Source: Candidatus Promineifilum breve (lineage in GTDB: Bacteria > Chloroflexota > Anaerolineae > Promineifilales > Promineifilaceae). Taken from it: a stretch of DNA of 64,000 bases. The stretch covers positions 3,760,726 to 3,824,725 of the forward strand of contig NZ_LN890655.1 in NCBI RefSeq assembly GCF_900066015.1, given 5' to 3'. Below are positions 1 to 64,000 of this stretch, in pieces. Both the position numbers and the translations under genes were made by a program. Within the stretch, counting starts at the first letter, position 1, and each line of letters starts with the position of its first letter. Below the pieces are notes generated by a model. That model was not told the DNA's origin. It did no database searches and saw nothing but the letters and a program-made list of their open reading frames with translations.

Positions 1-1
1 G

Positions 2-397
2 CTGAAGGACCTGACCGGCAAGACGGTGCGCGTCGAGGTGGAAGAGATCACCCAGCCCGACGCCAACGCCCAACTCATCGCCGAGAACATCACCGGCCAG
101 TTGGAGCGCCGCATCTCCCATAGCCGGGCTATGAAGCGCGCGGTCTTGCAGGCCATGCGCTCCGGCGTCAAGGGCATTCGCATCGAGGCCAGCGGCCGGC
201 TCTCCGGCTCGGAAATGGCCCGCAACGAAAAGCTGTGGGAAGGGCGTGTGCCGCGCAATATGATTCGCGCCGACCTGGACTATGGCTTCGCCGAGGCGCT
301 GACCACCTACGGCCGTATCGGCGTGAAGGTCTGGGTCTTCAAGGGTGAAATCCTGCCGCAGCGCGTGGAAGCGACCGACGTCTACATTAGTGAATAG
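2..397 (+). CDS. rpsC: 30S ribosomal protein S3 (C-terminal part, cut by window edge)
   Basis: This is the C-terminal ~131 residues of ribosomal protein S3, which lines the mRNA entry channel of the 30S subunit. The frame is open to the left edge, so the true start and the N-terminal KH domain lie outside the window. The visible part holds the S3 C-terminal domain with the family-typical stretches GIRIEASGRLSGSEMAR and GRIGVKVWVFKGE. It is followed by rplP, as in the S10 cluster of most bacteria. Identity is certain; only the start is missing. Confidence 0.97.
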   Translation: MKDLTGKTVRVEVEEITQPDANAQLIAENITGQLERRISHSRAMKRAVLQAMRSGVKGIRIEASGRLSGSEMARNEKLWEGRVPRNMIRADLDYGFAEALTTYGRIGVKVWVFKGEILPQRVEATDVYISE

Positions 398-470
398 TGG
401 ACAGTGGACAGTGGTTAGCGGTCAGTGCGTTTTACTGACCATTGTCCACTGACCACTAACCATTGATTAA
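398..470. repeat. Heptad-repeat hairpin between rpsC and rplP
   Basis: The gap contains tandem 7-bp units of the type AGTGGAC on the left arm and complementary units (ACTGACC, ATTGTCC, ACTAACC) on the right. They meet at a short loop near 428-432 to give an imperfect hairpin with ~31-base arms. Mismatches are largely of the kind that leave G-U pairs in RNA. There is no T-tract, so it is not a standard terminator. Similar but sequence-unrelated hairpins lie at 1997, 4725 and 8568. Confidence 0.7.
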
Positions 471-485
471 GCGGAGAAAGTCATC

Positions 486-902
486 ATGTTAATGCCCAAA
501 CGGGTAAAGTATCGCAAGCAGTTCCGGGGCCGCATGCAAGGCATGGCCAAGGGCGGTACGACGCTGCTAAACGGCGAATTCGGCTTGCAGGCGCTGGAGG
601 CCGGCTGGGTCACCAGCCGCCAGATCGAGGCCATCCGCCGCTCGATCGTGCGCCAGATGCGCCGCCGCGGCAAATACTGGGTTCGCATCTTCCCCGACAA
701 GCCCGTTACCGCCAAGCCGGCGGAAACCCGCATGGGTAAGGGCAAGGGTTCGGTCGACCATTGGGTGGCCGTCGTGAAGCCCGGCCGGGTGATCTTCGAG
801 GTCTCCGGCGTGCCCGACGATATTGCCCTGGCGGCCCTGCGCTCGGCCGGCTACAAGCTGCCGATTCGGACGCAGGTTATCACGCGCGAGGAGGCCCTGT
901 AA
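486..902 (+). CDS. rplP: 50S ribosomal protein L16
   Basis: L16 organises the 23S rRNA near the A-site tRNA elbow. The 138-residue product has the family length and signatures, beginning [17 protein letters not shown] and including [17 protein letters not shown] and the [17 protein letters not shown] loop. A GGAG sequence stands about 9 bases before the ATG at 486; an in-frame ATG two codons later (492) is an equally possible start. The stop overlaps the rpmC start (TAATG), suggesting translational coupling. Confidence 0.97.
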
Positions 903-1318
903 TGGCGAATATCGTCGAACTCAATCAGATGAGCAACGATAAGCTCGAAAAGAAGCTGGAAGAGGCGCGCGAAGAGTTGTTCAACCTGCGCTTCCAGGTG
1001 GCCTCGGCCCGGCTGGAAAACACGTCCCGCTTGCGCGTGGTACGCCGCGAGGTGGCCCAGGTGGAGACGGTTCTCCACCAGCGCGTGCTGGCGACGGAAG
1101 CCGCGGCGGCCGAGCCGGAGATCGCCACCCGTCTGAAGGGTAAGGAATGGCAGTCCAACGCCCGGTACGTCTACGAGGACAGCGCCTGGCAAGTGGAATT
1201 CAATGAGAAAGGCGGCAAGAAGCTGGCGACGGCCTGGGTGAACCTGAACAAGGTGCAGCCCAAGGGCCGGGGTGCCAAGGCGCCGCAGATGGTCGTCCGC
1301 CACGAGTTGGCGCGTTAA
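902..1318 (+). CDS. rpmC: 50S ribosomal protein L29 with a long C-terminal extension
   Basis: L29 sits at the polypeptide exit tunnel and is part of the docking site for trigger factor and SRP. Residues 1 to about 68 form the usual two-helix L29 fold, with the family motif EELFNLRFQVASARLENTSR. The protein then continues for about 70 more residues, including WQVEFNEKGGKKLATAWVN, so it is twice the normal ~65-70 residue length. The extension is read in the same frame without interruption and runs to 35 bases before rpsQ. The start at 902 overlaps the rplP stop and gives the conserved MANI-like N-terminus. The role of the extension is unknown. Confidence 0.93.
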   Translation: MANIVELNQMSNDKLEKKLEEAREELFNLRFQVASARLENTSRLRVVRREVAQVETVLHQRVLATEAAAAEPEIATRLKGKEWQSNARYVYEDSAWQVEFNEKGGKKLATAWVNLNKVQPKGRGAKAPQMVVRHELAR

Positions 1319-1354
1319 GACGCGACGGCGCGTCGGGACACATAAGGTAACAAG

Positions 1355-1606
1355 ATGAGAGAACAGCGTAAACGACTCGTGGGCGTCGTCACCAGTGACA
1401 AAATGGACAAGACCATCGTCGTCGCCGTGGCTACCACCAAGCGCCATCCTATCTACGGCAAGATCGTCAGCCGGGTGAAGAAATATAAGGCCCACGACGA
1501 GAACAACGAAAGCCGGACGGGCGATCGGGTATTGATCATCGAATCCAGCCCCTATAGCCGGGAGAAGCGGTTCGCGCTCGTCTCCGTGCTGGAACGGGCC
1601 GACTAA
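1355..1606 (+). CDS. rpsQ: 30S ribosomal protein S17
   Basis: S17 is a primary 16S rRNA-binding protein with an OB fold. The 83-residue product has the standard length and motifs: [19 protein letters not shown] near the start and [19 protein letters not shown] in the middle. It lies between rpmC and rplN in the normal spc order, with an AAGGTAAC-like ribosome-binding region before the ATG. Confidence 0.97.
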
Positions 1607-1624
1607 TCGTAGCGAGGCATCCCA

Positions 1625-1996
1625 ATGATTCAGAAGGAAAGTCGTCTCAACGTAGCCGATAATTCGGGAGCCCGCGAACTCCTGGTGATCCAGGTCATGG
1701 GCGGCTCGCGCCGCCGCTATGGGACCGTGGGTGACGTCGTGACCGCGACAGTGAAGAAGGCCACGCCGAACGCCACCGTGAAGAAAAGCTCGGTGGTCAA
1801 GGCCGTCATCGTGCGCACGACCAAAGAGTACAAGCGCGAAGATGGCAGCTACATTCGCTTCGACGATAACGCCGCCGTCATCCTCGACGCGGAAGGCAAG
1901 AATCCGGTCGGCACGCGCATCTTTGGGCCGGTGGCCCGCGAACTGCGCGACAAGGGTTTCGGGCGCATCCTGTCACTGGCCCCGGAGTCGCTGTAG
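1625..1996 (+). CDS. rplN: 50S ribosomal protein L14
   Basis: L14 contacts 23S rRNA and forms part of an intersubunit bridge. The 123-residue product is full length and carries the family sequences [18 protein letters not shown] and the conserved [22 protein letters not shown] end. The start follows a GCGAGG-like Shine-Dalgarno sequence. Nothing unusual was seen. Confidence 0.97.
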
Positions 1997-2083
1997 TAGG
2001 GACTAGGTTATAGGTTCTAGGTTCTAGGGAAAGAGCGATCTTCCCTAGCCCCTAATCCCTAACCCCTAGCACCTAATTAAGGT
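1997..2083. repeat. Heptad-repeat hairpin between rplN and rplX
   Basis: The left arm is made of 7-bp units (GGACTAG, GTTATAG, GTTCTAG, GTTCTAG) and the right arm of near-complementary units (TCCCTAG, CCCCTAA, TCCCTAA, CCCCTAG, CACCTAA). They can pair over about 34 bases around a small loop near 2032-2041. The unit differs from that at 398 but the architecture is the same. There is no T-run, so it probably folds in the mRNA rather than ending it. Confidence 0.7.
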
Positions 2084-2088
2084 ATGCC

Positions 2089-2409
2089 ATGCGAATTAAG
2101 GTAAACGATACGGTCGAAGTGATCTCCGGCAATTTCAAGGGCGTGCGCGGCACCGTGCAGCGCGTCTACCCCAAGAGGCAGATGGTCGTCGTCTCCGGAG
2201 TGAATATTATCAAGAAACACCAGAAGCCGAAGGCCACCGGCGGTCGCTCGCGGGCCCAGGGTGGCGTCATCGAATTCGAGGCGCCCATCCATGTCTCCAA
2301 GGTGATGCTGGTCGAGCCGGGCAGCGGCGAGAAATCGCGTGTCGGCGTGCGCCGCGACGCGGACAATCACGTCGTGCGCTACGCTAAGAAGTCAGGCGCG
2401 GAGTTATAA
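2089..2409 (+). CDS. rplX: 50S ribosomal protein L24
   Basis: L24 is an early assembly protein with a KOW motif. The 106-residue product begins MRIKVNDTVEVISGNFKGVR, where the KOW segment lies, and contains VVSGVNIIKKHQKP followed by GGVIEFEAPIHVSKVMLV, all typical of bacterial L24. The length is normal and it lies in the usual place after rplN. Confidence 0.96.
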   Translation: MRIKVNDTVEVISGNFKGVRGTVQRVYPKRQMVVVSGVNIIKKHQKPKATGGRSRAQGGVIEFEAPIHVSKVMLVEPGSGEKSRVGVRRDADNHVVRYAKKSGAEL

Positions 2410-2532
2410 GCAGCGATAAGGATTTAATAGTGGCGAGCCAGGCGGCCCCAGCGGCCCTGAACCGTGTCGCAATCATCGACAGGCACAGGCAGGCACCGCG
2501 GCCGACCTGCAACTCGACCCGGAGGAACAAGA

Positions 2533-3102
2533 ATGGCAACGAAATTTACGCCGCTGCCCGAGTTATATCGCGATGAGGTCGTCCCGGCCCTGATGAAGGA
2601 GTTTGAATACTCCAGTGTCATGCAGGCGCCGAAGATCACCAAAGTCGTGGTCAACGTGGGGCTGGGCGAGGCGCTCGATAACGCCAAGGCGATCGAGTTC
2701 GCGACAACCGACATAACCACCATCACCGGCCAGAAGCCGGTGCTGAACAAGGCCAAGAAATCCATCGCCGGCTTCAAGCTGCGCGAAGGGCGCGTGATTG
2801 GCCTGAAGGTGACGCTGCGCGGCGACCGGATGTGGGCCTTCCTGACCCGCCTCATCCACGTGGCCTTGCCGCGCACGCGCGACTTCCAGGGGATTTCGCC
2901 GGAAGCTTTCGACGGCCGGGGTAACTATACCCTGGGTCTGCGCGAGCAACTGATTTTCCCGGAAATCGAATACGACAAGATCGACAAGATTCGGGGCATG
3001 GAAGTGACCATCGTCACCACCGCCCCGACCGACGAAGAAGGACTACGACTGCTGACACTGATGGGAATGCCCTTCCGGCGCGAGGTCGCCGAGGCGGCCT
3101 AA
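2533..3102 (+). CDS. rplE: 50S ribosomal protein L5
   Basis: L5 binds 5S rRNA and helps place the central protuberance of the 50S subunit. The ATG at 2533 is preceded by GGAGGAAC at 2521, and the resulting 189 residues match the family length; the frame is open further upstream but without support. Family motifs include [19 protein letters not shown] and [21 protein letters not shown]. The 123-base gap after rplX holds no gene. Confidence 0.97.
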
Positions 3103-3133
3103 GGCGCGTTGCAAGACGCTCTGGAGAATACAG

Positions 3134-3316
3134 ATGGCGAAGAAATCAATGATCGCGCGAGAGACAAAGCGGAAGTTTCGGGTTCGCGTCCGTAACCGCT
3201 GCCAGATGTGCGGCCGGCCGCGGGGCTACATCCGCCGGTTTGGCATGTGCCGTATCTGTTTCCGCGAACAAGCCCTGAAAGGCAATATTCCGGGTGTCGT
3301 TAAGTCGAGTTGGTAG
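3134..3316 (+). CDS. rpsN: 30S ribosomal protein S14, zinc-binding type
   Basis: S14 is a late-assembly protein of the 30S head. This is the short 60-residue form with a four-cysteine zinc ribbon: CQMC and CRIC pairs at about residues 23-26 and 39-42. The S14 end motif IPGVVKSSW is present. This form (also called RpsZ) needs zinc, in contrast to the longer cysteine-free form. It lies between rplE and rpsH as usual. Confidence 0.97.
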
Positions 3317-3328
3317 TAGAGGTGCGCT

Positions 3329-3736
3329 ATGTCTATGACTGATCCGATTGCCGACATGTTGACGCGGATGCGCAACGCCCTGGATCGGCAGCAACCGACG
3401 GTTGCAATTCCCCATTCTAAATTGAAGGTCTCGATCGCCGAAGTGTTGCAACACGAAGGCTACATCGAGAGCTATGAAGTGGTGACCCGCGATAAGTATC
3501 CGACGCTGGTGATTCGGCTGCGCTACGTGGGCGGCCGGCGCGAGCGGCGCTCGGTCATCAATGGCCTGCAGCGCGTCAGCTCGCCGGGCCGCCGTATCTA
3601 CGTGGGCAAGCGCGAGATCCCCTGGGTTCTCAGTGGTCTGGGCGTTTCAATCGTCACCACCTCGCGCGGCGTGATGACCGACCAGAAGGCGCGCCAGTTG
3701 GGCCTCGGCGGCGAATTGCTGTGCAAGGTCTGGTAG
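3329..3736 (+). CDS. rpsH: 30S ribosomal protein S8
   Basis: S8 binds the central domain of 16S rRNA and in many bacteria represses the spc operon. The 135-residue product starts MSMTDPIADMLTRMRNA and ends with GGELLCKVW, both hallmark sequences. The segment STSRGVMTDQKAR-like (VTTSRGVMTDQKARQLG) is the RNA-binding loop. An AGAGGTG sequence precedes the ATG. Confidence 0.97.
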   Translation: MSMTDPIADMLTRMRNALDRQQPTVAIPHSKLKVSIAEVLQHEGYIESYEVVTRDKYPTLVIRLRYVGGRRERRSVINGLQRVSSPGRRIYVGKREIPWVLSGLGVSIVTTSRGVMTDQKARQLGLGGELLCKVW

Positions 3737-3787
3737 GCAGGCACGAATTGCAGTGGCGGGCCTACGTCCGCCAGGGAGAATGATGGT

Positions 3788-4330
3788 ATGTCGCGAGTTG
3801 GTAAGGCGCCAATACAATTACCGAAAGGCGTTAGCATCGACATCGCCGGTTCCAAGGTGGCCGTGAAGGGGCCGAAGGGTGAGCTATCGCGCACCCTGCA
3901 CCCCGACATGGCGATCAACCTGGAGAATGGCGTGCTGAGCGTGTCGCGGCCGTCGGATAGCCGGCAGCATCGCTCGCTCCACGGCCTGACGCGGGCTTTG
4001 TTGAATAATATGGTCACCGGCGTCAGCGCCGGCTATAGCAAAATATTGCTGATCGAAGGCGTTGGCTATCGCGCCGAGATGGACGGCAAGCGGCTGGTGC
4101 TCTACGTGGGCTATTCCCACCCGGTCTACTTTGAGCCGGACAACGGTATCTCCTATACCGTGGAAGAGCGCGGTCGTAAGGTGACCATCACCGGCATCGA
4201 TAAGGAATACGTCGGCGAAATCGCCGCCCGCGTGCGCAAGCAGCGTCCGCCCGAGCCGTATAAGGGCAAGGGTATTCGCTACGAAAAGGAAATCGTCCGG
4301 CGCAAGGCGGGCAAGACCGGCAAGGTTTAG
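3788..4330 (+). CDS. rplF: 50S ribosomal protein L6
   Basis: L6 binds 23S rRNA next to the factor-binding centre. The 180-residue product has the usual two duplicated domains, beginning MSRVGKAPIQLPKGV and ending with the diagnostic KPPEPYKGKGIRY-type motif (RPPEPYKGKGIRYEKEIVRRK). Length and position in the spc cluster are normal. Confidence 0.97.
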   Translation: MSRVGKAPIQLPKGVSIDIAGSKVAVKGPKGELSRTLHPDMAINLENGVLSVSRPSDSRQHRSLHGLTRALLNNMVTGVSAGYSKILLIEGVGYRAEMDGKRLVLYVGYSHPVYFEPDNGISYTVEERGRKVTITGIDKEYVGEIAARVRKQRPPEPYKGKGIRYEKEIVRRKAGKTGKV

Positions 4331-4361
4331 GCCGGACACGGGCCAATAGGATAAGAACATC

Positions 4362-4724
4362 ATGGCAAAGAATGTGACTGATCCGCGGAAACGGCGCCAA
4401 CGCCGCATCCGCCTGAAGATCACCGGCACGCCCGAGCGTCCGCGTCTCAACGTCTACCGCAGCCTGGAGCACATCTACGCCCAGGTCATCGATGACGTGG
4501 CCGGGCGCACGCTGGCCTCGGCCTCGACCATCGACAAGGGCGTGGTTGAGCAGATCGCCGGCAAGAAGAAGCGCGAACAGGCGGCCATTGTGGGCAAGAT
4601 CGTTGCCCAGCGGGCGCTGGATGCGGGCGTCAAGGAAGTCGTCTTCGATCGTGGCGGCTATCTCTACCACGGCCGCATCAAGGCCCTGGCCGATGGCGCG
4701 CGCGAGGGCGGGCTGAAGCTGTAA
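4362..4724 (+). CDS. rplR: 50S ribosomal protein L18
   Basis: L18 binds 5S rRNA and helps attach it to the large subunit. The 120-residue product includes [20 protein letters not shown] and ends with [20 protein letters not shown], the family end motif. It follows rplF and is separated from rpsE by a repeat-type hairpin. Confidence 0.97.
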
Positions 4725-4798
4725 TTACGAATTACGAATTACGAATTAGGAATGAAGCCCATTCTTAATTCCTACTTCTTAATTCCTAATTCCTAATT
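4725..4798. repeat. Heptad-repeat hairpin between rplR and rpsE
   Basis: Three exact copies of ATTACGA and one of ATTAGGA stand on the left, with a series of ATTCCTA/ATTCTTA units on the right. The two sides can pair into an imperfect hairpin around 4752-4762. It is AT-rich, unlike the genes on either side. The 7-base period matches the hairpins at 398 and 1997 although the sequence differs. Confidence 0.75.
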
Positions 4799-4808
4799 GG
4801 AGATTGAT

Positions 4809-5342
4809 ATGGGACAGCGAAGAAGAGAGCAGAACTTTCGCGAGCAGAAAGACGATTTCGACGAGCGCATCATCGACATCGCCCGCGTGGCCAAGGTCGT
4901 GCAGGGCGGCCGTCGCTTTGCCTTCCGCGTCACGGTCGTTGTCGGCGATAATCGCGGCAAGGTAGGCGTCGGCATCGGCAAGGCGCGTACCGTGCCCGAT
5001 GCCATTCGCAAGGCGCTGGAAACGGCGCGCAAGAATATGGTCAATGTGCCCATGTATGGCACGACGCTGCCGCATGAGATCATCGGCCGGCATGGCGCGG
5101 CCAAGGTGCTGCTGAAGCCGGCCTCGCCCGGTACAGGCGTCATCGCCGGCGGTGGCGTGCGCGCGGTCATCGAGGCCGCCGGCTACCGCGACATCCTGAC
5201 CAAATCGCTGGGCAGCTCCAACGTGCTCAACGTGATGATGGCGACGATGAACGGTCTGGAGCGGCTCATGGACATCCGCCAGGTGGCGTCTGACCGGGGC
5301 AAGGACATCAAGGAAGTCTCGCCGTTTTGGGGGCGTAACTGA
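4809..5342 (+). CDS. rpsE: 30S ribosomal protein S5
   Basis: S5 is involved in decoding accuracy and mRNA unwinding at the 30S entry site. The ATG at 4809, preceded by GGAG at 4799-4802, gives 177 residues; a TTG four codons upstream is less likely. The double-stranded RNA-binding domain ([18 protein letters not shown]) and the family motif [18 protein letters not shown] are both clear. The stop overlaps the rpmD start. Confidence 0.97.
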
Positions 5343-5560
5343 TGGCTACCTTACGCATTACCTATAGCAAGAGCGCTATCGGCTACACCGTGCGCCAGAA
5401 GGCCACGGTGAAGGCGTTAGGCTTCAAGCATCTGTACGAGACGATTGAACACGACGATTCGCCGGCCATCCGGGGGATGATCAACCGCATCAGCCACCTG
5501 TTGACGGTCGAAGAAGTGGCGACCGAGAAACCGCGGTCGGCTAAGAAGAAGGGCGAGTGA
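5342..5560 (+). CDS. rpmD: 50S ribosomal protein L30
   Basis: L30 is a small 23S rRNA-binding protein. The 72-residue product has the L30 ferredoxin-like fold signatures: [20 protein letters not shown], then [20 protein letters not shown] and a basic tail. It overlaps the end of rpsE by one base and rplO follows after one base, so the three are probably translated together. Confidence 0.95.
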
Positions 5561-5561
5561 G

Positions 5562-6044
5562 ATGAAACTCAACGATCTAGGACCTAACGAAGGCTCCAAG
5601 AAATCACGCAAGCGCGTTGGCCGCGGCATTTCCGCCGGCCAGGGCAAGACCGCCGGCCGGGGTACCAAGGGCCAGGGCGCGCGCAGCGGTGGCGGCAAGG
5701 GCGCTTACTTTGAAGGCGGCCAGTTGCCGCTGGCCCGCCGTCTGCCGTTCAAGCGCGGCTTCACCAATATCCGCCGCGTGGAATACAAGGTCGTCAACCT
5801 GGAACGCCTGGCCGAGTATGACTTCGGCGGCGAGACGGTGACGCCCGAACTGATGGCGGCCCTCGGCCTGATCAAGAAAACGTCCGACCGGGTCGTCATT
5901 CTGGGCAACGGCGAAGTGAGCGGGGCCATCAACGTCCAGGCCCATCGCTTCTCGGCCACGGCCAAGGACAAGATCGAGGCCGCCGGCGGCAAGGCCGAGG
6001 TCATCGCCTACACAGTTGAACCGGCCGAGGCGCCGGCCGCCTAA
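5562..6044 (+). CDS. rplO: 50S ribosomal protein L15
   Basis: L15 is a late-assembly protein with a long basic N-terminal tail. The 160-residue product begins [20 protein letters not shown] and has the glycine- and arginine-rich segment [17 protein letters not shown], typical of L15. The C-terminal globular domain ends [10 protein letters not shown]. It precedes secY, as in most spc operons. Confidence 0.97.
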
Positions 6045-6077
6045 GAGCGCGGCCCTCGAGCGTGCGGGAGAAACGAC

Positions 6078-7451
6078 ATGATTGAATCAGTGCGCGCAGC
6101 CTTTACCTTGCCCGACTTGCGGCGGCGCATCCTCTATACCATCGGGATGCTCATCATCTACCGCTTGCTGGCTAATATCCCCGTGCCGGGCGTCGATTTG
6201 CAGGCGTGGCTGCTGTTCACGTCGCAACGCACCGGCAACTCGGTTGTCGATTTCCTCGACCTGTTGTCGGGCGGCGCGGTTAGTAACTTCTCGGTGATGG
6301 CGATGGGCGTCTACCCCTACATCACCGCGTCGATTATCATCCAGTTGCTCACACCGATCATCCCGCAGTTCGAAGAGCTGCAATCGGAAGGTGAATCGGG
6401 CCGCAACAAGCTGAACCGTTATACCTACTACCTGACCGTGCCTCTGGCCTTCTTGCAGGCCATCGGCCAGATTCGTCTGGTCGGCATCAGTCTGGCCGGC
6501 GGCGTCGAGTCGATAATGCCCAACTTCGGTTTTGGCGCGGCGCAATTGCTGCCCACGCTGACGACGTTGATCGCCATGGTCGGCGGCACGATGTTCGCCA
6601 TCTGGATCGGCGAGCGCATCACCGAAGAGGGCGTCGGTCAGGGTATCTCGCTGATCATCTTCGGCGGTATCGTCTCCGGCATCATCCCCAGCCTGGCGCA
6701 AATGTTCACGCTGGAAGACGCCACGGCGCGCATCTTCTCCATCGCCACCTTCCTGATCTACCTCGTGGTCACGGTGCTGGTCATCGTCATCATCCAGGAG
6801 GGTCAGCGCAGAATTGCGGTGCAATATGGTCGTCGCGTGAGAGGACGTAAGATTTATCAGGGTCAGAGCACCTATATACCGTTAAAAGTGAACACGGCGG
6901 GCATGATCCCGATCATCTTCGCCCAGTCGATCCTGACCTTCTTCCCGCTCATCGCCGGTCTGTTCATCTCCGGCAGCGGTGGGTTCGTCGATCGGGTGGC
7001 GACGGCGGTCAGCCAGTTCGGCACAACGCAGGACGTGACCACGGCCCCGTTCGCGTTCGGCGCCTACTGGATTCTCTATTTCCTGTTGGTCGTCGGCTTC
7101 ACGTTCTTTTACACCGACGTTATGATTCGGCAGCAAAACCTGCCGGAAACGTTACAGCGCCAGGGTGGTTTCATCCCCGGCATTCGCCCCGGCAAGCGGA
7201 CGGAGAACTATCTCATGTCCGTCGTCCGGCGCATCACGTTGGTCGGGGCGCTCTTCCTGGGTCTCATCGCCGTGCTGCCGGGCATTATGGCCCTGGTGGC
7301 TGTGGTGTTGCGCATCCCCGGCCTGGAGCGGAGCGTGCTGGTCATCAGCGGCTCCGGCCTGATCATCGTCGTGGGCGTGGTCATCGACACCATGCGTCAG
7401 CTTGAGGCCCAATTGTTGATGCGTCATTACGAAGGGTTTATCAAGTCATGA
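6078..7451 (+). CDS. secY: Protein translocase subunit SecY
   Basis: SecY is the channel subunit of the SecYEG translocon in the cytoplasmic membrane. The 457-residue product shows about ten hydrophobic segments. It carries the family motifs FVFLLSGGA-like (FLDLLSGGAVSNFSVMAMG), ASIIIQLL with the following LQSEGESGRNKLNRYT, and the cytoplasmic loop ahead of TM7 (QYGRRVRGRKIYQGQSTYIP). The last codons overlap the adk start by four bases, implying coupled translation. Confidence 0.98.
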   Translation: MIESVRAAFTLPDLRRRILYTIGMLIIYRLLANIPVPGVDLQAWLLFTSQRTGNSVVDFLDLLSGGAVSNFSVMAMGVYPYITASIIIQLLTPIIPQFEELQSEGESGRNKLNRYTYYLTVPLAFLQAIGQIRLVGISLAGGVESIMPNFGFGAAQLLPTLTTLIAMVGGTMFAIWIGERITEEGVGQGISLIIFGGIVSGIIPSLAQMFTLEDATARIFSIATFLIYLVVTVLVIVIIQEGQRRIAVQYGRRVRGRKIYQGQSTYIPLKVNTAGMIPIIFAQSILTFFPLIAGLFISGSGGFVDRVATAVSQFGTTQDVTTAPFAFGAYWILYFLLVVGFTFFYTDVMIRQQNLPETLQRQGGFIPGIRPGKRTENYLMSVVRRITLVGALFLGLIAVLPGIMALVAVVLRIPGLERSVLVISGSGLIIVVGVVIDTMRQLEAQLLMRHYEGFIKS

Positions 7452-8017
7452 AGTTCGTCATCCTGATTGGCCCACCGGGCGCCGGCAAAGGCACCCAGGC
7501 CAAGATGCTGGAGCAATCGCTCGGCCTGCCGCAGGTTTCGACAGGCGACTTGTTTCGTTACAATCTGAAGAATGAGACGCCGTTGGGCAAGCTGGCCCGC
7601 ACCTTCATGGATAAGGGCGAGCTTGTGCCCGATGAGGTCACGGTGGCGATGGTGAAAGATCGGTTGGCGCAGGCCGACGCGGCCGACGGGGCAATCCTCG
7701 ACGGTTTCCCGCGCACGCAGGCCCAGGCCGACGCGCTGGACCAATTGCTGAGCCAATTGGGCGGCCGCATCACTGTCGTGCCCAATATCATCGTGGACGG
7801 CGAAGAGCTGATCCAGCGGTTGCTGAAGCGCGCCCAGATCGAAGGGCGCGCCGATGACAACGAAGACGCCATCCGCACGCGGATGCGCGTCTACCAAGAA
7901 CAGACGAAGCCGCTGCTGGACTATTATCAACAGCACGGGCTGGTGGTCGATGTGAACGGCCAACAGAGTATCGAGGACGTTCAGCAAGACCTGCAACGGG
8001 TAATCGGGCAGGCTTGA
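7448..8017 (+). CDS. adk: Adenylate kinase (short type)
   Basis: Adenylate kinase interconverts ATP, AMP and ADP in the cytoplasm. The 189-residue product has the P-loop GPPGAGKGTQAKML at residues 7-20, the AMP-binding STGDLFR segment and DGFPRTQAQ. The region corresponding to the LID is short, without the zinc-finger insertion, so this is the short-LID type. It overlaps secY by four bases. Confidence 0.97.
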   Translation: MKFVILIGPPGAGKGTQAKMLEQSLGLPQVSTGDLFRYNLKNETPLGKLARTFMDKGELVPDEVTVAMVKDRLAQADAADGAILDGFPRTQAQADALDQLLSQLGGRITVVPNIIVDGEELIQRLLKRAQIEGRADDNEDAIRTRMRVYQEQTKPLLDYYQQHGLVVDVNGQQSIEDVQQDLQRVIGQA

Positions 8018-8059
8018 TTGGCTCAGGCAGCGTACTGCCTGAATGTGGAGAGTGGAATT

Positions 8060-8173
8060 ATGAAGGTAACATCATCTGTCAAGCGGCGTTGTCCGAAATG
8101 CAAGATCATCAAGCGTAACGGCCTGGTGCGGGTGATCTGCACCGATCCGAATCATAAGCAGCGTCAGGGCTAA
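8060..8173 (+). CDS. rpmJ: 50S ribosomal protein L36
   Basis: This 37-codon gene encodes [19 protein letters not shown] and the rest of a standard L36. The zinc ligands are Cys11, Cys14, Cys27 and His32, so this is the zinc-binding form. The ATG follows GTGGAGAGTGG. In many bacteria infA would stand between adk and rpmJ; here the 42-base gap leaves no room for it. Confidence 0.95.
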
Positions 8174-8185
8174 GGGAGAGATCGT

Positions 8186-8569
8186 ATGGCTCGTATAGCA
8201 GGCGTGGACATTCCACGCAACAAGCGCGTTGAAATCAGTCTGACGTACATCTTCGGCATCGGCCGCACGTCCAGCCATCAGATTCTGGCCGAGGCGGAGG
8301 TGAACCCCGATACCCGCGTCCGCGATCTGTCGGAGACGGAAGTGACGCGCTTGCGGCAGATAGTCGAGAAAGAATACACCGTGGAAGGCGATCTGCGCCG
8401 CGAGGTAGCGATGAACATCAAGCGCCTGGGCGAGATCGGCAGCTATCGCGGCCTGCGCCACCGCCGGCATTTGCCGGCGCGCGGCCAACGCACCCGCACC
8501 AATTCGCGCACGCGCAAAGGCCCCAAGAAGACGGTGGCCGGGCGCGGTCGGCGCAAGGGCGGCAAGTAA
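8186..8569 (+). CDS. rpsM: 30S ribosomal protein S13
   Basis: S13 lies in the 30S head and contacts the P-site tRNA and L5. The 127-residue product begins [20 protein letters not shown] and contains the family motif [19 protein letters not shown], ending in a very basic tail. A GGGAGA ribosome-binding site precedes the ATG. It starts the alpha-operon-type order S13-S11-S4-RpoA-L17. Confidence 0.97.
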
Positions 8570-8652
8570 CAAGTAGCGACGAGTTACGAGTGGCGAATGA
8601 CGCGAGAAGAGCCATGTGCTCGGCCATGTCATTCGCCATTTGTTGCGCACAC
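8568..8652. repeat. Imperfect hairpin between rpsM and rpsK
   Basis: The left arm (ending GAGTGGCGAATGAC, about 8588-8601) is complementary to the right arm (starting GTCATTCGCCATTTG, about 8628-8642). The left side also shows shifted short units such as AGTAGCGA, GAGTTACGA and AGTGGCGA. The loop contains a second small palindrome (GCCATGTGCTCGGC). It resembles the other repeat hairpins of this cluster in position and size. Confidence 0.6.
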
Positions 8653-8663
8653 TGAGAGGAAAG

Positions 8664-9059
8664 ATGGGACGCAGACGACAAGCACAAACAACGCGCAAGA
8701 AAGTTCGCAAGATGGTGCCGCGCGGGCAGGCTCATATCTACGCCGCCTTCAACAACACCATCGTGACGATCACCGATACGAAGGGTAACACCGTTTCCTG
8801 GTCCAGCGCCGGGGCGGCCGGCTTCAAGGGTTCGCGCAAGAGCACGCCCTATGCCGCCCGTCTGGCCGGCCAGAACGCCGCTCGTGTCGCCGTGGACAAC
8901 GGCGTGCAGGAAGTGGACGTTATCGTGAAGGGGCCTGGCCCTGGTCGCGAGGCGGCTATCCGTTCGATTCAGGCCAGCGGCATCCGCGTGACGTCGATTC
9001 AGGACATCACGCCGGTGCCCCACAATGGCTGCCGGCCGCCCAAAAAGCGCCGCATTTAA
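8664..9059 (+). CDS. rpsK: 30S ribosomal protein S11
   Basis: S11 is part of the 30S platform near the mRNA exit. The ATG at 8664, preceded by GAGAGGA, gives 131 residues beginning [13 protein letters not shown]; the longer upstream reading frame runs through the hairpin and is unlikely. Motifs include [20 protein letters not shown] and the C-terminal [18 protein letters not shown]. Confidence 0.97.
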
Positions 9060-9123
9060 TAGATTCGAGTTGCTGAGAGGGAAGAAGGGTCGCCAAGCCT
9101 GTAAACCTCTCCCAACCCTGGCC

Positions 9124-9154
9124 GTGGGGCGAGCGCAAAGAGCGTCGCCCCCAC
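9124..9154 (+). promoter_or_regulatory. Hairpin in the leader of rpsD
   Basis: GTGGGGCGA at 9124-9132 pairs with TCGCCCCCAC at 9145-9154, leaving one bulged base and a 12-base loop. It stands 29 bases before the rpsD start and just upstream of the AGGAGGT ribosome-binding site. There is no T-tract. S4 is known in several bacteria to bind structured leader RNA and repress translation; whether this hairpin does so is inference. Confidence 0.4.
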
Positions 9155-9182
9155 GTTCGGTACTCAAGAGGAGGTACCTAAA

Positions 9183-9821
9183 TTGGCACGTTATACTGGA
9201 CCTGTTTGCCGGCTGTGCCGGCGCGAGGGCGAAAAGCTCTTTCTGAAGGGGTCGCGTTGTCTGACCCCCAAATGTTCGGTCGAACGCCGTGGCTATCCCC
9301 CGGGGCAGCATGGGCGCGAGAACCAGTTCCGTCGCGGTCGCGCCTCGGACTACCTATTGCAGTTGCGCGAGAAGCAGAAGGCGCGCCGGGTTTATGGCGT
9401 CATGGAGCGGCAATTTAACCGCTACTTTGAACGCGCCTCGCGCCAGAAGGGTCTCACCGGCTACAACTTGCTGGCGACGCTGGAGCGCCGCCTGGATAAC
9501 GTCGTCTACCGCATGGGTCTGGCCGATTCGCGCCCCCAGGCGCGGCAATTGGTGCAGCATGGTCATATCATGCTGAACAACCGCAAGACCAACATCCCTT
9601 CGGCGCTGGTCGCGCCGGGCGATGTGGTGTCGGTGCGGCCGCAGAGCAATCGGCTGACCTATTTCAAGGACCTGCGCCAAAACCTGGATGACCGCCGCGT
9701 GCCGCGCTGGTTGACGCTTGAAACCACCAACTTGTCGGGGCGTGTGCTCCACGTGCCGGCCCGCGAAGATATCGACATCTCGCTCAACGAACAGTTGATC
9801 GTCGAGTACTACTCCCGTTAA
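9183..9821 (+). CDS. rpsD: 30S ribosomal protein S4, zinc-binding type
   Basis: S4 nucleates assembly of the 30S body. Translation starts at a TTG (9183), seven bases after AGGAGGT, giving the family N-terminus [18 protein letters not shown]; no ATG fits. Cysteines at about 9, 12, 26 and 31 form the S4 zinc site. The S4 RNA-binding domain follows at about residues 100-165, with [19 protein letters not shown]. The length of 212 is normal. Confidence 0.96.
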
Positions 9822-9936
9822 CGGCAGTTGCTCATAGTGAAACAGACCGATTTAGGGGAGTCGTGGATTACGGCGGGATGGGACGGCGCGCTGCCGACCT
9901 TCCCGCCGGCGAATCCCCAACAGGGAGGTAATCGCC

Positions 9937-10902
9937 TTGGCTATCAATAATCTTGTCATGCCGAAAATTGAAAGCACGGCCATGTCGGCTGAATATGGTC
10001 GTTTCGTGATCGGCCCGCTGGAGCGGGGCTATGGCACCACGCTGGGCAACGCCCTGCGGCGGGTGCTGCTGGCCTCGTTGCCGGGCGCGGCCGTCACCTC
10101 GATTCGCGTCACCGATGTGCCCCACGAGTTCTCGGCCATCCCCGGCGTGCGCGAAGACATGATGCAGTTCATCCTGCACATCAAGCAACTGCGTCTGCGG
10201 CTGGTGAATACCGAAATCGCCCGGATGCGCCTGGAAGTGCAGGGCGCCGGGCCGGTCACCGCGGCCGACATTCAGGTTCCGCCGGAAGTCGAGATCATCA
10301 ACCCCGATCTCTACCTGTTCACGGTTGACTCCGACGACACCTATCTGGAAGTGGAGATGATGGCCGAGACGGGCCGCGGCTATTCGCCCGCCGAAGATCG
10401 CGGCCGGCTGCCCATCGGCGAACTGCCGGTGGATGCCATCTTCAGCCCCATCCGCCGCGTCTCCTACGAGGTCGAGAAGACCCGCGTGGGCCAGGTGGCC
10501 GACTACGACCGCACGGTGATGGAAATCTGGACCGACGGCACGATCAAGCCCGAAGAGGCGCTGGCCCAGGCCTCGCAGATTATGATGCAGCATCTGCGGC
10601 CCATCGCCGGTGTCAGCGAGGAAACCTTCGCCGCCATCGAAGAAGAGCGCGAAGAAGAGTCGATCCCCAACGAGATCTACGACACGCCCATCGAGCAGCT
10701 CGACCTGAGCGTGCGCGTCTTCAATTCGTTGAAGCGCACCGGCATCACCAAGGTCGGCGAGATGCTGGAGATGCTGGATCGTGGCGAAGAGACGATGCTG
10801 GCGATTCGCAACTTCGGCGATAAATCGCTGGATGAATTGAAACAACAGCTTCGTCAGAAGGGTTTCCTGGCGGAAGAAGACGAGGTCAAGCGCTCGGCCT
10901 GA
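9937..10902 (+). CDS. rpoA: DNA-directed RNA polymerase subunit alpha
   Basis: The alpha subunit scaffolds RNA polymerase assembly and contacts upstream promoter DNA and activators. The start is a TTG seven bases after AGGGAGGT; an in-frame ATG at 9958 is the alternative. The N-terminal domain carries [20 protein letters not shown] and [16 protein letters not shown]; the C-terminal HhH domain has [19 protein letters not shown] and [13 protein letters not shown]. The length of 321 is normal. Confidence 0.97.
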
Positions 10903-10927
10903 GCGCCGGCCGCTAGAGGAGTTTACG

Positions 10928-11353
10928 ATGCGTCATAAAGTACATGGCCGCCGGCTCAATCGCGACACCGGCCATCGCAACGCACTGCGGCGAAATATGA
11001 TCGCCGACTTGCTCATATTCGAAAAGATCACCACGACCGAAGCCAAGGCGCGCACCATTCGCCCGGCGGCCGAGAAGATGATCACCCTGGCCAAGCGTGG
11101 CCTGGCCGAGGGCGGCGGCGAGCCGACCACGGCTCTCCATGCCCGCCGTCTGGCCGCGGCGCGCCTGCCCGGCAAGCGCACCAAGGAAGGCGAGGACGGC
11201 ACGTTCGAGGACGTCGACGTGGTGCGCAAGCTCTTTGAAGAGATCGCCCCGCGCTACGCCAACCGTCCCGGCGGCTACACGCGCATGGTGAAGATCGGCC
11301 GGCGGCCCGGCGACAACGCCGACATGGCCGTGCTGATGCTGGTCGAAGATTAA
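10928..11353 (+). CDS. rplQ: 50S ribosomal protein L17
   Basis: L17 lies near the exit tunnel. The product begins [20 protein letters not shown] and contains [20 protein letters not shown], both diagnostic. At 141 residues it is about 20 longer than many L17 proteins, because of an insertion around residues 80-100 ([16 protein letters not shown]). An AGAGGAG site precedes the ATG. Confidence 0.96.
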
Positions 11354-11362
11354 TCGACACCT

Positions 11363-12136
11363 GTGCAGCCTGAATCGCCGGCCGGCGCGCCCCGCACTTT
11401 TCGGGCAACCGTTGAGTACGATGGCACCGCTTATCGCGGTTTCCAGCGCCAGCGGCGCGGTGTGCCTTCGATTCAGGCCGAACTGGAACGTGCCCTGAGC
11501 CAGATCACCGGCCAACCGGCCGGGGTTCTGGGAGCGGGGCGAACCGATACCGGCGTTCACGCGCTGGGGCAGGTTGTAAGCTTTACAATTGAGTGGCCGG
11601 ATCGGCATGGCGAGCAGGCTCTCCTGCGCGCCCTGAACGCCAACCTGCCGGACGACATCGCCGTCCGCGCGTTGGCCGGGGCCGCGCCGGGGTTTCACCC
11701 GCGCTTCGATGCCCGCCGCCGGACGTATGCGTACCATATCCTGCCCGGGCCGGTGCGCCGCCCATTGTGGCGGCAGCGGGCCTGGCGGGTGGCCCAGCCG
11801 TTGGACGTGGCCCGGATGAATGCCGCCGCGGCGCTCCTGATCGGGCGGCACGATTTCGCGACGTTCGGTCGGGCGCCTGTCGGCGAGAATACGGTCCGCG
11901 AGGTCTATGCCGCCGGCTGGGTTGCGGAGGGTGATTTTGTCATCTTTCGCATCTGCGCCAATGCGTTCTTGCAGCGGATGGTGCGTAGCCTGGTCGGGTC
12001 ACTCAAAGAAGTGGGCAGCGGCAAATGGTCAGTCGATGACCTGGCCGAGGCCCTGGCGGCCGGCGAGCGAAAGCGCTCGGCGACGGTCGCCCCGGCCCAC
12101 GGGCTATACCTGATGTCCGTGGAATATGATGATTGA
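11363..12136 (+). CDS. truA: tRNA pseudouridine(38-40) synthase TruA
   Basis: TruA converts uridines 38-40 of the tRNA anticodon stem-loop to pseudouridine. The active-site motif GAGRTDTGVHALGQ, with the catalytic Asp, is at about residues 54-67. The family sequence VEYDGTAYRGFQRQR is near the start and FLQRMVRSLVG near the end. The GTG at 11363, nine bases after rplQ, is the likely start. TruA is often placed between rplQ and rplM, as here. Confidence 0.95.
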   Translation: MQPESPAGAPRTFRATVEYDGTAYRGFQRQRRGVPSIQAELERALSQITGQPAGVLGAGRTDTGVHALGQVVSFTIEWPDRHGEQALLRALNANLPDDIAVRALAGAAPGFHPRFDARRRTYAYHILPGPVRRPLWRQRAWRVAQPLDVARMNAAAALLIGRHDFATFGRAPVGENTVREVYAAGWVAEGDFVIFRICANAFLQRMVRSLVGSLKEVGSGKWSVDDLAEALAAGERKRSATVAPAHGLYLMSVEYDD

Positions 12137-12178
12137 CAAGGACCTGACGATCCGGCCGCTTGCCGGTGGAGATATGAG

Positions 12179-12607
12179 ATGAAAACATACGTGACAAAAC
12201 CAGCAGACATTGAGCGCGCCTGGTACATCGTGGACGCCGAGGGCCAGACGTTGGGCCGCCTGGCGTCGCACGTGGCGACGATTCTGCGCGGCAAGCACAA
12301 GCCGATCTATAGTCCGGCGGTGGATTGCGGCGATTTCGTGATCGTCCTGAATGCCGACAAAATCGCTGTGACCGGCCGCCGCCTGGAGCAGAAGAAGTAT
12401 TACCGCCACTCGCTCTACATCGGCGGGCTGAAAGAGATCAGCCTGCGCGACCAATTGCAGAAGCACCCGGAGCGGGTAATCGAATCGGCCGTGCGCGGCA
12501 TGTTGCCCAAGAACGCCCTGGGCCGCAAGATGTTCAAGAAGCTGAAGGTTTACACCGGCAACGAGCATCCCCACGCCGCGCAGCAGCCGCAGCTGATGGA
12601 GCTGTAG
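12179..12607 (+). CDS. rplM: 50S ribosomal protein L13
   Basis: L13 is an early assembly protein of the 50S subunit. The 142-residue product begins [20 protein letters not shown] and contains [17 protein letters not shown] and [20 protein letters not shown], all diagnostic. It forms the usual pair with rpsI immediately downstream. A GGAGAT site precedes the ATG. Confidence 0.97.
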
Positions 12608-12644
12608 GAACCCGGTCTAGTTACCGAGTCATAAGGAATCTGAT

Positions 12645-13052
12645 ATGAGCGAATACATTGAGGGAATCGGCCGCCGCAAGGAAGCATCCGCCCGCGTGCG
12701 CATCTATTTCCGCGGCGCCGAGCAAACCGAAGAGCCGTCGTTCGTCGTCAACGACAAGCCGGTGCAAGAGTTCTTCCCGCGCTATGGCGATTACCAGACC
12801 CTGATCGGCCCGCTGGAAGATAGCGGCCTGATGGGCAAGGTCGACATCACCGTGCTGGTGCAGGGCGGCGGCATCACCGGCCAGACCAGCGCCGTGCGCC
12901 TGGGCCTGGCCCGCGCCATCGTCAAGTATGACGAGAATTTGCGCTCGCCGCTGCGCGCCGGGGACCACCTGACGCGCGACGCCCGCGTGAAGGAACGCAA
13001 GAAGCCCGGCCTGAAGCGCGCCCGCAAGGCCCCGACCTATACCAAGCGTTAG
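12645..13052 (+). CDS. rpsI: 30S ribosomal protein S9
   Basis: S9 reaches the P-site tRNA with its C-terminal tail. The 135-residue product contains GIGRRKEASARVRIYF near the start, GGGITGQTSAVRLGLARAI in the middle, and ends with the conserved tail KKPGLKRARKAPTYTKR. It follows rplM with a 37-base gap. Confidence 0.97.
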   Translation: MSEYIEGIGRRKEASARVRIYFRGAEQTEEPSFVVNDKPVQEFFPRYGDYQTLIGPLEDSGLMGKVDITVLVQGGGITGQTSAVRLGLARAIVKYDENLRSPLRAGDHLTRDARVKERKKPGLKRARKAPTYTKR

Positions 13053-13107
13053 GTCGCATTACGCGCGGAACCCGGCCGCCCCCCGTGGGCGACCGGCCAC
13101 GCCATCC

Positions 13108-14601
13108 ATGATCACCATTGTTGGCCTCGGCCCCGGAGATGCCGGCCTGATCACCCGTCAGGCCTGGCATCTCCTTTCCGCGGCCGATACCGTCTACCTG
13201 CGCACCGCCCGCCACCCGGCCGTGGCCGAACTCCCCAGCCATCTCCAACTGCATTCGTTCGACGCCATCTACGACAGCGCCGAACAATTTGAAGAGGTCT
13301 ATAGCCAAATCGCCGCCGAGGTGTTGCGCCTGGCCGCGGCGGGCGATCTGATCTATGCCGTGCCCGGCAACCCGTTTGTCGGCGAATCGACGGTGGCCGC
13401 CGTGGTGAGTGGCGCGGCCGAGGCCGGTATTGCCACGCGCGTCATCGCCGGCCTGAGCTTCATCGAACCCACCCTGGCCGCCCTGGGCGTCGATGCGCTG
13501 GACGGCATGCAACTCTACGACGCCATCGAGATAGCCGGGCTGCTCTACCCGCCGGTCAACCCCGACGCGCCGCTGCTGCTGGGTCAGGTCTATAGCCGGG
13601 CGCTGGCCAACGATCTCAAGCTGGCCCTGCTGAGCATCTACCCGGCCGAGCACCCGGCCGTTCTCGTCCACGCCGCCGGTGGCGCGGGTGAGGTTGTCGA
13701 GCGGCTGGCCCTGTACGAGATCGACCGCAGCGACCGCGTCGATCACCTGACCAGCCTCTACGTGCCGCCGTTGCCGCTGAAAAGCGATCTGTCGGCGCTG
13801 GCCGAGACGGTGGCCGTCTTGCGCGGGCCGGGCGGCTGCCCCTGGGATCAGGAGCAGACGCCGCTGAGTATGCGCGGCGGCTTTCTGGAAGAAGCCTACG
13901 AGGCCCTGGCGGCGCTGGACGCCGACGACAGCCTCAACCTGCGCGAGGAACTGGGCGATCTGCTCTACCACATCGTCATGCAGGCCCAGATGGCCGCCGA
14001 GGCGGGCGACTTCACCCTGTCGGATGTCATCGCCGGCATCGAGACCAAGCTGAAGCGCCGCCACCCCCACGTCTGGGGCGATTGGCAGGTCAGTAATTCG
14101 GCCGATGTGTTGCGCAACTGGGAGATACTGAAGCAGCAGGAGAAGGCGGATCGCCCGGCCGAACCGTTTGAATCCAAACTCCACGGCGTCCCTCAGGCCC
14201 TGCCGGCGCTCGTCCGCTCGCAGAAAATCCAGGCCAAGGCGGCGGCCACCGGTTTCGACTGGCCCGACATTGGCGGCGTCTATGACAAGCTGGCCGAGGA
14301 AGTCGGCGAACTGCGCCAGGCGGCCGGCCCCGACGAGCTGCGGCTGGAATTGGGCGATGTCCTGTTCGTCGTCGCCAACCTGGCCCAATGGCTGGGCGTG
14401 GAGGCGGAGATCGCCCTGCGCGAGGCCAACGAACGCTTCACGGCGCGATTCCAACTGATCGAGCGCCTCATGGCCGGGCGTGGCCTGGAATGGGCGGCGC
14501 TCTCCTTCGCCGAAATGGACGCTCTATGGGAGGAAGCTAAGGCTACCCTTGCGCGTTCGGGTGTACCTGATAAAGTTGTTGACGAATCAGCCGACTCCTG
14601 A
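13108..14601 (+). CDS. mazG: Tetrapyrrole methylase-MazG pyrophosphohydrolase fusion
   Basis: Residues 1 to about 215 resemble SAM-dependent tetrapyrrole (uroporphyrin-type) methylases, with MITIVGLGPGDAGLITR and YAVPGNPFVGEST. Residues from about 230 are MazG nucleoside triphosphate pyrophosphohydrolase, with LRGPGGCPWDQEQTPLSM, the metal-binding EEAYE and ELGDLLYHIVMQAQ, and a second MazG repeat ending near 450 (EEVGELRQ, ELGDVLFVVANLA). The 497-residue architecture is that of Bacillus YabN. MazG domains hydrolyse non-canonical NTPs; the substrate of the methylase half is unknown. It starts 55 bases after rpsI. Confidence 0.93.
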   Translation: MITIVGLGPGDAGLITRQAWHLLSAADTVYLRTARHPAVAELPSHLQLHSFDAIYDSAEQFEEVYSQIAAEVLRLAAAGDLIYAVPGNPFVGESTVAAVVSGAAEAGIATRVIAGLSFIEPTLAALGVDALDGMQLYDAIEIAGLLYPPVNPDAPLLLGQVYSRALANDLKLALLSIYPAEHPAVLVHAAGGAGEVVERLALYEIDRSDRVDHLTSLYVPPLPLKSDLSALAETVAVLRGPGGCPWDQEQTPLSMRGGFLEEAYEALAALDADDSLNLREELGDLLYHIVMQAQMAAEAGDFTLSDVIAGIETKLKRRHPHVWGDWQVSNSADVLRNWEILKQQEKADRPAEPFESKLHGVPQALPALVRSQKIQAKAAATGFDWPDIGGVYDKLAEEVGELRQAAGPDELRLELGDVLFVVANLAQWLGVEAEIALREANERFTARFQLIERLMAGRGLEWAALSFAEMDALWEEAKATLARSGVPDKVVDESADS

Positions 14602-14616
14602 TTCAGCGAACCGATT

Positions 14617-15240
14617 GTGACTGTTGTATTAAATGTTGTGCTTTTGTCGCTGGCGGGGTTATCGCTACTGGCCGCGCTCTATTTCGTTCTGAAAGCGCTG
14701 GGGGCCAGATCGAGCATCAACCGCCAAGCCTATAGCGTGGGGCAGGTGGAAGCCAAACGCGCCACTCAGATCAACTGGGTGCGGGCCGGCTTTCTGCTGT
14801 TGATTGGCCTCATTTTCCTGGCTATTTTCGCCGTCCGCCCGCTCTTCTCGCGCGCCGCGGCCCCCATCCCCACGCCCACGCTGCCCGCCGTCGAAGTCGT
14901 CCCCACCACGGCGGCCACGCTTGAGCCGCCGCCAGTGGAGCAAGCCTCGCCGCAACCCAGTGTTACCGTATTACCGGCCACGCCTTCGCCCGCAGCGACG
15001 GCGGCGCCAACGGCCACGGCCACCGTCAGCACGGCCACGGTCAGCAGCGGTGTCGGTGTCTGGTTGCGCGGCGCGCCCAGCACCACCGGCGAGCAACTGG
15101 AGTGGCTGCTGGACGGCACGCTGGTCACCCTGCTGGGTCAACAGGAAACGGCCGACGATCTGCTGTGGGAACAGGTGCGCACCGAGGGTGGCGTCGAGGG
15201 CTGGGTCGCCAGCGATTTCCTCAGCATCACCGCGCCCTGA
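14617..15240 (+). CDS. Membrane-anchored protein with a C-terminal SH3-like domain
   Basis: The 207-residue product has two hydrophobic segments (about residues 3-25 and 55-75), then a Thr/Pro/Ala-rich linker (about 80-140), and a C-terminal SH3b-like domain. The domain holds VWLRGAPSTTGEQLEWL and ends GVEGWVASDFLSITAP. SH3b domains typically bind cell-wall or extracellular ligands, so an outside location of the C-terminus is inferred. The GTG start lies 15 bases after mazG, which suggests co-transcription. Exact function is unknown. Confidence 0.8.
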   Translation: MTVVLNVVLLSLAGLSLLAALYFVLKALGARSSINRQAYSVGQVEAKRATQINWVRAGFLLLIGLIFLAIFAVRPLFSRAAAPIPTPTLPAVEVVPTTAATLEPPPVEQASPQPSVTVLPATPSPAATAAPTATATVSTATVSSGVGVWLRGAPSTTGEQLEWLLDGTLVTLLGQQETADDLLWEQVRTEGGVEGWVASDFLSITAP

Positions 15241-15276
15241 TCGCCGCTCCCCCCGCTATAACCAACTGCTTGGTGC

Positions 15277-17088
15277 TTATTGCCCGGCGCGCCAGGCCGG
15301 CGTGTGGATGGCCTGCGGCGACTGGTGGCGGAAGTACGTGTCGTACAGTTCGGCGTAATGGCCGCCGGCGTCCATCAGTGAACGGTGGTCGCCTTCCTCG
15401 ATAATCCGCCCCTTTTGCAGTACGATGATGCGGTCGGCTGAGCGCACTGTGGAGAGCCGGTGGGCGATGATGATCGCCGTGCTGTCGGCCATGATCAGAT
15501 CGAGCGCCTGCTGAATCTGCGACTCGGTGAACGGATCGACGCTGGCCGTGGCCTCGTCGAGGATGAAGATGCTGGGCTTCTGCACCAGCACGCGCGTCAG
15601 GGCCACAAGCTGGCGTTGGCCCATCGACAGGCGGCTGCCGCGCTCGCCCACATCGCTATTGAGACCGTCGGGCAGCGTCTCCAGCCATTCGCCGCGGCCG
15701 ATGCGCCGGGCCATGGCCTCGATCTGCGCGTCGGTGGCCTCGGGCACGGCATAGCGGATGTTGTCGGCCACGGTTCCGGCAAAGAGGAACGGCACTTGCG
15801 AGACGATGCCCAGCCGGCCGCGATAGCTGCTAAACTCGAATTCGCGGATGTCCTGCCCATCAACAGTGATTTGGCCTTCCTGGAACTCATAGAAGCGGGC
15901 GATGAGCTTGATGATGCTCGATTTGCCCGCGCCGGTGTGGCCGACCAGGGCCACGCTTTCGCCGGGCTGGATGTGGAGGGTGAAATCGTCCAGTACCTGC
16001 TCCTGCGACGAGTAGCGGAAGGCAACGTGATCGAAGACGATGTCGCCCGCCAGATCGCCGGCGGCCACCGCGCCGCGCTGGATGACGCTCGATTCGGCGT
16101 CGATGAGGCCAAAGACGCGCTCCGTGGCCGCCAGCCCGGCCTGGAACTGGCTCCAGAAGGCGGACAGATTGGTCACCGGGAACCAGAAGCGATCGACGGT
16201 GTTGATGAACAGATACCACGAGGCGATGGTGATGGCCCCCATGACGGCACTGCGGCCGCCGAAATAGACCAGCAACGCTGTCCCCAGCCCGGCCAGCGCA
16301 TTGAGCGCGGGGAAGATGTTGGCCAGCACAAACTGGCGGCGGACGTTGATGGCATACGATTGGTCGTTGACGCGCATGAACTCGGCGTAGATGGCCCCTT
16401 CCTGGCGGTAATTCTTGGCCACGCGGATGCCGCTGACCGCTTCCTGAATGGCCTTGTTTACCTCGCCCAAGGCGCGCGAACTCTGGCGGGTCACGTCGCG
16501 GGCCAGACGACGAAAGGCCAGCGCCACCACGATGACCAGCGGCGTCATGGACAGGACGGCCAGCGTCAGACGCCAGTCAATCGCCACCAGGACGAAGATC
16601 AGGATGAAGGCGGTTGCCAACTGGTTGATGACGTCGGTGGCGATGACGATGACCTCGCCGAATTCCTGGGTATCGCTGGTGATGCGGCTGACGATCCGGC
16701 CGGTGCTGTAGACGTCGAAAAAGGATAAATCCTGGCGCATGGCGGCGTCGAAGGCATCGTCGCGCATGGCCGTCACCACGTCGGCGATGACCTGGGCCGT
16801 CAGATAGCGGCGAATACCGGCCAGTCCCCACGTGGCAATCCCGGAGATGAACACCAGCGCGACAAGGATGCGGGGGAAGGCGGTGTCGGACGCCCCAGCA
16901 TTGAGGCTATTGGCGATGACGATGGGCAGCAGCGCGCCGAATATGGCCATCAGGAAGATCGCCAGCGTCACCACCAGCACTTTCCGCTTGTGGGGGCGAA
17001 AATAGCCGACGATGCGCGCGACCAGATCGCGGTCATTATAGATGCGGTCGAATTTCTCGCCTTCCAAACCGCGCGTCAGAGCGGCCAT
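15277..17088 (-). CDS. ABC exporter, fused permease/ATPase
   Basis: The 603-residue product is a half-size ABC exporter: a six-helix membrane domain at about residues 35-330 and an ATPase domain from about 365. Walker A is GHTGAGKSS, the signature is RLSMGQRQL (LSMGQ in place of LSGGQ, frequent in this subfamily), and Walker B is SIFILDEATAS followed by the IIAHRLST switch. Such proteins work as homo- or heterodimers exporting lipids, peptides or drugs; the substrate cannot be read from sequence. It lies 15 bases after the arginase gene on the same strand. Confidence 0.93.
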   Translation of the reverse strand: MAALTRGLEGEKFDRIYNDRDLVARIVGYFRPHKRKVLVVTLAIFLMAIFGALLPIVIANSLNAGASDTAFPRILVALVFISGIATWGLAGIRRYLTAQVIADVVTAMRDDAFDAAMRQDLSFFDVYSTGRIVSRITSDTQEFGEVIVIATDVINQLATAFILIFVLVAIDWRLTLAVLSMTPLVIVVALAFRRLARDVTRQSSRALGEVNKAIQEAVSGIRVAKNYRQEGAIYAEFMRVNDQSYAINVRRQFVLANIFPALNALAGLGTALLVYFGGRSAVMGAITIASWYLFINTVDRFWFPVTNLSAFWSQFQAGLAATERVFGLIDAESSVIQRGAVAAGDLAGDIVFDHVAFRYSSQEQVLDDFTLHIQPGESVALVGHTGAGKSSIIKLIARFYEFQEGQITVDGQDIREFEFSSYRGRLGIVSQVPFLFAGTVADNIRYAVPEATDAQIEAMARRIGRGEWLETLPDGLNSDVGERGSRLSMGQRQLVALTRVLVQKPSIFILDEATASVDPFTESQIQQALDLIMADSTAIIIAHRLSTVRSADRIIVLQKGRIIEEGDHRSLMDAGGHYAELYDTYFRHQSPQAIHTPAWRAGQ

Positions 17089-17103
17089 CGATTATTCCCT
17101 CAC

Positions 17104-17994
17104 TTACAAAATGCGCTGGCCCAGCAGCGACGCGGCCAATTCCACGGCCAGTTCGGCCGTCTTGTTCATCTCGTCCAGGATGGGGTTGATCTCCACGATG
17201 TCGAGCGAGCCGACCCGGCCGCTGTCGCCCAATATCTCCATGAGCAGATGCGCCTCGCGGTAGGTGAGGCCGCCGGGCACGGGCGTGCCCACGCCGGGCG
17301 CTTCGGCCGGGTCGAGGCTGTCCATGTCCAGGCTGACGTGCAGGCGGGGCAGGTGGCGCAGCCGCTCCAGTGCCTGGCGCGCCACCACGGCCATGCCCAG
17401 CTCATCGACGTGGCGCATGGTGAAGACGTGGATGCCGCTGTGGACGAGCCGCTCCCGCTCGGCGGCGTCGAGATCGCGGATGCCGATCTGGACGATCTGG
17501 GCGCTGTTGAGCTTGGCCCCCGGCGCGCCGACGTTGACCAGCGACTCCGGCCCTTCGCCCACCAGCGCGGCCACGGGCATGCCGTGGATGTTGCCGCTGG
17601 GCGACGATTCCGGGGTATTGAAATCGCTGTGGGCGTCGATCCAGATGACGCCGATGGGGCCGTTGCGGGCCGCCGCGGCCACGGAGCCGATGCTGATGCT
17701 GTGGTCGCCGCCCAGGAACAGGGCAAAGTCGCCGGCGTCGAGCCAGGGACAGGCCTTGTCATAGAGCGTGGAGCAGATGGCCGAGACCGCCCGCAGCCGC
17801 CGGCCGCTGCCCTCCACGACGTGTTCTTCGGGATTGGGCGCGGCGACGTTGCCCTCGTCGATGATGACGTGGCCCAGCCGCTCCAGCCGCGCCTCCAGAT
17901 GGGCGTAGCGCACGGCGCTGGGGCCGGTATCCACGCCACGCCGATTCTGGCCCAGGTCCATGGGCACGCCCAAAATGTGTATCTTTCGCTGCAT
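17104..17994 (-). CDS. rocF: Arginase
   Basis: Arginase hydrolyses arginine to ornithine and urea with a binuclear manganese centre. The 296 residues from the ATG at 17994 begin [20 protein letters not shown]. The metal-binding motifs are present in order: [11 protein letters not shown] (about 110), IDAHSDFNT (about 135) and [20 protein letters not shown] (about 240). The frame is open 30 codons further upstream, but the conserved N-terminus and family length support 17994. Formiminoglutamase or agmatinase are less likely given the arginase-type spacing. Confidence 0.93.
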
Positions 17995-18069
17995 ACTGTG
18001 TGGCCTCGATGGGTAATTCAGGAGGTTGTATTGTCGCCCAGCTTGATGGTCGACGCAACCGGGGGAATT

Positions 18070-18172
18070 GAACGCGGATGACACGGATCGGACGGATTTT
18101 CGCGGATAAGAACAAGAATAGGTTTGATCGGCGTTAATCCGTTAAATCCGCGTCATCCGTGTTCCAATCCCC
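18070..18172. repeat. Nonamer-repeat hairpin upstream of trmB
   Basis: The left side has four 9-base units of the type ACGCGGATG, ACACGGATC, GGACGGATT and TTCGCGGAT. The right side has the complementary type (TTAATCCGT, TAAATCCGC, GTCATCCGT). They can form a long imperfect hairpin around 18112-18130. A fragment of the same family (AATCCGTGAAATCCGTG) occurs at 33974. Confidence 0.65.
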
Positions 18173-18185
18173 TCCCATTCCAGGT

Positions 18186-18213
18186 TTGCCGTGGCGGGCG
18201 GCGGGCATATAAT
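18186..18213 (+). promoter_or_regulatory. Promoter of trmB, probably leaderless
   Basis: TTGCCG at 18186-18191 and TATAAT at 18208-18213 are spaced by 16 bases, a near-consensus housekeeping promoter. The expected transcription start is at or next to the ATG at 18221, and no ribosome-binding site is visible, so the mRNA is predicted to be leaderless. Confidence 0.65.
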
Positions 18214-18220
18214 CGCCCTG

Positions 18221-19231
18221 ATGTCCTGGTCAGACTGGTATAAGGTGGAGCAGTTGCCGTGGCCGGCCGATTGGGCGGCGCTGTTCGGCCGCGCCGCGCC
18301 GCTGGTGGTGGAGATCGGCTTCGGCACCGGCCGCTTTCTGATCGATTTGGCCCGGCGGCGGCCGGAAGTCAACGTGCTGGGGCTGGAAATATCGATCCCC
18401 GCCGTGCGCATTGCCGGGCGCAAGGTGCAGCGCGGCGGCCTGCCCAACGTTGTGCTGATGCAGGCCAGCGCCCCGGCCGCCCTGCAAGCACTGTGCCGGC
18501 CCGGCAGTGTGGCCGAAGTGATCATCAACTTTCCCGATCCCTGGCCCAAGAAAGACCAACTCGGCCGCCGCCTCATCGATGACGGGTTCCTGTGCCTGCT
18601 GGCGACGCGGATGGCCCCGGATGCACCGCTCGACATCGCCACCGACGTGGTGAGCTACGCCGAACAGATCGCCGCCTGCCTGGCGCGCTCGCCCCATTTC
18701 GCCAGCCGATTGGACGCGCCCTATGCCCTCGATGATCCGGGCCGACTGCCCACCAAGTATGAATTAGCCGGTTTGCGCGAGGGGCGTCCGCCGCGCTACT
18801 TCCAATGGCGGCGCAACGGGACGCCGGCCACCGATCCCTTTCCCATCCCCCAGGAGTATGCCATGCCCCACGTCGTCCTGCGGCTGCCGGCCGATCCGGC
18901 CGAGATCGGCCGCCGCTTCCGCCCCACGGTCATCGAACGCGAGGCGGCGCGCATTCGCTTCATCGATGCCTATCAATCGTTGCGTAACGGCAAGTTGTTG
19001 ATCGAGACCTACATCAACGAAGAGCCGATCCTGCAACGGCTGGCGTTGGAGATACGGGCGCGGCCGGCGGGCGAGATCGTCATCGCCCTGGCCGAGGTTG
19101 GCTTCCCGCGGCCGACACGCGGCGTGCATCTGGCCGTCGGCGCGCTGGTCGATTGGCTGCGCGAGGAATTTCCATCATTAGTCGTCGTCCAATCGACGTT
19201 ACAGGAGGCGCATGACGACGGCGCGGGTTAA
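18221..19231 (+). CDS. trmB: tRNA (guanine-N7-)-methyltransferase with C-terminal extension
   Basis: TrmB methylates G46 of tRNA with SAM. The SAM motif VVEIGFGTGRFLIDLA and the family motif INFPDPWPKKDQ are present, followed by RLPTKYE. The ATG at 18221 fits the promoter; a GTG ten codons upstream overlaps the -35 region. Residues beyond about 205 form an extra ~130-residue domain not found in typical TrmB (~210-240 residues). An ATG at 18861 preceded by CAGGAG could allow separate translation of it, but this is speculative. The last 20 bases overlap the next gene. Confidence 0.9.
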   Translation: MSWSDWYKVEQLPWPADWAALFGRAAPLVVEIGFGTGRFLIDLARRRPEVNVLGLEISIPAVRIAGRKVQRGGLPNVVLMQASAPAALQALCRPGSVAEVIINFPDPWPKKDQLGRRLIDDGFLCLLATRMAPDAPLDIATDVVSYAEQIAACLARSPHFASRLDAPYALDDPGRLPTKYELAGLREGRPPRYFQWRRNGTPATDPFPIPQEYAMPHVVLRLPADPAEIGRRFRPTVIEREAARIRFIDAYQSLRNGKLLIETYINEEPILQRLALEIRARPAGEIVIALAEVGFPRPTRGVHLAVGALVDWLREEFPSLVVVQSTLQEAHDDGAG

Positions 19232-19994
19232 CGGCATTGCGCTCCATTATCAGGAAGCGGGCACGGGGGAACCGCTGCTCTTGCTCCACGGCCTCGGTTC
19301 GCGTAGTGACGATTGGGAGATGCAGCTGCCGGCCTTCGCCGGGCGCTACCGGGTCATCGCCCCCGACCTGCGCGGCCACGGCCGCAGCGCCAAGCCGCCC
19401 GGCCCCTATAGCGTGCCCATGATGGCCGCCGACGTGCTCGGCTTGCTGGATCACCTTAATGTGACGGCGGCCCACGTTGTCGGTCTGTCGATGGGCGGCA
19501 TGATCGCCTTTCAACTGGCGGTCGATTGCCCGGCGCGCGTGCGCAGCCTGACCATCGTCAACAGCGGCCCGGCACTCGTGGCGCGCACGGTGGGGGAGTG
19601 GTTGCGCGTTCAACAGCGGCTGCTCCTGGCCCGCTTCTCCGGCCCCACGCGCACGGGCCACTTCCTGAGCCGCCGCCTCTTCCCCAAGCCGGAGCAGGAG
19701 GCGTTGCGCGCCCAGTTCATCGAACGCTGGTCGGCCAACGACCCGGCGGCCTATCTGGCGTCGCTGCGGGCGCTGGTCGGCTGGAGCGTGCTGGAGCGGG
19801 TGGGCGAGATAACATGTCCGGTGCTGGTCATCTCTGGCGACCGCGACTACACGCCGGTCGAAACCAAGCGGGCCTACACCGCGCTCATCCCGCGGGCCAG
19901 GCTGGTCATCGTTGAGGATTCCGGCCACGCCACGCCCATCGATCAGGCCGAGCGGTTCAATGCCTCTGTGCTGGAATTTCTGTCCGGCTCTTAA
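19212..19994 (+). CDS. Alpha/beta hydrolase
   Basis: The 260-residue product is an alpha/beta-hydrolase-fold protein. The oxyanion motif LLLHGLGSRSDDW is at about 24-36, the nucleophile elbow GLSMGGM at about 93-99, the acid Asp in VISGDRDYTP and the catalytic His in EDSGHATP near the C-terminus. Such proteins include esterases, haloperoxidase-like enzymes and lactonases; the substrate is not identifiable. The ATG at 19212 follows an ACAGGAGG site and overlaps the end of trmB by 20 bases. Confidence 0.9.
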   Translation: MTTARVNGIALHYQEAGTGEPLLLLHGLGSRSDDWEMQLPAFAGRYRVIAPDLRGHGRSAKPPGPYSVPMMAADVLGLLDHLNVTAAHVVGLSMGGMIAFQLAVDCPARVRSLTIVNSGPALVARTVGEWLRVQQRLLLARFSGPTRTGHFLSRRLFPKPEQEALRAQFIERWSANDPAAYLASLRALVGWSVLERVGEITCPVLVISGDRDYTPVETKRAYTALIPRARLVIVEDSGHATPIDQAERFNASVLEFLSGS

Positions 19995-20006
19995 AGGATT
20001 AGACGT

Positions 20007-20765
20007 ATGAGAATCTTAATCGCGGGCGAAATCCCGTTCATCGACGAAGTGGAACGCCTCTGCCGTCGCGCCGGCCACAACGTGCGCGTCTATCTGGTAG
20101 AAGATTTTCTGGGGGCGATGGAGGCCGAGATCGACGTGGCCCATCTGGCCGACGTGGAGATCGCCATTGAGCTGCACAACGAATCGGCGGCCACGAAGCA
20201 GGAACTGCTGACCGCCCTGAGCGCGGCCATACCCGCCGACGCGCTCATCCTGACCTCGGCCCTGGCGACCGGGGCGACGCAGGCCGCGGCCTGGACAAGC
20301 CATCCCGAACGGGTGGTGGGGTTTGCCGTGGTGCCGCCCGTGCCCGATGAGGGCATTGTGGAACTGGCCGTCGCCCTGCAAACCGAGGAACAGGCGCTGG
20401 TGCAGGCGGAGTTGTTCTGGCACGGCTTAGGGCAGGAGACGGTTATTGTGGCCGACGGGCCGGGTCTGGTGCGGGCGCGGACGGTCTGCTGCCTGATCAA
20501 CGAGGCCGCCGGCCTGCTATCGGAAGGGGTAGCCTCGGCCGAGGACATCGATCGGGCCATGCGCCTGGGCATGAACTTCCCCCACGGCCCGCTGGCCTGG
20601 GCCGACCAGATCGGCCTGGACGCGGTGCTGGGCGTGATGACCGGCTTGTTCAATGAGATGGGCGACGACCGCTATCGGCCGTCGCCCCTGTTGCGCCGCA
20701 TGGTGGCCGCGGATATGCTCGGCCGCAAGACCGGCCGCGGCTTCTATCCCTATGACGATGAATAA
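20007..20765 (+). CDS. 3-hydroxyacyl-CoA dehydrogenase-like protein with degenerate NAD site
   Basis: The C-terminal ~95 residues match the 3-hydroxyacyl-CoA dehydrogenase C-terminal domain: GLVRARTVCCLINEA, GMNFPHGPLAWADQIG and the end motif GRKTGRGFYPY. The N-terminal domain has a Rossmann-like outline but lacks the usual GxGxMG loop (it begins MRILIAGEIPFIDEV). Catalysis with NAD is therefore uncertain. At 252 residues it is shorter than typical 3-hydroxybutyryl-CoA dehydrogenase (~285). It follows the hydrolase gene by 12 bases, suggesting one operon. Confidence 0.8.
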   Translation: MRILIAGEIPFIDEVERLCRRAGHNVRVYLVEDFLGAMEAEIDVAHLADVEIAIELHNESAATKQELLTALSAAIPADALILTSALATGATQAAAWTSHPERVVGFAVVPPVPDEGIVELAVALQTEEQALVQAELFWHGLGQETVIVADGPGLVRARTVCCLINEAAGLLSEGVASAEDIDRAMRLGMNFPHGPLAWADQIGLDAVLGVMTGLFNEMGDDRYRPSPLLRRMVAADMLGRKTGRGFYPYDDE

Positions 20766-20778
20766 ACCGGCGGGATGC

Positions 20779-21054
20779 TTATAGCTCCTCCGGATATGGC
20801 TTCACGTCCGGGCCGATGAACGCCTGGAATAGAGCCAGCACCTCGCCCGGTTCGGCGTGGCGGCCGATGTCCTTCTTGGAGAAGAGTACCTGGTCATTAA
20901 CCGTGAATTTGAACACGCCCTTGCTGCCGGTGATGAACTCAAAGCGGCTGATGACGTGGTGATACCGGCTCATAATGTCGTCCGCCACACGGGCGGCACG
21001 GGGCCAGTAGTTTCAGGGGACGCAATATTCAAGGGTGATTTTGAGCGATTCCAT
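20779..21054 (-). CDS. Selenoprotein of the SelW/Rdx family (Sec encoded by UGA)
   Basis: Read through one in-frame UGA, this frame gives a 91-residue protein starting MESLKITLEYCVPUNYWPRA. The CVPU sequence (residues 11-14) is the CxxU redox motif at the position known for SelW/SelT/SelH (Rdx) proteins. The rest fits the same small thioredoxin-like fold: FEFITGSKGVFKFTVNDQVL, then FSKKDIGRHAEPGEV. The UGA is at 21015-21013 and is followed by a hairpin of SECIS type. The ATG at 21054 has an AGAGGT site five bases upstream and a good promoter. Without UGA readthrough only a 13-residue peptide, or a piece lacking the motif, would be made. Confidence 0.85.
20979..21000 (-). promoter_or_regulatory. 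Bacterial SECIS-like hairpin
   Basis: On the - strand the sequence after the UGA folds into a stem CCGCC/GGCGG with loop CGTGT, extended below by CGT/ACG past one bulged G. The loop starts 21 bases after the UGA and has G as its second base. Bacterial SECIS elements recognised by SelB have this placement and a loop guanine. No sequence match to a known SECIS was computed. Confidence 0.7.
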
Positions 21055-21093
21055 GATATACCTCTGGGAATTGGGTAGATATGAAGTGGGCTT

Positions 21094-21122
21094 ATCTTAG
21101 ATGGAATGTGAATCGCCGTCAA
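21094..21122 (-). promoter_or_regulatory. Promoter of the selenoprotein gene
   Basis: On the - strand TTGACG (21122-21117) and TAAGAT (21099-21094) are spaced by exactly 17 bases. The expected start leaves a leader of about 33 bases ending in the AGAGGT ribosome-binding site. It stands back to back with the tRNA-Ala promoter. Confidence 0.7.
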
Positions 21123-21129
21123 TCCTTGC

Positions 21130-21158
21130 TTGACACCATGCCGCTTCTAGGCTAAAAT
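21130..21158 (+). promoter_or_regulatory. Promoter of the tRNA-Ala/leuS transcript
   Basis: TTGACA (21130-21135) and TAAAAT (21153-21158) are spaced by 17 bases, close to consensus. Transcription should start near 21165, eight bases before the first tRNA-Ala. No clear terminator with a T-tract follows that tRNA, so the transcript may run on into the T-box leader. Confidence 0.8.
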
Positions 21159-21172
21159 CCAATCTTGCTGTT

Positions 21173-21245
<73 letters not shown>

Positions 21246-21284
21246 CTGGACGGCGGGGCAAACGCCCCCGATGCAGCTTACAAT

Positions 21285-21600
21285 CGAAGAGATAAAGGCA
21301 GTGATCAGGAGTAGTAGGCGCGTAGGCTAGAGAGCCGCCCCACGGCTGAAAGGGTGGCAGCGGTCGCCGAACTCGCCTGAGAGCCGCGCCGGTGAAACAA
21401 ATAGCCGGTGCCGGATTACGCCCGTTACGCGTTAAAGTGGATGGTATGGGCCTGTAGCTCAATTGGGAGAGCGCCACAATGGCATTGTGGAGGTCAAGGG
21501 TTCGAACCCCTTCAGGTCCACTTTTGTACCGTCAATCAGAGTGGTACCGCGGAACCCCTTTCGTCTCTGAGCGAAAGGGGTTCTTTTGTTTTTCAGGCTA
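21285..21600 (+). promoter_or_regulatory. Leucine T-box leader of leuS, containing a tRNA-Ala gene
   Basis: Stem I begins near GATAAAGG at 21291. Its specifier loop has AGTA (21313-21316) on the 5' side and GAA (21369-21371) on the 3' side, flanked by pairs GGCG/CGCC above and CAGG/CCTG below. The codon after GAA is CTC (21372-21374), a leucine codon, matching the downstream gene leuS. The conserved CCCGTTA is at 21421. The T-box TGGTACCGCGG is at 21542-21552, with antiterminator stem CAGAG/CTCTG. The terminator hairpin AACCCCTTTCG/CGAAAGGGGTT lies at 21553-21582 and is followed by a T-rich tract. Uncharged tRNA-Leu should favour the antiterminator and leuS expression. A complete tRNA-Ala gene lies between the CCCGTTA and the T-box. 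Confidence 0.85.
21448..21520 (+). tRNA. tRNA-Ala (anticodon GGC), inside the leuS T-box leader
   Basis: A complete 73-base cloverleaf: acceptor GGGCCTG/CAGGTCC with G3:U70, D stem GCTC/GAGC, anticodon stem CCACA/TGTGG with loop ATGGCAT (anticodon GGC), T stem AAGGG/CCCTT around TTCGAAC. All stems pair, so it is not a relic. CCA is not encoded. It shares its acceptor and D-arm sequence with the tRNA-Ala(CGC) 200 bases upstream, so the two are related copies. Its position separates stem I of the T-box from the antiterminator. Confidence 0.95.
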
Positions 21601-21622
21601 CTTAGTGTGGAGTTGAGTTTCC

Positions 21623-24394
21623 ATGAGCGACAGTTACGATCCGGCAAGCATCGAACCGAAATGGCAGGCCCAATGGGAGGCCGACGGCCTGTACCGTTCG
21701 CAGGTCGATTGGACGCGGCCCAAGCATTACGCCCTGACGATGCTGCCCTACCCCAGCGGCGATCTCCACATCGGCCACTGGTTCGCCATGACCCCTTCCG
21801 ACGCGCGGGCGCGCTTCATGCGTATGCGCGGCTACAACGTGCTCTTCCCGATGGGCTTCGACGCCTTCGGGCTGCCGGCCGAAACCGCGGCCATCCAGCG
21901 CAACATCCACCCCAAGACGTGGACGTATGCCAACATCGAGCGGATGCGCCGCCAACTGCGCAGCATGGGAGCCATGTTCGACTGGCAGCGCGAGGCGGTT
22001 AGCTGCGACCCGGCTTACTACCGCTGGACGGAATGGTTCTTCACACAGTTGTACGACCACGCCCTGGCCTATCGCGGCGAGGGCATGGTCAACTGGTCGG
22101 AGACGTTGCAAACCGTGCTGGCGAACGAGCAGGTGATCGACGGCAAGGACGAGCGCACCGGCCAGCCGGTTATTCAAAAGTTGATGGAGCAATGGTTCTT
22201 CGCCATCACCCGCTATAGCGAGGAGCTGCTGAGCTACCCCGGTCTGGATTGGCCGGAGCCGGTCAAGCTGATGCAGACCAACTGGATCGGCCGCAGCGAG
22301 GGCGCGCGCGTCGTCTTCACCGCCGAGACGGGCGACGCCATCGAAGTCTTCACCACCCGGCCCGACACGCTCTGGGGGGCGACCTTCATGGTGCTGGCTC
22401 CGGAGCACGACCTGGTGGATCAACTGACGACCGAGGCCCAGCGCGCCGCCGTGACCGACTACCGCGCCCAGGCGGCCCGCGCCACGGAGATCGAGCGCCT
22501 GTCGGACACGCGCGAGAAGACGGGCGTCTTCACCGGCGGCTATGCCGTCAACCCGGTCAACGGGTCGCGCATCCCGGTGTGGATCGCCGACTACGTGCTG
22601 AGTTCCTACGGCACGGGGGCCATCATGGCCGTGCCCGCCCACGACCAGCGCGACTTCGATTTTGCCCGCCGCTATGGGCTGGCGATCATCCCTGTCATCC
22701 AGCCGGAAGGGGAGGCACTGGACGGGGCGACGATGGCCACGGCCTACGTCGGCCCCGGCGTCATGGTCAACAGCGCCCAATTCGACGGCACACCGGTGAC
22801 GGCGGCCAAGGGCTTCGCCAATCCGTCGGTCAACGCCGTGGGCGACTGGCTGGCGGCCGAGGGGCTGGGCGGCAAGTCGGTCAATTTCCGGATGCGCGAC
22901 TGGCTGATCAGCCGCCAACGCTATTGGGGTGCGCCCATCCCGGCCATTTACAGCGAGGATGGGTCGATTGCCATGACCCCCGACGCGCAACTGCCGGTGC
23001 TATTGCCCGATGACGTGGAGTTCATGCCCACCGGCCAAAGCCCGCTCCACTTCCACGATGGCTTCCTGCACACCGTCGATTCATCCGGCCGCCCCGCCCG
23101 CCGCGAGACTGACACGATGGACACCTTCATGTGCTCGTCGTGGTATCAATATCGCTATCTCAGCCCGCGCTACGAGGGCGGCCCATTCGACCCGGTCGAG
23201 GCGGCCTACTGGCTGCCGGTCGACGTCTACACCGGCGGGGCGGAACACGCCACGATGCATTTGCTCTACACCCGCTTCTTCACCAAGGCCATGCGCGACC
23301 TGGGGCTGTTCGCCGCGGCCGAGGCCGAGATGCGCGCCCACGGCCGCGACCCGCGCGGCCAATTCGACGAGCCGATGATCATGCTGCGCAACCAGGGCCA
23401 GATTTTGGGCGCGGCCATCAACGGCGACACCGTGCTGGCTCGCGGCCGGCGCGAGGGCAGCGTCCTGCTGGCCGAGCACGTGGCCGTGGTCGATGCCGCC
23501 GCCACGACGCCGGGGGTCGCTGATAACACCGTGTCGGGCGAGATTATGAAGCGCACCGAGAACGTATTACAGATCGACGCCGGCGGCGAGGAGTGGTTCA
23601 CTGTCGAGGTGACGCCTGGGGCCGAAGTCGACATTCCGTCCATCGAAGGCCACAACAATGTTAACCAGTTGCGCCAACATCTGGAAATCCAGCGCATGTC
23701 GAAGAGCAAGGGCAACGTGGTCAACCCCGACGAACTGGTGGCCCAATTTGGCGCGGACACGGTGCGCGCCTATCTGATGTTCTTCGCCAAGTGGGATCAG
23801 GGCGGGCCGTGGAACTATGGCGGCATCAAGGGGCCGCAGCGGCTGTTGCAGGACGTGTGGGAGATCGGCCGGGCCGAATACGCGCCGACGGCCGAAGACG
23901 ACGCGGCCAGCCGCGCCCTACGCCGCAAGACGCACCAGACCATCCGCAAGGTGACCCAGGACCTGGATGAATTCTCATTCAACACGGCTGTGGCCGCGCT
24001 GATGGAACTGCGCAACACCATCCTGGCCGCCCGGCGCGAGGCCAACGTCGGCCGCGCCGCCTGGGATGAGGCCGTCGATAGCCTGCTGCTGCTGCTGGCC
24101 CCCGTCTCGCCCCACATCACCGAGGAGCTATGGGCGCGGCGCGGCCGGCCCACTAGCATCCACCAGCAGGCGTGGCCGGCGTTCGATGAGACCATCGCCC
24201 GCGAGGAAGTGATCGAGCTGGTCATCCAGCTCAACGGCAAGACGCGCGACAAGATCGAGGTGCCGGCCGGGCTGAGCGAGGATGAGTTGCGCCGTGTGGC
24301 CCTGGAGTCAGAGAAGGTGCGGCGCATGCTCGACGGCCGGACGCCGCGCAAGGTCATCATCGCTCGCGGCAGCCTGGTCAATATCGTCGCCTGA
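21623..24394 (+). CDS. leuS: Leucine-tRNA ligase
   Basis: LeuRS charges tRNA-Leu. The 923-residue class I synthetase carries the HIGH motif in MLPYPSGDLHIGHWFAM (about residues 40-56), the CP1 editing domain in the middle, and the KMSKS-type loop RMSKSKGNVVNPDEL near residue 692. The C-terminal part ends with the usual RKVI-type segment. It is a little longer than the common ~820-860 residues, mainly through insertions before the KMSKS loop. It is controlled by the leucine T-box upstream. Confidence 0.97.
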   Translation: MSDSYDPASIEPKWQAQWEADGLYRSQVDWTRPKHYALTMLPYPSGDLHIGHWFAMTPSDARARFMRMRGYNVLFPMGFDAFGLPAETAAIQRNIHPKTWTYANIERMRRQLRSMGAMFDWQREAVSCDPAYYRWTEWFFTQLYDHALAYRGEGMVNWSETLQTVLANEQVIDGKDERTGQPVIQKLMEQWFFAITRYSEELLSYPGLDWPEPVKLMQTNWIGRSEGARVVFTAETGDAIEVFTTRPDTLWGATFMVLAPEHDLVDQLTTEAQRAAVTDYRAQAARATEIERLSDTREKTGVFTGGYAVNPVNGSRIPVWIADYVLSSYGTGAIMAVPAHDQRDFDFARRYGLAIIPVIQPEGEALDGATMATAYVGPGVMVNSAQFDGTPVTAAKGFANPSVNAVGDWLAAEGLGGKSVNFRMRDWLISRQRYWGAPIPAIYSEDGSIAMTPDAQLPVLLPDDVEFMPTGQSPLHFHDGFLHTVDSSGRPARRETDTMDTFMCSSWYQYRYLSPRYEGGPFDPVEAAYWLPVDVYTGGAEHATMHLLYTRFFTKAMRDLGLFAAAEAEMRAHGRDPRGQFDEPMIMLRNQGQILGAAINGDTVLARGRREGSVLLAEHVAVVDAAATTPGVADNTVSGEIMKRTENVLQIDAGGEEWFTVEVTPGAEVDIPSIEGHNNVNQLRQHLEIQRMSKSKGNVVNPDELVAQFGADTVRAYLMFFAKWDQGGPWNYGGIKGPQRLLQDVWEIGRAEYAPTAEDDAASRALRRKTHQTIRKVTQDLDEFSFNTAVAALMELRNTILAARREANVGRAAWDEAVDSLLLLLAPVSPHITEELWARRGRPTSIHQQAWPAFDETIAREEVIELVIQLNGKTRDKIEVPAGLSEDELRRVALESEKVRRMLDGRTPRKVIIARGSLVNIVA

Positions 24395-24432
24395 AATGGG
24401 TGGGGCCGCGTTCTTAGGCCGGCCCCGCTCTC

Positions 24433-25071
24433 TCAGAGCGGCCCCGCCATCAGCCCGCCGACGCCCGTGACCAACTGGTAGAGGCCGAAGCCCAGCAGGC
24501 CGACAACCGACACGACGCCCAGCGCCCGATTGACGCGCGGATCGATCCGGCCCGCTCCGGCGAAGACCAGGATAAACACCATCAGGCCGCCGATGATGGC
24601 GACGTAGAAGCTGATCAGAAACCCCAGGCCGAAGGCCGGGCTGCGCCGCCACGCCTCCAGCAGGATCGGCCCGGCGACGGTGGCCCAAAATAGATAGGGG
24701 CCGGGGCTGAGAAAGTTCATCAGCGCGGCCCTGGTCAAGGTGCCCCGCAGGCTGCCCGGTGCCGCCGGTTGCGCGGTGGTTGAGCCGGTCGCGGTCTGGC
24801 GCAGTGACCGCCACGCCCCCCAGGCCAGATAGAGCAGAAACAGCCCCCCGCCAATCCGTAGGCCGGACAGGAAACCTTCCGGCAGCCGCGTCAGGACCAA
24901 CAGCACGAGGACGAGGATCGGGCCATCGCTGAGCAGCGGCGCGAAAGCCGCCGGCAGCGTCCGCCGCCAGCCGTCGCGGGCCAGCAGCGACAGCAGGAAG
25001 GCCTGGAACGCCCCCGGCTGGGCGGCGGCCGTCGCGCCGAGAATGAGGCCCTGGATGATGTAGGGGAGCAC
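24433..25071 (-). CDS. LysE-family amino-acid exporter
   Basis: The 212-residue product has about six hydrophobic segments and the LysE/RhtB family pattern: a polar N-terminal motif around AAAQPGAFQAFLLSLL, a linker with charged residues, and FLSPGPYLFWATVAGPIL in the second half. LysE-family proteins export basic or neutral amino acids; the substrate is not predictable. The start is a GTG. It lies 19 bases after map on the same strand, so they may be co-transcribed. It is convergent with leuS. Confidence 0.8.
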   Translation of the reverse strand: MLPYIIQGLILGATAAAQPGAFQAFLLSLLARDGWRRTLPAAFAPLLSDGPILVLVLLVLTRLPEGFLSGLRIGGGLFLLYLAWGAWRSLRQTATGSTTAQPAAPGSLRGTLTRAALMNFLSPGPYLFWATVAGPILLEAWRRSPAFGLGFLISFYVAIIGGLMVFILVFAGAGRIDPRVNRALGVVSVVGLLGFGLYQLVTGVGGLMAGPL

Positions 25072-25090
25072 GCGGTGACTTATCCGGCGG

Positions 25091-25855
25091 TTATAGCAAC
25101 GTGAGCAGTTCCGGGCCGTTGCGGGTGATGACCACCGTGTGCTCGAACTGCACCGAGAGCTTGCCGTCGGCGGTGATGACCGTCCAGCCGTCGGGCAGCA
25201 GGATCCAGTCGTGGACGCCCTCGTTGATCATCGGCTCGATGGTGAAAATCATGCCGGGGATCAGCCGCGGGCCGGGTTCGGCCTGGCGAATGTGGGAGAC
25301 GGACAGGTCTTCGTGCAAGGCGCGGCCGATGCCGTGGCCGCCCCATTCGTGGACGACGCTGACGCCCTGGGTGTCGGCGTAGTTCTCGATGGCCCGGCCG
25401 ATGTCGTTGAGGCGGTTGTTGTATTGGGCCACGTCGATGCCGCGCCGCAGCGACTCGCGGCCTACGGCCAGCAGCCGGTCGACGTGGGGCGCGACCTTGC
25501 CGACGGGATAGGTGACGCAGGCGTCGCCGCAGAAGCCCTTTAGCCGCAGGCCGATGTCGATGCCGATGATGTCCCCCTCCAGCAGCACGCGGCCGTCGGG
25601 CAGGCCGTGGCAAATCTCGTGGTTGACCGAGGCGCAGATGACGCCGGGGAAGGGGGGATGGTCGCGGTTGCGGCCGCGATACCCTTTGTAGAGCGTTTCT
25701 GCCCCTTGCTTATAGATGTGGTTCTCTACCAGTTGATCGAGCTGCTTCAGCGTGACGCCGGGTTTAATATTCTCTTCCAGGATGGCGAAGCATTCGGCCA
25801 CCAGCCGGCCGGCGGCGCGCATCCGGGTTATCTCTTTGCCGTTTTTCAATCTCAT
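25091..25855 (-). CDS. map: Methionine aminopeptidase, type I
   Basis: The enzyme removes the initiator methionine from new proteins. The 254 residues from ATG 25855 have the metal ligands in DIGLRLKGFCGDACVTYPVG (two Asp), the His in GGHGIGRALHED, and the Glu residues in FTIEPMIN and VQFEHTVVIT. A TATACT box lies 11 bases before the ATG, so the leader is very short; an alternative start seven codons upstream overlaps this box. In many bacteria map is in the spc cluster; here it is separate. Confidence 0.95.
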   Translation of the reverse strand: MRLKNGKEITRMRAAGRLVAECFAILEENIKPGVTLKQLDQLVENHIYKQGAETLYKGYRGRNRDHPPFPGVICASVNHEICHGLPDGRVLLEGDIIGIDIGLRLKGFCGDACVTYPVGKVAPHVDRLLAVGRESLRRGIDVAQYNNRLNDIGRAIENYADTQGVSVVHEWGGHGIGRALHEDLSVSHIRQAEPGPRLIPGMIFTIEPMINEGVHDWILLPDGWTVITADGKLSVQFEHTVVITRNGPELLTLL

Positions 25856-25872
25856 AACGAACAGGGAGTATA

Positions 25873-25916
25873 CCACAAAAACGGCCCGCCGCTTAAGCGG
25901 TGGGCCGTTTTTGTGG
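25873..25916. terminator. Strong bidirectional terminator
   Basis: A perfect 15-bp inverted repeat (CCACAAAAACGGCCC and its complement) encloses a second palindrome, CCGCTTAAGCGG. Read on the - strand the stem ends in TTTTTGTGG. It ends the FAS1-protein transcript just before map begins. Confidence 0.85.
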
Positions 25917-25964
25917 TGGTGGAGTGGGCTAACCGGCGCGGTCAGCCCGATAATAGAGCTTCGT

Positions 25965-26990
25965 TTACGGGATCAGCACGCGGTCGATGACGTGGATGAT
26001 GCCGTTGGACGCCGGGATGTTGAACACCTGCACCTTGGCCCCGCTGATGTTGAGGATGGTCGAGCCGTCGCGGTTGACGAACAGCGGCCGGCCGTCGAGC
26101 GTCGGCAGTATGTCATCGGTGGCTAACTGATCGCGGGTCAGCGTGTCGCCGACGACGTGGAACATGAGGATGGTCTTCAGTTCGTCCTCGGTCAGCCCCG
26201 TGTCGCCCAGGGCGGCGAAGGCCGCATCGGTGGGGGCAAAGACGGTGAAGTTGCCCGGATTGGCGAACGTCTCGGCCAGCCCCGTAGCCGTTAGCGCGTC
26301 GAGCAGGCTGCTGAAGTTGTTGGAGGCCGACAGAACGGCGGCGATGGAGCCGGGGCCGTCGGCGTCGGTCGTGGCGGCCAGCAGTTCGGTTTCGATGTCG
26401 GCCGCCGTCGGCGCGGTGGTGGTCGTGGCCTCAACCGCTTCCGTGGTCTCCGTGGTCTCGGTCATGGCCGGCTCGGGCAGCGTGACCGTCGAGGGCACGA
26501 GAATGTCATTGATGACGTGGATGATGCCATTCTTGGCCGGTGTATCGGCGGTGATGACGCGGACGCCATTCACGAAGACCCGGTCGCCCTCGGTGGTGAT
26601 GGTCAGCTCTTCACCCTGGAGAGAGGTCACCGTGCCCATTTCGATCAGCTCGGCGGCGGTGTAGCTGCCGGCGACGACGTGGTACTTCAGGATTTCGGTC
26701 AGGTCGCCGGAGGGGTTAGCCAACAGGGCGGCGGTCAGGCCGGGGTAGGTGGCTTCCAGGGCGCTGAAGTCGCCATCGCGCGGGGCAAAGAGGGTATAGC
26801 TCTGGTCGGCCAGGGCCAGCGTGTCGGCCAACTCGGCGGCGACGATGGTCGCATGAAGGGTATCCAGCCGGCCATCGCGGGCGATGATGTCGACGATATT
26901 ATCGTTGGTCTCCTGGGCCGAGGCCGTGAAGACCAGCCCGAGGCTCATCACCAAAACGGCCGCAATCAATAGCAATGCTTTTCGTTTCAT
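25965..26990 (-). CDS. Secreted protein with two fasciclin (FAS1) domains
   Basis: The 341-residue product begins with a signal peptide (basic start, hydrophobic core, AxA site near SAQETND, residue ~25). Two FAS1 domains follow at about 30-165 and 195-341. Each has the FAS1 H1 motif (YTLFAPRDGDFSAL and FTVFAPTDAAFAAL) and H2 motif (NGIIHVINDILVP and NGIIHVIDRVLIP). They are joined by a Thr/Glu-rich linker. FAS1 domains mediate adhesion; an exported, surface or matrix role is inferred. AAAGGAGA precedes the ATG. Confidence 0.93.
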   Translation of the reverse strand: MKRKALLLIAAVLVMSLGLVFTASAQETNDNIVDIIARDGRLDTLHATIVAAELADTLALADQSYTLFAPRDGDFSALEATYPGLTAALLANPSGDLTEILKYHVVAGSYTAAELIEMGTVTSLQGEELTITTEGDRVFVNGVRVITADTPAKNGIIHVINDILVPSTVTLPEPAMTETTETTEAVEATTTTAPTAADIETELLAATTDADGPGSIAAVLSASNNFSSLLDALTATGLAETFANPGNFTVFAPTDAAFAALGDTGLTEDELKTILMFHVVGDTLTRDQLATDDILPTLDGRPLFVNRDGSTILNISGAKVQVFNIPASNGIIHVIDRVLIP

Positions 26991-27126
26991 TGTTTTGTTT
27001 CTCCTTTTGTTGGTTTAGACTGTTGAAAATGTTGGGGCGCTTGTTGGGCTGGGAAGAAATTTCTCGACCAGCCGGCGCCTTGTTCGCCTGTTTGCGGAGC
27101 AGAAAGCCGCTCGCAACGCTTAGCAT

Positions 27127-27373
27127 CTTAGACCATACAGGGCGAGTTTTCCAGCCTTAGCTTTGCTTCACTCATGGAATGCACAGTTATTGCGATCAGA
27201 AACTTTGAATAAATATGGACAAATAATGGTTCATTTTCTGCCAGGTAATAATGAAAACCACTATTTCTTTAAGGAATGAATCCAGCAACAACATTCCTCT
27301 AATAAAATAATTCACTCGCATATCAATAATATTGACATCGATATTAAAATAATGTAATATGCACTCACAATGA
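27127..27373. other. AT-rich intergenic region upstream of the MFS gene
   Basis: This gap of about 250-400 bases is strikingly AT-rich against a GC-rich background. It has no credible gene on either strand. It holds the MFS promoter near its right end and, overlapping that promoter, inverted-repeat segments such as GCATAT (27318) and ATATGC (27357), possible regulator sites. Confidence 0.6.
27332..27360 (+). promoter_or_regulatory. Promoter of the MFS exporter gene
   Basis: TTGACA at 27332-27337 and TAATAT at 27355-27360 with 17-base spacing form a near-perfect housekeeping promoter. The flanking GCATAT and ATATGC repeats could be an operator. Transcription would begin near 27367. Confidence 0.75.
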
Positions 27374-27412
27374 ATGCGGCTGACCAATAGCCAAGCCGAA
27401 GGAAAAAGCCCG

Positions 27413-28717
27413 ATGACAACCAACCAGCCGAGGCAGCCCACTTCTCTCAGGCCGTTTTTCACGCTCTGGATCGGGCAAGCCTTTTCCCTGCTGGGCAGCC
27501 AATTGGTGCAATTCGCCCTCATCTGGTGGCTGACCCAGCGGACGGGTTCGCCCACGGTCTTGGCCCTGGCTTCCATTGTCGGCTTATTGCCCCAGGTATT
27601 CCTCGGCCCATTCGCCGGCGTGCTGGTCGATCGCTGGAATCGGCGGCGGGTGATGCTGGGCGCGGATGCTGTCGTCGCCCTGGCAACGCTGGCACTTGTC
27701 TACCTTTTCCGGATCGATGCGATCCAGATCTGGTACGTCTACGTTGCCCTATTCATCCGCGCCCTGGCCGGAACGTTTCATTCCACGGCCATGGCCGCCT
27801 CGACCTCCCTCATGGTTCCCCAGGAACAACTCACCCGCGTTCAGGGGTTGAATCAGATGTTGAACGGCGGCCTCAGCATCGCCGCCGCGCCGCTGGCCGC
27901 GCTGTTGCTGACGTTGTTGCCCATTCAAGGCGTCCTGCTGGTTGACATCGTGACCGCCGCGCTGGCGATTACGACACTCTTACTGGTCGTGGTGCCGCAA
28001 CCGGCCAGGATTGTCTCGGCCGACGCGCCGCAATCGACGTTGCGCGCCTATTGGGATGACTTGCGTGCCGGCTGGCGTTACTTGTTGAATTGGCGTGGCT
28101 TGTTGCTGATCACCGGGGTGGCGATGATGATCAACCTGGTGCTCAGCCCGACTACCGCCCTCATCCCGCTGCTGGTGACGAAGCATTTCAACGGCACGGC
28201 CTGGCATCTGAGCGCGCTGGAAGCCGGTTTCGGCATTGGCGTGCTGGCTGGCGGCCTGTTGCTGGGCGTGTGGGGCGGCTTCAAGAACCGGATTATGACT
28301 TCGCTGCTGGGCGTGGCCGGCATCGGCGTCGGCATTTTGCTGATGGGGCTGGCCCCGGTGTCGCTGTTTGCCCTAGCTGTGTTCGGGATGTTGTTGGGCG
28401 GCGTGATGAGTTCTTTGGCCAATGGCCCGCTGACGGCTATCTTTCAGGCCAACGTCGCGCCGGACATGCAAGGGCGTCTCTTCGCCCTCCTGGGCAGCGG
28501 TTCGGCGGCGATGATGCCCCTGGGGTTGGCGATTGCCGGACCGATGGCCGAGGTGATCGGTGTGCGTGCCTGGTTCCTGATTGGCGGGGCAATCACCCTG
28601 TTGATCGCGTTCGTCTGTATGTTCGTACCCGCGGTTAGAAATATTGAACGGGAACGAGACGATCATCCCAATCCCGAGGAAGCGCCGGCCGGACAGCAAG
28701 CGGCCACGAGGATCTGA
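27413..28717 (+). CDS. Major facilitator superfamily exporter (macrolide-efflux type)
   Basis: The ~434-residue product has 12 predicted membrane segments. The MFS motif A region reads GPFAGVLVDRWNRRRVMLGAD in the loop between TM2 and TM3, and the protein begins PFFTLWIGQAFSLLGSQLVQFAL, typical of the MefA-like/enterobactin-exporter family. The substrate is unknown. ATG 27413 has AAGGA 10 bases upstream; an ATG at 27374 would give 13 more residues. The AT-rich promoter region hints at acquisition by transfer. Confidence 0.88.
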   Translation: MTTNQPRQPTSLRPFFTLWIGQAFSLLGSQLVQFALIWWLTQRTGSPTVLALASIVGLLPQVFLGPFAGVLVDRWNRRRVMLGADAVVALATLALVYLFRIDAIQIWYVYVALFIRALAGTFHSTAMAASTSLMVPQEQLTRVQGLNQMLNGGLSIAAAPLAALLLTLLPIQGVLLVDIVTAALAITTLLLVVVPQPARIVSADAPQSTLRAYWDDLRAGWRYLLNWRGLLLITGVAMMINLVLSPTTALIPLLVTKHFNGTAWHLSALEAGFGIGVLAGGLLLGVWGGFKNRIMTSLLGVAGIGVGILLMGLAPVSLFALAVFGMLLGGVMSSLANGPLTAIFQANVAPDMQGRLFALLGSGSAAMMPLGLAIAGPMAEVIGVRAWFLIGGAITLLIAFVCMFVPAVRNIERERDDHPNPEEAPAGQQAATRI

Positions 28718-28747
28718 CCGGCCGCGTGAGCCTGCCTGCCGCACCTC

Positions 28748-29128
28748 CTAAATGGCGGTCGATATCGACCGCAGGGCGATGCCGAACAGGAACAGCGTCG
28801 TGAAGGCCAACACCCATTGGGCGCGATTGGTGTCGTCGCCGCGCAGGACGGACAGATAGATAAATGGCAGAAAGACGAGGGCGAAAATGCCGTAGAGCAG
28901 GTGGATGCCCGGCCGTTGCATGGCCGCGCTGCCGCCGCCGATCCACATGAGCGCCCCCAGGACGGCCTGGGTCACGAAAATCAATTGCCCGATGAAGGCC
29001 GCGCCCAGATAGCTGCCATTCACCGCCTGGCCGCGGATGGCGCGAAAAAGCCCCCACAGGCCGATAATCAGGAAGAATAGCCAGGCTGTATTGGATAATG
29101 CGCTATGAATAGCGATCAGGGTGGTCAT
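28748..29128 (-). CDS. Small four-helix membrane protein
   Basis: The 126-residue product from ATG 29128 has four hydrophobic segments. Between the third and fourth is a conserved-looking RPGIHLLYGIFALVFLPF, with one histidine that could bind a ligand, but no haem-binding pair is obvious. I do not recognise the family with certainty. A consensus promoter lies directly upstream. A 17-codon longer reading frame exists but would overlap the promoter. Confidence 0.7.
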   Translation of the reverse strand: MTTLIAIHSALSNTAWLFFLIIGLWGLFRAIRGQAVNGSYLGAAFIGQLIFVTQAVLGALMWIGGGSAAMQRPGIHLLYGIFALVFLPFIYLSVLRGDDTNRAQWVLAFTTLFLFGIALRSISTAI

Positions 29129-29150
29129 AGATGATGCCTCGAATCGGCCG

Positions 29151-29229
29151 AGTTTAGCCCTGCCGATGGCTCTTGTCAAAGCCGACCTGCCGTGTCTGAC
29201 CTGTCAGGTCTATCCGACTGGGCTACAAT
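29151..29229. promoter_or_regulatory. Divergent promoters for the membrane protein and folC
   Basis: On the - strand TTGACA (29179-29174) and TAAACT (29156-29151) are 17 bases apart. On the + strand CTGTCA (29201-29206) and TACAAT (29224-29229) are 17 bases apart, and the folC ATG is 7 bases after TACAAT, so a leaderless folC mRNA is expected. Confidence 0.7.
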
Positions 29230-29236
29230 TCAGCCC

Positions 29237-30605
29237 ATGAGTTCCTATCAACGCGCTCTCGATTATCTCTATGGCTTTATCAATTTTGAACAAAAATCCC
29301 TCGACCGTTACCAGTCCAGCAAGATCGACGCCGACCGGCCGCGCCGCCTGCTGGCCGAGCTAGGCGCGCCCCAGGAGCAGTTCCCGGCCATCCACATTGC
29401 CGGCACCAAGGGCAAAGGCTCGGTGGCCGCCATGTGCGCCGCCAGCCTGCGCGCCGCTGGGTTGCGTGTCGGCCTCTACACCTCGCCCCACCTGCGCGAG
29501 TTCCGCGAGCGCATCCGCGTGCTGACGCCCGACGACCCCGACGGCCGCATCCCCGAAGAGGCGTTCGCCGCGCTCATCGAACAGGTGCGCCCGGCCGTTG
29601 ACCGGCGGCCCGACATCACCTGGTTCGAGATCGTCACCGCCGTGGCCTTTCTGCATTTCGCCCAAAGCGCGGTGGACGTGGGCGTGATCGAGGTTGGGCT
29701 GGGTGGGCGGCTGGATGCCACCAACGTCCTGACGCCGCTGGTATCGGTCATCACCAGCCTGAGCCTCGACCACACCCAACTGTTGGGCGACACCCTGGCC
29801 CAGATCGCCTACGAGAAGGGCGGCATCATCAAGCCCGGCGTGCCCGTCGTGACGGCCAACCAGCCGCCGGAAGCCCTGCACGAACTGGAGCGCATCACCG
29901 CCGAACGCGCCGCGCCGCTAACCGTGGTCGGCGGCGATTGGCGCTACGAGGCGATTCGCGAGCGCCGCGATGCCCAGATGAGCCAGCGGCTGATCGTCCA
30001 TGGCGCGGAACCGGCCTTTATCCCGCCGGGAACGGCCTTCACCGTGGCCCTGCCCGGCGCGCACCAACTTCTCAACGCCGCCGTGGCCCTGGCCGCGCTG
30101 GAAAAGACGCGCCACCGTTTCCCGGCGCTGGACGTGGCCGCCCTCACGACCGGGTTGGCGACGGCGCAGTGGGACGGCCGCCTGCAATTGGTGCAGCACG
30201 GGCCGGGTCGTCCCGCGCTCCTGGTCGATGGCGCGCATAATGAGGACTCGGCCGCCCGGCTGGCGGCGGCACTACGGAGCGATTACAGCTACGCCCGGCT
30301 CATCCTCATCTTCGGCGCGCCGGAGGATAAGAACGTGGCCGGGATGCTCGACCGGCTGTTGCCGCTGGCCGATGAGATCATCGTGACGACGGCCAACCAC
30401 CCCCGCTCGGCCACGCCCGAACAACTGGCCGCCATGGCCGCCGCGCGCGGCCGCGACGCGCGGCTGACCCATTCGGTGGCCGAAGCCCTGACGACGGCCA
30501 CCGCCCTGGCCGGCCCCGCTGATCTCATCGTCGCCACCGGGTCGATCATCCTCATCGGCGATTTGCTTAATCACTGGGACACTCTACAATCCGGCAGCAC
30601 ACGCT

Positions 30606-30613
<8 letters not shown>
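29237..30613 (+). CDS. folC: Folylpolyglutamate synthase/dihydrofolate synthase
   Basis: FolC adds glutamate to folates (and makes dihydrofolate in some bacteria). The 458-residue Mur-ligase-family protein has the P-loop HIAGTKGKGSVAAMCA near residue 55, the folate-ligase sequence GLYTSPHLREFRERI, and VGLGGRLDATNV near 155. The second ATP-binding segment VDGAHNEDSAARL is near 333. ATG 29237 fits the promoter; an upstream in-frame start at 29192 would lie within the -35 region. The end overlaps lon by eight bases. Confidence 0.94.
30563..30590 (+). promoter_or_regulatory. Possible lon promoter inside folC
   Basis: TTGCTT (30563-30568) and TACAAT (30585-30590) are spaced by 16 bases. The lon ATG follows 15 bases after the -10 box, giving a leader of roughly 9 bases. 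No CIRCE-type heat-shock repeat is seen. Confidence 0.45.
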
Positions 30614-33034
<2,421 letters not shown>

Positions 33035-33035
<1 letters not shown>

Positions 33036-33919
33036 TGGTTCGCACCCATCAACCCATCGCTACCTTTTCCATTGTCGCCTATGACCCGCGGCGGCAAGAG
33101 TGGGGCGTGGCCGTGCAATCGAAATTCATGGCCTGCGCCGCGGTCGTTTCCTGGGCACGGGCCGGGGCGGGCGCGGTGGCGACGCAATCGTTCGCCAACG
33201 TGACCTATGGCCTTGATGGGCTGGCCCTCATGGAAAGCGGCGCGAGCGCGTCGGCCGCCATCGCTCAATTGACCGACGCCGACGAGCAACGCGCCCAGCG
33301 CCAGGTGGGCATGGTCGACAAAGCGGGCCGGGCGGCGTCGTTCACCGGCGACGGCTGCAACGCCTGGGCCGGCCACATCGTCGGCGAGGGGTTCGCCTGC
33401 CAGGGCAACATCCTCATTCCGGGCACGGTCGAAGCGATGGCCGCGACCTTCGAGGCAGCGCGGCGCGGGCCGGGCGAACTGGCCGATTGGCTGGTGGGCG
33501 CGCTGGCCGCCGGACAGGCCGCCGGCGGCGACAGTCGCGGCCGGCAGGCGGCCGGGGTGCTGGTCGTGCGTCACAACGGCGGCTATGGCGGCAACAACGA
33601 CCGCTACCTCGATCTGCGCGTGGACGACCACCCGGAGCCGATCGACAAGCTGGCCGAGCTGGTGACGATGCACCACCTGTTCTTCGGCGAGGTTGATCCG
33701 GCCAATCTGATTCCACTGGCCGACGTGGCCGAGCCATTGCAGAAGATCTTGCAGCAAACCGGCCATTACCACGGCCCGCTGAGCGGCCAATTCGATGACG
33801 CCACGCGGACGGCGTTGCGAACGCTGGTCGGCAACGAAAACCTGGAAGAGCGCTGGGACGGCACGGGCGACAGCATCGACCGCGTGGTCGTCGATTTCCT
33901 GTTCGACAGATTCGCATAG
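33035..33919 (+). CDS. DUF1028-family protein with C-terminal peptidoglycan-binding-like domain
   Basis: Residues 1 to about 215 match DUF1028, an uncharacterised family with an Ntn-hydrolase-like fold: TFSIVAYDPRRQEWGVAVQS, GDGCNAWAGHIVGEGFACQGN and YGGNNDRYLDLRVDDHPEP. The last ~75 residues (QKILQQTGHYHGPLSGQFDD onward) resemble the putative peptidoglycan-binding domain often fused to DUF1028. No signal peptide is visible. The ATG overlaps the lon stop by one base, so co-translation is likely. The biochemical role is unknown. Confidence 0.88.
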
Positions 33920-33973
33920 TCAAGCGGTGAAATAGGTCGAGTCCCCCAAAAGTCCTGGCAACCTTCTGCCCCA

Positions 33974-34005
33974 ATCCGTGAAATCCGTGTCTATTCGTGT
34001 CGAAT
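33974..34005. repeat. Nonamer-repeat fragment
   Basis: AATCCGTGA, AATCCGTGT and CTATTCGTGT stand in tandem in the gap before the thioesterase gene. They belong to the same 9-base repeat family as the hairpin at 18070-18172, but only one arm is present here. Confidence 0.5.
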
Positions 34006-34023
34006 TCATTTCCCGGAGGAAGT

Positions 34024-34440
34024 ATGCCTGAGGGGGAGAGCCGGCCTCTGCTCATCGAACGGCCGATCGTCGTGCGCACCTACGACATCGACTTCGCCCA
34101 TATCGTCCACAACATCGTCTATTTCCGCTGGCTGGAGGATTTACGGTCAGAGATTCTGGCCGGCGTCTTGCCCATTGAGGAGATATTGGCGACGGGCATC
34201 AGCCCCATCCTGACCCGCAGTGAGATCGACTATCGCCGCCCGGTGCGGATTGGCGATGGGGTGGTGGGGCGGATGTGGGTGGCCGCGCTATCGCGCACGC
34301 GCTGGACGCTGGCGGCCGAGATCGTGGTTGACGGGCAGGTATGCGCTGCCGCGCGGCAGAGCGGCTACTTTGCTGATCTGAAGACGTTGCGGGCGGCCCG
34401 TGTGCCGGAGCGGTTGCGCCGGGCGTGGGAAAGTGTGTAG
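34024..34440 (+). CDS. Hotdog-fold acyl-CoA thioesterase (4HBT family)
   Basis: The 138 residues from ATG 34024 (preceded by CGGAGGAAG) resemble 4-hydroxybenzoyl-CoA thioesterase-like proteins. Residues 15-45, VVRTYDIDFAHIVHNIVYFR, correspond to the family motif with the catalytic Asp, and RSEIDYRRPVRIGDGV is the second conserved strand. Such enzymes hydrolyse acyl-CoA or acyl-ACP; the substrate is unknown. It is convergent with the E2 gene. Confidence 0.85.
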   Translation: MPEGESRPLLIERPIVVRTYDIDFAHIVHNIVYFRWLEDLRSEILAGVLPIEEILATGISPILTRSEIDYRRPVRIGDGVVGRMWVAALSRTRWTLAAEIVVDGQVCAAARQSGYFADLKTLRAARVPERLRRAWESV

Positions 34441-34442
34441 GT

Positions 34443-34476
34443 AGGTGCAACGCACTTCAGAAAGTGCGTCGCACCT
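34443..34476. terminator. Bidirectional terminator hairpin
   Basis: AGGTGC-A-ACGCACTT pairs with AAGTGCGT-C-GCACCT around a CAGA loop, with one A-C mismatch. It lies exactly between two convergent genes. The flanking T-tracts are weak, so it may also act as an mRNA 3'-end stabiliser. Confidence 0.7.
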
Positions 34477-34487
34477 GATTCGTAGGC

Positions 34488-35789
34488 CTAGCGCCAACCC
34501 TCAATCTGCTGTTTGATAGCCGCGACAAAACGATCGGCCGACGCCCCATCCAGGATGCGGTGATCGAAGGTAAAGCTGACGTAAGCCAGCGGCCGGATGG
34601 CGATGGCGTCGTCGATGACCTTGACCCGCTTCTCGATGGCCCCCACGCCCAGGATACCGCATTGCGGCTGGTTGATGATCGGCGTGGCGAAGAGGCTGCC
34701 GGTCGTGCCGTGGTTGGTGATCGAGAAGGTGCCGCCCTTCACTTCGTCGGGCTTAAGCTGCTTGTTGCGCGCCCGGTCGGCCAGGTCGTTGACGGCGCGG
34801 GCCAGCCCCAGCAGGTTCAGGCTGTCAGCGTTCTTGATCACCGGCACGATCAGCCCGTCGTCGATGGCCGTCGCCATGCCGATGTTGATCTCCCGCCGCA
34901 GCAAGATGCCGTCGTCGGCCCAACTGCTGTTGACCATCGGATGATCCTTGAGCGCCTGCACCGTGGCGGCGACGAGATAGGCGGTGAAGGTCAGCCGCAC
35001 GCCGTCGCGGGCGTAGCTGTCCTTGTGGGCTTTGCGGTGGGCGGCCACGGCGGTGAAGTCGATTTCAAAGACCGTCGTCACGTGGGGGCTGGTCTGCTTG
35101 CTGCGCACCATGTGCTCGGCGATGGAGCGGCGGATGCCCGTCAGGGGCAGCACGTCGCCCTGTGGCCCGGCCGCGACCTGCCCCCCGGCGGCAAGCGGGG
35201 CCGGCGGTTTGAGCGGCGCTTCCCCTACCCTCGTGGACGGTGCAGGCGCGGGCGGTTGGCGCTCGGCGGCCTTTTCGCTCTCGATATAGGCCAGCACATC
35301 CTCTTTGGTGACGCGCCCGTCGCGGCCCGTGCCGGTGACGCGGCCGAGGTCGATGCCGTGCTCGGCGGCCATGCGGCCGACGACCGGACTGATGCGCCCG
35401 GTGTAGACGGCCGGCGCGGCCATTGCCCCGCCATTCTCCGGGCGGGGCGCTATTGCCTGCTCAACCGGTGTTTCTTGTTTCGCTGGTGGTGTTGTCGCGG
35501 CTGTTGCGGTGGTCGCCCCGCCGCCGCCCCCATTTTCGCCAACCGTCTCGCCCGGCTGGCCGACGTAGGCCAGCACCGTGCCGACGGGGATGGTCTGCCC
35601 TTCGTTGACGCACAGCTTCAGGATGACCCCGGCCGTGTCGCTCGTGGTTTCGGTGGTCACCTTGTCGGTCTCCACCTCGGCGATAGGCGCGAACTGCTCG
35701 ATGCGGTCGCCCTCGTTGACCAGCCAGCGGGAGAGCGTACCCTCGATGACGCCCTCGCCCATTTCCGGCAGAAGAATGCTCGTTGCCAT
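34488..35789 (-). CDS. 2-oxoacid dehydrogenase E2 component (dihydrolipoamide acyltransferase)
   Basis: E2 is the core of pyruvate or branched-chain 2-oxoacid dehydrogenase complexes. The 433 residues from ATG 35789 begin MATSILLPEMGEGVIEGTL with a lipoyl domain; the lipoylated Lys is in VETDKVTTE near residue 43. An Ala/Pro linker, an E3-binding domain (RISPVVGRMAAEHGIDLG onward) and the catalytic domain follow. The active-site His and Asp are in FTFDHRILDGA near the C-terminus. It lies 20 bases after the fused E1 gene. No E3 gene is nearby. Confidence 0.92.
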   Translation of the reverse strand: MATSILLPEMGEGVIEGTLSRWLVNEGDRIEQFAPIAEVETDKVTTETTSDTAGVILKLCVNEGQTIPVGTVLAYVGQPGETVGENGGGGGATTATAATTPPAKQETPVEQAIAPRPENGGAMAAPAVYTGRISPVVGRMAAEHGIDLGRVTGTGRDGRVTKEDVLAYIESEKAAERQPPAPAPSTRVGEAPLKPPAPLAAGGQVAAGPQGDVLPLTGIRRSIAEHMVRSKQTSPHVTTVFEIDFTAVAAHRKAHKDSYARDGVRLTFTAYLVAATVQALKDHPMVNSSWADDGILLRREINIGMATAIDDGLIVPVIKNADSLNLLGLARAVNDLADRARNKQLKPDEVKGGTFSITNHGTTGSLFATPIINQPQCGILGVGAIEKRVKVIDDAIAIRPLAYVSFTFDHRILDGASADRFVAAIKQQIEGWR

Positions 35790-35809
35790 TGGTTTACCCC
35801 TCCCTATAC

Positions 35810-38251
<2,442 letters not shown>

Positions 38252-38468
38252 TTCTAGCTCCGCGTGCGAAATGGCCCGCCTGGGGGTGGCATCGCGCCGG
38301 CTACTTCAAACGGGCGACGCCGGCGAGGCCGGCCTCGGTTCAGCGCTCCTGCGCAGCGTGATTGGACATGATGAACCAGCGCCGCAAATCAGGCGTGGGT
38401 TACCTAATTTATGCCCCATGATAACACAAAAATGGCGGCGAAGAAGATCGGCCCGGCCGGCTTGTGGC
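38252..38468 (-). promoter_or_regulatory. Leader and promoter region of the E1-E2 operon
   Basis: On the - strand a TATCAT box near 38421 is the best promoter candidate; its -35 region is weak. The transcript would have a leader of about 160 bases. The leader contains GGTTCA and TGAACC about 30 bases apart, and a perfect hairpin GCCGGCCTCGCCGGC. I do not recognise a known riboswitch, and there is no clear terminator. Confidence 0.4.
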
Positions 38469-39125
38469 TCAAGGCAGAGGCCGAACGCTCAAATTGTCGA
38501 ACAAGACCCGCACGCCGCTGCCGCCGAGGGTCTGGACGAGCACGCCGACGTCGCCCTCGGCGAAAGTGGTATCGGTGACGCGGCCGACCTCCTGGCCGTT
38601 GACAAAGAAAATCATGTTGCCGGCCTCGGCCTGCACGCGCAAGACGTTGGTCACGTCCAGGCCGCGCAACACGGCCGGCGACTCGAACCAGTGGTCGCCG
38701 ATGATGGTCATCTCCTCGGCCCCGTCCTTGTAGCGGCCGATCCAGACGTAGCCGTCGGCCGAGACCTTGAACAGATAAAAGTTGCCCGCGGCCGGGTCGG
38801 CGCGGAAGAGCAGGCCGTAGCCGTTATCGAGCGGGCCTTCCACCGGCGTGGCCTCGACCTCGTAGACGCCATCGCTGAAATTTCGCCCGGCCGCGGCCCA
38901 GCGGGAGATGTCGTTCTCCAGCACGGTAAAATCATAGACGCCATCGACCACGGCCCCGATGGAATAGGCATCCTCGCCCGTGCTCCAGTCGCCGGGTTCA
39001 TCGAACGTCTCGACGAACGGCAGCCCGCCGGCCCCGCCGCTACAGCCGATGAGGCTGAACAGCGCGGCGACGGCCAGGAAAAACGTCAATCGGACGGCGT
39101 GACAATGGATCGCTCGAACATTCAT
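38469..39125 (-). CDS. Lipoprotein with a lectin-like (LamG/DUF1080-type) domain
   Basis: The 218-residue product has a lipoprotein signal peptide ending in the lipobox FSLIGC (Cys at about 28). The mature part looks like a concanavalin-like beta-sandwich: FVETFDEPGDWSTGE, NGYGLLFRADPAAGNFYLFK and NMIFFVNGQEVGRVTD, and the end LFDNLSVRPLP. Such domains bind or hydrolyse sugars; catalytic residues are not identifiable. It should be anchored on the outer face of the membrane. Confidence 0.85.
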   Translation of the reverse strand: MNVRAIHCHAVRLTFFLAVAALFSLIGCSGGAGGLPFVETFDEPGDWSTGEDAYSIGAVVDGVYDFTVLENDISRWAAAGRNFSDGVYEVEATPVEGPLDNGYGLLFRADPAAGNFYLFKVSADGYVWIGRYKDGAEEMTIIGDHWFESPAVLRGLDVTNVLRVQAEAGNMIFFVNGQEVGRVTDTTFAEGDVGVLVQTLGGSGVRVLFDNLSVRPLP

Positions 39126-39140
39126 ATTGCCTCTCTATGC

Positions 39141-39168
39141 TTGGCGTTTGGCGCGCTTGTGCTATACT
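39141..39168 (+). promoter_or_regulatory. Promoter of tRNA-Val
   Basis: TTGGCG (39141-39146) and TATACT (39163-39168) are spaced by 16 bases; the tRNA starts 12 bases after the -10 box. Confidence 0.65.
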
Positions 39169-39180
39169 TATCCGAGATTA

Positions 39181-39254
<74 letters not shown>

Positions 39255-39375
39255 TCTCTTTTATAGCCTATCAGGTTGTAAAGGTGCAATCCTATCCCGT
39301 TTGATTTGCGGTCGGTGGGATAGGGACAGTCATGAGAGAGGCTCATGTCTTCAATGGCCTGGGCCTTTCTGTCTC

Positions 39376-39663
39376 CTACTGGTCCGCATCCTGTTCGACA
39401 ACGCCCTCTGGGGTGAACTCAAACACGTCGCCTAGACGCATTTGATTCACTTCTTCGAGCGATAGTCCAAGACCCAGCAGGAAGCCGAATAGCGTCCTGC
39501 CCTCGACGCGTTCAATCGCGCCGGGGTCATTGAGCCAACGATGGACAGTGCTGTAATTAATCTCACCGTCTTTCGCAGCTCGATAAAGGGTCTTGTCGTA
39601 TCTGTCGAGCAGTTCGCGGACTTTCGGTCGAAAGGTACCGCGTGCCATAGTAAAGTCCAACAT
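39376..39663 (-). CDS. HTH transcriptional regulator, probable phage repressor
   Basis: The 95-residue product has a Cro/C1-type helix-turn-helix in its first 60 residues (VRELLDRYDKTLYRAAKDGE followed by INYSTVHRWLN). A short acidic C-terminal part follows. The ATG at 39663 is 6 bases after a TATCAT -10 box, so the mRNA is predicted to be leaderless; an ATG five codons later gives a similar protein. A 22-bp palindrome overlaps the -35 box of its promoter. The same palindrome lies at 42121, so autorepression and control of the early genes are inferred. Confidence 0.8.
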   Translation of the reverse strand: MLDFTMARGTFRPKVRELLDRYDKTLYRAAKDGEINYSTVHRWLNDPGAIERVEGRTLFGFLLGLGLSLEEVNQMRLGDVFEFTPEGVVEQDADQ

Positions 39664-39669
39664 GCCGCT

Positions 39670-39712
39670 ATGATACCATGAACTTATTCAGTATGTCAAG
39701 ATATTGATATAC
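39670..39712 (-). promoter_or_regulatory. Repressor promoter and operator O1
   Basis: On the - strand TTGACA (39699-39694) and TATCAT (39675-39670) are spaced by 18 bases. The palindrome at 39691-39712 has half-sites GTATGTCAA and TTGATATAC (8 of 9 positions complementary), separated by four bases, and covers the -35 box. GAACT and AGTTC flank it at the outside. Confidence 0.75.
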
Positions 39713-39813
39713 CGAGTTCAAGCTGGGGAGATCAGGGAAGTCCGTCATTTCGATAAATCATGGAGGTCGAAATGACAAAAACGTGGATAAAGATTCGTAA
39801 ATCAGGAGGAGCC

Positions 39814-40461
39814 ATGTCAACCGAGTCGCCTCGTTCCAGAAAGCGCATTTTGTTAATCGCCGCCGGCGCGCTTGTCGGCGCGTGCGCGTTGTGCAGCGCA
39901 GTCATTGTCATGTTCAGCGACACGACCCCACCGGCCGAGACGGCCGAGACGGCCGAGGTTGCCGACCGCGCGGCGACGATTGAAATCGCAGACATCGAGC
40001 CGACGGACGAACCCACGAACGCGCCGACACCCACCGACGAACCGACCGCCGTGCCTACGGAAGAGCCGACCGCCGTGCCGTCCTCCACCCCACTGCCCAC
40101 AGATACCCCCATTCCGACGGCCACGCCGCCCCCGGCCACGGCCACGCCCGTGCCATTGGCCGCCTACCCCGAAATCACCGCCGTCAACAAACAAGCCGAA
40201 TACGTTGACATCCGTAACAACACCGGCGCGGATGTCGGCATGGCGGGATGGATGCTTGTCTCCGAAAAAGGGCCGCAGTATTGTCCGCTCGACGGCATCG
40301 GCACATTCCCGGCCGGCGCAACAATCCGCATTTTCGCTCTTGCACGACAGACCGTGCCTGGCGAATTCAGTTGCGGTCATGAAAGCGAAATCTGGAACAA
40401 CAGCGACCCCGATCCCGCCGTGCTCCTGGCCCCCGGCGGCGTCGAAGTATCCCGCCGCTAA
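39814..40461 (+). CDS. Membrane-anchored protein with lamin-tail-like domain
   Basis: The 215 residues from ATG 39814 (preceded by AGGAGG) have one membrane segment (about 12-34), a Thr/Pro/Glu-rich linker (about 40-120) and a C-terminal domain resembling the lamin-tail (LTD) fold: EYVDIRNNTGADVGMAGWML and FPAGATIRIFA. LTD domains in bacteria occur on extracellular proteins; the function here is unknown. It may be cargo at the edge of the phage region rather than a phage gene. Confidence 0.75.
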   Translation: MSTESPRSRKRILLIAAGALVGACALCSAVIVMFSDTTPPAETAETAEVADRAATIEIADIEPTDEPTNAPTPTDEPTAVPTEEPTAVPSSTPLPTDTPIPTATPPPATATPVPLAAYPEITAVNKQAEYVDIRNNTGADVGMAGWMLVSEKGPQYCPLDGIGTFPAGATIRIFALARQTVPGEFSCGHESEIWNNSDPDPAVLLAPGGVEVSRR

Positions 40462-40489
40462 TACGCCAACCACCCCAAAGAGAACGCCC

Positions 40490-40891
40490 ATGCACCTCCA
40501 CATACTTCTAACAGCCGACCATGCCTATATCGATAACGCCACAGGGAAACTATACGTCCTGGGAGCCTTCAACAACATCGGCGTGCCCCAATTCCCTTGG
40601 CGCTATGAAAAGATGGCCCTCGTTGTCAGAATCGGCTCAGACGTAACCGACCGAACAAACGAGCAAATACTCACAGCCATACTCATGGACGAAGATAGCC
40701 AGGAGATTCTAAAGCTAAGCATCCCCTTCACACTCGGCATCGCCCACGACGGAACTCGGCCCCACTTCGACATGATCGGTGAACTGGCCGGCGTCATATT
40801 CCCCCAGCCGGGCAAATACGTATTTAGAATTTACGTAGGAGATGACGAACTAGGGTCAACACCTATAGACATCACGGCATTGAAGCGGTAA
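40490..40891 (+). CDS. Conserved hypothetical protein (DUF6941-like)
   Basis: The 133-residue product begins MHLHILLTADHAYIDNATGK and contains KLYVLGAFNNIGVPQFPW. The pattern resembles the DUF6941 family, small proteins of unknown function; this assignment is tentative. No membrane segments or catalytic motifs are seen. It precedes the HicA-like gene by four bases, suggesting one transcript. Confidence 0.65.
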   Translation: MHLHILLTADHAYIDNATGKLYVLGAFNNIGVPQFPWRYEKMALVVRIGSDVTDRTNEQILTAILMDEDSQEILKLSIPFTLGIAHDGTRPHFDMIGELAGVIFPQPGKYVFRIYVGDDELGSTPIDITALKR

Positions 40892-40895
40892 GATA

Positions 40896-41183
40896 ATGGC
40901 CTCAGCAAAAGCACTAAAACTGCTGGAACGGCTCCGGCGCTCAACGGCAAACGCCAAGCCCGAAGACATCAAAGCCCTGTACCGCGCCTTTGGCTTCATC
41001 ATTGAACCACGAAAAAGGCATGACCAGGCCTTTCATCCCGACCACCTGGATGACCGGAATCTGTTTGGAACAATCCCACGGCACCGAGACCTTGCCGAAT
41101 ACGTCGCCAAACAAGCTGTGGAATTAGTAGACAAAATACTAGCCCTGGAAAAAGAAAAGGAAGAACGCAATGGCAAACAATAA
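40896..41183 (+). CDS. HicA-like toxin candidate
   Basis: The 95-residue product ends with a segment resembling HicA mRNA interferases: FGTIPRHRDLAEYVAKQAVE, in which the His after PR would be catalytic, followed by a Lys/Glu-rich tail. The glycine and GSH-type motif usual in HicA is replaced by EPRKRHDQAFHP. It overlaps the downstream HicB-like gene by 14 bases, as toxin-antitoxin pairs often do. Activity is inferred only. Confidence 0.6.
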   Translation: MASAKALKLLERLRRSTANAKPEDIKALYRAFGFIIEPRKRHDQAFHPDHLDDRNLFGTIPRHRDLAEYVAKQAVELVDKILALEKEKEERNGKQ

Positions 41184-41532
41184 CCTACAGGAAACCGCCC
41201 GCTCACTGGCCGCGCGCCCATATACCCTCTTCGCATTCCTGGGCAAAACAACTACCGGCGGCACCATCTACGTAGCAACGAACCCCGAACTGCCCGGTTG
41301 CTATGCCCAGGGCGACACCATGCAGGAATCCGAAGACATCCTCGCCGAAATACGAGAAGACTACATCGCCCACCTGCTTGCCCATAACCTCACCGTCCCC
41401 GAACCCATCACCCCCAAGCCTGCCGGCCGCCAACCGCACTATCCGCCCCACGGCTACAAAATCATAGAGCCAAAACCGGAAAACGACAGCGAAATGCCCG
41501 ATCTAAACCTCCAAATGACCGTCTTTGCCTAG
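41170..41532 (+). CDS. HicB-like antitoxin candidate
   Basis: The 120-residue product carries the HicB partial RNase H-like fold: a strand ending in ATNPELPGCYAQGDTMQE, then the helix SEDILAEIREDYIAHLL and a C-terminal extension. The PELPGCYAQGDT motif is the best family marker. No DNA-binding tail is obvious. It pairs with the preceding HicA-like gene. Confidence 0.7.
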   Translation: MANNNLQETARSLAARPYTLFAFLGKTTTGGTIYVATNPELPGCYAQGDTMQESEDILAEIREDYIAHLLAHNLTVPEPITPKPAGRQPHYPPHGYKIIEPKPENDSEMPDLNLQMTVFA

Positions 41533-41613
41533 GACACCAACGGCAAGCCTGCAAAATTCAAGCATTGTCACGGCGCAGTTAACCGATAGCTGAGCACCTC
41601 CGCCCCACCCGCC

Positions 41614-41649
41614 CCCAAAGCCACCCTAACCCGGTGGCTTTTTTGTTGT
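41614..41649 (+). terminator. Terminator, first copy of a 36-bp duplicated element
   Basis: The stem AGCCACC/GGTGGCT with loop CTAACCC is followed by TTTTTTGTTGT. It ends the HicA/HicB-like transcript. The same 36 bases with one change recur at 42065-42100. Confidence 0.85.
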
Positions 41650-41658
41650 TCAAAAACG

Positions 41659-41690
41659 AAGCAACCGCCTGGGGGTACAGGCGGTTGCTT
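41659..41690. repeat. Perfect intergenic hairpin
   Basis: AAGCAACCGCCTG and its exact complement enclose a 6-base loop. No T-tract follows. It is one of several GC-rich hairpins in gaps of this phage region. Confidence 0.7.
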
Positions 41691-41808
41691 GGGGCGACGG
41701 GACGGGCGGTATTAATCGCTCATCTCATCTAAAGGTTCCAGTATCCTGGTTCCTTCGCAGGTAATGTAAAGTTACCATGACCTGCTTAGGATGTCAACCA
41801 ACTCTAAT

Positions 41809-41880
41809 TGCCCCTGACAGGACTCGAACCCGTATACAATCCCTGCGAAGGAAAAGCCTTATCCATTAGGCTACAGGGGC
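41809..41880 (-). tRNA. tRNA in the phage region, probably tRNA-Arg (TCG)
   Basis: A 72-base cloverleaf: acceptor GCCCCTG/CAGGGGC, D stem GCCT/AGGC with loop AATGGATA, T stem ACGGG/CCTGT around TTCGAGT. The anticodon arm is weak. The alignment with stem TTTTC/GGGAT gives loop CTTCGCA and anticodon TCG (Arg); a shift by one base would give CGC (Ala). The D-loop fits arginine tRNAs better. CCA is not encoded. It has its own promoter. Confidence 0.7.
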
Positions 41881-41901
41881 ATATTTGTTGTACTGCCGGA
41901 C

Positions 41902-41930
41902 ATCATATCATAAGCACTCCCCCCAGCCAA
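41902..41930 (-). promoter_or_regulatory. Promoter of the phage-region tRNA
   Basis: On the - strand TTGGCT (41930-41925) and TATGAT (41907-41902) are 17 bases apart, with the tRNA starting 21 bases after the -10 box. Confidence 0.6.
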
Positions 41931-42034
41931 GTGCTAAAGTTAGAACAAATTTCCAGAAAAACGCTCAACCCTACTCCAAAATGAGCGCCGAGGCCTGCTG
42001 AAAGCCTGACCCCCGCCCCCTGCCCCTTTCCCAA

Positions 42035-42063
42035 GCCGCCTAATGAGGCGGCTTTTTTGTTGT
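42035..42063 (+). terminator. Terminator with shared TTTTTTGTTGT tail
   Basis: The stem GCCGCC/GGCGGC with loop TAATGA is followed by TTTTTTGTTGT. The tail is identical to those of the two neighbouring terminators although the stem differs. Confidence 0.75.
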
Positions 42064-42064
42064 C

Positions 42065-42100
42065 CCCAAAGCTACCCTAACCCGGTGGCTTTTTTGTTGT
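42065..42100 (+). terminator. Terminator, second copy of the 36-bp duplicated element
   Basis: This matches 41614-41649 at 35 of 36 bases. The single change (C to T in the left arm) keeps the stem as a G-U pair. The two copies are direct repeats 451 bases apart and flank the phage-region tRNA. Confidence 0.85.
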
Positions 42101-42120
42101 CGGAATATATCAGCAAACTG

Positions 42121-42162
42121 GTATATCAAACACTTGACATACTGGCACAAACACATTATACT
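42121..42162 (+). promoter_or_regulatory. Early promoter with operator O2
   Basis: TTGACA (42134-42139) and TATACT (42157-42162) are spaced by 17 bases. The palindrome at 42121-42142 has half-sites GTATATCAA and TTGACATAC with four bases between them. It has the same consensus as O1 at 39691 and overlaps the -35 box. A further half-site (TTGATACAT) follows at 42174. The HTH regulator at 39376 is the likely ligand. Confidence 0.8.
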
Positions 42163-42201
42163 ATGTCCATAAGTTGATACATCGAGACAGGAGACAGCGA
42201 G

Positions 42202-42372
42202 ATGAAACAGGAAATGACGATTGAGGAACTGAACGAAATGGTGGAGCAGGAACTGGCAACCTTGCGGTCAATAGACATTGGCTGGCTGTTCAATGACCCG
42301 GCTGTAGAGAATCAGATCGAGCGCGAGAAGCAAGCCGCATTCATTGAGCACCTCCTGGCATGGAGCGACTAA
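42202..42372 (+). CDS. Small hypothetical protein, first early gene
   Basis: A 56-residue acidic, helical protein (MKQEMTIEELNEMVEQELAT at the start). It is the first gene after the O2 promoter, with AGGAGA 8 bases before the ATG. I do not recognise it. Its position under a repressor-controlled promoter suggests an early regulatory role, but this is a guess. Confidence 0.7.
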   Translation: MKQEMTIEELNEMVEQELATLRSIDIGWLFNDPAVENQIEREKQAAFIEHLLAWSD

Positions 42373-42382
42373 CAACAAAAGC

Positions 42383-42413
42383 GCCCGGTCGATGCTCAGA
42401 ACATCGACCGGGC
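42383..42413. repeat. Perfect intergenic hairpin
   Basis: GCCCGGTCGATG and its exact complement enclose a 7-base loop, 10 bases after a stop codon. There is no T-tract. Confidence 0.7.
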
Positions 42414-42438
42414 AACATACCACAGAGGTACAGACAAG

Positions 42439-42879
42439 ATGGACATACAGAGCGAACTAAACACCGTAACCGAAGAAATCGTAGCCGCCCGCCTCGAACA
42501 CATGGCCGCTGAGGAGCAGCGCCTTACGCGCAAGCGAGCGGTTGAAATCATCGAGAGCCGCCTCACCATCGAGCGACTCCGGCACATGGCATCGCCAGAG
42601 GCCGGCGGCAACGACACCCAGCGCCGCGCTTATGCCGAGGAGCAAACCGGCCGCGACCGGCTCATACTGAGCGACGCGCAGGACAAGCTAGTGAACTCAG
42701 AAATATATGTGATTCAGACGGCCGCCACCCTGCGCATCGCCGAAGACCGCCGCCGCTACCACGAAACCGTCCTGCGGCTCACGGTCAACAGCGCGGTCGA
42801 ATCGCTCCGCCTCGCCTACGCCGATGATGGCCGGGGCGAGGCGCACTACGACGAAGACGGCAACCGGCTGACGTTCTAA
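42439..42879 (+). CDS. Hypothetical phage protein, helical
   Basis: The 146-residue product is highly charged and predicted to be mostly helical (for example EEIVAARLEHMAAEEQRLTR and LRIAEDRRRYHETVLRL). No family was recognised. It lies in the early + strand gene string, followed by a hairpin (GCCCGCG at 42888 and CGCGGGC at 42914). Confidence 0.7.
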   Translation: MDIQSELNTVTEEIVAARLEHMAAEEQRLTRKRAVEIIESRLTIERLRHMASPEAGGNDTQRRAYAEEQTGRDRLILSDAQDKLVNSEIYVIQTAATLRIAEDRRRYHETVLRLTVNSAVESLRLAYADDGRGEAHYDEDGNRLTF

Positions 42880-42945
42880 AACGAGACGCCCGCGCCACAG
42901 CCGTAAACTGAGACGCGGGCCATACAACCCCTCACAGGAGATTGC

Positions 42946-43527
42946 ATGCAGAGTTTACCAGCGACAGAGAAACAAGTCAACATGAACCCAACAACCCCAT
43001 CCGAATGGGCCGCCCGCATCGTCACCCGACATCCCACCTTGGCCCAACCCGTCGCCCTCGCCCTCCACCTCGCCGAAACCGGCCACGTCCACACCGACGG
43101 CCCACAGGTACAGGTAGAGAGCAGCGACGGCCGCAACACCTATACCCTGCGCTACGTCGAGGCAACCGGCGCGTGGCTCTGCACCTGCCCCGCCTTCCGC
43201 TACCGCCCCTACTACGTCGGCCCCGTCGCCTACTGCAAACACACCCTTGCCCGCGCCATCGCCGCCCGCGCCGACAAACACCACCACCTCCGCGTCACCG
43301 CCATCCACCGCGAACGCAACCGCCACGCATCGAGCGACGAACCCTGGACAAAAACCCCCGTCGCCTTTTTCACCGACGGCCGCCACGAAACCAGACACGC
43401 CATCACCGACGACCAATACGACCAACTCGCCGCCATAGCCACCGACGACGACTACCACGACCACGACTACATCGCCTACAACCAACCCATTCAATGGCAC
43501 GACGTATTCAGCGAAGACCGAGCCTGA
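42946..43527 (+). CDS. SWIM zinc-finger protein
   Basis: The 193-residue product has a SWIM-type CxCx(n)CxH motif: WLCTCPAF at about residues 69-76 and YCKHTLAR about 20 residues later. SWIM fingers bind nucleic acid or proteins and occur in some recombination and replication factors. The rest shows no enzymatic motif. ATG 42946 has AGGAGA 7 bases upstream; ATG 42982 is a weaker alternative. The C-terminus is rich in Asp and His. Confidence 0.75.
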   Translation: MQSLPATEKQVNMNPTTPSEWAARIVTRHPTLAQPVALALHLAETGHVHTDGPQVQVESSDGRNTYTLRYVEATGAWLCTCPAFRYRPYYVGPVAYCKHTLARAIAARADKHHHLRVTAIHRERNRHASSDEPWTKTPVAFFTDGRHETRHAITDDQYDQLAAIATDDDYHDHDYIAYNQPIQWHDVFSEDRA

Positions 43528-43528
43528 C

Positions 43529-43717
43529 ATGATCACCTACAACCCCCAATATACCCACATCGTCCACGCCGCCGAACGCATGGCCCTCAATGGCCTACGC
43601 GCCCAACGCACCCTCGCCGACATCCTCGCCGAGGCCCGCCGACGCTGGCGACTCCCCGAACGTCAGGTAGCCGAAACCGTCATCCGCGACATCTACAACA
43701 CCCATAACGCCCAATAG
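43529..43717 (+). CDS. Small hypothetical protein
   Basis: A 62-residue basic helical protein (MITYNPQYTHIVHAAERMAL at the start). It starts just after the SWIM gene stop (TGACATG arrangement), so translation is probably coupled. No family was recognised. Confidence 0.6.
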   Translation: MITYNPQYTHIVHAAERMALNGLRAQRTLADILAEARRRWRLPERQVAETVIRDIYNTHNAQ

Positions 43718-43727
43718 GAGCACAGCC

Positions 43728-43970
43728 ATGAAAACAACCAGCGTCACCGCACACTACGAACGCAAACTCAACACCGGCGACTACAGCAGCGTAACCCTCG
43801 GCGCCTGGGCCACCGTCGAGGTGGAAGAGGGCGACAGCGAGCACGACGCCCTGGCCCACGCCATGAGCCTCTGCCGCGAGCAAGTGCGCGAATCTGCCGC
43901 GCCATTCACCAAGCGAGCCGCCATCAACACCAGCGAGCAATTCGCCGGACTCAACGTCAACGGAGCCTAA
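43728..43970 (+). CDS. Small hypothetical phage protein
   Basis: An 80-residue protein beginning MKTTSVTAHYERKLNTGDYS and containing GAWATVEVEEGDSEHDALAH. Similar short proteins are found among phage recombination and replication genes, but I cannot name the family. TAGGAGC lies upstream of the ATG. Confidence 0.65.
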   Translation: MKTTSVTAHYERKLNTGDYSSVTLGAWATVEVEEGDSEHDALAHAMSLCREQVRESAAPFTKRAAINTSEQFAGLNVNGA

Positions 43971-43975
43971 ACGCC

Positions 43976-45106
43976 ATGATCAAGTCACACCAACAACAAA
44001 TCGACCTACGCCTGCCCCGCATCGGCATCATCCGCAAAGGCGCGCCCAAGCCCCAGAAAGGCCCCGGCCGCGACCTCGACTATTTCCGCCTCGACCGCGC
44101 CGATCCCGTCGTCGCCGCCGCCTGGAACGACACCCTCGGCCCCGAACCCAAATCAATCAGCGGCATCCTCCCCTACGCCGACCCCGCCGAAAATCTGTCG
44201 ATCTGGGACGAACTATGGCAAGGGCCGCGCCTCCTCTGGCGCGGCGACGGCGAACGGCTCCACATCAAACTCGACGGCAACGCCTACGTCCGCTACGCCC
44301 CCGGCGAAGGCCCCCCCCAGCCCGCCGCCGCCGGGGAGAAAGTCGGCAAGGGCAAGGTCGCCCGCCTCTCCCGCCTGCGCCTGCTGCTCCCCCAACTCCG
44401 CATCGCCGGCATCTTCGAGATCATGTCCTCATCCGCCATCGACGCCGACGAGCTATGGTCAAACCTCATGTGGATACGCTCCACCGTCGCCACCCTACAG
44501 GCCGCGCCCGTCACCGTCTTCCGCGCCGCCCGGCAATTCAACGTTCCCCAGGCCGACGGCAAAACGATGGTTGTCACCAAACACATGCTCCACCTCATGC
44601 TCGACGGCCGCTACCTCGACGCCCTCCTGCCCACCCAGGGCACACCCGCCCAACTGGCCCCCGTCCAGACCGCCGTCGCCCTGCCGTCCGGCCAGAGCGG
44701 ACTCCTGTCCGACGACGACGAAGCGCCCGACGAAGGCGAATATGAAGATACCCCGGCCATCGACCCCGTGGCCGCATTTGTAGCCACAGCCGAAACCCTG
44801 CCCGGCGTTGAGGCCGTGAACTTCGCCAACGGCCGGCTGACCGCCTGGGTCAACTACGTCACCGCCGACAGCTATGACCCGGCTCATGGCGAATTCCTGA
44901 CACAGGTGCTCGACCGCTATTGCAGCGCCGTCGCCGACAACGGCCACACCCACACAAAAGCCGACGCTGAAAAAGCCCGCGCTGACTATCAGACCGGCCT
45001 GGCCGCATTGAATGACGAGCAAGACGACCTCTTCGGCGCTGAATACGACGCCCGACAGGAGGAAGTGAAAGCGGACTTGGCGACGGCTCAGGGCAAGGCG
45101 AATTAG
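43976..45106 (+). CDS. Putative recombination directionality factor (phage Gp3-like)
   Basis: The 376-residue product has a start resembling the serine-integrase partner family (phiBT1/phiC31 Gp3-like): LPRIGIIRKGAPKP, RDLDYFRLD, then SISGILPYADPAENLSIWDE and LWRGDGERLHIKLDG. Members switch a serine integrase from integration to excision. Residues beyond about 230 are acidic and low in complexity. No serine integrase is seen in the window, so this call is moderate; the database name for relatives is often hydrolase or metal-binding protein. Confidence 0.55.
   Translation: MIKSHQQQIDLRLPRIGIIRKGAPKPQKGPGRDLDYFRLDRADPVVAAAWNDTLGPEPKSISGILPYADPAENLSIWDELWQGPRLLWRGDGERLHIKLDGNAYVRYAPGEGPPQPAAAGEKVGKGKVARLSRLRLLLPQLRIAGIFEIMSSSAIDADELWSNLMWIRSTVATLQAAPVTVFRAARQFNVPQADGKTMVVTKHMLHLMLDGRYLDALLPTQGTPAQLAPVQTAVALPSGQSGLLSDDDEAPDEGEYEDTPAIDPVAAFVATAETLPGVEAVNFANGRLTAWVNYVTADSYDPAHGEFLTQVLDRYCSAVADNGHTHTKADAEKARADYQTGLAALNDEQDDLFGAEYDARQEEVKADLATAQGKAN
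44693..44711 (+). repeat. Short dispersed palindromic repeat, copy 1
   Basis: CAGAGCGGACTCCTGTCCG, an imperfect palindrome (CGGAC/GTCCG), lies in frame inside the putative RDF gene. Three more copies lie at 51368, 51482 and 52833. Confidence 0.6.
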
Positions 45107-45157
45107 TCCCATTAGACACCCGCCGGGGAGGTGACTAACCCGGCAAGGAGGCTTATT

Positions 45158-45442
45158 ATGACTAATAATTTCAACGACACGCTAGACAGAATCAGACTTT
45201 CACTCGAATCAGGCGAGCGCCAATTCGGATATGGCAATGATCATGGCGACCCTCAAGAGGGCGACCGCATATTAGAGTATGCGGCCGCTATTTTCACCCG
45301 AACCGCAACCATGAACGCCGTGTTCCAGACCGAGGTGCTGCTAGTCATTGCCAACAGTCTGGAACGAATTGCAAACGCGCTGGAAGATGACGCGGAGCGT
45401 GACGGACTGGCTCAATCAGTCGCAATCTGGGGGGCAAAATAG
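45158..45442 (+). CDS. Hypothetical phage protein
   Basis: A 94-residue protein; the ATG at 45158 has AAGGAGG 7 bases upstream, so the longer upstream frame is rejected. It contains LLVIANSLERIANALEDDAE, a helical region seen in many small phage proteins of unknown role. Its last codon abuts the next gene. Confidence 0.65.
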   Translation: MTNNFNDTLDRIRLSLESGERQFGYGNDHGDPQEGDRILEYAAAIFTRTATMNAVFQTEVLLVIANSLERIANALEDDAERDGLAQSVAIWGAK

Positions 45443-45540
45443 TGAACGAATCAATTACCAACGCCGCGATAGCATTGTTTATCTGTGCCGTCGGCTGCAT
45501 AGCCGCCGCGTGGTCACTGCGAGGTGACGACCATGAGTAG
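45442..45540 (+). CDS. Very small single-pass membrane protein
   Basis: A 32-residue product from GTG 45442 with one membrane segment (AIALFICAVGCIAAAW) and a charged end. It overlaps the genes before and after it (TAGTG and ATGAG junctions). The tight overlaps support a real gene. Function is unknown; a holin- or spanin-like role is only a possibility. Confidence 0.5.
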   Translation: MNESITNAAIALFICAVGCIAAAWSLRGDDHE

Positions 45541-45658
45541 CATCATCCTGTCCCTGACCGTCCTGCTATGCGGCACGGTCGGATTGCTCGCCCTGCTCGC
45601 CCTGCTCTACGGGCTTACTGGTCGCGGCCGACACGCGCGACGTGCCGGATGGCAATGA
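45533..45658 (+). CDS. Very small single-pass membrane protein
   Basis: A 41-residue product from ATG 45533 with one membrane segment (LTVLLCGTVGLLALLALLY) followed by an Arg-rich tail. It overlaps the preceding small gene by eight bases and is followed by a ribosome-binding site for the next. No family was recognised. Confidence 0.5.
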   Translation: MSSIILSLTVLLCGTVGLLALLALLYGLTGRGRHARRAGWQ

Positions 45659-45667
45659 GGAGTGGCT

Positions 45668-46120
45668 ATGAGCGAGACGACGTTCTATCTGATTGGCATA
45701 GCGGTGTTGTGCGCCCTGATATTTTTCAGCGCCGCCAAGACGCTGGGAGAGTTCACCTTCCTCGTGTCCATCACCCTCATCGGCGGCGGGTATGTGGCCG
45801 TTCTTGCTCAGGCGTTTTTCGGCATCAGTGCGCTCTGGGCGGCGGTGGTGCTGACCGCGCTCGGCATGATCGTCGGGCGATTGAGCGCCCAGCGCGACAT
45901 CCCGACGGTCGAATGGAGAGCGCGCGGCTTTCACGCCACGGCAATGGCGTCCGTGTTCACGGCGCTGGCGTTCGTCACGTTCGTCACGTCGCCATTGACG
46001 CCCGGCGCGGCCTACCGCTATGTGGCTGTCGCCTACGGCCTGCTGGCCGCATGGAACTGGATAGTAGCGCTGCGCATGGCGGCGCGTGTGATGAACAACT
46101 ACGACGGACGATCGAAGTAA
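45668..46120 (+). CDS. Four-helix membrane protein
   Basis: The 150-residue product has about four hydrophobic segments and few charged residues. ATG 45668 has GAGGAG six bases upstream. Its place after two tiny membrane proteins suggests a membrane-protein operon within the phage region. No family was recognised; holin is possible but unproven. Confidence 0.65.
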   Translation: MSETTFYLIGIAVLCALIFFSAAKTLGEFTFLVSITLIGGGYVAVLAQAFFGISALWAAVVLTALGMIVGRLSAQRDIPTVEWRARGFHATAMASVFTALAFVTFVTSPLTPGAAYRYVAVAYGLLAAWNWIVALRMAARVMNNYDGRSK

Positions 46121-46267
46121 CCTACATCCCGGCGGCCGTCAAACCGCCGGATAGGGCGACGGCAGAGCGTCGTCGCATAGGGCGCATTGTAACAGTTGTG
46201 TATTGCGCATGTGCCATCCCCCGGTGATAGCGCCCCGCCGGGGGTAATGGCGAGATAGGAGAATGAT

Positions 46268-46528
46268 ATGAAAAACGGAAAGACGATTTTGAGAGAGAAT
46301 ACGAACGGTTTCCCGCCGACCGTCGAGGTCGGCGGCGACGACCGCGCGGTTCATGTCAGTTTCGGCACGATTGTGATTAGCCTGAGCATGGCCGGAGCGT
46401 ACACCATCGTAGCCACCGCCCGCGCACGCGACCAAAACGACCGCGCATTGCCAATGACCGCGCGGCTCGCAACCGACGCCCGCGCCACGGTTGAATTCAA
46501 TCTGCCGTTGGAGGCCCCGGCCGCGTAG
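46268..46528 (+). CDS. Small hypothetical protein
   Basis: The 86-residue product begins MKNGKTILRENTNGFPPTVE and has a beta-rich look (HVSFGTIVISLSMAGAYTIV). ATAGGAGAA precedes the ATG. No family was recognised. A hairpin (CGGCCTCG/CGAGGCCG, 46557-46578) follows in the gap before the next gene. Confidence 0.6.
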   Translation: MKNGKTILRENTNGFPPTVEVGGDDRAVHVSFGTIVISLSMAGAYTIVATARARDQNDRALPMTARLATDARATVEFNLPLEAPAA

Positions 46529-46635
46529 GTTGGCCCCCTGACCTGAGAGAAAATGACGGCCTCGCACGAACGAGGCCGGGCGGCGAGAACAGACCGCCAA
46601 ACTATTTTAATTCGGTTTGTAATAAGAGGACAAAA

Positions 46636-47520
46636 ATGAGCATATTCAACCGTAAGCAATCCAGGTACCCTGTCAGCGACGCCCAGGCCAAAGAGCGCAT
46701 GAGCCGCAACTTAAAAATGCTGGCTTATGCCGTAATTGGCGGCCTGGCCGTCATTACCGGCTTCCACGCCGTCATGATCGTTCTCTCCGAAACGGCCAGC
46801 TTCACCTTTCAGGGTCAAACCGGCCTGCTGCTGCTGGTCATGACAATTTTCAGGCTCGGCTTCCCCCTGCTCGTTGAAGCGTCGGCCGTCATTCACACCG
46901 TCGGCGCGGTAAACGGCGCGTGGAAAGGCGACCAGAAAACGTGGGGCGGTTTCATTGATGCCGTTTGGCTGCTGTTTGCCGCCGCCAACATGATCACCTT
47001 TTTCGCCATAGAGCGCGGTGCGCCTCTGGATGGCTGGCAGATCAATTGGCTGCAATATGGCCTTCCCCTGTCCGGCATCATTGCCGGTGTGCTCGTCACG
47101 AAGATGATCCTCAGCGACCCGGCCCACAAGCGGGCCGAGGAGGAATCCGCGGCCGAAGAAGAGCGCGTCGGCACGGAGCACCTTGCCCGGTCGCAGGTCG
47201 AAAATTCCGACGCCATGTATGCTGTCCAGATTCGCCGCGCGTGGCGTGATTACGTGAAGAAACTTGAGGCGCAGGGCTACGACGATGATGAAATTGATTT
47301 CATGCTCGCTAACGTGCCCGAACTGCACTCAATAAACGGCCCTCAGCGCCGAGAGCCGCGCCCCGGCCTGTTTGACCGTGCCAAAGCCAAAGTCGGACTA
47401 GGTGACGGCGTAGGTAATTCTACTTATGACGCACCGCGGCAATCCACGCCGCCCGCGGCCGTACAGGCGGGGCAGGGGGAGCGCCAGCCGGCCCACAACG
47501 GCACGACCCCAAACGCATAG
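46636..47520 (+). CDS. Phage-region membrane protein with cytoplasmic tail
   Basis: The 294-residue product has about four membrane segments in residues 27-165 (for example AYAVIGGLAVITGFHAVMIV) and then a charged coiled-coil-like stretch and a proline-rich tail. A motif YDDDEIDFMLANVPEL near residue 215 resembles a small helical docking segment. No family was recognised. A ribosome-binding site AAGAGGAC precedes the ATG. Confidence 0.7.
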   Translation: MSIFNRKQSRYPVSDAQAKERMSRNLKMLAYAVIGGLAVITGFHAVMIVLSETASFTFQGQTGLLLLVMTIFRLGFPLLVEASAVIHTVGAVNGAWKGDQKTWGGFIDAVWLLFAAANMITFFAIERGAPLDGWQINWLQYGLPLSGIIAGVLVTKMILSDPAHKRAEEESAAEEERVGTEHLARSQVENSDAMYAVQIRRAWRDYVKKLEAQGYDDDEIDFMLANVPELHSINGPQRREPRPGLFDRAKAKVGLGDGVGNSTYDAPRQSTPPAAVQAGQGERQPAHNGTTPNA

Positions 47521-47558
47521 GGGCCGAAGAACACCCGGTCGCCGTCGCCGAATTGCGG

Positions 47559-47957
47559 ATGGCGGCGCCCGATTCTTCGGCCCCGGCGATCGCGCCTAAA
47601 TCTGTAGTGGCATCTGTAGTGGCATCAACCCGGCCTGTAGTGGCATCTGTAGTGGCATCCAGAGAGAAACCGCGCACTGCCACTACAAAACGCGCCCCAA
47701 CGCCTGTAGTGGCATCTGCGAAGGTCCCGGCCCCCCATGCCACTACAGACCGGCCCGGACTCGTCTGGCGCATCGAGATCAACCGCCGGCCGAAAGCCGA
47801 TGGAAGCTACAGCTACCACTGGCTCTACCGATTTGGCAGCGGCGACAAGCGCCGCTCAGTCTATGGTGGTACCATTGATCAACTAATCGCCTTCAATCCA
47901 ACAAGGTGGCAAAAATACCTAGAGGTTACCAATGGCAAGCAAAAGCACAAAAAATGA
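47559..47957 (+). CDS. Hypothetical basic protein carrying iteron-like DNA repeats
   Basis: The ~132-residue product has a low-complexity Val/Ala/Ser N-terminal half encoded by repeated DNA, and a more ordered C-terminal half (LVWRIEINRRPKADGSYSYH and RYGF-like YRFGSGDKRRSVYGG). The C-terminal half looks like a small nucleic-acid-binding domain, but I cannot name it. The ATG at 47559 and a TTG at 47553 are both possible and neither has a good ribosome-binding site. Confidence 0.5.
   Translation: MAAPDSSAPAIAPKSVVASVVASTRPVVASVVASREKPRTATTKRAPTPVVASAKVPAPHATTDRPGLVWRIEINRRPKADGSYSYHWLYRFGSGDKRRSVYGGTIDQLIAFNPTRWQKYLEVTNGKQKHKK
47603..47747. repeat. Cluster of seven iteron-like repeats
   Basis: Five direct copies of TGTAGTGGCATC start at 47603, 47615, 47636, 47648 and 47705, in two tandem pairs plus one. 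Two inverted copies of TGCCACTACA start at 47678 and 47738. They lie inside a gene but far exceed what protein repetition requires. Iteron clusters of this kind often bind an initiator or partition protein. Confidence 0.75.
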
Positions 47958-48156
47958 AATGCCCGCCGACATGTGGCTCCACGTCGCCGCCGACGCCCTC
48001 GCCCGCTACGTCGCCGCCGGCGGGTCGTTGGCGATAGCAGACGAGAATAACGACGCCGGCGAGCCGGAGTTGAAGATTCTCATCCCCGTAGCGCTGGATG
48101 ACGTCCGTCTCCCCGCCTCATTCGTCGCCCTGTTCCCCCAGGTGCAACCTGCGTAA
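47932..48156 (+). CDS. Small hypothetical protein
   Basis: A 74-residue acidic protein (MPADMWLHVAADALARYVAA near the start; ending LFPQVQPA). The ATG overlaps the previous gene by 26 bases. It is the last + strand gene of the early region, convergent with the cassette that follows. No family was recognised. Confidence 0.55.
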   Translation: MASKSTKNEMPADMWLHVAADALARYVAAGGSLAIADENNDAGEPELKILIPVALDDVRLPASFVALFPQVQPA

Positions 48157-48170
48157 CGGGTTGATGTCAA

Positions 48171-48722
48171 TTACCTTTCTTTTCCAGGGTACTCTCTAGG
48201 CAAGTCAATTGGCAGCCCAACGCGCATAAACTGCCTGGCAAAGGACTGGGATAAGTGTTCTCGATAAGGAGGCAGCAGGCGCAATCGTCCTCTTGGGGAA
48301 GATATATCCTTTAGAAACCCCATAGGCATACTAAACACTCGGCGCAAGTCGACAATCTGATAATCGCACTGGAACTGTTCAATTTCGCACATATTGAGGA
48401 TGTGGATACCAATGACCCGACCAGCAATCAGGTTCTTCCATCCGTCTTTTCCCCTGATGCCTTTATTTCGTTCTTCTGCCAGGCGGTAGTCAAGTCGCGG
48501 GCATAGTAAAACGTGATCGGTATCCTCGTATTTAATCAGATCACAGGATTGCGTCATCAACACCAAGTTATGACGCTCGACCTGAGCCTGATGAACGGGG
48601 TTCCCAACAGGAGCGGTAAAATCCCAATGGGTAAGGATCGGTATAGGCACATTATCAAAAAAGTCACCTTGTTCAAAAGGGGTAGTCCGGGTAACAACTT
48701 CGTACCATTCGTAAATGGGCAT
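48171..48722 (-). CDS. Cassette protein 3, unknown function
   Basis: The 183-residue product contains LVLMTQSCDLIKYEDTDHVL in the first half and RLRLLPPYREHLSQSFARQF near the end. These look like conserved blocks of an uncharacterised family; the Cys-Asp pair in QSCDL could be functional. It is the last of three - strand genes with lower GC than their surroundings. It starts eight bases after the previous gene ends. I do not know its role. Confidence 0.7.
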   Translation of the reverse strand: MPIYEWYEVVTRTTPFEQGDFFDNVPIPILTHWDFTAPVGNPVHQAQVERHNLVLMTQSCDLIKYEDTDHVLLCPRLDYRLAEERNKGIRGKDGWKNLIAGRVIGIHILNMCEIEQFQCDYQIVDLRRVFSMPMGFLKDISSPRGRLRLLPPYREHLSQSFARQFMRVGLPIDLPREYPGKER

Positions 48723-48730
48723 GGTTCTGG

Positions 48731-49195
48731 TTAATCCAACTCATCGAAGGGGTCAATCTCGACCTCATTACTCCACTGAAAGCGCGGCTCTACAAACTCA
48801 ACCTTAAGGCGTATAGATTCCACGCTTAGAGGCGCCCGTTGGAGCATCAGGTCAATTAGAACATCCTCATCAGTTTCGACTGGACTGGCTAAGCCGGCTA
48901 GATGCTCTCCCGTCCAAAGAGCCATTGACTCGGCGGCACGGGTCGCTTCAATAAAGACTTCTTCCAAATCAGACACCAGGTCATAAAAAGAGAAGTTCGA
49001 TGTAATCAACTCTTGGGTATGCGCTATCGGACCGGCCCTCTCCACTTCTTCGATCCATCCCACACCAGGGCTGTCCAAACTGCTCCTTGTACTATCAATT
49101 AGATGAGACCTCTTCGCCCCATTGTGCTCTGCGGAGTCAGTGCCCCAACCCCATAAACGTTCTAACAAATTCCTCGGTGCCGTCAACGCTGTCAT
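48731..49195 (-). CDS. Cassette protein 2, unknown function
   Basis: The 154-residue product is acidic and helical in its middle part (FYDLVSDLEEVFIEATRAAE). It ends with a beta-rich segment (SIRLKVEFVEPRFQWSNE). The ATG overlaps the end of the TIGR04255 gene by four bases, a sign of coupled translation and of a functional link. No family was recognised. Confidence 0.7.
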   Translation of the reverse strand: MTALTAPRNLLERLWGWGTDSAEHNGAKRSHLIDSTRSSLDSPGVGWIEEVERAGPIAHTQELITSNFSFYDLVSDLEEVFIEATRAAESMALWTGEHLAGLASPVETDEDVLIDLMLQRAPLSVESIRLKVEFVEPRFQWSNEVEIDPFDELD

Positions 49196-49983
49196 CGCGT
49201 ATCACCTCCGAAATGCGTTAGGGTATCGTCTCTTACTACCCACCGAAAAGCTCTATATATGATCTCATGGTACTGGTTGCAGCGTGCCATTACCTCTGCC
49301 AGGTCAATCGTCCCCTCCTCAAAATAATCGAAATCAAGCAGGAATGTGGGAACAGACTCATTAACTTCGTATCCAAACCGCAAATTCATCTGCGCTGGGG
49401 GATCGGCAAAGTTCACGACCCCAATCATTTCGCTTGCACTGTCCCACACCGACCCGCGGAGCATCGCCGTTAATTCCTTTTTAACAAGGTCTAACAATCC
49501 TTCTCGTGTAATGGCTTCAGTGTTCTCGGTTGTTAGTCGATTGACGTAACGTAACCCGATGCGTGTCGCATACGCTGGGCGATACGAAGTCACTACTGCT
49601 GTATGGACGATCTCCAAAATTTCAAGGAACTTGTTCCAGCCGCGATATTTACTCGTTGAAACAGCGTAGAAATTTGGTGCCAAGGTAGCCTGCATTTCTT
49701 TGCCAATATCAGTGAAAACAAAAGAGATTGATTGATTTTCGGCAGAGGGCGGGAGCGGGTTGCCGGGCACAGGCAGTTGAAGCTGAAACACATGCCTCTT
49801 CTCGAACTCCGGGAAAATACCGCGGATCAGTTCCTGGAGTTCAACCGGCTCCTCTGTGCTGATCTTTAGTATAGGTGGGAAGCGAACCTGGCATACAACC
49901 TCATCAAGCGGCGGGATAGCCAGCGGTACTTCATCCACCTCTGGAAATTTTATGGGCATGGGTCTTGTCTCCTCTGCGCTCAT
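49192..49983 (-). CDS. TIGR04255 family protein
   Basis: The 263-residue product matches the sporadically distributed TIGR04255 family: LDEVVCQVRFPPIL near residue 27, the WNKFLEILEIV segment, and PAYATRIGLRYVNRLTTE near 140. The family has no established function and has a patchy distribution in genomes and mobile elements. It is the first gene of a three-gene cassette with its own -10 box (TATAAT on the - strand about 25 bases upstream). The cassette has visibly lower GC than the flanking phage genes. Confidence 0.8.
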   Translation of the reverse strand: MSAEETRPMPIKFPEVDEVPLAIPPLDEVVCQVRFPPILKISTEEPVELQELIRGIFPEFEKRHVFQLQLPVPGNPLPPSAENQSISFVFTDIGKEMQATLAPNFYAVSTSKYRGWNKFLEILEIVHTAVVTSYRPAYATRIGLRYVNRLTTENTEAITREGLLDLVKKELTAMLRGSVWDSASEMIGVVNFADPPAQMNLRFGYEVNESVPTFLLDFDYFEEGTIDLAEVMARCNQYHEIIYRAFRWVVRDDTLTHFGGDTR

Positions 49984-50042
49984 CCTGATTCAGGACTAAC
50001 AATTATATTATACGCACAAACTGCGGAAACGACGCATTGAAA

Positions 50043-50080
50043 ACGGCCGCCGGGCACAGGAGGGAAAACCCGGCGGCCGT
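50043..50080. repeat. Perfect intergenic hairpin
   Basis: ACGGCCGCCGGG and its exact complement enclose a 14-base loop. It separates the low-GC cassette from the morphogenesis genes and may end the - strand morphogenesis transcript, though without a T-tract. Confidence 0.7.
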
Positions 50081-50129
50081 GGCCAACGCCCAAAGGCGAA
50101 AAACCCTACTTGAAATTGGCGCTACCTGC

Positions 50130-50513
50130 TCAAATTCGCCCGTCCTCCTCAATCTCTAATTCGATCTCACCTTCCAATTGCCCTTGCGGCCACAGGTCAT
50201 GCAACAAATTCGACCCGCCGGCCACAACCAACGCCGTCAGCAACTGGGTCAACCACGCCGCCGGCTCCAGCCCCGCCGCCTCAGCCATTGCCGCGAACAG
50301 ATCGAGGCCAAAGCCATAGGACAACAGACCACCCATAACGGCCGAAATGTACGGCAGGATAAGCCCGACCTTTTCCGGTTCGCGCCCAGCCGCCTTCACC
50401 GCATTCTCAACCAGCGGCCGGATCACAAACTGAATAATCCGCTCCACCACCAGCGCCAGGAAGAACGCCATCGCCAGCACACTCGCCACATCAGCTACAG
50501 TCTCAATTCCCAT
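50130..50513 (-). CDS. Membrane protein, possible holin-like
   Basis: The 127 residues from ATG 50513 have an N-terminal membrane segment (DVASVLAMAFFLALVVERII) and a second hydrophobic stretch (PYISAVMGGLLSYGFGLDLF), then a third weaker one and an acidic tail. Its start overlaps the previous stop, so the longer frame is rejected. It is the last gene of the - strand morphogenesis run, where holins often lie; this is inference only. Confidence 0.6.
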   Translation of the reverse strand: MGIETVADVASVLAMAFFLALVVERIIQFVIRPLVENAVKAAGREPEKVGLILPYISAVMGGLLSYGFGLDLFAAMAEAAGLEPAAWLTQLLTALVVAGGSNLLHDLWPQGQLEGEIELEIEEDGRI

Positions 50514-50941
50514 CACGATTTCTCCTTTGCCCCATCGGGCACAACCATAGATTTTCGCCAATACACATCATTCTCGCGCCCCGGCCGCGCCACCGCCGAC
50601 CGCGCCGCGTCATAAACCCCACACCGGCGCAACACCCGCCGCACCCCGCCGCGGCTCCGGCCCGTCGCCAGCGCGATCCGCCGGATATTCAGCCCCCCGG
50701 CATACAGCGCCGTCATCCGCGCCGACTCCTCAGCGCCAATCGCCGGCACGGCCGGGCGACGCAACACCCGGCGTCGAGGTGCGCGCTCCTGCGGGATATA
50801 CCCCTCACAGCCGGAAAGAAACTTCTGCACCCCGGCCACGCTCCGGCCCGTCGCCGCCGCAATGTCCACCAGCCGCAACCCCTCCTCATACAGAGCCAGA
50901 ATGTTCTCGCCATCCAGCCCCTCAATCGGCGGTTTATGCAT
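50513..50941 (-). CDS. Protein with two tandem helix-turn-helix repeats
   Basis: The 142 residues from ATG 50941 contain two similar HTH units of the resolvase type: ALYEEGLRLVDIAAATGRSV (about residues 16-35) and ALYAGGLNIRRIALATGRSR (about 80-99), each followed by a similar end (FLSGCEGY and VLRRCGVY). The duplication is clear. Such units bind DNA, but no catalytic domain is present. It overlaps the genes on both sides. Confidence 0.7.
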   Translation of the reverse strand: MHKPPIEGLDGENILALYEEGLRLVDIAAATGRSVAGVQKFLSGCEGYIPQERAPRRRVLRRPAVPAIGAEESARMTALYAGGLNIRRIALATGRSRGGVRRVLRRCGVYDAARSAVARPGRENDVYWRKSMVVPDGAKEKS

Positions 50942-51740
50942 TCTCGCCTCGAAACAGGATATAGGCCGTGTAGGGCGTCTGTTCCCAGTCAATGCCCCCC
51001 GGCCCCATCACGATCTCCCCCGGCCGCACGTGCCGCACCTCATGCGACCCGCCCGCCGGAATATCCCGCACGATCACACTCACTTCCACCGGCCGCGTCG
51101 GTGGGGGAGGGGGTTCCTCCGGCTCGGCCGCGCCCAGTTCCACGGCCACCATCAACGGCAACCGCGCCGCCGACGTGGCCACAACCCCGGCCACATTGAT
51201 CGCCCCCATCAGCGCCGCCGCCACGACCGTCGTGGAATCAGCCTCAACCGTCGCCGCGTGCGCCAGCACGACCCCCACGCCCGGAGTAATCCCCTGCGAC
51301 GGCCCGCGCCGCGCCTGCGCCGCATACAGCACCGTCCCGGCAAACGGCCCCGCCAGTTTCAGCAATTGAGCGGACTCCTGTCCGCCCACCACCGACAACC
51401 CGCGCACAACCGGCTCATCCGTCACACAGAGAAACGCCACCAGCCCGGCCACCGGCCTGCTCGTCTCGATGAAAATCGGCCAAGCGGACTTCTGTCCGCC
51501 CACGCCCGGCTCCGGCATCGCCCATACGCCCGCCGTATAGCGCCGGTTCGCGCTCGTCGCCGTCGCCGTCGCGATCTCATGCCAGCCCTCGCCCACGCTG
51601 ATAGCCGCCTCATTCACCGCCGTGCGCACCGTATGCACGAAGAGCAGCAGCGTCCGGCCACTGCCCTCGGAAATGTCGGCCATCAACTCATACCGCGTGC
51701 CGTTCGTCGGCACATTGAAAGACTGCACATCATAAATCAT
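50934..51740 (-). CDS. Hypothetical phage structural/accessory protein
   Basis: The 268-residue product is beta-rich, beginning MIYDVQSFNVPTNGTRYELM, with a proline-run linker (EEPPPPPTRP) before a C-terminal domain of about 55 residues. It resembles phage-tail-region proteins of unknown role. Two copies of a short dispersed palindromic repeat lie inside the gene. It overlaps its neighbours by one to eight bases. Confidence 0.6.
   Translation of the reverse strand: MIYDVQSFNVPTNGTRYELMADISEGSGRTLLLFVHTVRTAVNEAAISVGEGWHEIATATATSANRRYTAGVWAMPEPGVGGQKSAWPIFIETSRPVAGLVAFLCVTDEPVVRGLSVVGGQESAQLLKLAGPFAGTVLYAAQARRGPSQGITPGVGVVLAHAATVEADSTTVVAAALMGAINVAGVVATSAARLPLMVAVELGAAEPEEPPPPPTRPVEVSVIVRDIPAGGSHEVRHVRPGEIVMGPGGIDWEQTPYTAYILFRGENA
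51368..51387. repeat. Short dispersed palindromic repeat, copy 2
   Basis: GAGCGGACTCCTGTCCGCCC with flanking CA, inside the 50934-51740 gene. It encodes GGQESA on the coding strand. Confidence 0.6.
51482..51502. repeat. Short dispersed palindromic repeat, copy 3
   Basis: AAGCGGACTTCTGTCCGCCC, one base different in the palindrome core from copy 2, in the same gene. It encodes GGQKSA. Confidence 0.6.
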
Positions 51741-52342
51741 CAGAATCCTCCATCCGGCCGCAACTCCTGCGCGGCCGCGCGCAACTCATCGACCATCCCG
51801 CGCCGCCGGCAAAAACGCACCAGCTCGCGCGTTCGCGTGGCGATTGTCTCGCCGGCCAGCGCCCCATCCGGCACGCCCAGCCTGAATTCCAGGTCGCGCA
51901 GCTCATCGAGATTAAACGCCCGCGCCAACTGGATCGCCAATACCCGGTCGTCACCCACGTGCCCGCCGCGCTCGGCCGCCGTCACGTTAGCCTGCTTCGC
52001 CGTCGGCGGCACGGGCGCGGGCGGTATTTCGCCGTCGTAGCCCATGCCCAGCAGCAAGCTCACCAGTTGCCTGCTGTAATCCGCCTGCGCCCGGCTGTAG
52101 GTCTTCCAGTCGGTCAATTCGCTGTGCAATTTGTCCATTTCCTGCCTGTCCCGCGCCTGCCGCCGGTCGTATTCATCCATCCGCTCATTCATATCCCGCG
52201 CCATACCGTCGATGACCCGCCGCAGATTGTCCACCGCCGTCGGCCCCGTCTGTCGGCCGCGCACATACGCCACGCCGATGACCCCCAGCATCCCGACGAC
52301 GAATAGCAGCGCCTCAACGACGAGTCGTGTCTCATTGGTCAT
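51740..52342 (-). CDS. Membrane-anchored coiled coil with effector-associated domain
   Basis: The 200-residue product has one N-terminal membrane segment (LLFVVGMLGVIGVAYV), a coiled coil (about residues 40-90) and a C-terminal ~70-residue domain. The domain, from AIQLARAFNLDELRDLEFRL through RTRELVRFCRRRGMVDEL to LRPD, resembles bacterial effector-associated (death-like) domains, which are adaptor domains in conflict and signalling systems. Finding one in a prophage next to tail genes is unusual. Function in defence or lysis control is inference. It overlaps both neighbours. Confidence 0.7.
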   Translation of the reverse strand: MTNETRLVVEALLFVVGMLGVIGVAYVRGRQTGPTAVDNLRRVIDGMARDMNERMDEYDRRQARDRQEMDKLHSELTDWKTYSRAQADYSRQLVSLLLGMGYDGEIPPAPVPPTAKQANVTAAERGGHVGDDRVLAIQLARAFNLDELRDLEFRLGVPDGALAGETIATRTRELVRFCRRRGMVDELRAAAQELRPDGGF

Positions 52343-52616
52343 CGACCTCTCCGAGTAATACCAGTACCATTGCCAGAATCAGCGCCGCGCCCATCGTCCG
52401 GTGCGCGGCCCCCAGCAAAATGAACGCGGCGGGCGACATCACCCCCGCGAACGCCAGCCCATAGAACGCAATCCCCGACGCCGCCCACACCCCCGGCGGG
52501 AGAAAAAACACCCACCGGCGCGGGTGCTTTTTGACCCCGCGCCACGCTGCCGCCAGCGTCACAACGAACGCGGCGACCGAAGCCCATTGGAGCAGCAGCG
52601 TAGCGTCGGCGATCAT
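52332..52616 (-). CDS. Small membrane protein
   Basis: A 94-residue protein with three hydrophobic segments (for example LLLQWASVAAFVVTLAAAW and AALILAMVLVLLGEV). It lies between the tail-fibre genes and the effector-associated-domain gene and overlaps the latter by 11 bases. Its size and topology would suit a holin, but no family is recognised. Confidence 0.6.
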   Translation of the reverse strand: MIADATLLLQWASVAAFVVTLAAAWRGVKKHPRRWVFFLPPGVWAASGIAFYGLAFAGVMSPAAFILLGAAHRTMGAALILAMVLVLLGEVDDQ

Positions 52617-52620
52617 GGCG

Positions 52621-52941
52621 TCACACCTGCGCCGTCACCATGAAATACGATTCCAGCACATTACTGCCGATATTGACGCGCACCTCAACCCGGTACACCA
52701 GCCCCGCCGTCAAGCCGAGCAGCGGCGACAGAATCACCTCCGACCCGCTGATAATCGGCGCGTTCACCGGCATAACCGCCGTCGTCACGTCGCTGCCCTC
52801 GACCTTGACCACAACCACCGGCGATGACGGCAGAGCGGACTCCTGTCCGCCCAACGCCGACCAGTCCACCGAGTACCGGATAGATTCGTCCTCGCCCTGC
52901 ACCTGAGCGCCTTCGACAACCTCGCGCGTGTTCGTTGCCAT
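52621..52941 (-). CDS. Small phage structural protein
   Basis: The 106-residue product is beta-rich and resembles a phage head or tail fibre-type accessory domain: a segment PIISGSEVILSPLLGLTAGL followed by YRVEVRVNIGSNVLESYFMV. It contains copy 4 of the short palindromic repeat. It lies between two tail genes. Exact role unknown. Confidence 0.6.
   Translation of the reverse strand: MATNTREVVEGAQVQGEDESIRYSVDWSALGGQESALPSSPVVVVKVEGSDVTTAVMPVNAPIISGSEVILSPLLGLTAGLVYRVEVRVNIGSNVLESYFMVTAQV
52833..52853. repeat. Short dispersed palindromic repeat, copy 4
   Basis: GAGCGGACTCCTGTCCGCCC with flanking CA, identical to copy 2 over 20 bases, in a different gene. It encodes GGQESA again. Confidence 0.6.
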
Positions 52942-52966
52942 GTAAACACCTGCAATATCTTACGGT

Positions 52967-53371
52967 TCATTGGAGAGCGATGTCCAAATCGCCCGCATTG
53001 AATCTAAATATGTTTCCGTTGTTCACCGCCTGCGATGCCGACAGCGCCCCATGCATGAGCAGATTGCCGCCCGTCACCGCGTCAAACAGTCCGACGTGCG
53101 TTACCGTCCCCCAGTTGGCCGTCGCCGTGGGAAACGTCACCGTCGCCGTGTTAGCCGTCGCCCCGCCGCTCTCGGCGTCCCAGCCCGACGACGCGCCGGT
53201 AGCCACCGCCTGCCGCGCATACGAGCCGCCGCTGACCTCGGTACCGCCGCCCGCGTCGTTGGGCGCGGCCGTATACAGCGCCACGTAGATGTTCGCCGGG
53301 CGCGTGTAGTTCGTATTCCTGAACAAATGTGCGATCAGCGCGTTTTCCAGATAGTCCGATAAAGCTGCCAT
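52967..53371 (-). CDS. Phage tail fibre protein
   Basis: The 134-residue product matches a common small tail-fibre type: SDYLENALIAHLFRNTNYTR, NIYVALYTAAPNDAGGGTEV, GGSYARQAV, and TVTHVGLFDAVTGGNLLMHG. Such proteins occur in many siphoviruses and prophages. It precedes the repeat-rich protein by three bases in the coding sense of the operon. Confidence 0.8.
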   Translation of the reverse strand: MAALSDYLENALIAHLFRNTNYTRPANIYVALYTAAPNDAGGGTEVSGGSYARQAVATGASSGWDAESGGATANTATVTFPTATANWGTVTHVGLFDAVTGGNLLMHGALSASQAVNNGNIFRFNAGDLDIALQ

Positions 53372-53374
53372 TTT

Positions 53375-54970
53375 CTAATCTCCTATTCGTGTTCTACTCG
53401 AAGCCGTTAAACTAAAATCGCGCGGCCTTGTGCTCAGGGCGAATGACCGCCGCCGCGCCGTCAAAATCATGCGTACCATTACGATGGTCAGTATCGCGTC
53501 AAGCGACCCGACCCCTGACAATATGCCCGCCGCTTGCGCGATCACCTGCCCGGTCGGTGTCATCTGCCCGGCCCCTTCCAGCAAGGCCGACATGAGAACG
53601 ATCACCTGCCCGGTCGCGCTCATCTGCCCGGCTCCTTCCATCTGTACCGCATCCGATACAATCGACTGCCCGGCCGCCGTGAGAGCGCCGCTTGCGGCCA
53701 GTTGCGCCGCGCCCTGCCCGATGGTCTGACCGACTGCCATAAGCGCCGCGATGCCCTGAATAGCCGCCGACGCCAGACCCGCAACCTGACCGCTTGCCGA
53801 CAGCGAGCCGACGCCCGACAACACGGCCGCGCCCTGTCGCGTCACCTGTCCGACCGCACCAAGAGAACCGGCCCCGGCCAGCGCCGCCGACCGGGTGACG
53901 ATCACCTGGGCGACCGCCGACAGCGACCCGACGCCGGTCATAACAGCCACCCCCGCCGCCGCGTTCGGAACCTCGCCCGTCGCCGAGAGCGACCCGGCCC
54001 CGGCCATGCCCACCACACCCAGCGCCACCCGCTGCCCAACGGCCACGAGCGACGCCGCGCCACTCAGCACCGCCGACGCCTCAAGCGCCATCGTCCCGCT
54101 TGCCGACAGCGAGCCGACACCACTCAGCACCGCCGCGCCCTGTCGCGTCACCTGACCGGCCGCGCCCAGAGAACCGGCCCCGGCCAGCGTAACAGCCGCC
54201 TGCCGCGTCGTTTGCGCCGAGGATGACAAACTACCCACACCGGCCAATTGAGCCGCGCCCTGCGCAATCCGCTGCCCACTGGCGGCCAGCGTAGCCGCGC
54301 CCGACAGCACGCCCGCACCCGACGTAATCCGTTGCCCAACGGCCGACAGCGTGCCGACCCCGCCCGCAGCCACGACGCCCAGCGCAATCCGCTGCCCTAC
54401 ACTCGCCAGCGAACCCGCGCCACTCAACACGGCCGCGCCATTCAGTGCAGGCGGCTCATACGTGACCGTCAGCTTCGCCGCCTGCGCCGAGTTGCCTTCG
54501 TACGAGCGAATACGCATAGACGACGACGAGCTATTGCCGAAAATAACGAGAATTGCGTAACCGGATGTCCACGAACCGTCGTCAGCGATTGACTGCAGGA
54601 CAGTTGTCAAATCCGGCGACGTTTTCCAGCCCGTGCCGAGAGTGGTAGCTGTCCAGTTGACCGTCACCGGCGGCGTGCCCAGAAAGTCGCTAATCTCGTT
54701 GCTTGTCCCCGCCCAACTGCCTGACTCCGCTATCCGGCCCGAAATGCCCACATCAGGATCGTCATATGACCCGGATGTGTAGTACAAATCCAGCGACGCG
54801 GCGGTTATGATATTGCCCTTTATGGCTCCGAGACCGCTGAATTTCAGGGCAATGTATTGATTCACCCCGTTGGCGTTCAACGCCCCGCCGGATACATCGA
54901 CCGTGCCCGTGCCGCTCGACTGAGCCGCGTCGTGGCCGCCCGTGCTCACCTGCGACGTTAGCGACGCCAT
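53375..54970 (-). CDS. Repeat-rich phage tail fibre-like protein
   Basis: The 531-residue product has an N-terminal beta domain of about 175 residues (ending around LTVTYEPPALNG). It then has about 16 repeats of roughly 20 residues with consensus AAVLSGVGSLSASGQVxxQG, and a short basic C-terminus. The repeats are rich in Gly, Ala, Ser and Val, suggesting a fibrous or beta-solenoid shaft. Position among tail genes supports a fibre role. Repeat number could vary by recombination. Confidence 0.75.
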   Translation of the reverse strand: MASLTSQVSTGGHDAAQSSGTGTVDVSGGALNANGVNQYIALKFSGLGAIKGNIITAASLDLYYTSGSYDDPDVGISGRIAESGSWAGTSNEISDFLGTPPVTVNWTATTLGTGWKTSPDLTTVLQSIADDGSWTSGYAILVIFGNSSSSSMRIRSYEGNSAQAAKLTVTYEPPALNGAAVLSGAGSLASVGQRIALGVVAAGGVGTLSAVGQRITSGAGVLSGAATLAASGQRIAQGAAQLAGVGSLSSSAQTTRQAAVTLAGAGSLGAAGQVTRQGAAVLSGVGSLSASGTMALEASAVLSGAASLVAVGQRVALGVVGMAGAGSLSATGEVPNAAAGVAVMTGVGSLSAVAQVIVTRSAALAGAGSLGAVGQVTRQGAAVLSGVGSLSASGQVAGLASAAIQGIAALMAVGQTIGQGAAQLAASGALTAAGQSIVSDAVQMEGAGQMSATGQVIVLMSALLEGAGQMTPTGQVIAQAAGILSGVGSLDAILTIVMVRMILTARRRSFALSTRPRDFSLTASSRTRIGD

Positions 54971-56496
54971 TACAACCCCGCCCCCCGCCGTGCAACCAAC
55001 GTCACCAGCGTCGGCACCGGCTCATCCGGCGCAATATCAATCTCCCCGCTGTCGGCATCGTAGTTCGTTTCTCCAATCCGAAACGTCCGTATCCGGTCAA
55101 TCCCCGACGCCAGTGTTGGCGGCAGATTCCGCATCGTCACCGTATCCCCGGCCCGCATCGCCCACAGCGGCCATTGCCCGCCCGCCGTGTCGAACACCCG
55201 GTCAAATTCAATCCGCGACCGCGCCTGCATATCGGCCCGGTCGCGCAGCCACACATCCCGATGCGTTTCGGCCTCGCTTGCGCTCGTCGTCTGCACGCCC
55301 ACCGCGCCGCGTCGGGTAATTCCATACCGCGCCCAGCTTGCCGGATCATTGACCGTCGCCGTTCGCATCGTCGCCCCGTCGCCGGCGCGATAGACCGCAT
55401 AGGCGCTGTTACGCACCTTCTCCAAACTGCGTTGCAATTCAGGCACGCCGCTCGTATCCACATACCAGTCGCGGCCCGCCGACCCGCGCCGCCGAAAATG
55501 CAGCACCCGGCCCTCGTAGACCCCCCACTCATACCCGTGCAACAATGCCAGCCGATCCAGAATATCGGCCGGGTACGCATCCTCGTAAATCTCATCCCGC
55601 AGGTCAAGCGCCGTCTCTGCAATCAGCGCGTCCGACGCCGCCAATTGCGCCGGGTTAATCCCGCTGACATACGCCCGCAGCCCTGCGGCGATGTCCGACG
55701 CATAAATCGAACCCGACGCCGACTTAATCCGCACGGCCGTCAGCCGCGCGTAATTCACGCCCGTCTCGGCCGTGATGGTGCTGTTGCTGCCGCTGTCATT
55801 CGAGATCGAGAAGATAATCCGTTGCCGCGCCGTCGTAGAAAGCGCCCACGTCCCGGTCTGCAACGAGCCGGTTCCCGTTATCGTGGCCTCGACCGTTATG
55901 CCGCTGAAATCGAAATTGCACGACAGCAACCGCGCCTTCCAGCCCGACGGCAATAGGATGCTGTAATCGGCCGAGAAGTGGACAATATTCCGCGCACCGC
56001 CATGAGGCGCGGCAAGCGTCAGTTCGCCGACGTTGCCGAAGCCTGTGGCGTAAGTCTCATCCTTTCGCGGGGCGATGTAGAGCCGGTTATTATTGTCCAT
56101 CTCATACTGCGCCGGCCGCGCCGCCGATCTATCCTGCTCCGTCACCGCCCGCCAATCGCTCGTGCTCGACTTCGACCACAGTGCCGTATACGGCACGTCC
56201 AACATCGCCCGCGCATACCCCAGCGCCGTCAGGCTCAAGCCGCCCTCAACGATGGCAATGTCCTCAAGCCGCCCCTCCCACGCCGCGCCCGTCGCCCCAT
56301 CCGAGACAACCACATGCGGCGTTCCCGGCCACTCGTAAGCCTCAAACGCCTCATTGACCGGCATCGGCACAAGCGCAACCCGGCACGCCGAAAAGCCCCG
56401 TTTGTTGGTCGAGAAGCGAACGCCACGCGCCCGGCCGCCGTAGTCGGCCAGCAACCTGCCGCTTATCGAAGACGTGTAAATCTGTAGCGACAACAT
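54970..56496 (-). CDS. Phage tail protein (baseplate or tail-hub type)
   Basis: The 508-residue product lies between the distal-tail-like gene and the fibre gene. It contains a hub-like region (ILDRLALLHGYEWGVYEGRV) and later a segment typical of receptor-binding tail proteins (RAGDTVTMRNLPPTLASGID). No enzymatic motif is seen. Assignment rests on position and general pattern, so the subtype is uncertain. Overlap with the downstream gene is one base. Confidence 0.7.
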   Translation of the reverse strand: MLSLQIYTSSISGRLLADYGGRARGVRFSTNKRGFSACRVALVPMPVNEAFEAYEWPGTPHVVVSDGATGAAWEGRLEDIAIVEGGLSLTALGYARAMLDVPYTALWSKSSTSDWRAVTEQDRSAARPAQYEMDNNNRLYIAPRKDETYATGFGNVGELTLAAPHGGARNIVHFSADYSILLPSGWKARLLSCNFDFSGITVEATITGTGSLQTGTWALSTTARQRIIFSISNDSGSNSTITAETGVNYARLTAVRIKSASGSIYASDIAAGLRAYVSGINPAQLAASDALIAETALDLRDEIYEDAYPADILDRLALLHGYEWGVYEGRVLHFRRRGSAGRDWYVDTSGVPELQRSLEKVRNSAYAVYRAGDGATMRTATVNDPASWARYGITRRGAVGVQTTSASEAETHRDVWLRDRADMQARSRIEFDRVFDTAGGQWPLWAMRAGDTVTMRNLPPTLASGIDRIRTFRIGETNYDADSGEIDIAPDEPVPTLVTLVARRGAGL

Positions 56497-56498
56497 GA

Positions 56499-57884
56499 TT
56501 ATTCCAGAGTCAGATACCCGTTTGTCCGCGTAATCCGAAATGCCAACGACTGCACGCTGCCGCCGTTATTGGTCAATCGCCATTTGCTGCCGTCAGTCGC
56601 CAGCAGGCAAGCGGCAACCGTCCCGGCCGTTGCGAAAATCGTCGCGTCACCGCGATAGTTCAGCGTGAACTCATCAACGGTGTCAAACACAACCAACGGC
56701 GTTAATTCGGCGTTTAGCTGATGATCGATGATCAAATCGCCGGGATACGTAGGAAACGACTGGTTGTTCGTGAGAGCGATGGCCCGGCTGGTATCTGGAT
56801 TGTCCAGCGCAAGCAGCACAACGCTGTCAATGTCCAGCGTGCCGTCATTGGTGTCCGACGCCCCCCATAGTTCGATCGACTTCAGCGGATATTTTGTTGT
56901 CACGGAACCGACATAAAGCCACTGAGGGAAGGTGCTGGTGGGTGGGATAGCCAGACGCGGGAACTGAATAAACCGGCCACCGTTATAATATTCTCGCGCT
57001 TCGGGCTGTAGATAAAATGTGTTGGTCGCTGAATTATTTCGGCAATTAACAAACAACCCCCAGCGCCGCGCGAAGTTCAGGTCAACCAGCGCCGCAACAT
57101 TCACGCGCCCCAGGTCCATAAATCCCAGCGGCCCACCCGATGTATCCGGCGTGAAACGTTTAACATTGCCCGACATCGCGAAGTTTGCCGCGTCGCTCAC
57201 CGTCGCCGTGTCGGCCGTATCGGTGAATGACTCGGAGTCGATGACAACGATCTGCTTGTCAAACCACGCGGTCAAAATGAAGCCGTTTACCCCCCTGTTC
57301 GACTGAGGAACGGAAATGTTTAATAGCTCAATTTTCAGCGGAGCAATGTCGCCGCGCGGTATAAACCCCGTCGCCGTTAATGTGGCCGGATTAGCCCCCG
57401 TCGGCGTCGTCTTGGTTTCCGAATCGCCCAGCCACAATGCGCTACGCCTGAATCGCAGAATCACCGGATCGAGCGCCCCCATCGCCGCCGCGTCTCCATA
57501 GCGAGGCGGGAGTTCAATCATCGCCTCGCCCGGCGACGCGGGGCCAAGAATAACCGCCGATAGCTCCGGGCTGGTCGCCGTCATCTTGACCACCAGCTTT
57601 ACCGGTGCAACGCGCTCGCCACGGCTCCAGCGTTCCGCTTGGTCCATCAATGAAAAAAGCCTCGACAGATTTTGCGCGGGTGTACTCGGAGTCGGGCTGG
57701 GCGTCGCCCCGATAAACAGCGTCATTTCCTCAACGACCTCGCCATACGGCCCGCGCCCGCCTAGTTCTCCCACGCGCCGCGTCGCCACGGCCGGTGCCCA
57801 ACTCGTCACCCGATACGCAGGATTATTAATGAAGTCAATCCCCGCGCCGCCGGTGTCCCGATCTATTTTCAGTGTTACCGCCAT
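56499..57884 (-). CDS. Phage tail protein (distal tail-like)
   Basis: The 461-residue product directly follows the tape measure gene, where distal tail proteins lie. It starts MAVTLKIDRDTGGAGIDFIN and is beta-rich throughout. A helical stretch near residue 75 (LSRLFSLMDQAERWSRGER) is like the linker in such proteins. It overlaps the tape measure stop by one base. Specific family not recognised. Confidence 0.65.
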   Translation of the reverse strand: MAVTLKIDRDTGGAGIDFINNPAYRVTSWAPAVATRRVGELGGRGPYGEVVEEMTLFIGATPSPTPSTPAQNLSRLFSLMDQAERWSRGERVAPVKLVVKMTATSPELSAVILGPASPGEAMIELPPRYGDAAAMGALDPVILRFRRSALWLGDSETKTTPTGANPATLTATGFIPRGDIAPLKIELLNISVPQSNRGVNGFILTAWFDKQIVVIDSESFTDTADTATVSDAANFAMSGNVKRFTPDTSGGPLGFMDLGRVNVAALVDLNFARRWGLFVNCRNNSATNTFYLQPEAREYYNGGRFIQFPRLAIPPTSTFPQWLYVGSVTTKYPLKSIELWGASDTNDGTLDIDSVVLLALDNPDTSRAIALTNNQSFPTYPGDLIIDHQLNAELTPLVVFDTVDEFTLNYRGDATIFATAGTVAACLLATDGSKWRLTNNGGSVQSLAFRITRTNGYLTLE

Positions 57885-60037
57885 TAGTACCCCGTCCTCA
57901 TGCGCACGTCGGCCCGGCCGCCATACTCGCGCATCACATCTTCAATCATTCGCCGCAAGTCGGTATCTACCCCACGCGCCGCGCCGCGAGCGTCGATGTT
58001 GACCGTCACATTGTGCGTGCCGCCGCCGGTCGCCACAGGCCGCATTGCCGCCGCGCCCGTGGCCCCAACCGCGCCCAGCCCCACATCGAAGCCGCCTGCC
58101 AGTTGCCCGCCAATCCTGTCCATCTCGGCTCCGAATGCTTTCCATGCCGTATGAATCGGCAGAGGCGAGCCGGGCAACGCCCACGCCGGCAAGTCAGGCA
58201 GATTGATCTGAAAATCGAAAACCTTACCCTTGATCCAGTCCCAGAACCCTTGCACCGCGCCGACAAATCCTTCCCACGCCTGCTTAACCGGCGTGATGGC
58301 CGCGCTAATCCCGCCCATTACGCCCTCGAAGATGCCCTGCAACGGGCGCAAGGCGTTGGGCAATGTCACCTGCACCCACTCCTTGAGCGCTTCCCAAATC
58401 GGCCGGATCACATTCCAGGCATTGGCCACGGCCGTCTGAATGGCCGGCCACACTTCATTGGCCCATTTTTGATGCAGGAACTCGATCCACGGCACGATAT
58501 TGTCATTAATCCAGCGGCCCAGTTCCTCGAAAATGGCCTTGATGATCGTCCATACATTCTGCGTCACTGTCTGAATCACCGGCCACACGTCAACCGTCCA
58601 CTTCTGCCACAACATCTGCAACGTCGGTATCAGCGAACCCGTCACGAATGTCACAATGGCCGTGAAAATCTGCTGGATAATGGGCCACACGACGGCGATC
58701 GCGTTCTGAATGGCGGGCCACACCGTATCCACCCACATCGACCGCAGGAACTCCAAGGCGACAGGGATGTTGACCTCAAGCCAGTCTTTAATCGCTTGAA
58801 TCACCGGCTGAATCGTCGCCCAGACCGCCGCCGTCTTCTCCTGAATCCCGCCCCAGTTGTTTTCCCACGCGTTGCGGAGCAGAGCGACCACGGCGATGAC
58901 GGCCGCAATGGTGAGCAGGATAGGAGCCATTGCGGTAATGAGGCTCCAGATAATCGGCAGGACAATCGCGGCGATGCCGACCGCCGCCGCAATCAATACA
59001 TCCTTCCATGATACGAATTGGCCGATAGCCTCAAGCACCGGCGTAATCAGTGTCACCACGCTATCTCTCAAATCGTAGAATTTCATCATGAGGCCGGGCA
59101 ACACGTTGTCACGAAAATCAATTAATCCGGCCAGCATCTCAGGCGGCAAAATACCCGACATGGCGTCGATGAACGCATCCAGCGGCGACATGCCCGATTC
59201 CAGATTCCCGACAAAAGCCAGAATCACGCCGCTGATTTTCGACAAAACGCCGACAAACGCATCGACCTTTTCCATGAGCGGCGGGATGATGCGCTGAGTC
59301 AGAGCCGAAAATTTATTCATGAGCGGCGTAATCGCCGGTAGCAATTTCGCCCCGATCTCATCCTTCACGTTTTGCAGCGTGACCTGAAACGCTTTGAACG
59401 GGTCAGACATGCCGTCCATGCCTTCGGTGTTCGCGGCTAGTTTCTCCATCACCTGATTCATGAGCGCCGTCTGCTGCTCGGCTTTTGTCAATTCATCGGC
59501 CGACTTGCCGACCGACTTGGCGTATATCTCATTGGCCTCGGTCAAGTTCACCTGAATGCCCAGGTTGTCGAGAATCATCGGCGACAGCCGACCGACGCCC
59601 TTGACGAGGCTGTCGAGCATGAAGCCCATATCTTGCCCGGTCGCCGCCGACACTTTCGACAGATAGCCCATTGCGTCGGGCAACACCTCGGCGAAATCGT
59701 TACCGACCAGAGCCGCCGCCGTGTTGAACGAACGCATTAATTCGGTATTGGTAATCAGCCCGCCGCTGGAATCCTGTAGCGCGGCTATCATTCCGGCGCT
59801 GCCGCCTTCCATTGTGGACGTTAGCTCGCCGAACGCCGAGGTCAGGCCGGGAAGCGCCGCCGCGTCCTGAGCCAGCCCGACAACCGCCGCGCCCAGTCCG
59901 ACAACCGCGCCGGTCGCTATACCCAGCCCGCCCAAGGCCACCGCGCCGACCGACCGCAGCGAGCCGCCGATCCCCTTCAGGACGCCGCTGGCCTTATCCT
60001 CGGCCGTTACGATGATCTCGACTAAATTCTTTGCCAT
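57884..60037 (-). CDS. Phage tail tape measure protein
   Basis: The 717-residue product sets tail length. It begins MAKNLVEIIVTAEDKASGVL, followed by a hydrophobic glycine-rich region, then helical parts (ALVGNDFAEVLPDAMGYLSK). A membrane-like hydrophobic stretch lies at about residues 335-385, and several Trp-containing repeats (of the type WPAIQNAIAVVWPIIQQIF) follow at about 420-590. Tape measure repeats of this kind are common. It follows the tail-assembly chaperones, as in siphoviruses generally. Confidence 0.9.
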   Translation of the reverse strand: MAKNLVEIIVTAEDKASGVLKGIGGSLRSVGAVALGGLGIATGAVVGLGAAVVGLAQDAAALPGLTSAFGELTSTMEGGSAGMIAALQDSSGGLITNTELMRSFNTAAALVGNDFAEVLPDAMGYLSKVSAATGQDMGFMLDSLVKGVGRLSPMILDNLGIQVNLTEANEIYAKSVGKSADELTKAEQQTALMNQVMEKLAANTEGMDGMSDPFKAFQVTLQNVKDEIGAKLLPAITPLMNKFSALTQRIIPPLMEKVDAFVGVLSKISGVILAFVGNLESGMSPLDAFIDAMSGILPPEMLAGLIDFRDNVLPGLMMKFYDLRDSVVTLITPVLEAIGQFVSWKDVLIAAAVGIAAIVLPIIWSLITAMAPILLTIAAVIAVVALLRNAWENNWGGIQEKTAAVWATIQPVIQAIKDWLEVNIPVALEFLRSMWVDTVWPAIQNAIAVVWPIIQQIFTAIVTFVTGSLIPTLQMLWQKWTVDVWPVIQTVTQNVWTIIKAIFEELGRWINDNIVPWIEFLHQKWANEVWPAIQTAVANAWNVIRPIWEALKEWVQVTLPNALRPLQGIFEGVMGGISAAITPVKQAWEGFVGAVQGFWDWIKGKVFDFQINLPDLPAWALPGSPLPIHTAWKAFGAEMDRIGGQLAGGFDVGLGAVGATGAAAMRPVATGGGTHNVTVNIDARGAARGVDTDLRRMIEDVMREYGGRADVRMRTGY

Positions 60038-60261
60038 TACGATTTTTTGTGTTTGCTACCGTCGCGTTGGCCGCGTGCTATTTCACTCTGATAGACCGAC
60101 CGGCGCAAGAACCACAGCACCCGGCCCGGCGGCGATTCCCCCGTGATCTCCCACGGCGGGCACCCCCACTCTTCGGCCGCTTGCAAGACGCCCGTCCAGA
60201 GGGGCAATGAGGCGGGCACGTTGGGGAGAAGGGCGGCGTTGTAAATCTGCCGCCTTACTCG
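60037..60261 (-). CDS. Tail-assembly chaperone GT extension (made by -1 frameshift)
   Basis: This frame has no good start of its own. It is entered from the 60255-60524 gene by a -1 shift at CCCAAAC (60267-60261). The resulting extension of about 74 residues (RVRRQIYNAALLPN, then WTGVLQAAEEWGCPPWEITG) matches the T part of siphovirus G/GT chaperones in size and place. The joint product would be about 162 residues. A GTG at 60219 is an unlikely independent start. Confidence 0.7.
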   Translation of the reverse strand, partial: RVRRQIYNAALLPNVPASLPLWTGVLQAAEEWGCPPWEITGESPPGRVLWFLRRSVYQSEIARGQRDGSKHKKS

Positions 60262-60524
60262 TTTGGGACGGATGCCTCCTGCATCTGCGCGGCCAACTGC
60301 TCAACGGTTGTCATTAATTGCGACACCTTCAACCGGCGCACGCTTGCCATCGCCGCCGCCGTGTCCAGATAGTGACCATTCTCATCGACCGCAAAAAACG
60401 CCAGGAATTCGCCGGCGGTTTTGTTGCTCATGCTCTCGCTGGATACATCCATCAACAAGCCGAATTCCATTTCTTCGATACGCTCCGGCGTCACGTGAAA
60501 GCGCACAGGTGTTTCGTCTGCCAT
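60255..60524 (-). CDS. Tail-assembly chaperone G
   Basis: The 89-residue product lies between the major tail protein and the tape measure, the normal place of tail-assembly chaperones. It is acidic and helical (MEFGLLMDVSSESMSNKTAG and VSQLMTTVEQLAAQMQ). Its last codons GTC CCA AAC contain a canonical slippery heptamer, giving the G and G-T pair known for lambda and many siphoviruses. Confidence 0.8.
   Translation of the reverse strand: MADETPVRFHVTPERIEEMEFGLLMDVSSESMSNKTAGEFLAFFAVDENGHYLDTAAAMASVRRLKVSQLMTTVEQLAAQMQEASVPNE
60261..60267 (-). promoter_or_regulatory. -1 ribosomal frameshift slippery site
   Basis: On the - strand CCCAAAC reads C-CCA-AAC in the zero frame, the X-XXY-YYZ pattern for -1 slippage. 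It lies three codons before the stop of the G gene. The new frame is open for about 74 codons to the start of the tape measure gene. Confidence 0.8.
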
Positions 60525-60532
60525 AAATCCTC

Positions 60533-61546
60533 CTACGGAATCGAAACCAACTCATTCACCAGCGTAATCGCCAGCGACTTACCCGCCGTCGAATCGTAGC
60601 CGATGGCCCCCTCGACCTTGACGATGCTGTTGCCCTCGTCCGCGTCCAGCGCGTCGAAGGTCGTGTACCGGCACGCCATATCGATGATCATCATCTTCGT
60701 GGTGTAGAGCGTCCCCGGCGTCGTGTTCGTGCTGCCGGGAATCGACAGCCGAATCAAACGCGGCGCGTTGTTGCGCCAATGCGTCTTCTCGGCCACCGCC
60801 GCCGCGTCATGCTCATACGTCGCGCTAAACGTCGCACCGAATGAATCAATGTCGAAATAGTGAAAATCGAAATACAACTGGCCCTTATCGACCACCCACT
60901 TGCCGCGCCAGCCCGTATCGACCTTTAATTCCCACGACAGCAGCATCCCCGTTACCGGCGTCGCTCCCAGCGTGCCGCCGATGGCGTCGATGAAAAACGA
61001 CCCCCGGCCGGTGATGATCTCCTCAACGGCCGGCACGGTCAGCGCCGGGGTGAACGTCGTGTTCGTCACCTGCCGACCGATCCAGTTGGCGCTCATCATG
61101 ACCGGCTGCCCGCGCTCACCGCTCAGGGTGAACGATTCAACGAACGAATACTCCATCTCCTCGGCCTGCTGATTGTCGCCGGTTTCAATGGTGTACGTCT
61201 TGATCGCATTGACCGCCTGGTGTCCCATGGCGTAATTGTAGATTTTCCCGCTGCCCGCGCCGTCGGCCGCGCCCGTGCCGACCGCCTTGATACCGGCTTC
61301 GAGAATGTGACACAACTGCTGAAACGTCGCCGCCGTCGCCGCCATATCCAGCGCGCCGCCGACCTTGCTCAGATACGCCCGGTTGCTCTTGACCGCCATG
61401 CCGATCTGCTCGTCAACGGCCTCAACTTCGCGCGTGTCGTGCAGGTTCCCGCCCACACCACGCCAGATAGTGGAAGCGGCAACCGCAGTCCCAAAAACCG
61501 ATTCCTTTCCGAGTTGGATTTTCTGCGCCCATTTCTGACCCATCAT
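60533..61546 (-). CDS. Phage major tail protein
   Basis: The 337-residue product has the position and features of a siphovirus tail tube protein: MMGQKWAQKIQLGKESVFGT at the start, PGTLYTTKMMIIDMACRYTT and the ending VKVEGAIGYDSTAGKSLAI. It lies upstream of the chaperones. Two adjacent ATGs (61546, 61543) overlap the stop of the preceding small gene. Length is within the range for tail tube proteins with an extra C-terminal domain. Confidence 0.8.
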   Translation of the reverse strand: MMGQKWAQKIQLGKESVFGTAVAASTIWRGVGGNLHDTREVEAVDEQIGMAVKSNRAYLSKVGGALDMAATAATFQQLCHILEAGIKAVGTGAADGAGSGKIYNYAMGHQAVNAIKTYTIETGDNQQAEEMEYSFVESFTLSGERGQPVMMSANWIGRQVTNTTFTPALTVPAVEEIITGRGSFFIDAIGGTLGATPVTGMLLSWELKVDTGWRGKWVVDKGQLYFDFHYFDIDSFGATFSATYEHDAAAVAEKTHWRNNAPRLIRLSIPGSTNTTPGTLYTTKMMIIDMACRYTTFDALDADEGNSIVKVEGAIGYDSTAGKSLAITLVNELVSIP

Positions 61547-61710
61547 TCACCGTCCTTATCGGCCTTTTTCCCGGCCGTCGGCTTATCCTCAACGTAGAGG
61601 CCGCTGGCAATGAGCGCCTTCGCCCCGCCGTGGCCCTCCACTTCCTCAGCAGTCAAGTCCCGCGCCGGAACTCCCGGCACAAAACCCGCGCCGACATATT
61701 TCAACGTCAT
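61543..61710 (-). CDS. Small phage protein
   Basis: A 55-residue product starting MTLKYVGAGFVPGVPARDLT, with SGLYVEDKPTAGKKADK near the end. Proteins with an N-terminal FVPGVPARDL-type sequence occur beside head-tail genes in many phages, with unknown function. Its ATG overlaps the previous gene (ATGA) and its stop overlaps the major tail protein start. Confidence 0.75.
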   Translation of the reverse strand: MTLKYVGAGFVPGVPARDLTAEEVEGHGGAKALIASGLYVEDKPTAGKKADKDGE

Positions 61711-62129
61711 AGCACCCTCTGAATCTTCACCTCACCCAGGTCAATAAGCGCGCCGAAATACCACACATCGCCCCACTGCACCGGGCCATAGGTGTACGTA
61801 ATTTGCTCAATATTGTGGACCGTACCGATCGGCGACGTTTTCAGATACCCGAACACCGCGTCTATCACCGGCTCGATCTGCGGCAATATCCGCTGATTCG
61901 CCACGGCGATATTGCCCATCGCCGTCAGCAGGCCGACACGAACTTCATGGTGATACGTCGCCAGCTCAGGCGGCCCAATGACCGCCCGCCCGCCGGTCAG
62001 CCACACCACCGCCGCCGGGTGGCTCGCCAGTTGCGACGGCGGGTCATCCGGCACGAACTGGATACCCGGCAAACCGCGCACAATGCCGATCACCCCATCG
62101 ATGAATGTCTCAATGGTTGGATTAGACAT
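61707..62129 (-). CDS. Phage tail completion/terminator-type protein
   Basis: The 140-residue product resembles siphovirus tail terminator or minor tail proteins that follow the connector genes: IETFIDGVIGIVRGLPGIQF at the start and VWYFGALIDLGEVKIQRVL at the end. Assignment is from position and general pattern. It overlaps the connector gene by eight bases. Confidence 0.65.
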   Translation of the reverse strand: MSNPTIETFIDGVIGIVRGLPGIQFVPDDPPSQLASHPAAVVWLTGGRAVIGPPELATYHHEVRVGLLTAMGNIAVANQRILPQIEPVIDAVFGYLKTSPIGTVHNIEQITYTYGPVQWGDVWYFGALIDLGEVKIQRVL

Positions 62130-62727
62130 AGCGCCGGTCTACTCCATCCAGCATTGCCAGCACGTCGGCATCGGCGTTGATCCGCGCCTGCACGATCGTC
62201 ACGCCCAGCCCCGGCGTACCGGCCACGCCGAAGATAGCGTCCTTGCGCATCCACAGCCGGTGCGCTATCAGCAAGCAAGCCTGTTGAATCGACGCGGGCG
62301 GTTCCAGCGAATAGCCGAACATGCCCGTCACCTCGATAGCGCTATCGCCCGTCGGGAACGTTCGCCCGCTGTTTGCACGCCGCCGAATCTGCCGGTAAGG
62401 GCGGTTCCTCATAGCCGCGTTCGCCGGCTCCAGAATGAAGTCGGAATCAAACCACGTGGTTTCATACACACCATCGCCGTCTTCATCCGTCGAGAGCATC
62501 GTCAGCGACACCAGATCATCGATGTACAGCAAATCCGGCCACCGCGCCGTATAGACGCGCGACTCGGCCACCGCCCGAAAGCGCGTGTCCATCCGCTCGT
62601 CAATCCAGCGCGTCGCCGCCGCCAATGCCGTGTTCATGTTGCCGACATTGGCGGCCTGCCACGAAACATCGCCGGACGCATCAATGTGCGCCTGCAGCTC
62701 CGCAAGAGTTGCGTAGGTATTGCTCAT
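62122..62727 (-). CDS. Phage head-tail connector (Gp6-like)
   Basis: The 201-residue product has the pattern of Gp6-like head-tail adaptors: MSNTYATLAELQAHIDASGD, then ALAAATRWIDERMDTRFRAV and, in the middle, YIDDLVSLTMLSTDEDGDGV with a helical end. Such proteins form a ring beneath the portal. It lies between the capsid-side genes and the tail genes, as expected. Confidence 0.75.
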   Translation of the reverse strand: MSNTYATLAELQAHIDASGDVSWQAANVGNMNTALAAATRWIDERMDTRFRAVAESRVYTARWPDLLYIDDLVSLTMLSTDEDGDGVYETTWFDSDFILEPANAAMRNRPYRQIRRRANSGRTFPTGDSAIEVTGMFGYSLEPPASIQQACLLIAHRLWMRKDAIFGVAGTPGLGVTIVQARINADADVLAMLDGVDRRYV

Positions 62728-62745
62728 CTCAACGTCCGGCGGCCA

Positions 62746-63186
62746 CTAGCCGACAATCTCATCAACCGATGCCAGGTCAGACCCCGACGCCGGGCCATAA
62801 TCCGGGTTGAACCCCAGAATAGCCGCGCCCGCGATCGTTGCCGCAACCGCCGTCGTTACCGACAGCGCCACGTAGCGATATCCTTCGGTCAGTTCGTCGC
62901 CGCGCAGGTTAATCAAAACCTGCTTGTTGCTATCGGTGCCCGCGGCGGTCAGTTCCGTCACCGCCTTGCCGGTGATGTCGGCCGGATTCGACCCGTCCGA
63001 CGCCTTCGATTGCACCAACTTGGCGTTAAACGTGCCGTTGGTCGTCATCGCGCCCAGCAGGATGATCGCCAGAAGTTGCTCGAATTTCGAGGCGTCCACC
63101 CAATCGCTTACATAGGTATTGGCCGTCAACGACGCCGGGTCAATTGTGGCGACCACAGCCGCCCGCTCACTTGGTTTACTTGCCAT
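62746..63186 (-). CDS. Phage structural protein of unknown type
   Basis: The 146-residue product follows the capsid gene in the - strand direction. It is rich in Ala, Thr and Val, with segments such as SDWVDASKFEQLLAIILLGA and GYRYVALSVTTAVAATIAGA. It could be a head decoration or neck protein; no family was recognised. Confidence 0.6.
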   Translation of the reverse strand: MASKPSERAAVVATIDPASLTANTYVSDWVDASKFEQLLAIILLGAMTTNGTFNAKLVQSKASDGSNPADITGKAVTELTAAGTDSNKQVLINLRGDELTEGYRYVALSVTTAVAATIAGAAILGFNPDYGPASGSDLASVDEIVG

Positions 63187-63217
63187 GTTGAAACTCTCCT
63201 ATCGGGATCAACCCAGA

Positions 63218-64000
63218 CTAGTCTGCGTGATAGACAAACGGCCCAACCGTATAGCTGCCCGTCGGGTCAGCCAGCGTAATCGGCGACTTCAGCCACGGCT
63301 TACCGTCGTTGCGGCTCGTAAAGCGCCATGTCCCCTTGTCGCTGGTAAACGCCGCGTGCTCAGAGAATGCAATGCTCAGCGCTTCCCGCTCAAACATCAC
63401 GTAAGCGCCCAGATCGGCCAACAGCATGTCGCTCGACTTCCATTGCGGCATGTGCTCCGAGAACAGAATCGGATAGCCCAGCAGCGTGTTCGGCTGACCG
63501 GCGGCCAGATTCCCGGCCCAGACAACCGGCGACCCTGCGGCCACGGCCAGCGTGCCAATCTGCGGAATCAGCGACGGGTGCGCAATCCACACCGGCGACC
63601 CGCCGCTCACGGCCTTGAACCGCGCCCACATCGCCAGCACGTCGGCATAAGCAAACACGTCGTTCGTCACAGTCGTCACGCCAATCGTGCACGGCGCGTT
63701 AAAAATGCCCAACGGCTCGCCCGCGCCCGTCCCTCTCAGGATGTTGCGCTCGTTCTTCGAGCCGATAGCGATGCCGAACAGCGACCGAAGCAGCGCCTCG
63801 ATCGACTGTGGCGAATCGGCGATCAACTCATTCGACACCTCAACGTAGCCGCCAACCTTGTGAATGCGATATTCCAGATTGGTGAACTTCGGCTCGGTCT
63901 CGTCCAGAACGGCGGTCTCGGCCTTCGTCTTCGCCTTCACCCCGCCGGCCGCTGCGGTCTCGCCGCTGCCCGCCGTCGGCGCAACGAACGTATCCAATGC
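63218..64000 (-). CDS. HK97-fold major capsid protein (5' end beyond window)
   Basis: The visible 260 residues are the C-terminal part of an HK97-type major capsid protein: FTNLEYRIHKVGGYVEVSNE, the helix SIEALLRSLFGIAIGSKNER, and GTGAGEPLGIFNA, all family markers. The frame is open through the right edge, so the start and any N-terminal prohead part are outside. Upstream one would expect protease, portal and terminase genes. Confidence 0.9.
   Translation of the reverse strand, partial: ALDTFVAPTAGSGETAAAGGVKAKTKAETAVLDETEPKFTNLEYRIHKVGGYVEVSNELIADSPQSIEALLRSLFGIAIGSKNERNILRGTGAGEPLGIFNAPCTIGVTTVTNDVFAYADVLAMWARFKAVSGGSPVWIAHPSLIPQIGTLAVAAGSPVVWAGNLAAGQPNTLLGYPILFSEHMPQWKSSDMLLADLGAYVMFEREALSIAFSEHAAFTSDKGTWRFTSRNDGKPWLKSPITLADPTGSYTVGPFVYHAD

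What the first reader, a model, noticed from the sequence alone, without database searches (positions are those of the whole stretch)
20779..21054. Selenoprotein of the SelW/Rdx family in a probable Chloroflexota genome
An in-frame UGA falls exactly at the second position of the family's CxxU motif (CVPU), the sequence on both sides fits the family, and a promoter, ribosome-binding site and SECIS-like hairpin are all in place. Ordinary annotation would call a truncated gene starting after the UGA. It implies that the organism has a selenocysteine system (selA, selB, selC, selD).
Basis: partly seen in the sequence, partly recalled or inferred. Interest (0 to 1): 0.8.

Follow-up and report, generated by a model that had tools for sequence, protein, structure and literature searches.

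The report
SelW-type selenoprotein in a Promineifilum-like bacterium
This short gene really does encode a small selenium-containing redox protein of a known family, missed by ordinary gene finding because its selenocysteine codon looks like a stop, and close relatives across its bacterial class carry it too.

Summary
On the minus strand, 21054..20779 reads as a 91-aa SelW/Rdx protein with one in-frame TGA (codon 14) as the U of CVPU. The 99.96%-complete genome carries tRNA-Sec, selA, selB and selD. In 148 relatives, 79 genomes hold 80 Rdx matches, 79 with exactly one TGA. Of the 80 genes read through, 79 have TGA and one TGT at this codon. A 5-bp hairpin starts 16 nt after the UGA: all five pairs are intact in 72 of 79 UGA genes, against 15.5 expected from synonymous recoding, with compensatory changes. 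The Cys gene in that set has 2 of 5 pairs. The predicted fold is SelW-like. SelW-like is a long-known bacterial selenoprotein family, so this is a new member of a known kind. New details: near-universal Sec use in Anaerolineae, kinship with Acidimicrobiia genes, a second SECIS register. In passing: a tRNA-Ala(GGC) gene nested inside the neighbouring leuS T-box leader, recurring in the family.

The parts
20779..21054 (-). selW-like gene, 91 aa plus TAA stop, read through one UGA
21013..21015 (-). in-frame UGA = selenocysteine codon 14, the U of CVPU
   Evidence: TGA in 79 of 80 homologues
20982..20996 (-). bacterial SECIS hairpin: 5-bp stem CCGCC/GGCGG, loop CGUGU with the invariant G; stem starts 16 nt and loop 21 nt after the UGA codon
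21061..21065 (-). Shine-Dalgarno-like AGAGG, 6 nt before the ATG
   Evidence: sequence
21094..21122 (-). sigma-70-like promoter TTGACG-17-TAAGAT
   Evidence: consensus match only
20779..20988 (-). the 69-aa GTG ORF that table 11 gives instead (truncated gene model)

Best explanation
The gene encodes a selenoprotein of the SelT/SelW/SelH (Rdx) family. During translation the UGA at codon 14 is read as selenocysteine by Sec-tRNA(UCA), delivered by SelB bound to the hairpin just downstream. SelA and SelD supply the Sec-tRNA and selenophosphate. The product is a 91-aa thioredoxin-like protein with a Cys-x-x-Sec redox motif at the end of its first strand; most likely it is a small cytosolic selenol/thiol oxidoreductase acting on peroxides or disulfides. 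Shown here by sequence: the gene, its purifying selection, the hairpin, the machinery and the fold prediction. Inferred: actual Sec insertion and the redox role. The cellular substrate is not known.
For: Rdx over cut-off with one TGA, single copy in the genome. Complete Sec machinery: tRNA-Sec 60.2 bits, anticodon TCA; selA 537.6 bits; selB 338.2 bits over its joined pieces; selD 373.3 bits with its own in-frame TGA. Relatives: 79 genomes of 148 with 80 Rdx matches, 79 carrying exactly one TGA, always at CxxU in those read (78 of 79 relatives' genes plus the window). Substitutions in 69 codons after the UGA are mostly synonymous against seven congeners (pN 0.13-0.23, pS 0.38-0.59), so the part after the 'stop' is under selection in frame. 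SECIS: 72 of 79 UGA genes form all five pairs, synonymous null 15.5, maximum 27 in 1000; 78 of 79 form it in one of two registers, null 20.6, maximum 35; loop G in 79 of 79; 4 of 5 pairs show double-sided changes, 19 cells against 1.9 in shuffles. The Cys copy has 2 of 5 pairs. Model pLDDT 96.3, best PDB matches are SelW-related proteins (2fa8, TM 0.80, rmsd 1.5-1.6). Five relatives at least 95% complete without selA over cut-off lack Rdx, 5 of 5.
Against: No expression, selenium or mass-spectrometry data. The single-gene hairpin is not significant by itself; mean folding z of the 48-nt region over 80 genes is only -0.46. Rdx and selA presence across the 148 genomes are not significantly associated (Fisher p 0.17): nine genomes carry Rdx without selA over its cut-off. 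All nine are at most 94% complete; tRNA-Sec at 62 bits or more is present in 8 of 9 (not G047) and selB over cut-off in 6 of 9. The equivalog model NF041051 is just missed (80.5 against 88 bits). Before the UGA only 12 codons can be compared, so selection there is less clear.
Confidence: 0.97

Rival explanations
1. The UGA is a true stop: the gene is a pseudogene, or only the 69-aa piece after it (GTG start) is made.
For: Table 11 gives that ORF, and many annotation pipelines would choose it (inference).
Against: UGA at the same codon in 79 of 80 genes read, from 54 genera, with an otherwise open frame; in-frame purifying selection after it; conserved hairpin. The truncated form would lack the CxxU motif and first strand, and the 35 nt ending in its GTG that were printed show no Shine-Dalgarno.
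Confidence: 0.01
2. UGA is read as another amino acid (such as Trp) by a changed code or general readthrough.
For: An in-frame UGA is clearly tolerated here.
Against: 9 of 32 long ORFs kept in the window end in TGA. selA and selB have no internal stop. The only non-UGA homologues read are Cys (1 of 80; 2 of 80). A tRNA-Sec with anticodon TCA exists.
Confidence: 0.01
3. Sec is inserted, but the hairpin used is another one, and the conserved pairing reflects codon bias for A-(V/A)-(R/S)-(V/L)-(A/T).
For: Shuffling codons among sequences that share the amino acid at the same column already gives 52.7 of 79 fully paired (maximum 63), since the columns are conserved.
Against: Observed 72 exceeds all 1000 of those shuffles too; 15.5 is expected from the genes' own codon usage; compensatory changes; loop G invariant and spacing within the range usual for bacterial SECIS (range recalled).
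Confidence: 0.02

Closest known systems
Bacterial SelW-like selenoproteins (CxxU), e.g. those listed for Geobacter, Desulfotalea, Alkaliphilus, Symbiobacterium (PMC1794560) and as the most numerous family in GOS (427 Sec, 56 Cys; PMC2398784)
   Same: Family, CxxU motif, UGA codon, predominance of Sec over Cys.
   Different: The passages read do not tie SelW to the Chloroflexi (that phylum has 3 selenoproteins in 3 families in the 2006 table). Here it is in 79 of 148 relatives searched, 79 of 80 matches with a TGA.
SelW of Epsilonproteobacteria (NF041051 SelTWH_Campy; PMC4607533)
   Same: 80.5 bits to the model; a 5/6-bp apical hairpin with an invariant loop G just after the UGA; SelW genes there were also missed by annotation (passages read).
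   Different: Just under the model's cut-off of 88; the sequence lineage is that of Anaerolineae and Acidimicrobiia.
SelW-related proteins of known structure (2fa8, 3dex, 2obk, 2oka, 2p0g)
   Same: Fold (TM mostly 0.72-0.80 by query length) and motif position.
   Different: Cys instead of Sec in the two alignments printed (3dex, 2fa8); 18-29% identity.
Mouse selenoprotein W (2npb)
   Same: Thioredoxin-like fold; CxxU (motif recalled).
   Different: Foldseek TM only 0.55; eukaryotic SECIS lies in the 3' UTR (recalled).

Membership tests
SelT/SelW/SelH (Rdx) family | Match to PF10262 and TIGR02174 over curated cut-offs | tested here: met
   54.1 vs 22.6 and 43.8 vs 34.2 bits
SelT/SelW/SelH (Rdx) family | CxxU/C redox motif after the first strand | tested here: met
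   CVPU at residues 11-14; strand 4-11, helix 17-34 in the model
SelT/SelW/SelH (Rdx) family | Thioredoxin-like SelW fold | tested here: met
   AlphaFold2 pLDDT 96.3; top PDB matches are SelW-related; a prediction
NF041051 SelTWH_Campy equivalog | Score over cut-off 88 | tested here: not met
   80.5 bits; so not filed under this narrower model
Bacterial selenoproteins | selA, selB, selC (tRNA-Sec), selD in the genome | tested here: met
Bacterial selenoproteins | In-frame UGA aligned with Cys/Sec of homologues | tested here: met
   79 TGA, 1 TGT of 80
Bacterial selenoproteins | SECIS hairpin just downstream of the UGA, G in the apical loop | tested here: met
Bacterial selenoproteins | Selenium in the protein | not testable with these tools
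   needs 75Se labelling or mass spectrometry

The most novel reading that the evidence does not exclude
This SelW subfamily is an almost obligate selenoprotein that has passed between Chloroflexota and Acidimicrobiia (Actinomycetota), and its SECIS hairpin exists in two registers four nucleotides apart. The late register dominates in Anaerolineae (72 of 79). The early one dominates in the non-Chloroflexota genes found (43 of 56) and appears alone in six Anaerolineae genes. A duplicated copy that changed Sec to Cys has lost the hairpin. It would be a natural series for how a SECIS moves within coding sequence and decays once Sec is lost.
Probability: 0.6. Interest if true: 0.45.

Novelty: new member of a known kind. 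Interest (0 to 1): 0.35.

Why it matters
It adds a broad clade (Anaerolineae, including Promineifilum and its family) to those where SelW is kept almost only as a selenoprotein. Gene models that stop or start at the UGA will miss its active site. The two hairpin registers and the Cys copy without a hairpin make SECIS evolution directly testable.

Tried and rejected
Folding energy of the 48-nt region as evidence for the SECIS: too weak (mean z -0.46; 8.75% of genes at p<=0.05), replaced by a position-specific helix test. Rdx/selA co-occurrence as a statistical test: not significant (p 0.17) because nine incomplete MAGs with Rdx lack selA over its cut-off; checked by tRNA-Sec and selB. The tRNA-Sec model alone is not specific: it rings in all 14 control genomes at E<=0.001 and over its cut-off in 5, so ARAGORN's call with anticodon TCA was used as well. 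Pseudogene, recoded code and truncated product were considered and rejected (see rivals). Phylum-wide search: 185 of 400 genomes have Rdx; outside the class both TGA and TGA-free rows occur among the rows listed; the list is cut and I did not count it. Paper searches. Passages were read by term search in PMC1794560, PMC4607533, PMC2398784 and PMC5029168; a term search in PMC5330540 found nothing; no whole paper was read. I found no text tying SelW to Anaerolineae in these, which says little as subscription journals are not held. The tree has 85 columns for 97 rows, so deep forks are unsure; only 18 Actinomycetota rows, chosen by hand from those, went in.

Full report
What is there. The finding gives no strand; the gene lies on the minus strand, 21054..20779. 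Read with TGA as U it is a 91-aa protein, ending in TAA, with the only in-frame UGA at codon 14 inside CVPU. Ordinary reading lists only a 69-aa GTG ORF after the UGA. Pfam Rdx (54.1 bits) and TIGR02174 (43.8 bits) are over their cut-offs; the narrower NF041051 is just missed. It is the only Rdx match in its genome.

Machinery. The genome (5.03 Mb, 3 contigs, 99.96% complete) has tRNA-Sec with anticodon TCA at C1:3848699-3848793, selA at C2:200918-202282, selB at C1:383247-385079 and selD at C1:377387-378316. The selD frame itself contains a UGA, in ...ASCAGUASKLAP..., so this genome has at least two predicted selenoproteins.

Relatives. A search of 148 relatives (own genome included) found Rdx in 79 genomes, 80 matches, of which 79 contain exactly one TGA. 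I read all 79 genes other than the window's (30 loci, 49): 78 have U at the CxxU position, one has Cys (L064, in a genome that also has a UGA copy, L075). With the window, the codon counts are TGA 79, TGT 1. Against seven congeners the 69 codons after the UGA show pN 0.13-0.23 and pS 0.38-0.59. Alignment A1 of 42 and a model with pLDDT 96.3 give the SelW fold; best solved neighbours are SelW-related proteins 2fa8, 2obk, 3dex, 2oka.

SECIS. In the window the stem CCGCC/GGCGG with loop CGUGU lies at 20996..20982. Over 79 UGA genes, all five pairs form in 72; the seven exceptions are L021, L039, L045, L049, L068, L085 and L102. Synonymous recoding from the genes' own codon usage gives 15.5 (sd 3.5, maximum 27 of 1000); shuffling codons among sequences with the same residue at the same column gives 52.7 (maximum 63). 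The loop G is invariant (79 of 79). The Cys copy has 2 of 5 pairs. On 77 aligned rows (74 distinct) 97.3% of cells pair, 4 of 5 pairs have double-sided changes, and no shuffle reaches the covariation score (0 of 500); sliding the partner by 1 to 3 columns gives 25-70%. Six of the seven exceptions form another five-pair hairpin four nucleotides earlier, so 78 of 79 have one of the two (null 20.6, maximum 35); 29 genes can form both. By free energy alone the region is unremarkable.

Tests that could have failed. Of 148 relatives, 125 have selA over its cut-off, and 70 of these 125 have Rdx. Nine of the other 23 have Rdx; all nine are 68-94% complete, and 8 of 9 have a tRNA-Sec at 62 bits or more, 6 of 9 a selB over cut-off; G047 (82% complete, about 1160 contigs) has neither. 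Overall association is not significant (p 0.17). The five genomes at least 95% complete without selA over cut-off have no Rdx and no selB over cut-off; two of them have a tRNA-Sec model match at 49-52 bits, just over the cut-off of 47, which I take for other long-arm tRNAs (inference).

Beyond the class. A scan of named genomes with the closer alignment A2 (patterns EYCVPC[ND]Y and [GK]RHA[ED]PGE[VI]; the first pattern can only hit Cys forms) kept 80 loci of 270: Promineifilum, Ardenticatenia, Anaerolineae and, unexpectedly, many Acidimicrobiia/Actinomycetota at 41-59% identity. 78 of 80 have UGA, 2 Cys; several Chloroflexota loci here are the same contigs as, so these counts overlap. Of 56 UGA loci that I assigned to non-Chloroflexota by title, 43 have the early register only, 3 the late, 10 neither in full. 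In a tree of 97 rows, the own family plus Actinomycetota form one side of a supported branch (97/84) apart from the other Anaerolineae, most sampled Actinomycetota fall beside own-family rows (95/86), and the two Cys genes L064 and L166 pair (99/91) inside Sec genes. I read this as transfer between the phyla and one Sec-to-Cys change, with moderate confidence given 85 columns.

How it works. Sec insertion by SelB and the hairpin is the established bacterial mechanism and everything it needs is present; insertion itself is inferred. A thioredoxin-like fold with CxxU points to a thiol/selenol redox enzyme; its substrate is unknown and I name peroxides or disulfides only as the likeliest.

Known or new. 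SelW-like is a known bacterial selenoprotein family: PMC1794560 lists it and notes few or no Cys homologues in Sec-containing organisms (passages); PMC2398784 counts 427 Sec and 56 Cys forms in ocean samples (passages); PMC4607533 describes SelW genes missed by annotation and the same type of short hairpin in Epsilonproteobacteria (passages). So this is a new member of a known kind. The extent in Anaerolineae, the tie to Acidimicrobiia and the two registers are additions.

In passing. Divergent to the gene stands a T-box leader for leuS (21292-21571, 94.4 bits) that encloses a complete tRNA-Ala(GGC). Its flanks can pair as the stem that the T-box model places there. In 14 of 21 relatives examined a T-box match spans a tRNA-Ala(GGC) in the same way, about 40-90 nt before the end of the match (in several the T-box score is under the Rfam cut-off). 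In the other 7 of the 21 no GGC tRNA was found in the stretch fetched, and some of those stretches end early. Two paper searches showed, in their listings, nothing on such an arrangement.

Noticed in passing
window 21292-21571 (+), with 21448-21521: A T-box leader before leuS (21623-24394) contains a whole tRNA-Ala(GGC) gene between the model's stem arms shortly before the antiterminator; a CUC (Leu) triplet follows the GAA of the specifier region (specifier position recalled). It is the only copy at 100% in its genome; the next best matches are 91% (the upstream neighbour, anticodon CGC) and 76%. In 14 of 21 relatives examined a T-box match spans a tRNA-Ala(GGC) in the same way. Cutting out the tRNA would split the riboswitch. 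This may be more novel than the finding given.
   Followed up: partly
window 21173-21246 (+): tRNA-Ala(CGC) directly upstream of the T-box and divergent from selW; the order selW / tRNA-Ala(CGC) / T-box with tRNA-Ala(GGC) recurs in relatives. In one relative (L217) the two tRNAs are about 3.6 kb apart.
   Followed up: partly
L051 (G000:C1:377387-378316): selD of this genome has an in-frame TGA (motif CAGUASK) and is itself a predicted selenoprotein.
   Followed up: partly
L064, L120 and L166: Cys forms of SelW (CVPC) without the full SECIS hairpin; L064 lies in a genome that also has a UGA copy (L075). L120 shows the same motif region as L064 from a named record. L064 and L166 pair in the tree inside Sec genes.
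   Followed up: yes
L122-L182 (Acidimicrobiia and other Actinomycetota among them): Close UGA-containing SelW genes in another phylum, with the hairpin shifted four nucleotides upstream in 43 of 56.
   Followed up: partly
window 20007-20765 (+): 252-aa 3-hydroxyacyl-CoA dehydrogenase-like protein; its matches to the single-enzyme models begin about 60-90 residues into them: a short N-terminus.
   Followed up: no

Follow-up and report, generated by a model that had tools for sequence, protein, structure and literature searches.

Riboswitches are generally thought of as RNA spent on regulation. In the leader described here an essential-looking single-copy tRNA gene sits in the aminoacylation-sensing domain, which has nevertheless stayed intact around it in organisms of several phyla. 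This leader precedes leuS in the window, i.e. the whole stretch of 64,000 nucleotides that was analysed; a preliminary description of this DNA had recognised in it the parts of a leucine T-box and a complete tRNA-Ala(GGC) gene.

Anatomy of the leuS leader

The leader is a T-box by every feature examined here, and its response to uncharged tRNA-Leu is predicted. The complete RF00230 model (1-219) aligns with it at 94.4 bits against a gathering threshold of 93 (E 2e-19; cmscan), a score that barely exceeds the cut-off; stem I is not rejected by this covariance search, which the preliminary description had proposed as a check. AGUA, GAA, CUC, the F-box, UGGUACCGCGG and the terminator, all claimed in that description, were recovered from the sequence, the cmscan alignment and a terminator scan (Table 1). 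In a T-box review (PMC7583486) the discriminator is defined as 5'-RRRxG-Stem III-AA-3', with Stem III indispensable and its stem and loop a variable part of T-boxes; the window has RRRxG-Stem III-AA together with an antiterminator that carries the UGGN bulge UGGUACC, and a competing terminator is found by fold and terminator scan. The specifier CUC stands ahead of leuS, and the cognate tRNA-Leu(GAG), the expected ligand, is encoded by a single copy in the genome, with a discriminator A that fits UGGU.

From the purine string onwards the leader reads AAGUG-GAUGGUA-U-[tRNA-Ala]-CUUUUG-UACCGUC-AA-UCAGAGUGGUACCGCGG. The placement of the tRNA between stem I and the antiterminator, as first described, is correct but too loose: the gene sits inside the Stem III loop, with the two Stem III arms paired around it, and the cmscan alignment likewise shows it as an insertion, in the Stem III loop of the model. 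On this sequence evidence the leader is probably a leucine-specific, transcription-attenuating T-box of leuS with a working tRNA-Ala(GGC) gene in place of its Stem III loop.

Table 1. Features of the leuS leader and its surroundings, in window coordinates.
Feature	Position	Strand	Basis or remark
Sigma-70-like promoter, TTGACA-17-TAAAAT	21130..21158	+	11/12 consensus matches
tRNA-Ala(CGC)	21173..21245	+	46 nt upstream of T-box
Leucine T-box leader RF00230	21292..21571	+	cmscan; tRNA gene as insertion
AGUA, specifier-loop S-turn of stem I	21313..21316	+	sequence and RF00230 alignment
GAA and specifier codon CUC, read by tRNA-Leu(GAG)	21369..21374	+	sequence and RF00230 alignment
CCGUUA F-box, Stem IIA/B region	21422..21427	+	sequence and RF00230 alignment
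RRRxG purine string AAGUG, 5' of Stem III	21435..21439	+	sequence; motif as defined in PMC7583486
Stem III 5' arm GAUGGUA	21440..21446	+	fold, pairing with 21527-21533; covariation
Nested tRNA-Ala(GGC), G3:U70, CCA not encoded	21448..21520	+	ARAGORN; RF00005
Stem III 3' arm UACCGUC, then conserved AA 21534-21535	21527..21533	+	fold; covariation
Antiterminator: A1 AGAG/CUCU, A2 GCGGA/UUCGU with terminal G-U pair	21538..21568	+	helices assigned after RF00230 structure line
T-box sequence UGGUACCGCGG	21542-21552	+	sequence and RF00230 alignment
7-nt T-box bulge UGGUACC in antiterminator	21542-21548	+	UGGU fits ACCA of tRNA-Leu
Competing intrinsic terminator, 14 pairs, hairpin 21551-21584, with U-run	21551..21592	+	fold; terminator scan
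leuS, leucyl-tRNA synthetase, 923 aa	21623..24394	+	relatives in class at 56-87 percent identity

The nested tRNA-Ala(GGC) gene

The claim of a complete tRNA-Ala(GGC) with G3:U70 is confirmed by two methods, ARAGORN and RF00005 (65.7 bits, cmscan), and the gene has a cloverleaf, the GGC anticodon and the G3:U70 identity pair. In the predicted fold of 21436-21535 the seven pairs of Stem III stack on the acceptor stem via a 6-nt bulge, and U(-1) pairs with A73 of the nested tRNA. The genome (5.03 Mb, three contigs, 99.96 percent complete, 48 tRNA matches) contains no other Ala(GGC) gene; with an Ala(GGC)-specific pattern, exactly one such gene, at the nested locus, was found in 23/23 genomes giving a match (26 were tried, and the other three did not match the pattern). 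With no other Ala(GGC) gene in the genome, the nested tRNA is presumably transcribed, processed and charged, and its processing would be forced; a pseudo-tRNA was rejected on account of the covariance score, G3:U70 and the single copy.

Two other tRNA-like stretches were met in the course of the survey. A weak tRNA called Ala(CGC) at window 41808-41881 (minus; 52.6 bits), without G3:U70 and with a mismatched anticodon stem, is probably a mis-called or decayed tRNA, and a partial near-identical copy of the tRNA-Val(CAC) gene at window 39181-39254 lies at G000:C1:3835785-3835845, possibly as an integration scar.

Promoter and transcript

The promoter scan found no second strong promoter upstream besides the sigma-70-like one of Table 1, which is followed by tRNA-Ala(CGC), a gene that differs from the nested tRNA at 7 of 73 nt and is a conserved neighbour in most Anaerolineae leaders; in relatives it is likewise preceded by cTTGACA..TANNAT. 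This upstream tRNA is absent from the preliminary description. Because this is the only strong promoter upstream, and the scan between tRNA-Ala(CGC) and the T-box returned no terminator-like site, one transcript from it likely comprises tRNA-Ala(CGC), stem I, tRNA-Ala(GGC), the antiterminator/terminator and leuS. No more than 50 nt separate the nested gene from the F-box in 141/166 leaders among the matches listed, which leaves little space for a promoter of its own. In several Anaerolineae, among them members of the family (L069, L072, L086, L088, L092, L081), promoter-like sequences are found inside Stem III directly before the nested tRNA, as if the tRNA had acquired its own promoter, and there it need not always derive from a long transcript.

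Distribution of nested leaders

Pattern scans and genome searches gave at least 168 leaders in which a tRNA immediately precedes the T-box core, in every case tRNA-Ala(GGC) with G3:U70; some genomes are counted twice, the independent number being lower, and 109 distinct Stem III arm pairs are represented. In particular, 84,980 named species genomes were scanned with a tRNA-agnostic pattern, which returned at least 118 stretches; 101 of the matches listed carry tRNA-Ala(GGC), and nearly all of these have a Leu specifier upstream and leuS downstream. When at least 169 tRNAs near a T-box core are pooled, Ala(GGC) accounts for 168/169 among the matches listed, and the lone exception, a tRNA-Tyr in a tRNA cluster (L118), is judged to be there by chance. 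A detection artefact favouring Ala was rejected, the T-arm pattern fitting 40/49 genome tRNAs and every amino-acid type except Phe.

The nested pattern (the T-arm of any tRNA, 25-55 nt, the T-box core) occurs in 54/396 genomes of the Anaerolineae class, 29/113 of the class of Desulfofundulus (Bacillota) and 14/151 phylum genomes (Chloroflexota), counts that are lower bounds as the pattern restricts the gap, and its reversed control gave 0 in all of these ~660 genomes. Direct reading of leuS upstream regions found the nested order in the whole genus and the greater part of the family; at least five other families of the class have it too. Among the matches listed, the carriers span Bacillota, Chloroflexota, Thermomicrobiota, Armatimonadota and Coprothermobacterota, and include Syntrophomonas wolfei, Desulfofundulus and Thermosyntropha in Bacillota, as well as Desulfovirgula, Symbiobacterium, Sphaerobacter and other Thermomicrobiota, a Ktedonobacter and many Anaerolineae. 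Of the 19 loci from the species-genome scan that were scanned with RF00230, 11 have a match above gathering that spans the tRNA, with the highest score in Thermosyntropha (133 bits) and with Desulfofundulus and Syntrophomonas wolfei also above gathering; many relatives fall below the cut-off, mostly at E 1e-8 or better. A local assembly accident or a recent insertion was rejected on the ground that the same arrangement recurs in the genus, the family, the class and other phyla.

Where leaders seemed to be missing before leuS in some relatives, intervening genes were part of the reason. In some carriers (L112, L132, L194 and L215; L128 and L168) the T-box is followed first by an acyl-CoA synthetase-like or branched-chain aminotransferase-like gene, with leuS behind it (gene names assigned by eye from sequence).

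Conservation and covariation of the switch

In the 165 nested leaders with sufficient upstream sequence, and among the matches listed, GAACTC (the Leu specifier) is found in 160, the AGTA/AGCA (AGUA/AGCA) motif in 157, the F-box motif in 158, RRRxG and AA in 164 each, and a terminator-strength hairpin 3' of the core in all 165. The T-box core itself was the search criterion for nested leaders; the RRRxG and AGAGA patterns are loose and lend weak support, GAACTC and the F-box being more specific.

If a T-box remains functional while its Stem III loop holds a tRNA, the arms that enclose the tRNA should covary. Of six positions, a mean of 5.11 are paired, against 3.62 +/- 0.08 when 3' arms are swapped between leaders (maximum 3.92 in 2000 shuffles); shuffling leaves relatedness in. 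A few leaders are mis-anchored, so that the figure is conservative. The third pair of Stem III is TA in 53 cases, CG in 30, GC in 7, TG in 4 and AT in 3, and distant lineages have paired arms as different as GAUAAGU/ACUUAUC, GGCCAGG/CCCUGGCC and AGCUAAU/AUUAGCU. These varied pair types at single positions and the distant-lineage examples argue for selection on the pairing around the tRNA, and the covariation of the arms thus for a switch maintained around the tRNA gene; any T-box that works should show such pairing, which is silent on whether the two halves are held together after excision. Coincidental overlap between a tRNA and a degenerate T-box was rejected in view of the empty reversed control, the covariation and the conserved specifier. 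The central claim of the preliminary description, a leucine T-box of leuS that contains an intact tRNA-Ala gene, is thus supported by the covariance model, the T-box motifs, the covarying Stem III arms, the single copy of the tRNA and its recurrence across phyla.

Natural variants and evolutionary history

The comparison of leuS leaders, on which the preliminary description had made the T-box depend, shows the nested T-box conserved across phyla; relatives devoid of a T-box do exist. In the Bacillota class L288 and L292 have kept the tRNA before leuS and lost the T-box, and in Anaerolineae L094 and L095 have tRNAs and no T-box; these are scattered exceptions among nested relatives, which reads as repeated loss and not as evidence against the T-box. 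The opposite state is also found: of the Bacillota class, L294 carries this T-box without a tRNA, a short loop closing Stem III (GGUAAGAGAUUGCUUACC-AA), and L284 has another insert in place of the tRNA and keeps the T-box, while in Anaerolineae L066 is a tRNA-less T-box whose Stem III is closed by a short loop. The insertion site maps to the Stem III loop because the tRNA-less versions L294 and L066 have a short loop at that place. In four Anaerolineae genomes (G040, G058, G036 and G041; loci L078, L089, L093 and L104) the T-box is intact and the tRNAs lie upstream of it. In L191 the tRNA and antiterminator are kept and most of stem I is missing, a natural sensor-less version.

A LeuS tree (FastTree), whose sampling is biased to nested loci, splits mainly by phylum (changes: Bacillota 3, Chloroflexota 5) and implies that the nested state changed seven times or more. 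It is compatible with an old origin followed by repeated loss, and transfer at the level of the leader would also be possible. An alternative, that tRNA-Ala and T-box spread horizontally as a cassette, with or without leuS, and were not inherited vertically from an ancient ancestor, is doubtful. It would account for the patchy spread over the phyla named above and for some LeuS rows that cluster against their labelled phylum (L130, L110, L133/L180); the tree's division largely by phylum, however, indicates that leuS itself rarely travelled, and the nested tRNAs differ from each other, CCA being encoded in 83/168 among the matches listed.

Proposed order of events and alternative readings

The single leader RNA appears both to sense tRNA-Leu and to serve as precursor of the only tRNA-Ala(GGC) that the cell has. 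Stem I, made first by RNA polymerase, would bind the anticodon of tRNA-Leu(GAG); tRNA-Ala would then fold independently to form the Stem III tip, whereupon the Stem III arms would close beneath it, completing the discriminator that reads the 3' end of tRNA-Leu. The choice between termination and read-through into leuS would be settled co-transcriptionally, less than about 70 nt past the tRNA 3' end, and RNase P together with RNase Z (or exonucleases) would afterwards release tRNA-Ala from terminated and read-through RNAs alike. The span from the tRNA end to the terminator U-run is ~70 nt in the sequence, so that the decision should usually precede processing, and the position of the tRNA upstream of the terminator would make its supply independent of read-through into leuS. 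The tRNA-Ala output would thus be set by the promoter alone and that of leuS by leucine charging, while excision would separate sensor from switch and give the leuS mRNA a new 5' end. A decision before processing, with excision from both types of RNA, is considered most likely; set against suppressed processing or a coupling of tRNA maturation to leuS control, the other possibilities raised in the preliminary description, it is also the simplest. As a conjecture, the cell may benefit in that even a terminated leader is put to use, and in that tRNA-Leu is released when excision takes the sensor apart.

Processing could instead be part of the switch, RNase P/RNase Z cleavage competing with the decision, so that early excision parts stem I from the discriminator, forces termination and couples tRNA maturation to leuS, or bound tRNA-Leu shields the leader. 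The position inside the discriminator is conserved across phyla and a cut there must affect the switch, the single-copy tRNA forces processing, and the thrS and thrZ leaders of B. subtilis are known to be cleaved upstream of the terminator (PMC3997798); yet ~70 nt leave little time for two nucleases, and thrS is cut by other nucleases at another site; this reading is quite improbable. Even less probable is a regulatory role of the nested tRNA-Ala itself, for example as a module acting in cis, structural or alanine-sensing, by which Stem III stacking is tuned or alanine and leucine supply are linked. The exclusive use of tRNA-Ala(GGC) among the matches listed and the predicted Stem III/acceptor stacking, with its 6-nt bulge and U(-1)-A73 pair, would suit such a module, but a 3'-extended tRNA is not chargeable before processing, one origin suffices to explain one tRNA, and the linker from the tRNA to the T-box core varies from 13 to 86 nt across nested leaders.

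The best placed of the alternatives, possible if not probable, is an arrangement frozen without regulatory meaning, in which tRNA-Ala landed in the tolerant Stem III loop of an ancestor and, being essential, was rarely lost; it is compatible with the order of events preferred above and differs from it on why the nesting was kept. It agrees with the variable stem and loop of Stem III described in the T-box review (PMC7583486), with the single copy of the tRNA, with losses in both directions (of the T-box in L288, L292 and L094; absence of the tRNA in L294, L284 and L066) and with the tRNAs placed upstream of an intact T-box in the four Anaerolineae genomes. Essentiality, however, explains the retention of the tRNA and not that of a T-box closed around it by covarying arms in most carriers, nor that, among the matches listed, the tRNA never varies and the amino acid specificity hardly ever does. 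The most far-reaching proposal, an ancient and phylum-crossing class of T-boxes whose leucine sensor is timed, reset or destroyed as tRNA-Ala(GGC) folds in Stem III and is excised from it, which would link alanine-tRNA supply mechanistically to leuS expression, is unlikely, although less so than cleavage acting as the switch.

Relation to known systems

The leader shares with transcriptional T-boxes (RF00230), such as those of Bacillota leuS leaders, the AGUA/GAA-CUC stem I, the F-box, RRRxG-Stem III-AA, the UGGUACCGCGG antiterminator, the terminator and an aminoacyl-tRNA synthetase downstream, and differs from the usual ones in having a complete single-copy tRNA-Ala(GGC) gene as its Stem III loop. 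Insertions of unknown function occur in every T-box domain according to the review cited above, whose available text does not mention a tRNA gene (PMC7583486); nested tRNA genes may explain some of its 'curious insertions'. In the thrS/thrZ leaders of B. subtilis (PMC3997798) the T-box RNA is cut upstream of the terminator and the 5' sensor is parted from the mRNA, the same outcome as is predicted here; there the cut is made by RNase J or RNase Y and releases no tRNA, whereas the cuts expected here are those of tRNA maturation. Tandem T-boxes are likewise a lineage-specific elaboration of the T-box core, but in the leuS leader there is no second sensor and the added module is a gene product. 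In plants, dicistronic tRNA-mRNA transcripts combine a tRNA and an mRNA on one RNA, as is probably the case here. Mixed tRNA-mRNA transcripts also exist in bacteria; in contrast to these, the tRNA of the leuS leader is enclosed by a folded regulatory domain of that very leader and separates the leader's two halves.

The first description knew of no T-box containing a tRNA gene, and none was found in the literature covered, i.e. the accessible portions of the open literature, the 2008 T-box survey, TBDB and the 2020 review; an earlier mention in older surveys is possible. Within that scope this is a T-box of known kind with a nested tRNA gene for which no precedent was found, and which would be previously undescribed. 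It suggests that Stem III of a T-box discriminator can accommodate an entire folded RNA, and it offers a natural system for asking whether T-box decisions precede RNase P processing. Annotation of the tRNA alone hides the riboswitch, and vice versa.

Other leuS and T-box loci of the genome

A second leuS lies at G000:C1:3310310-3311374 (minus) and is 51-52 percent identical over the tested part; neither a T-box nor a tRNA was found in its upstream region. Since this second gene exists, control of the leuS in the window may be less important in this genome. Both kinds of leuS were matched in several relatives too. The only copy of tRNA-Leu(GAG) lies ~10 nt before another T-box, which precedes an asd-like gene (L005 / L053, G000:C1:3139412-3139731); a near-perfect promoter, TTGACA..TATAAT, stands ahead of it, and at this locus the tRNA is upstream of the T-box and not nested in it.
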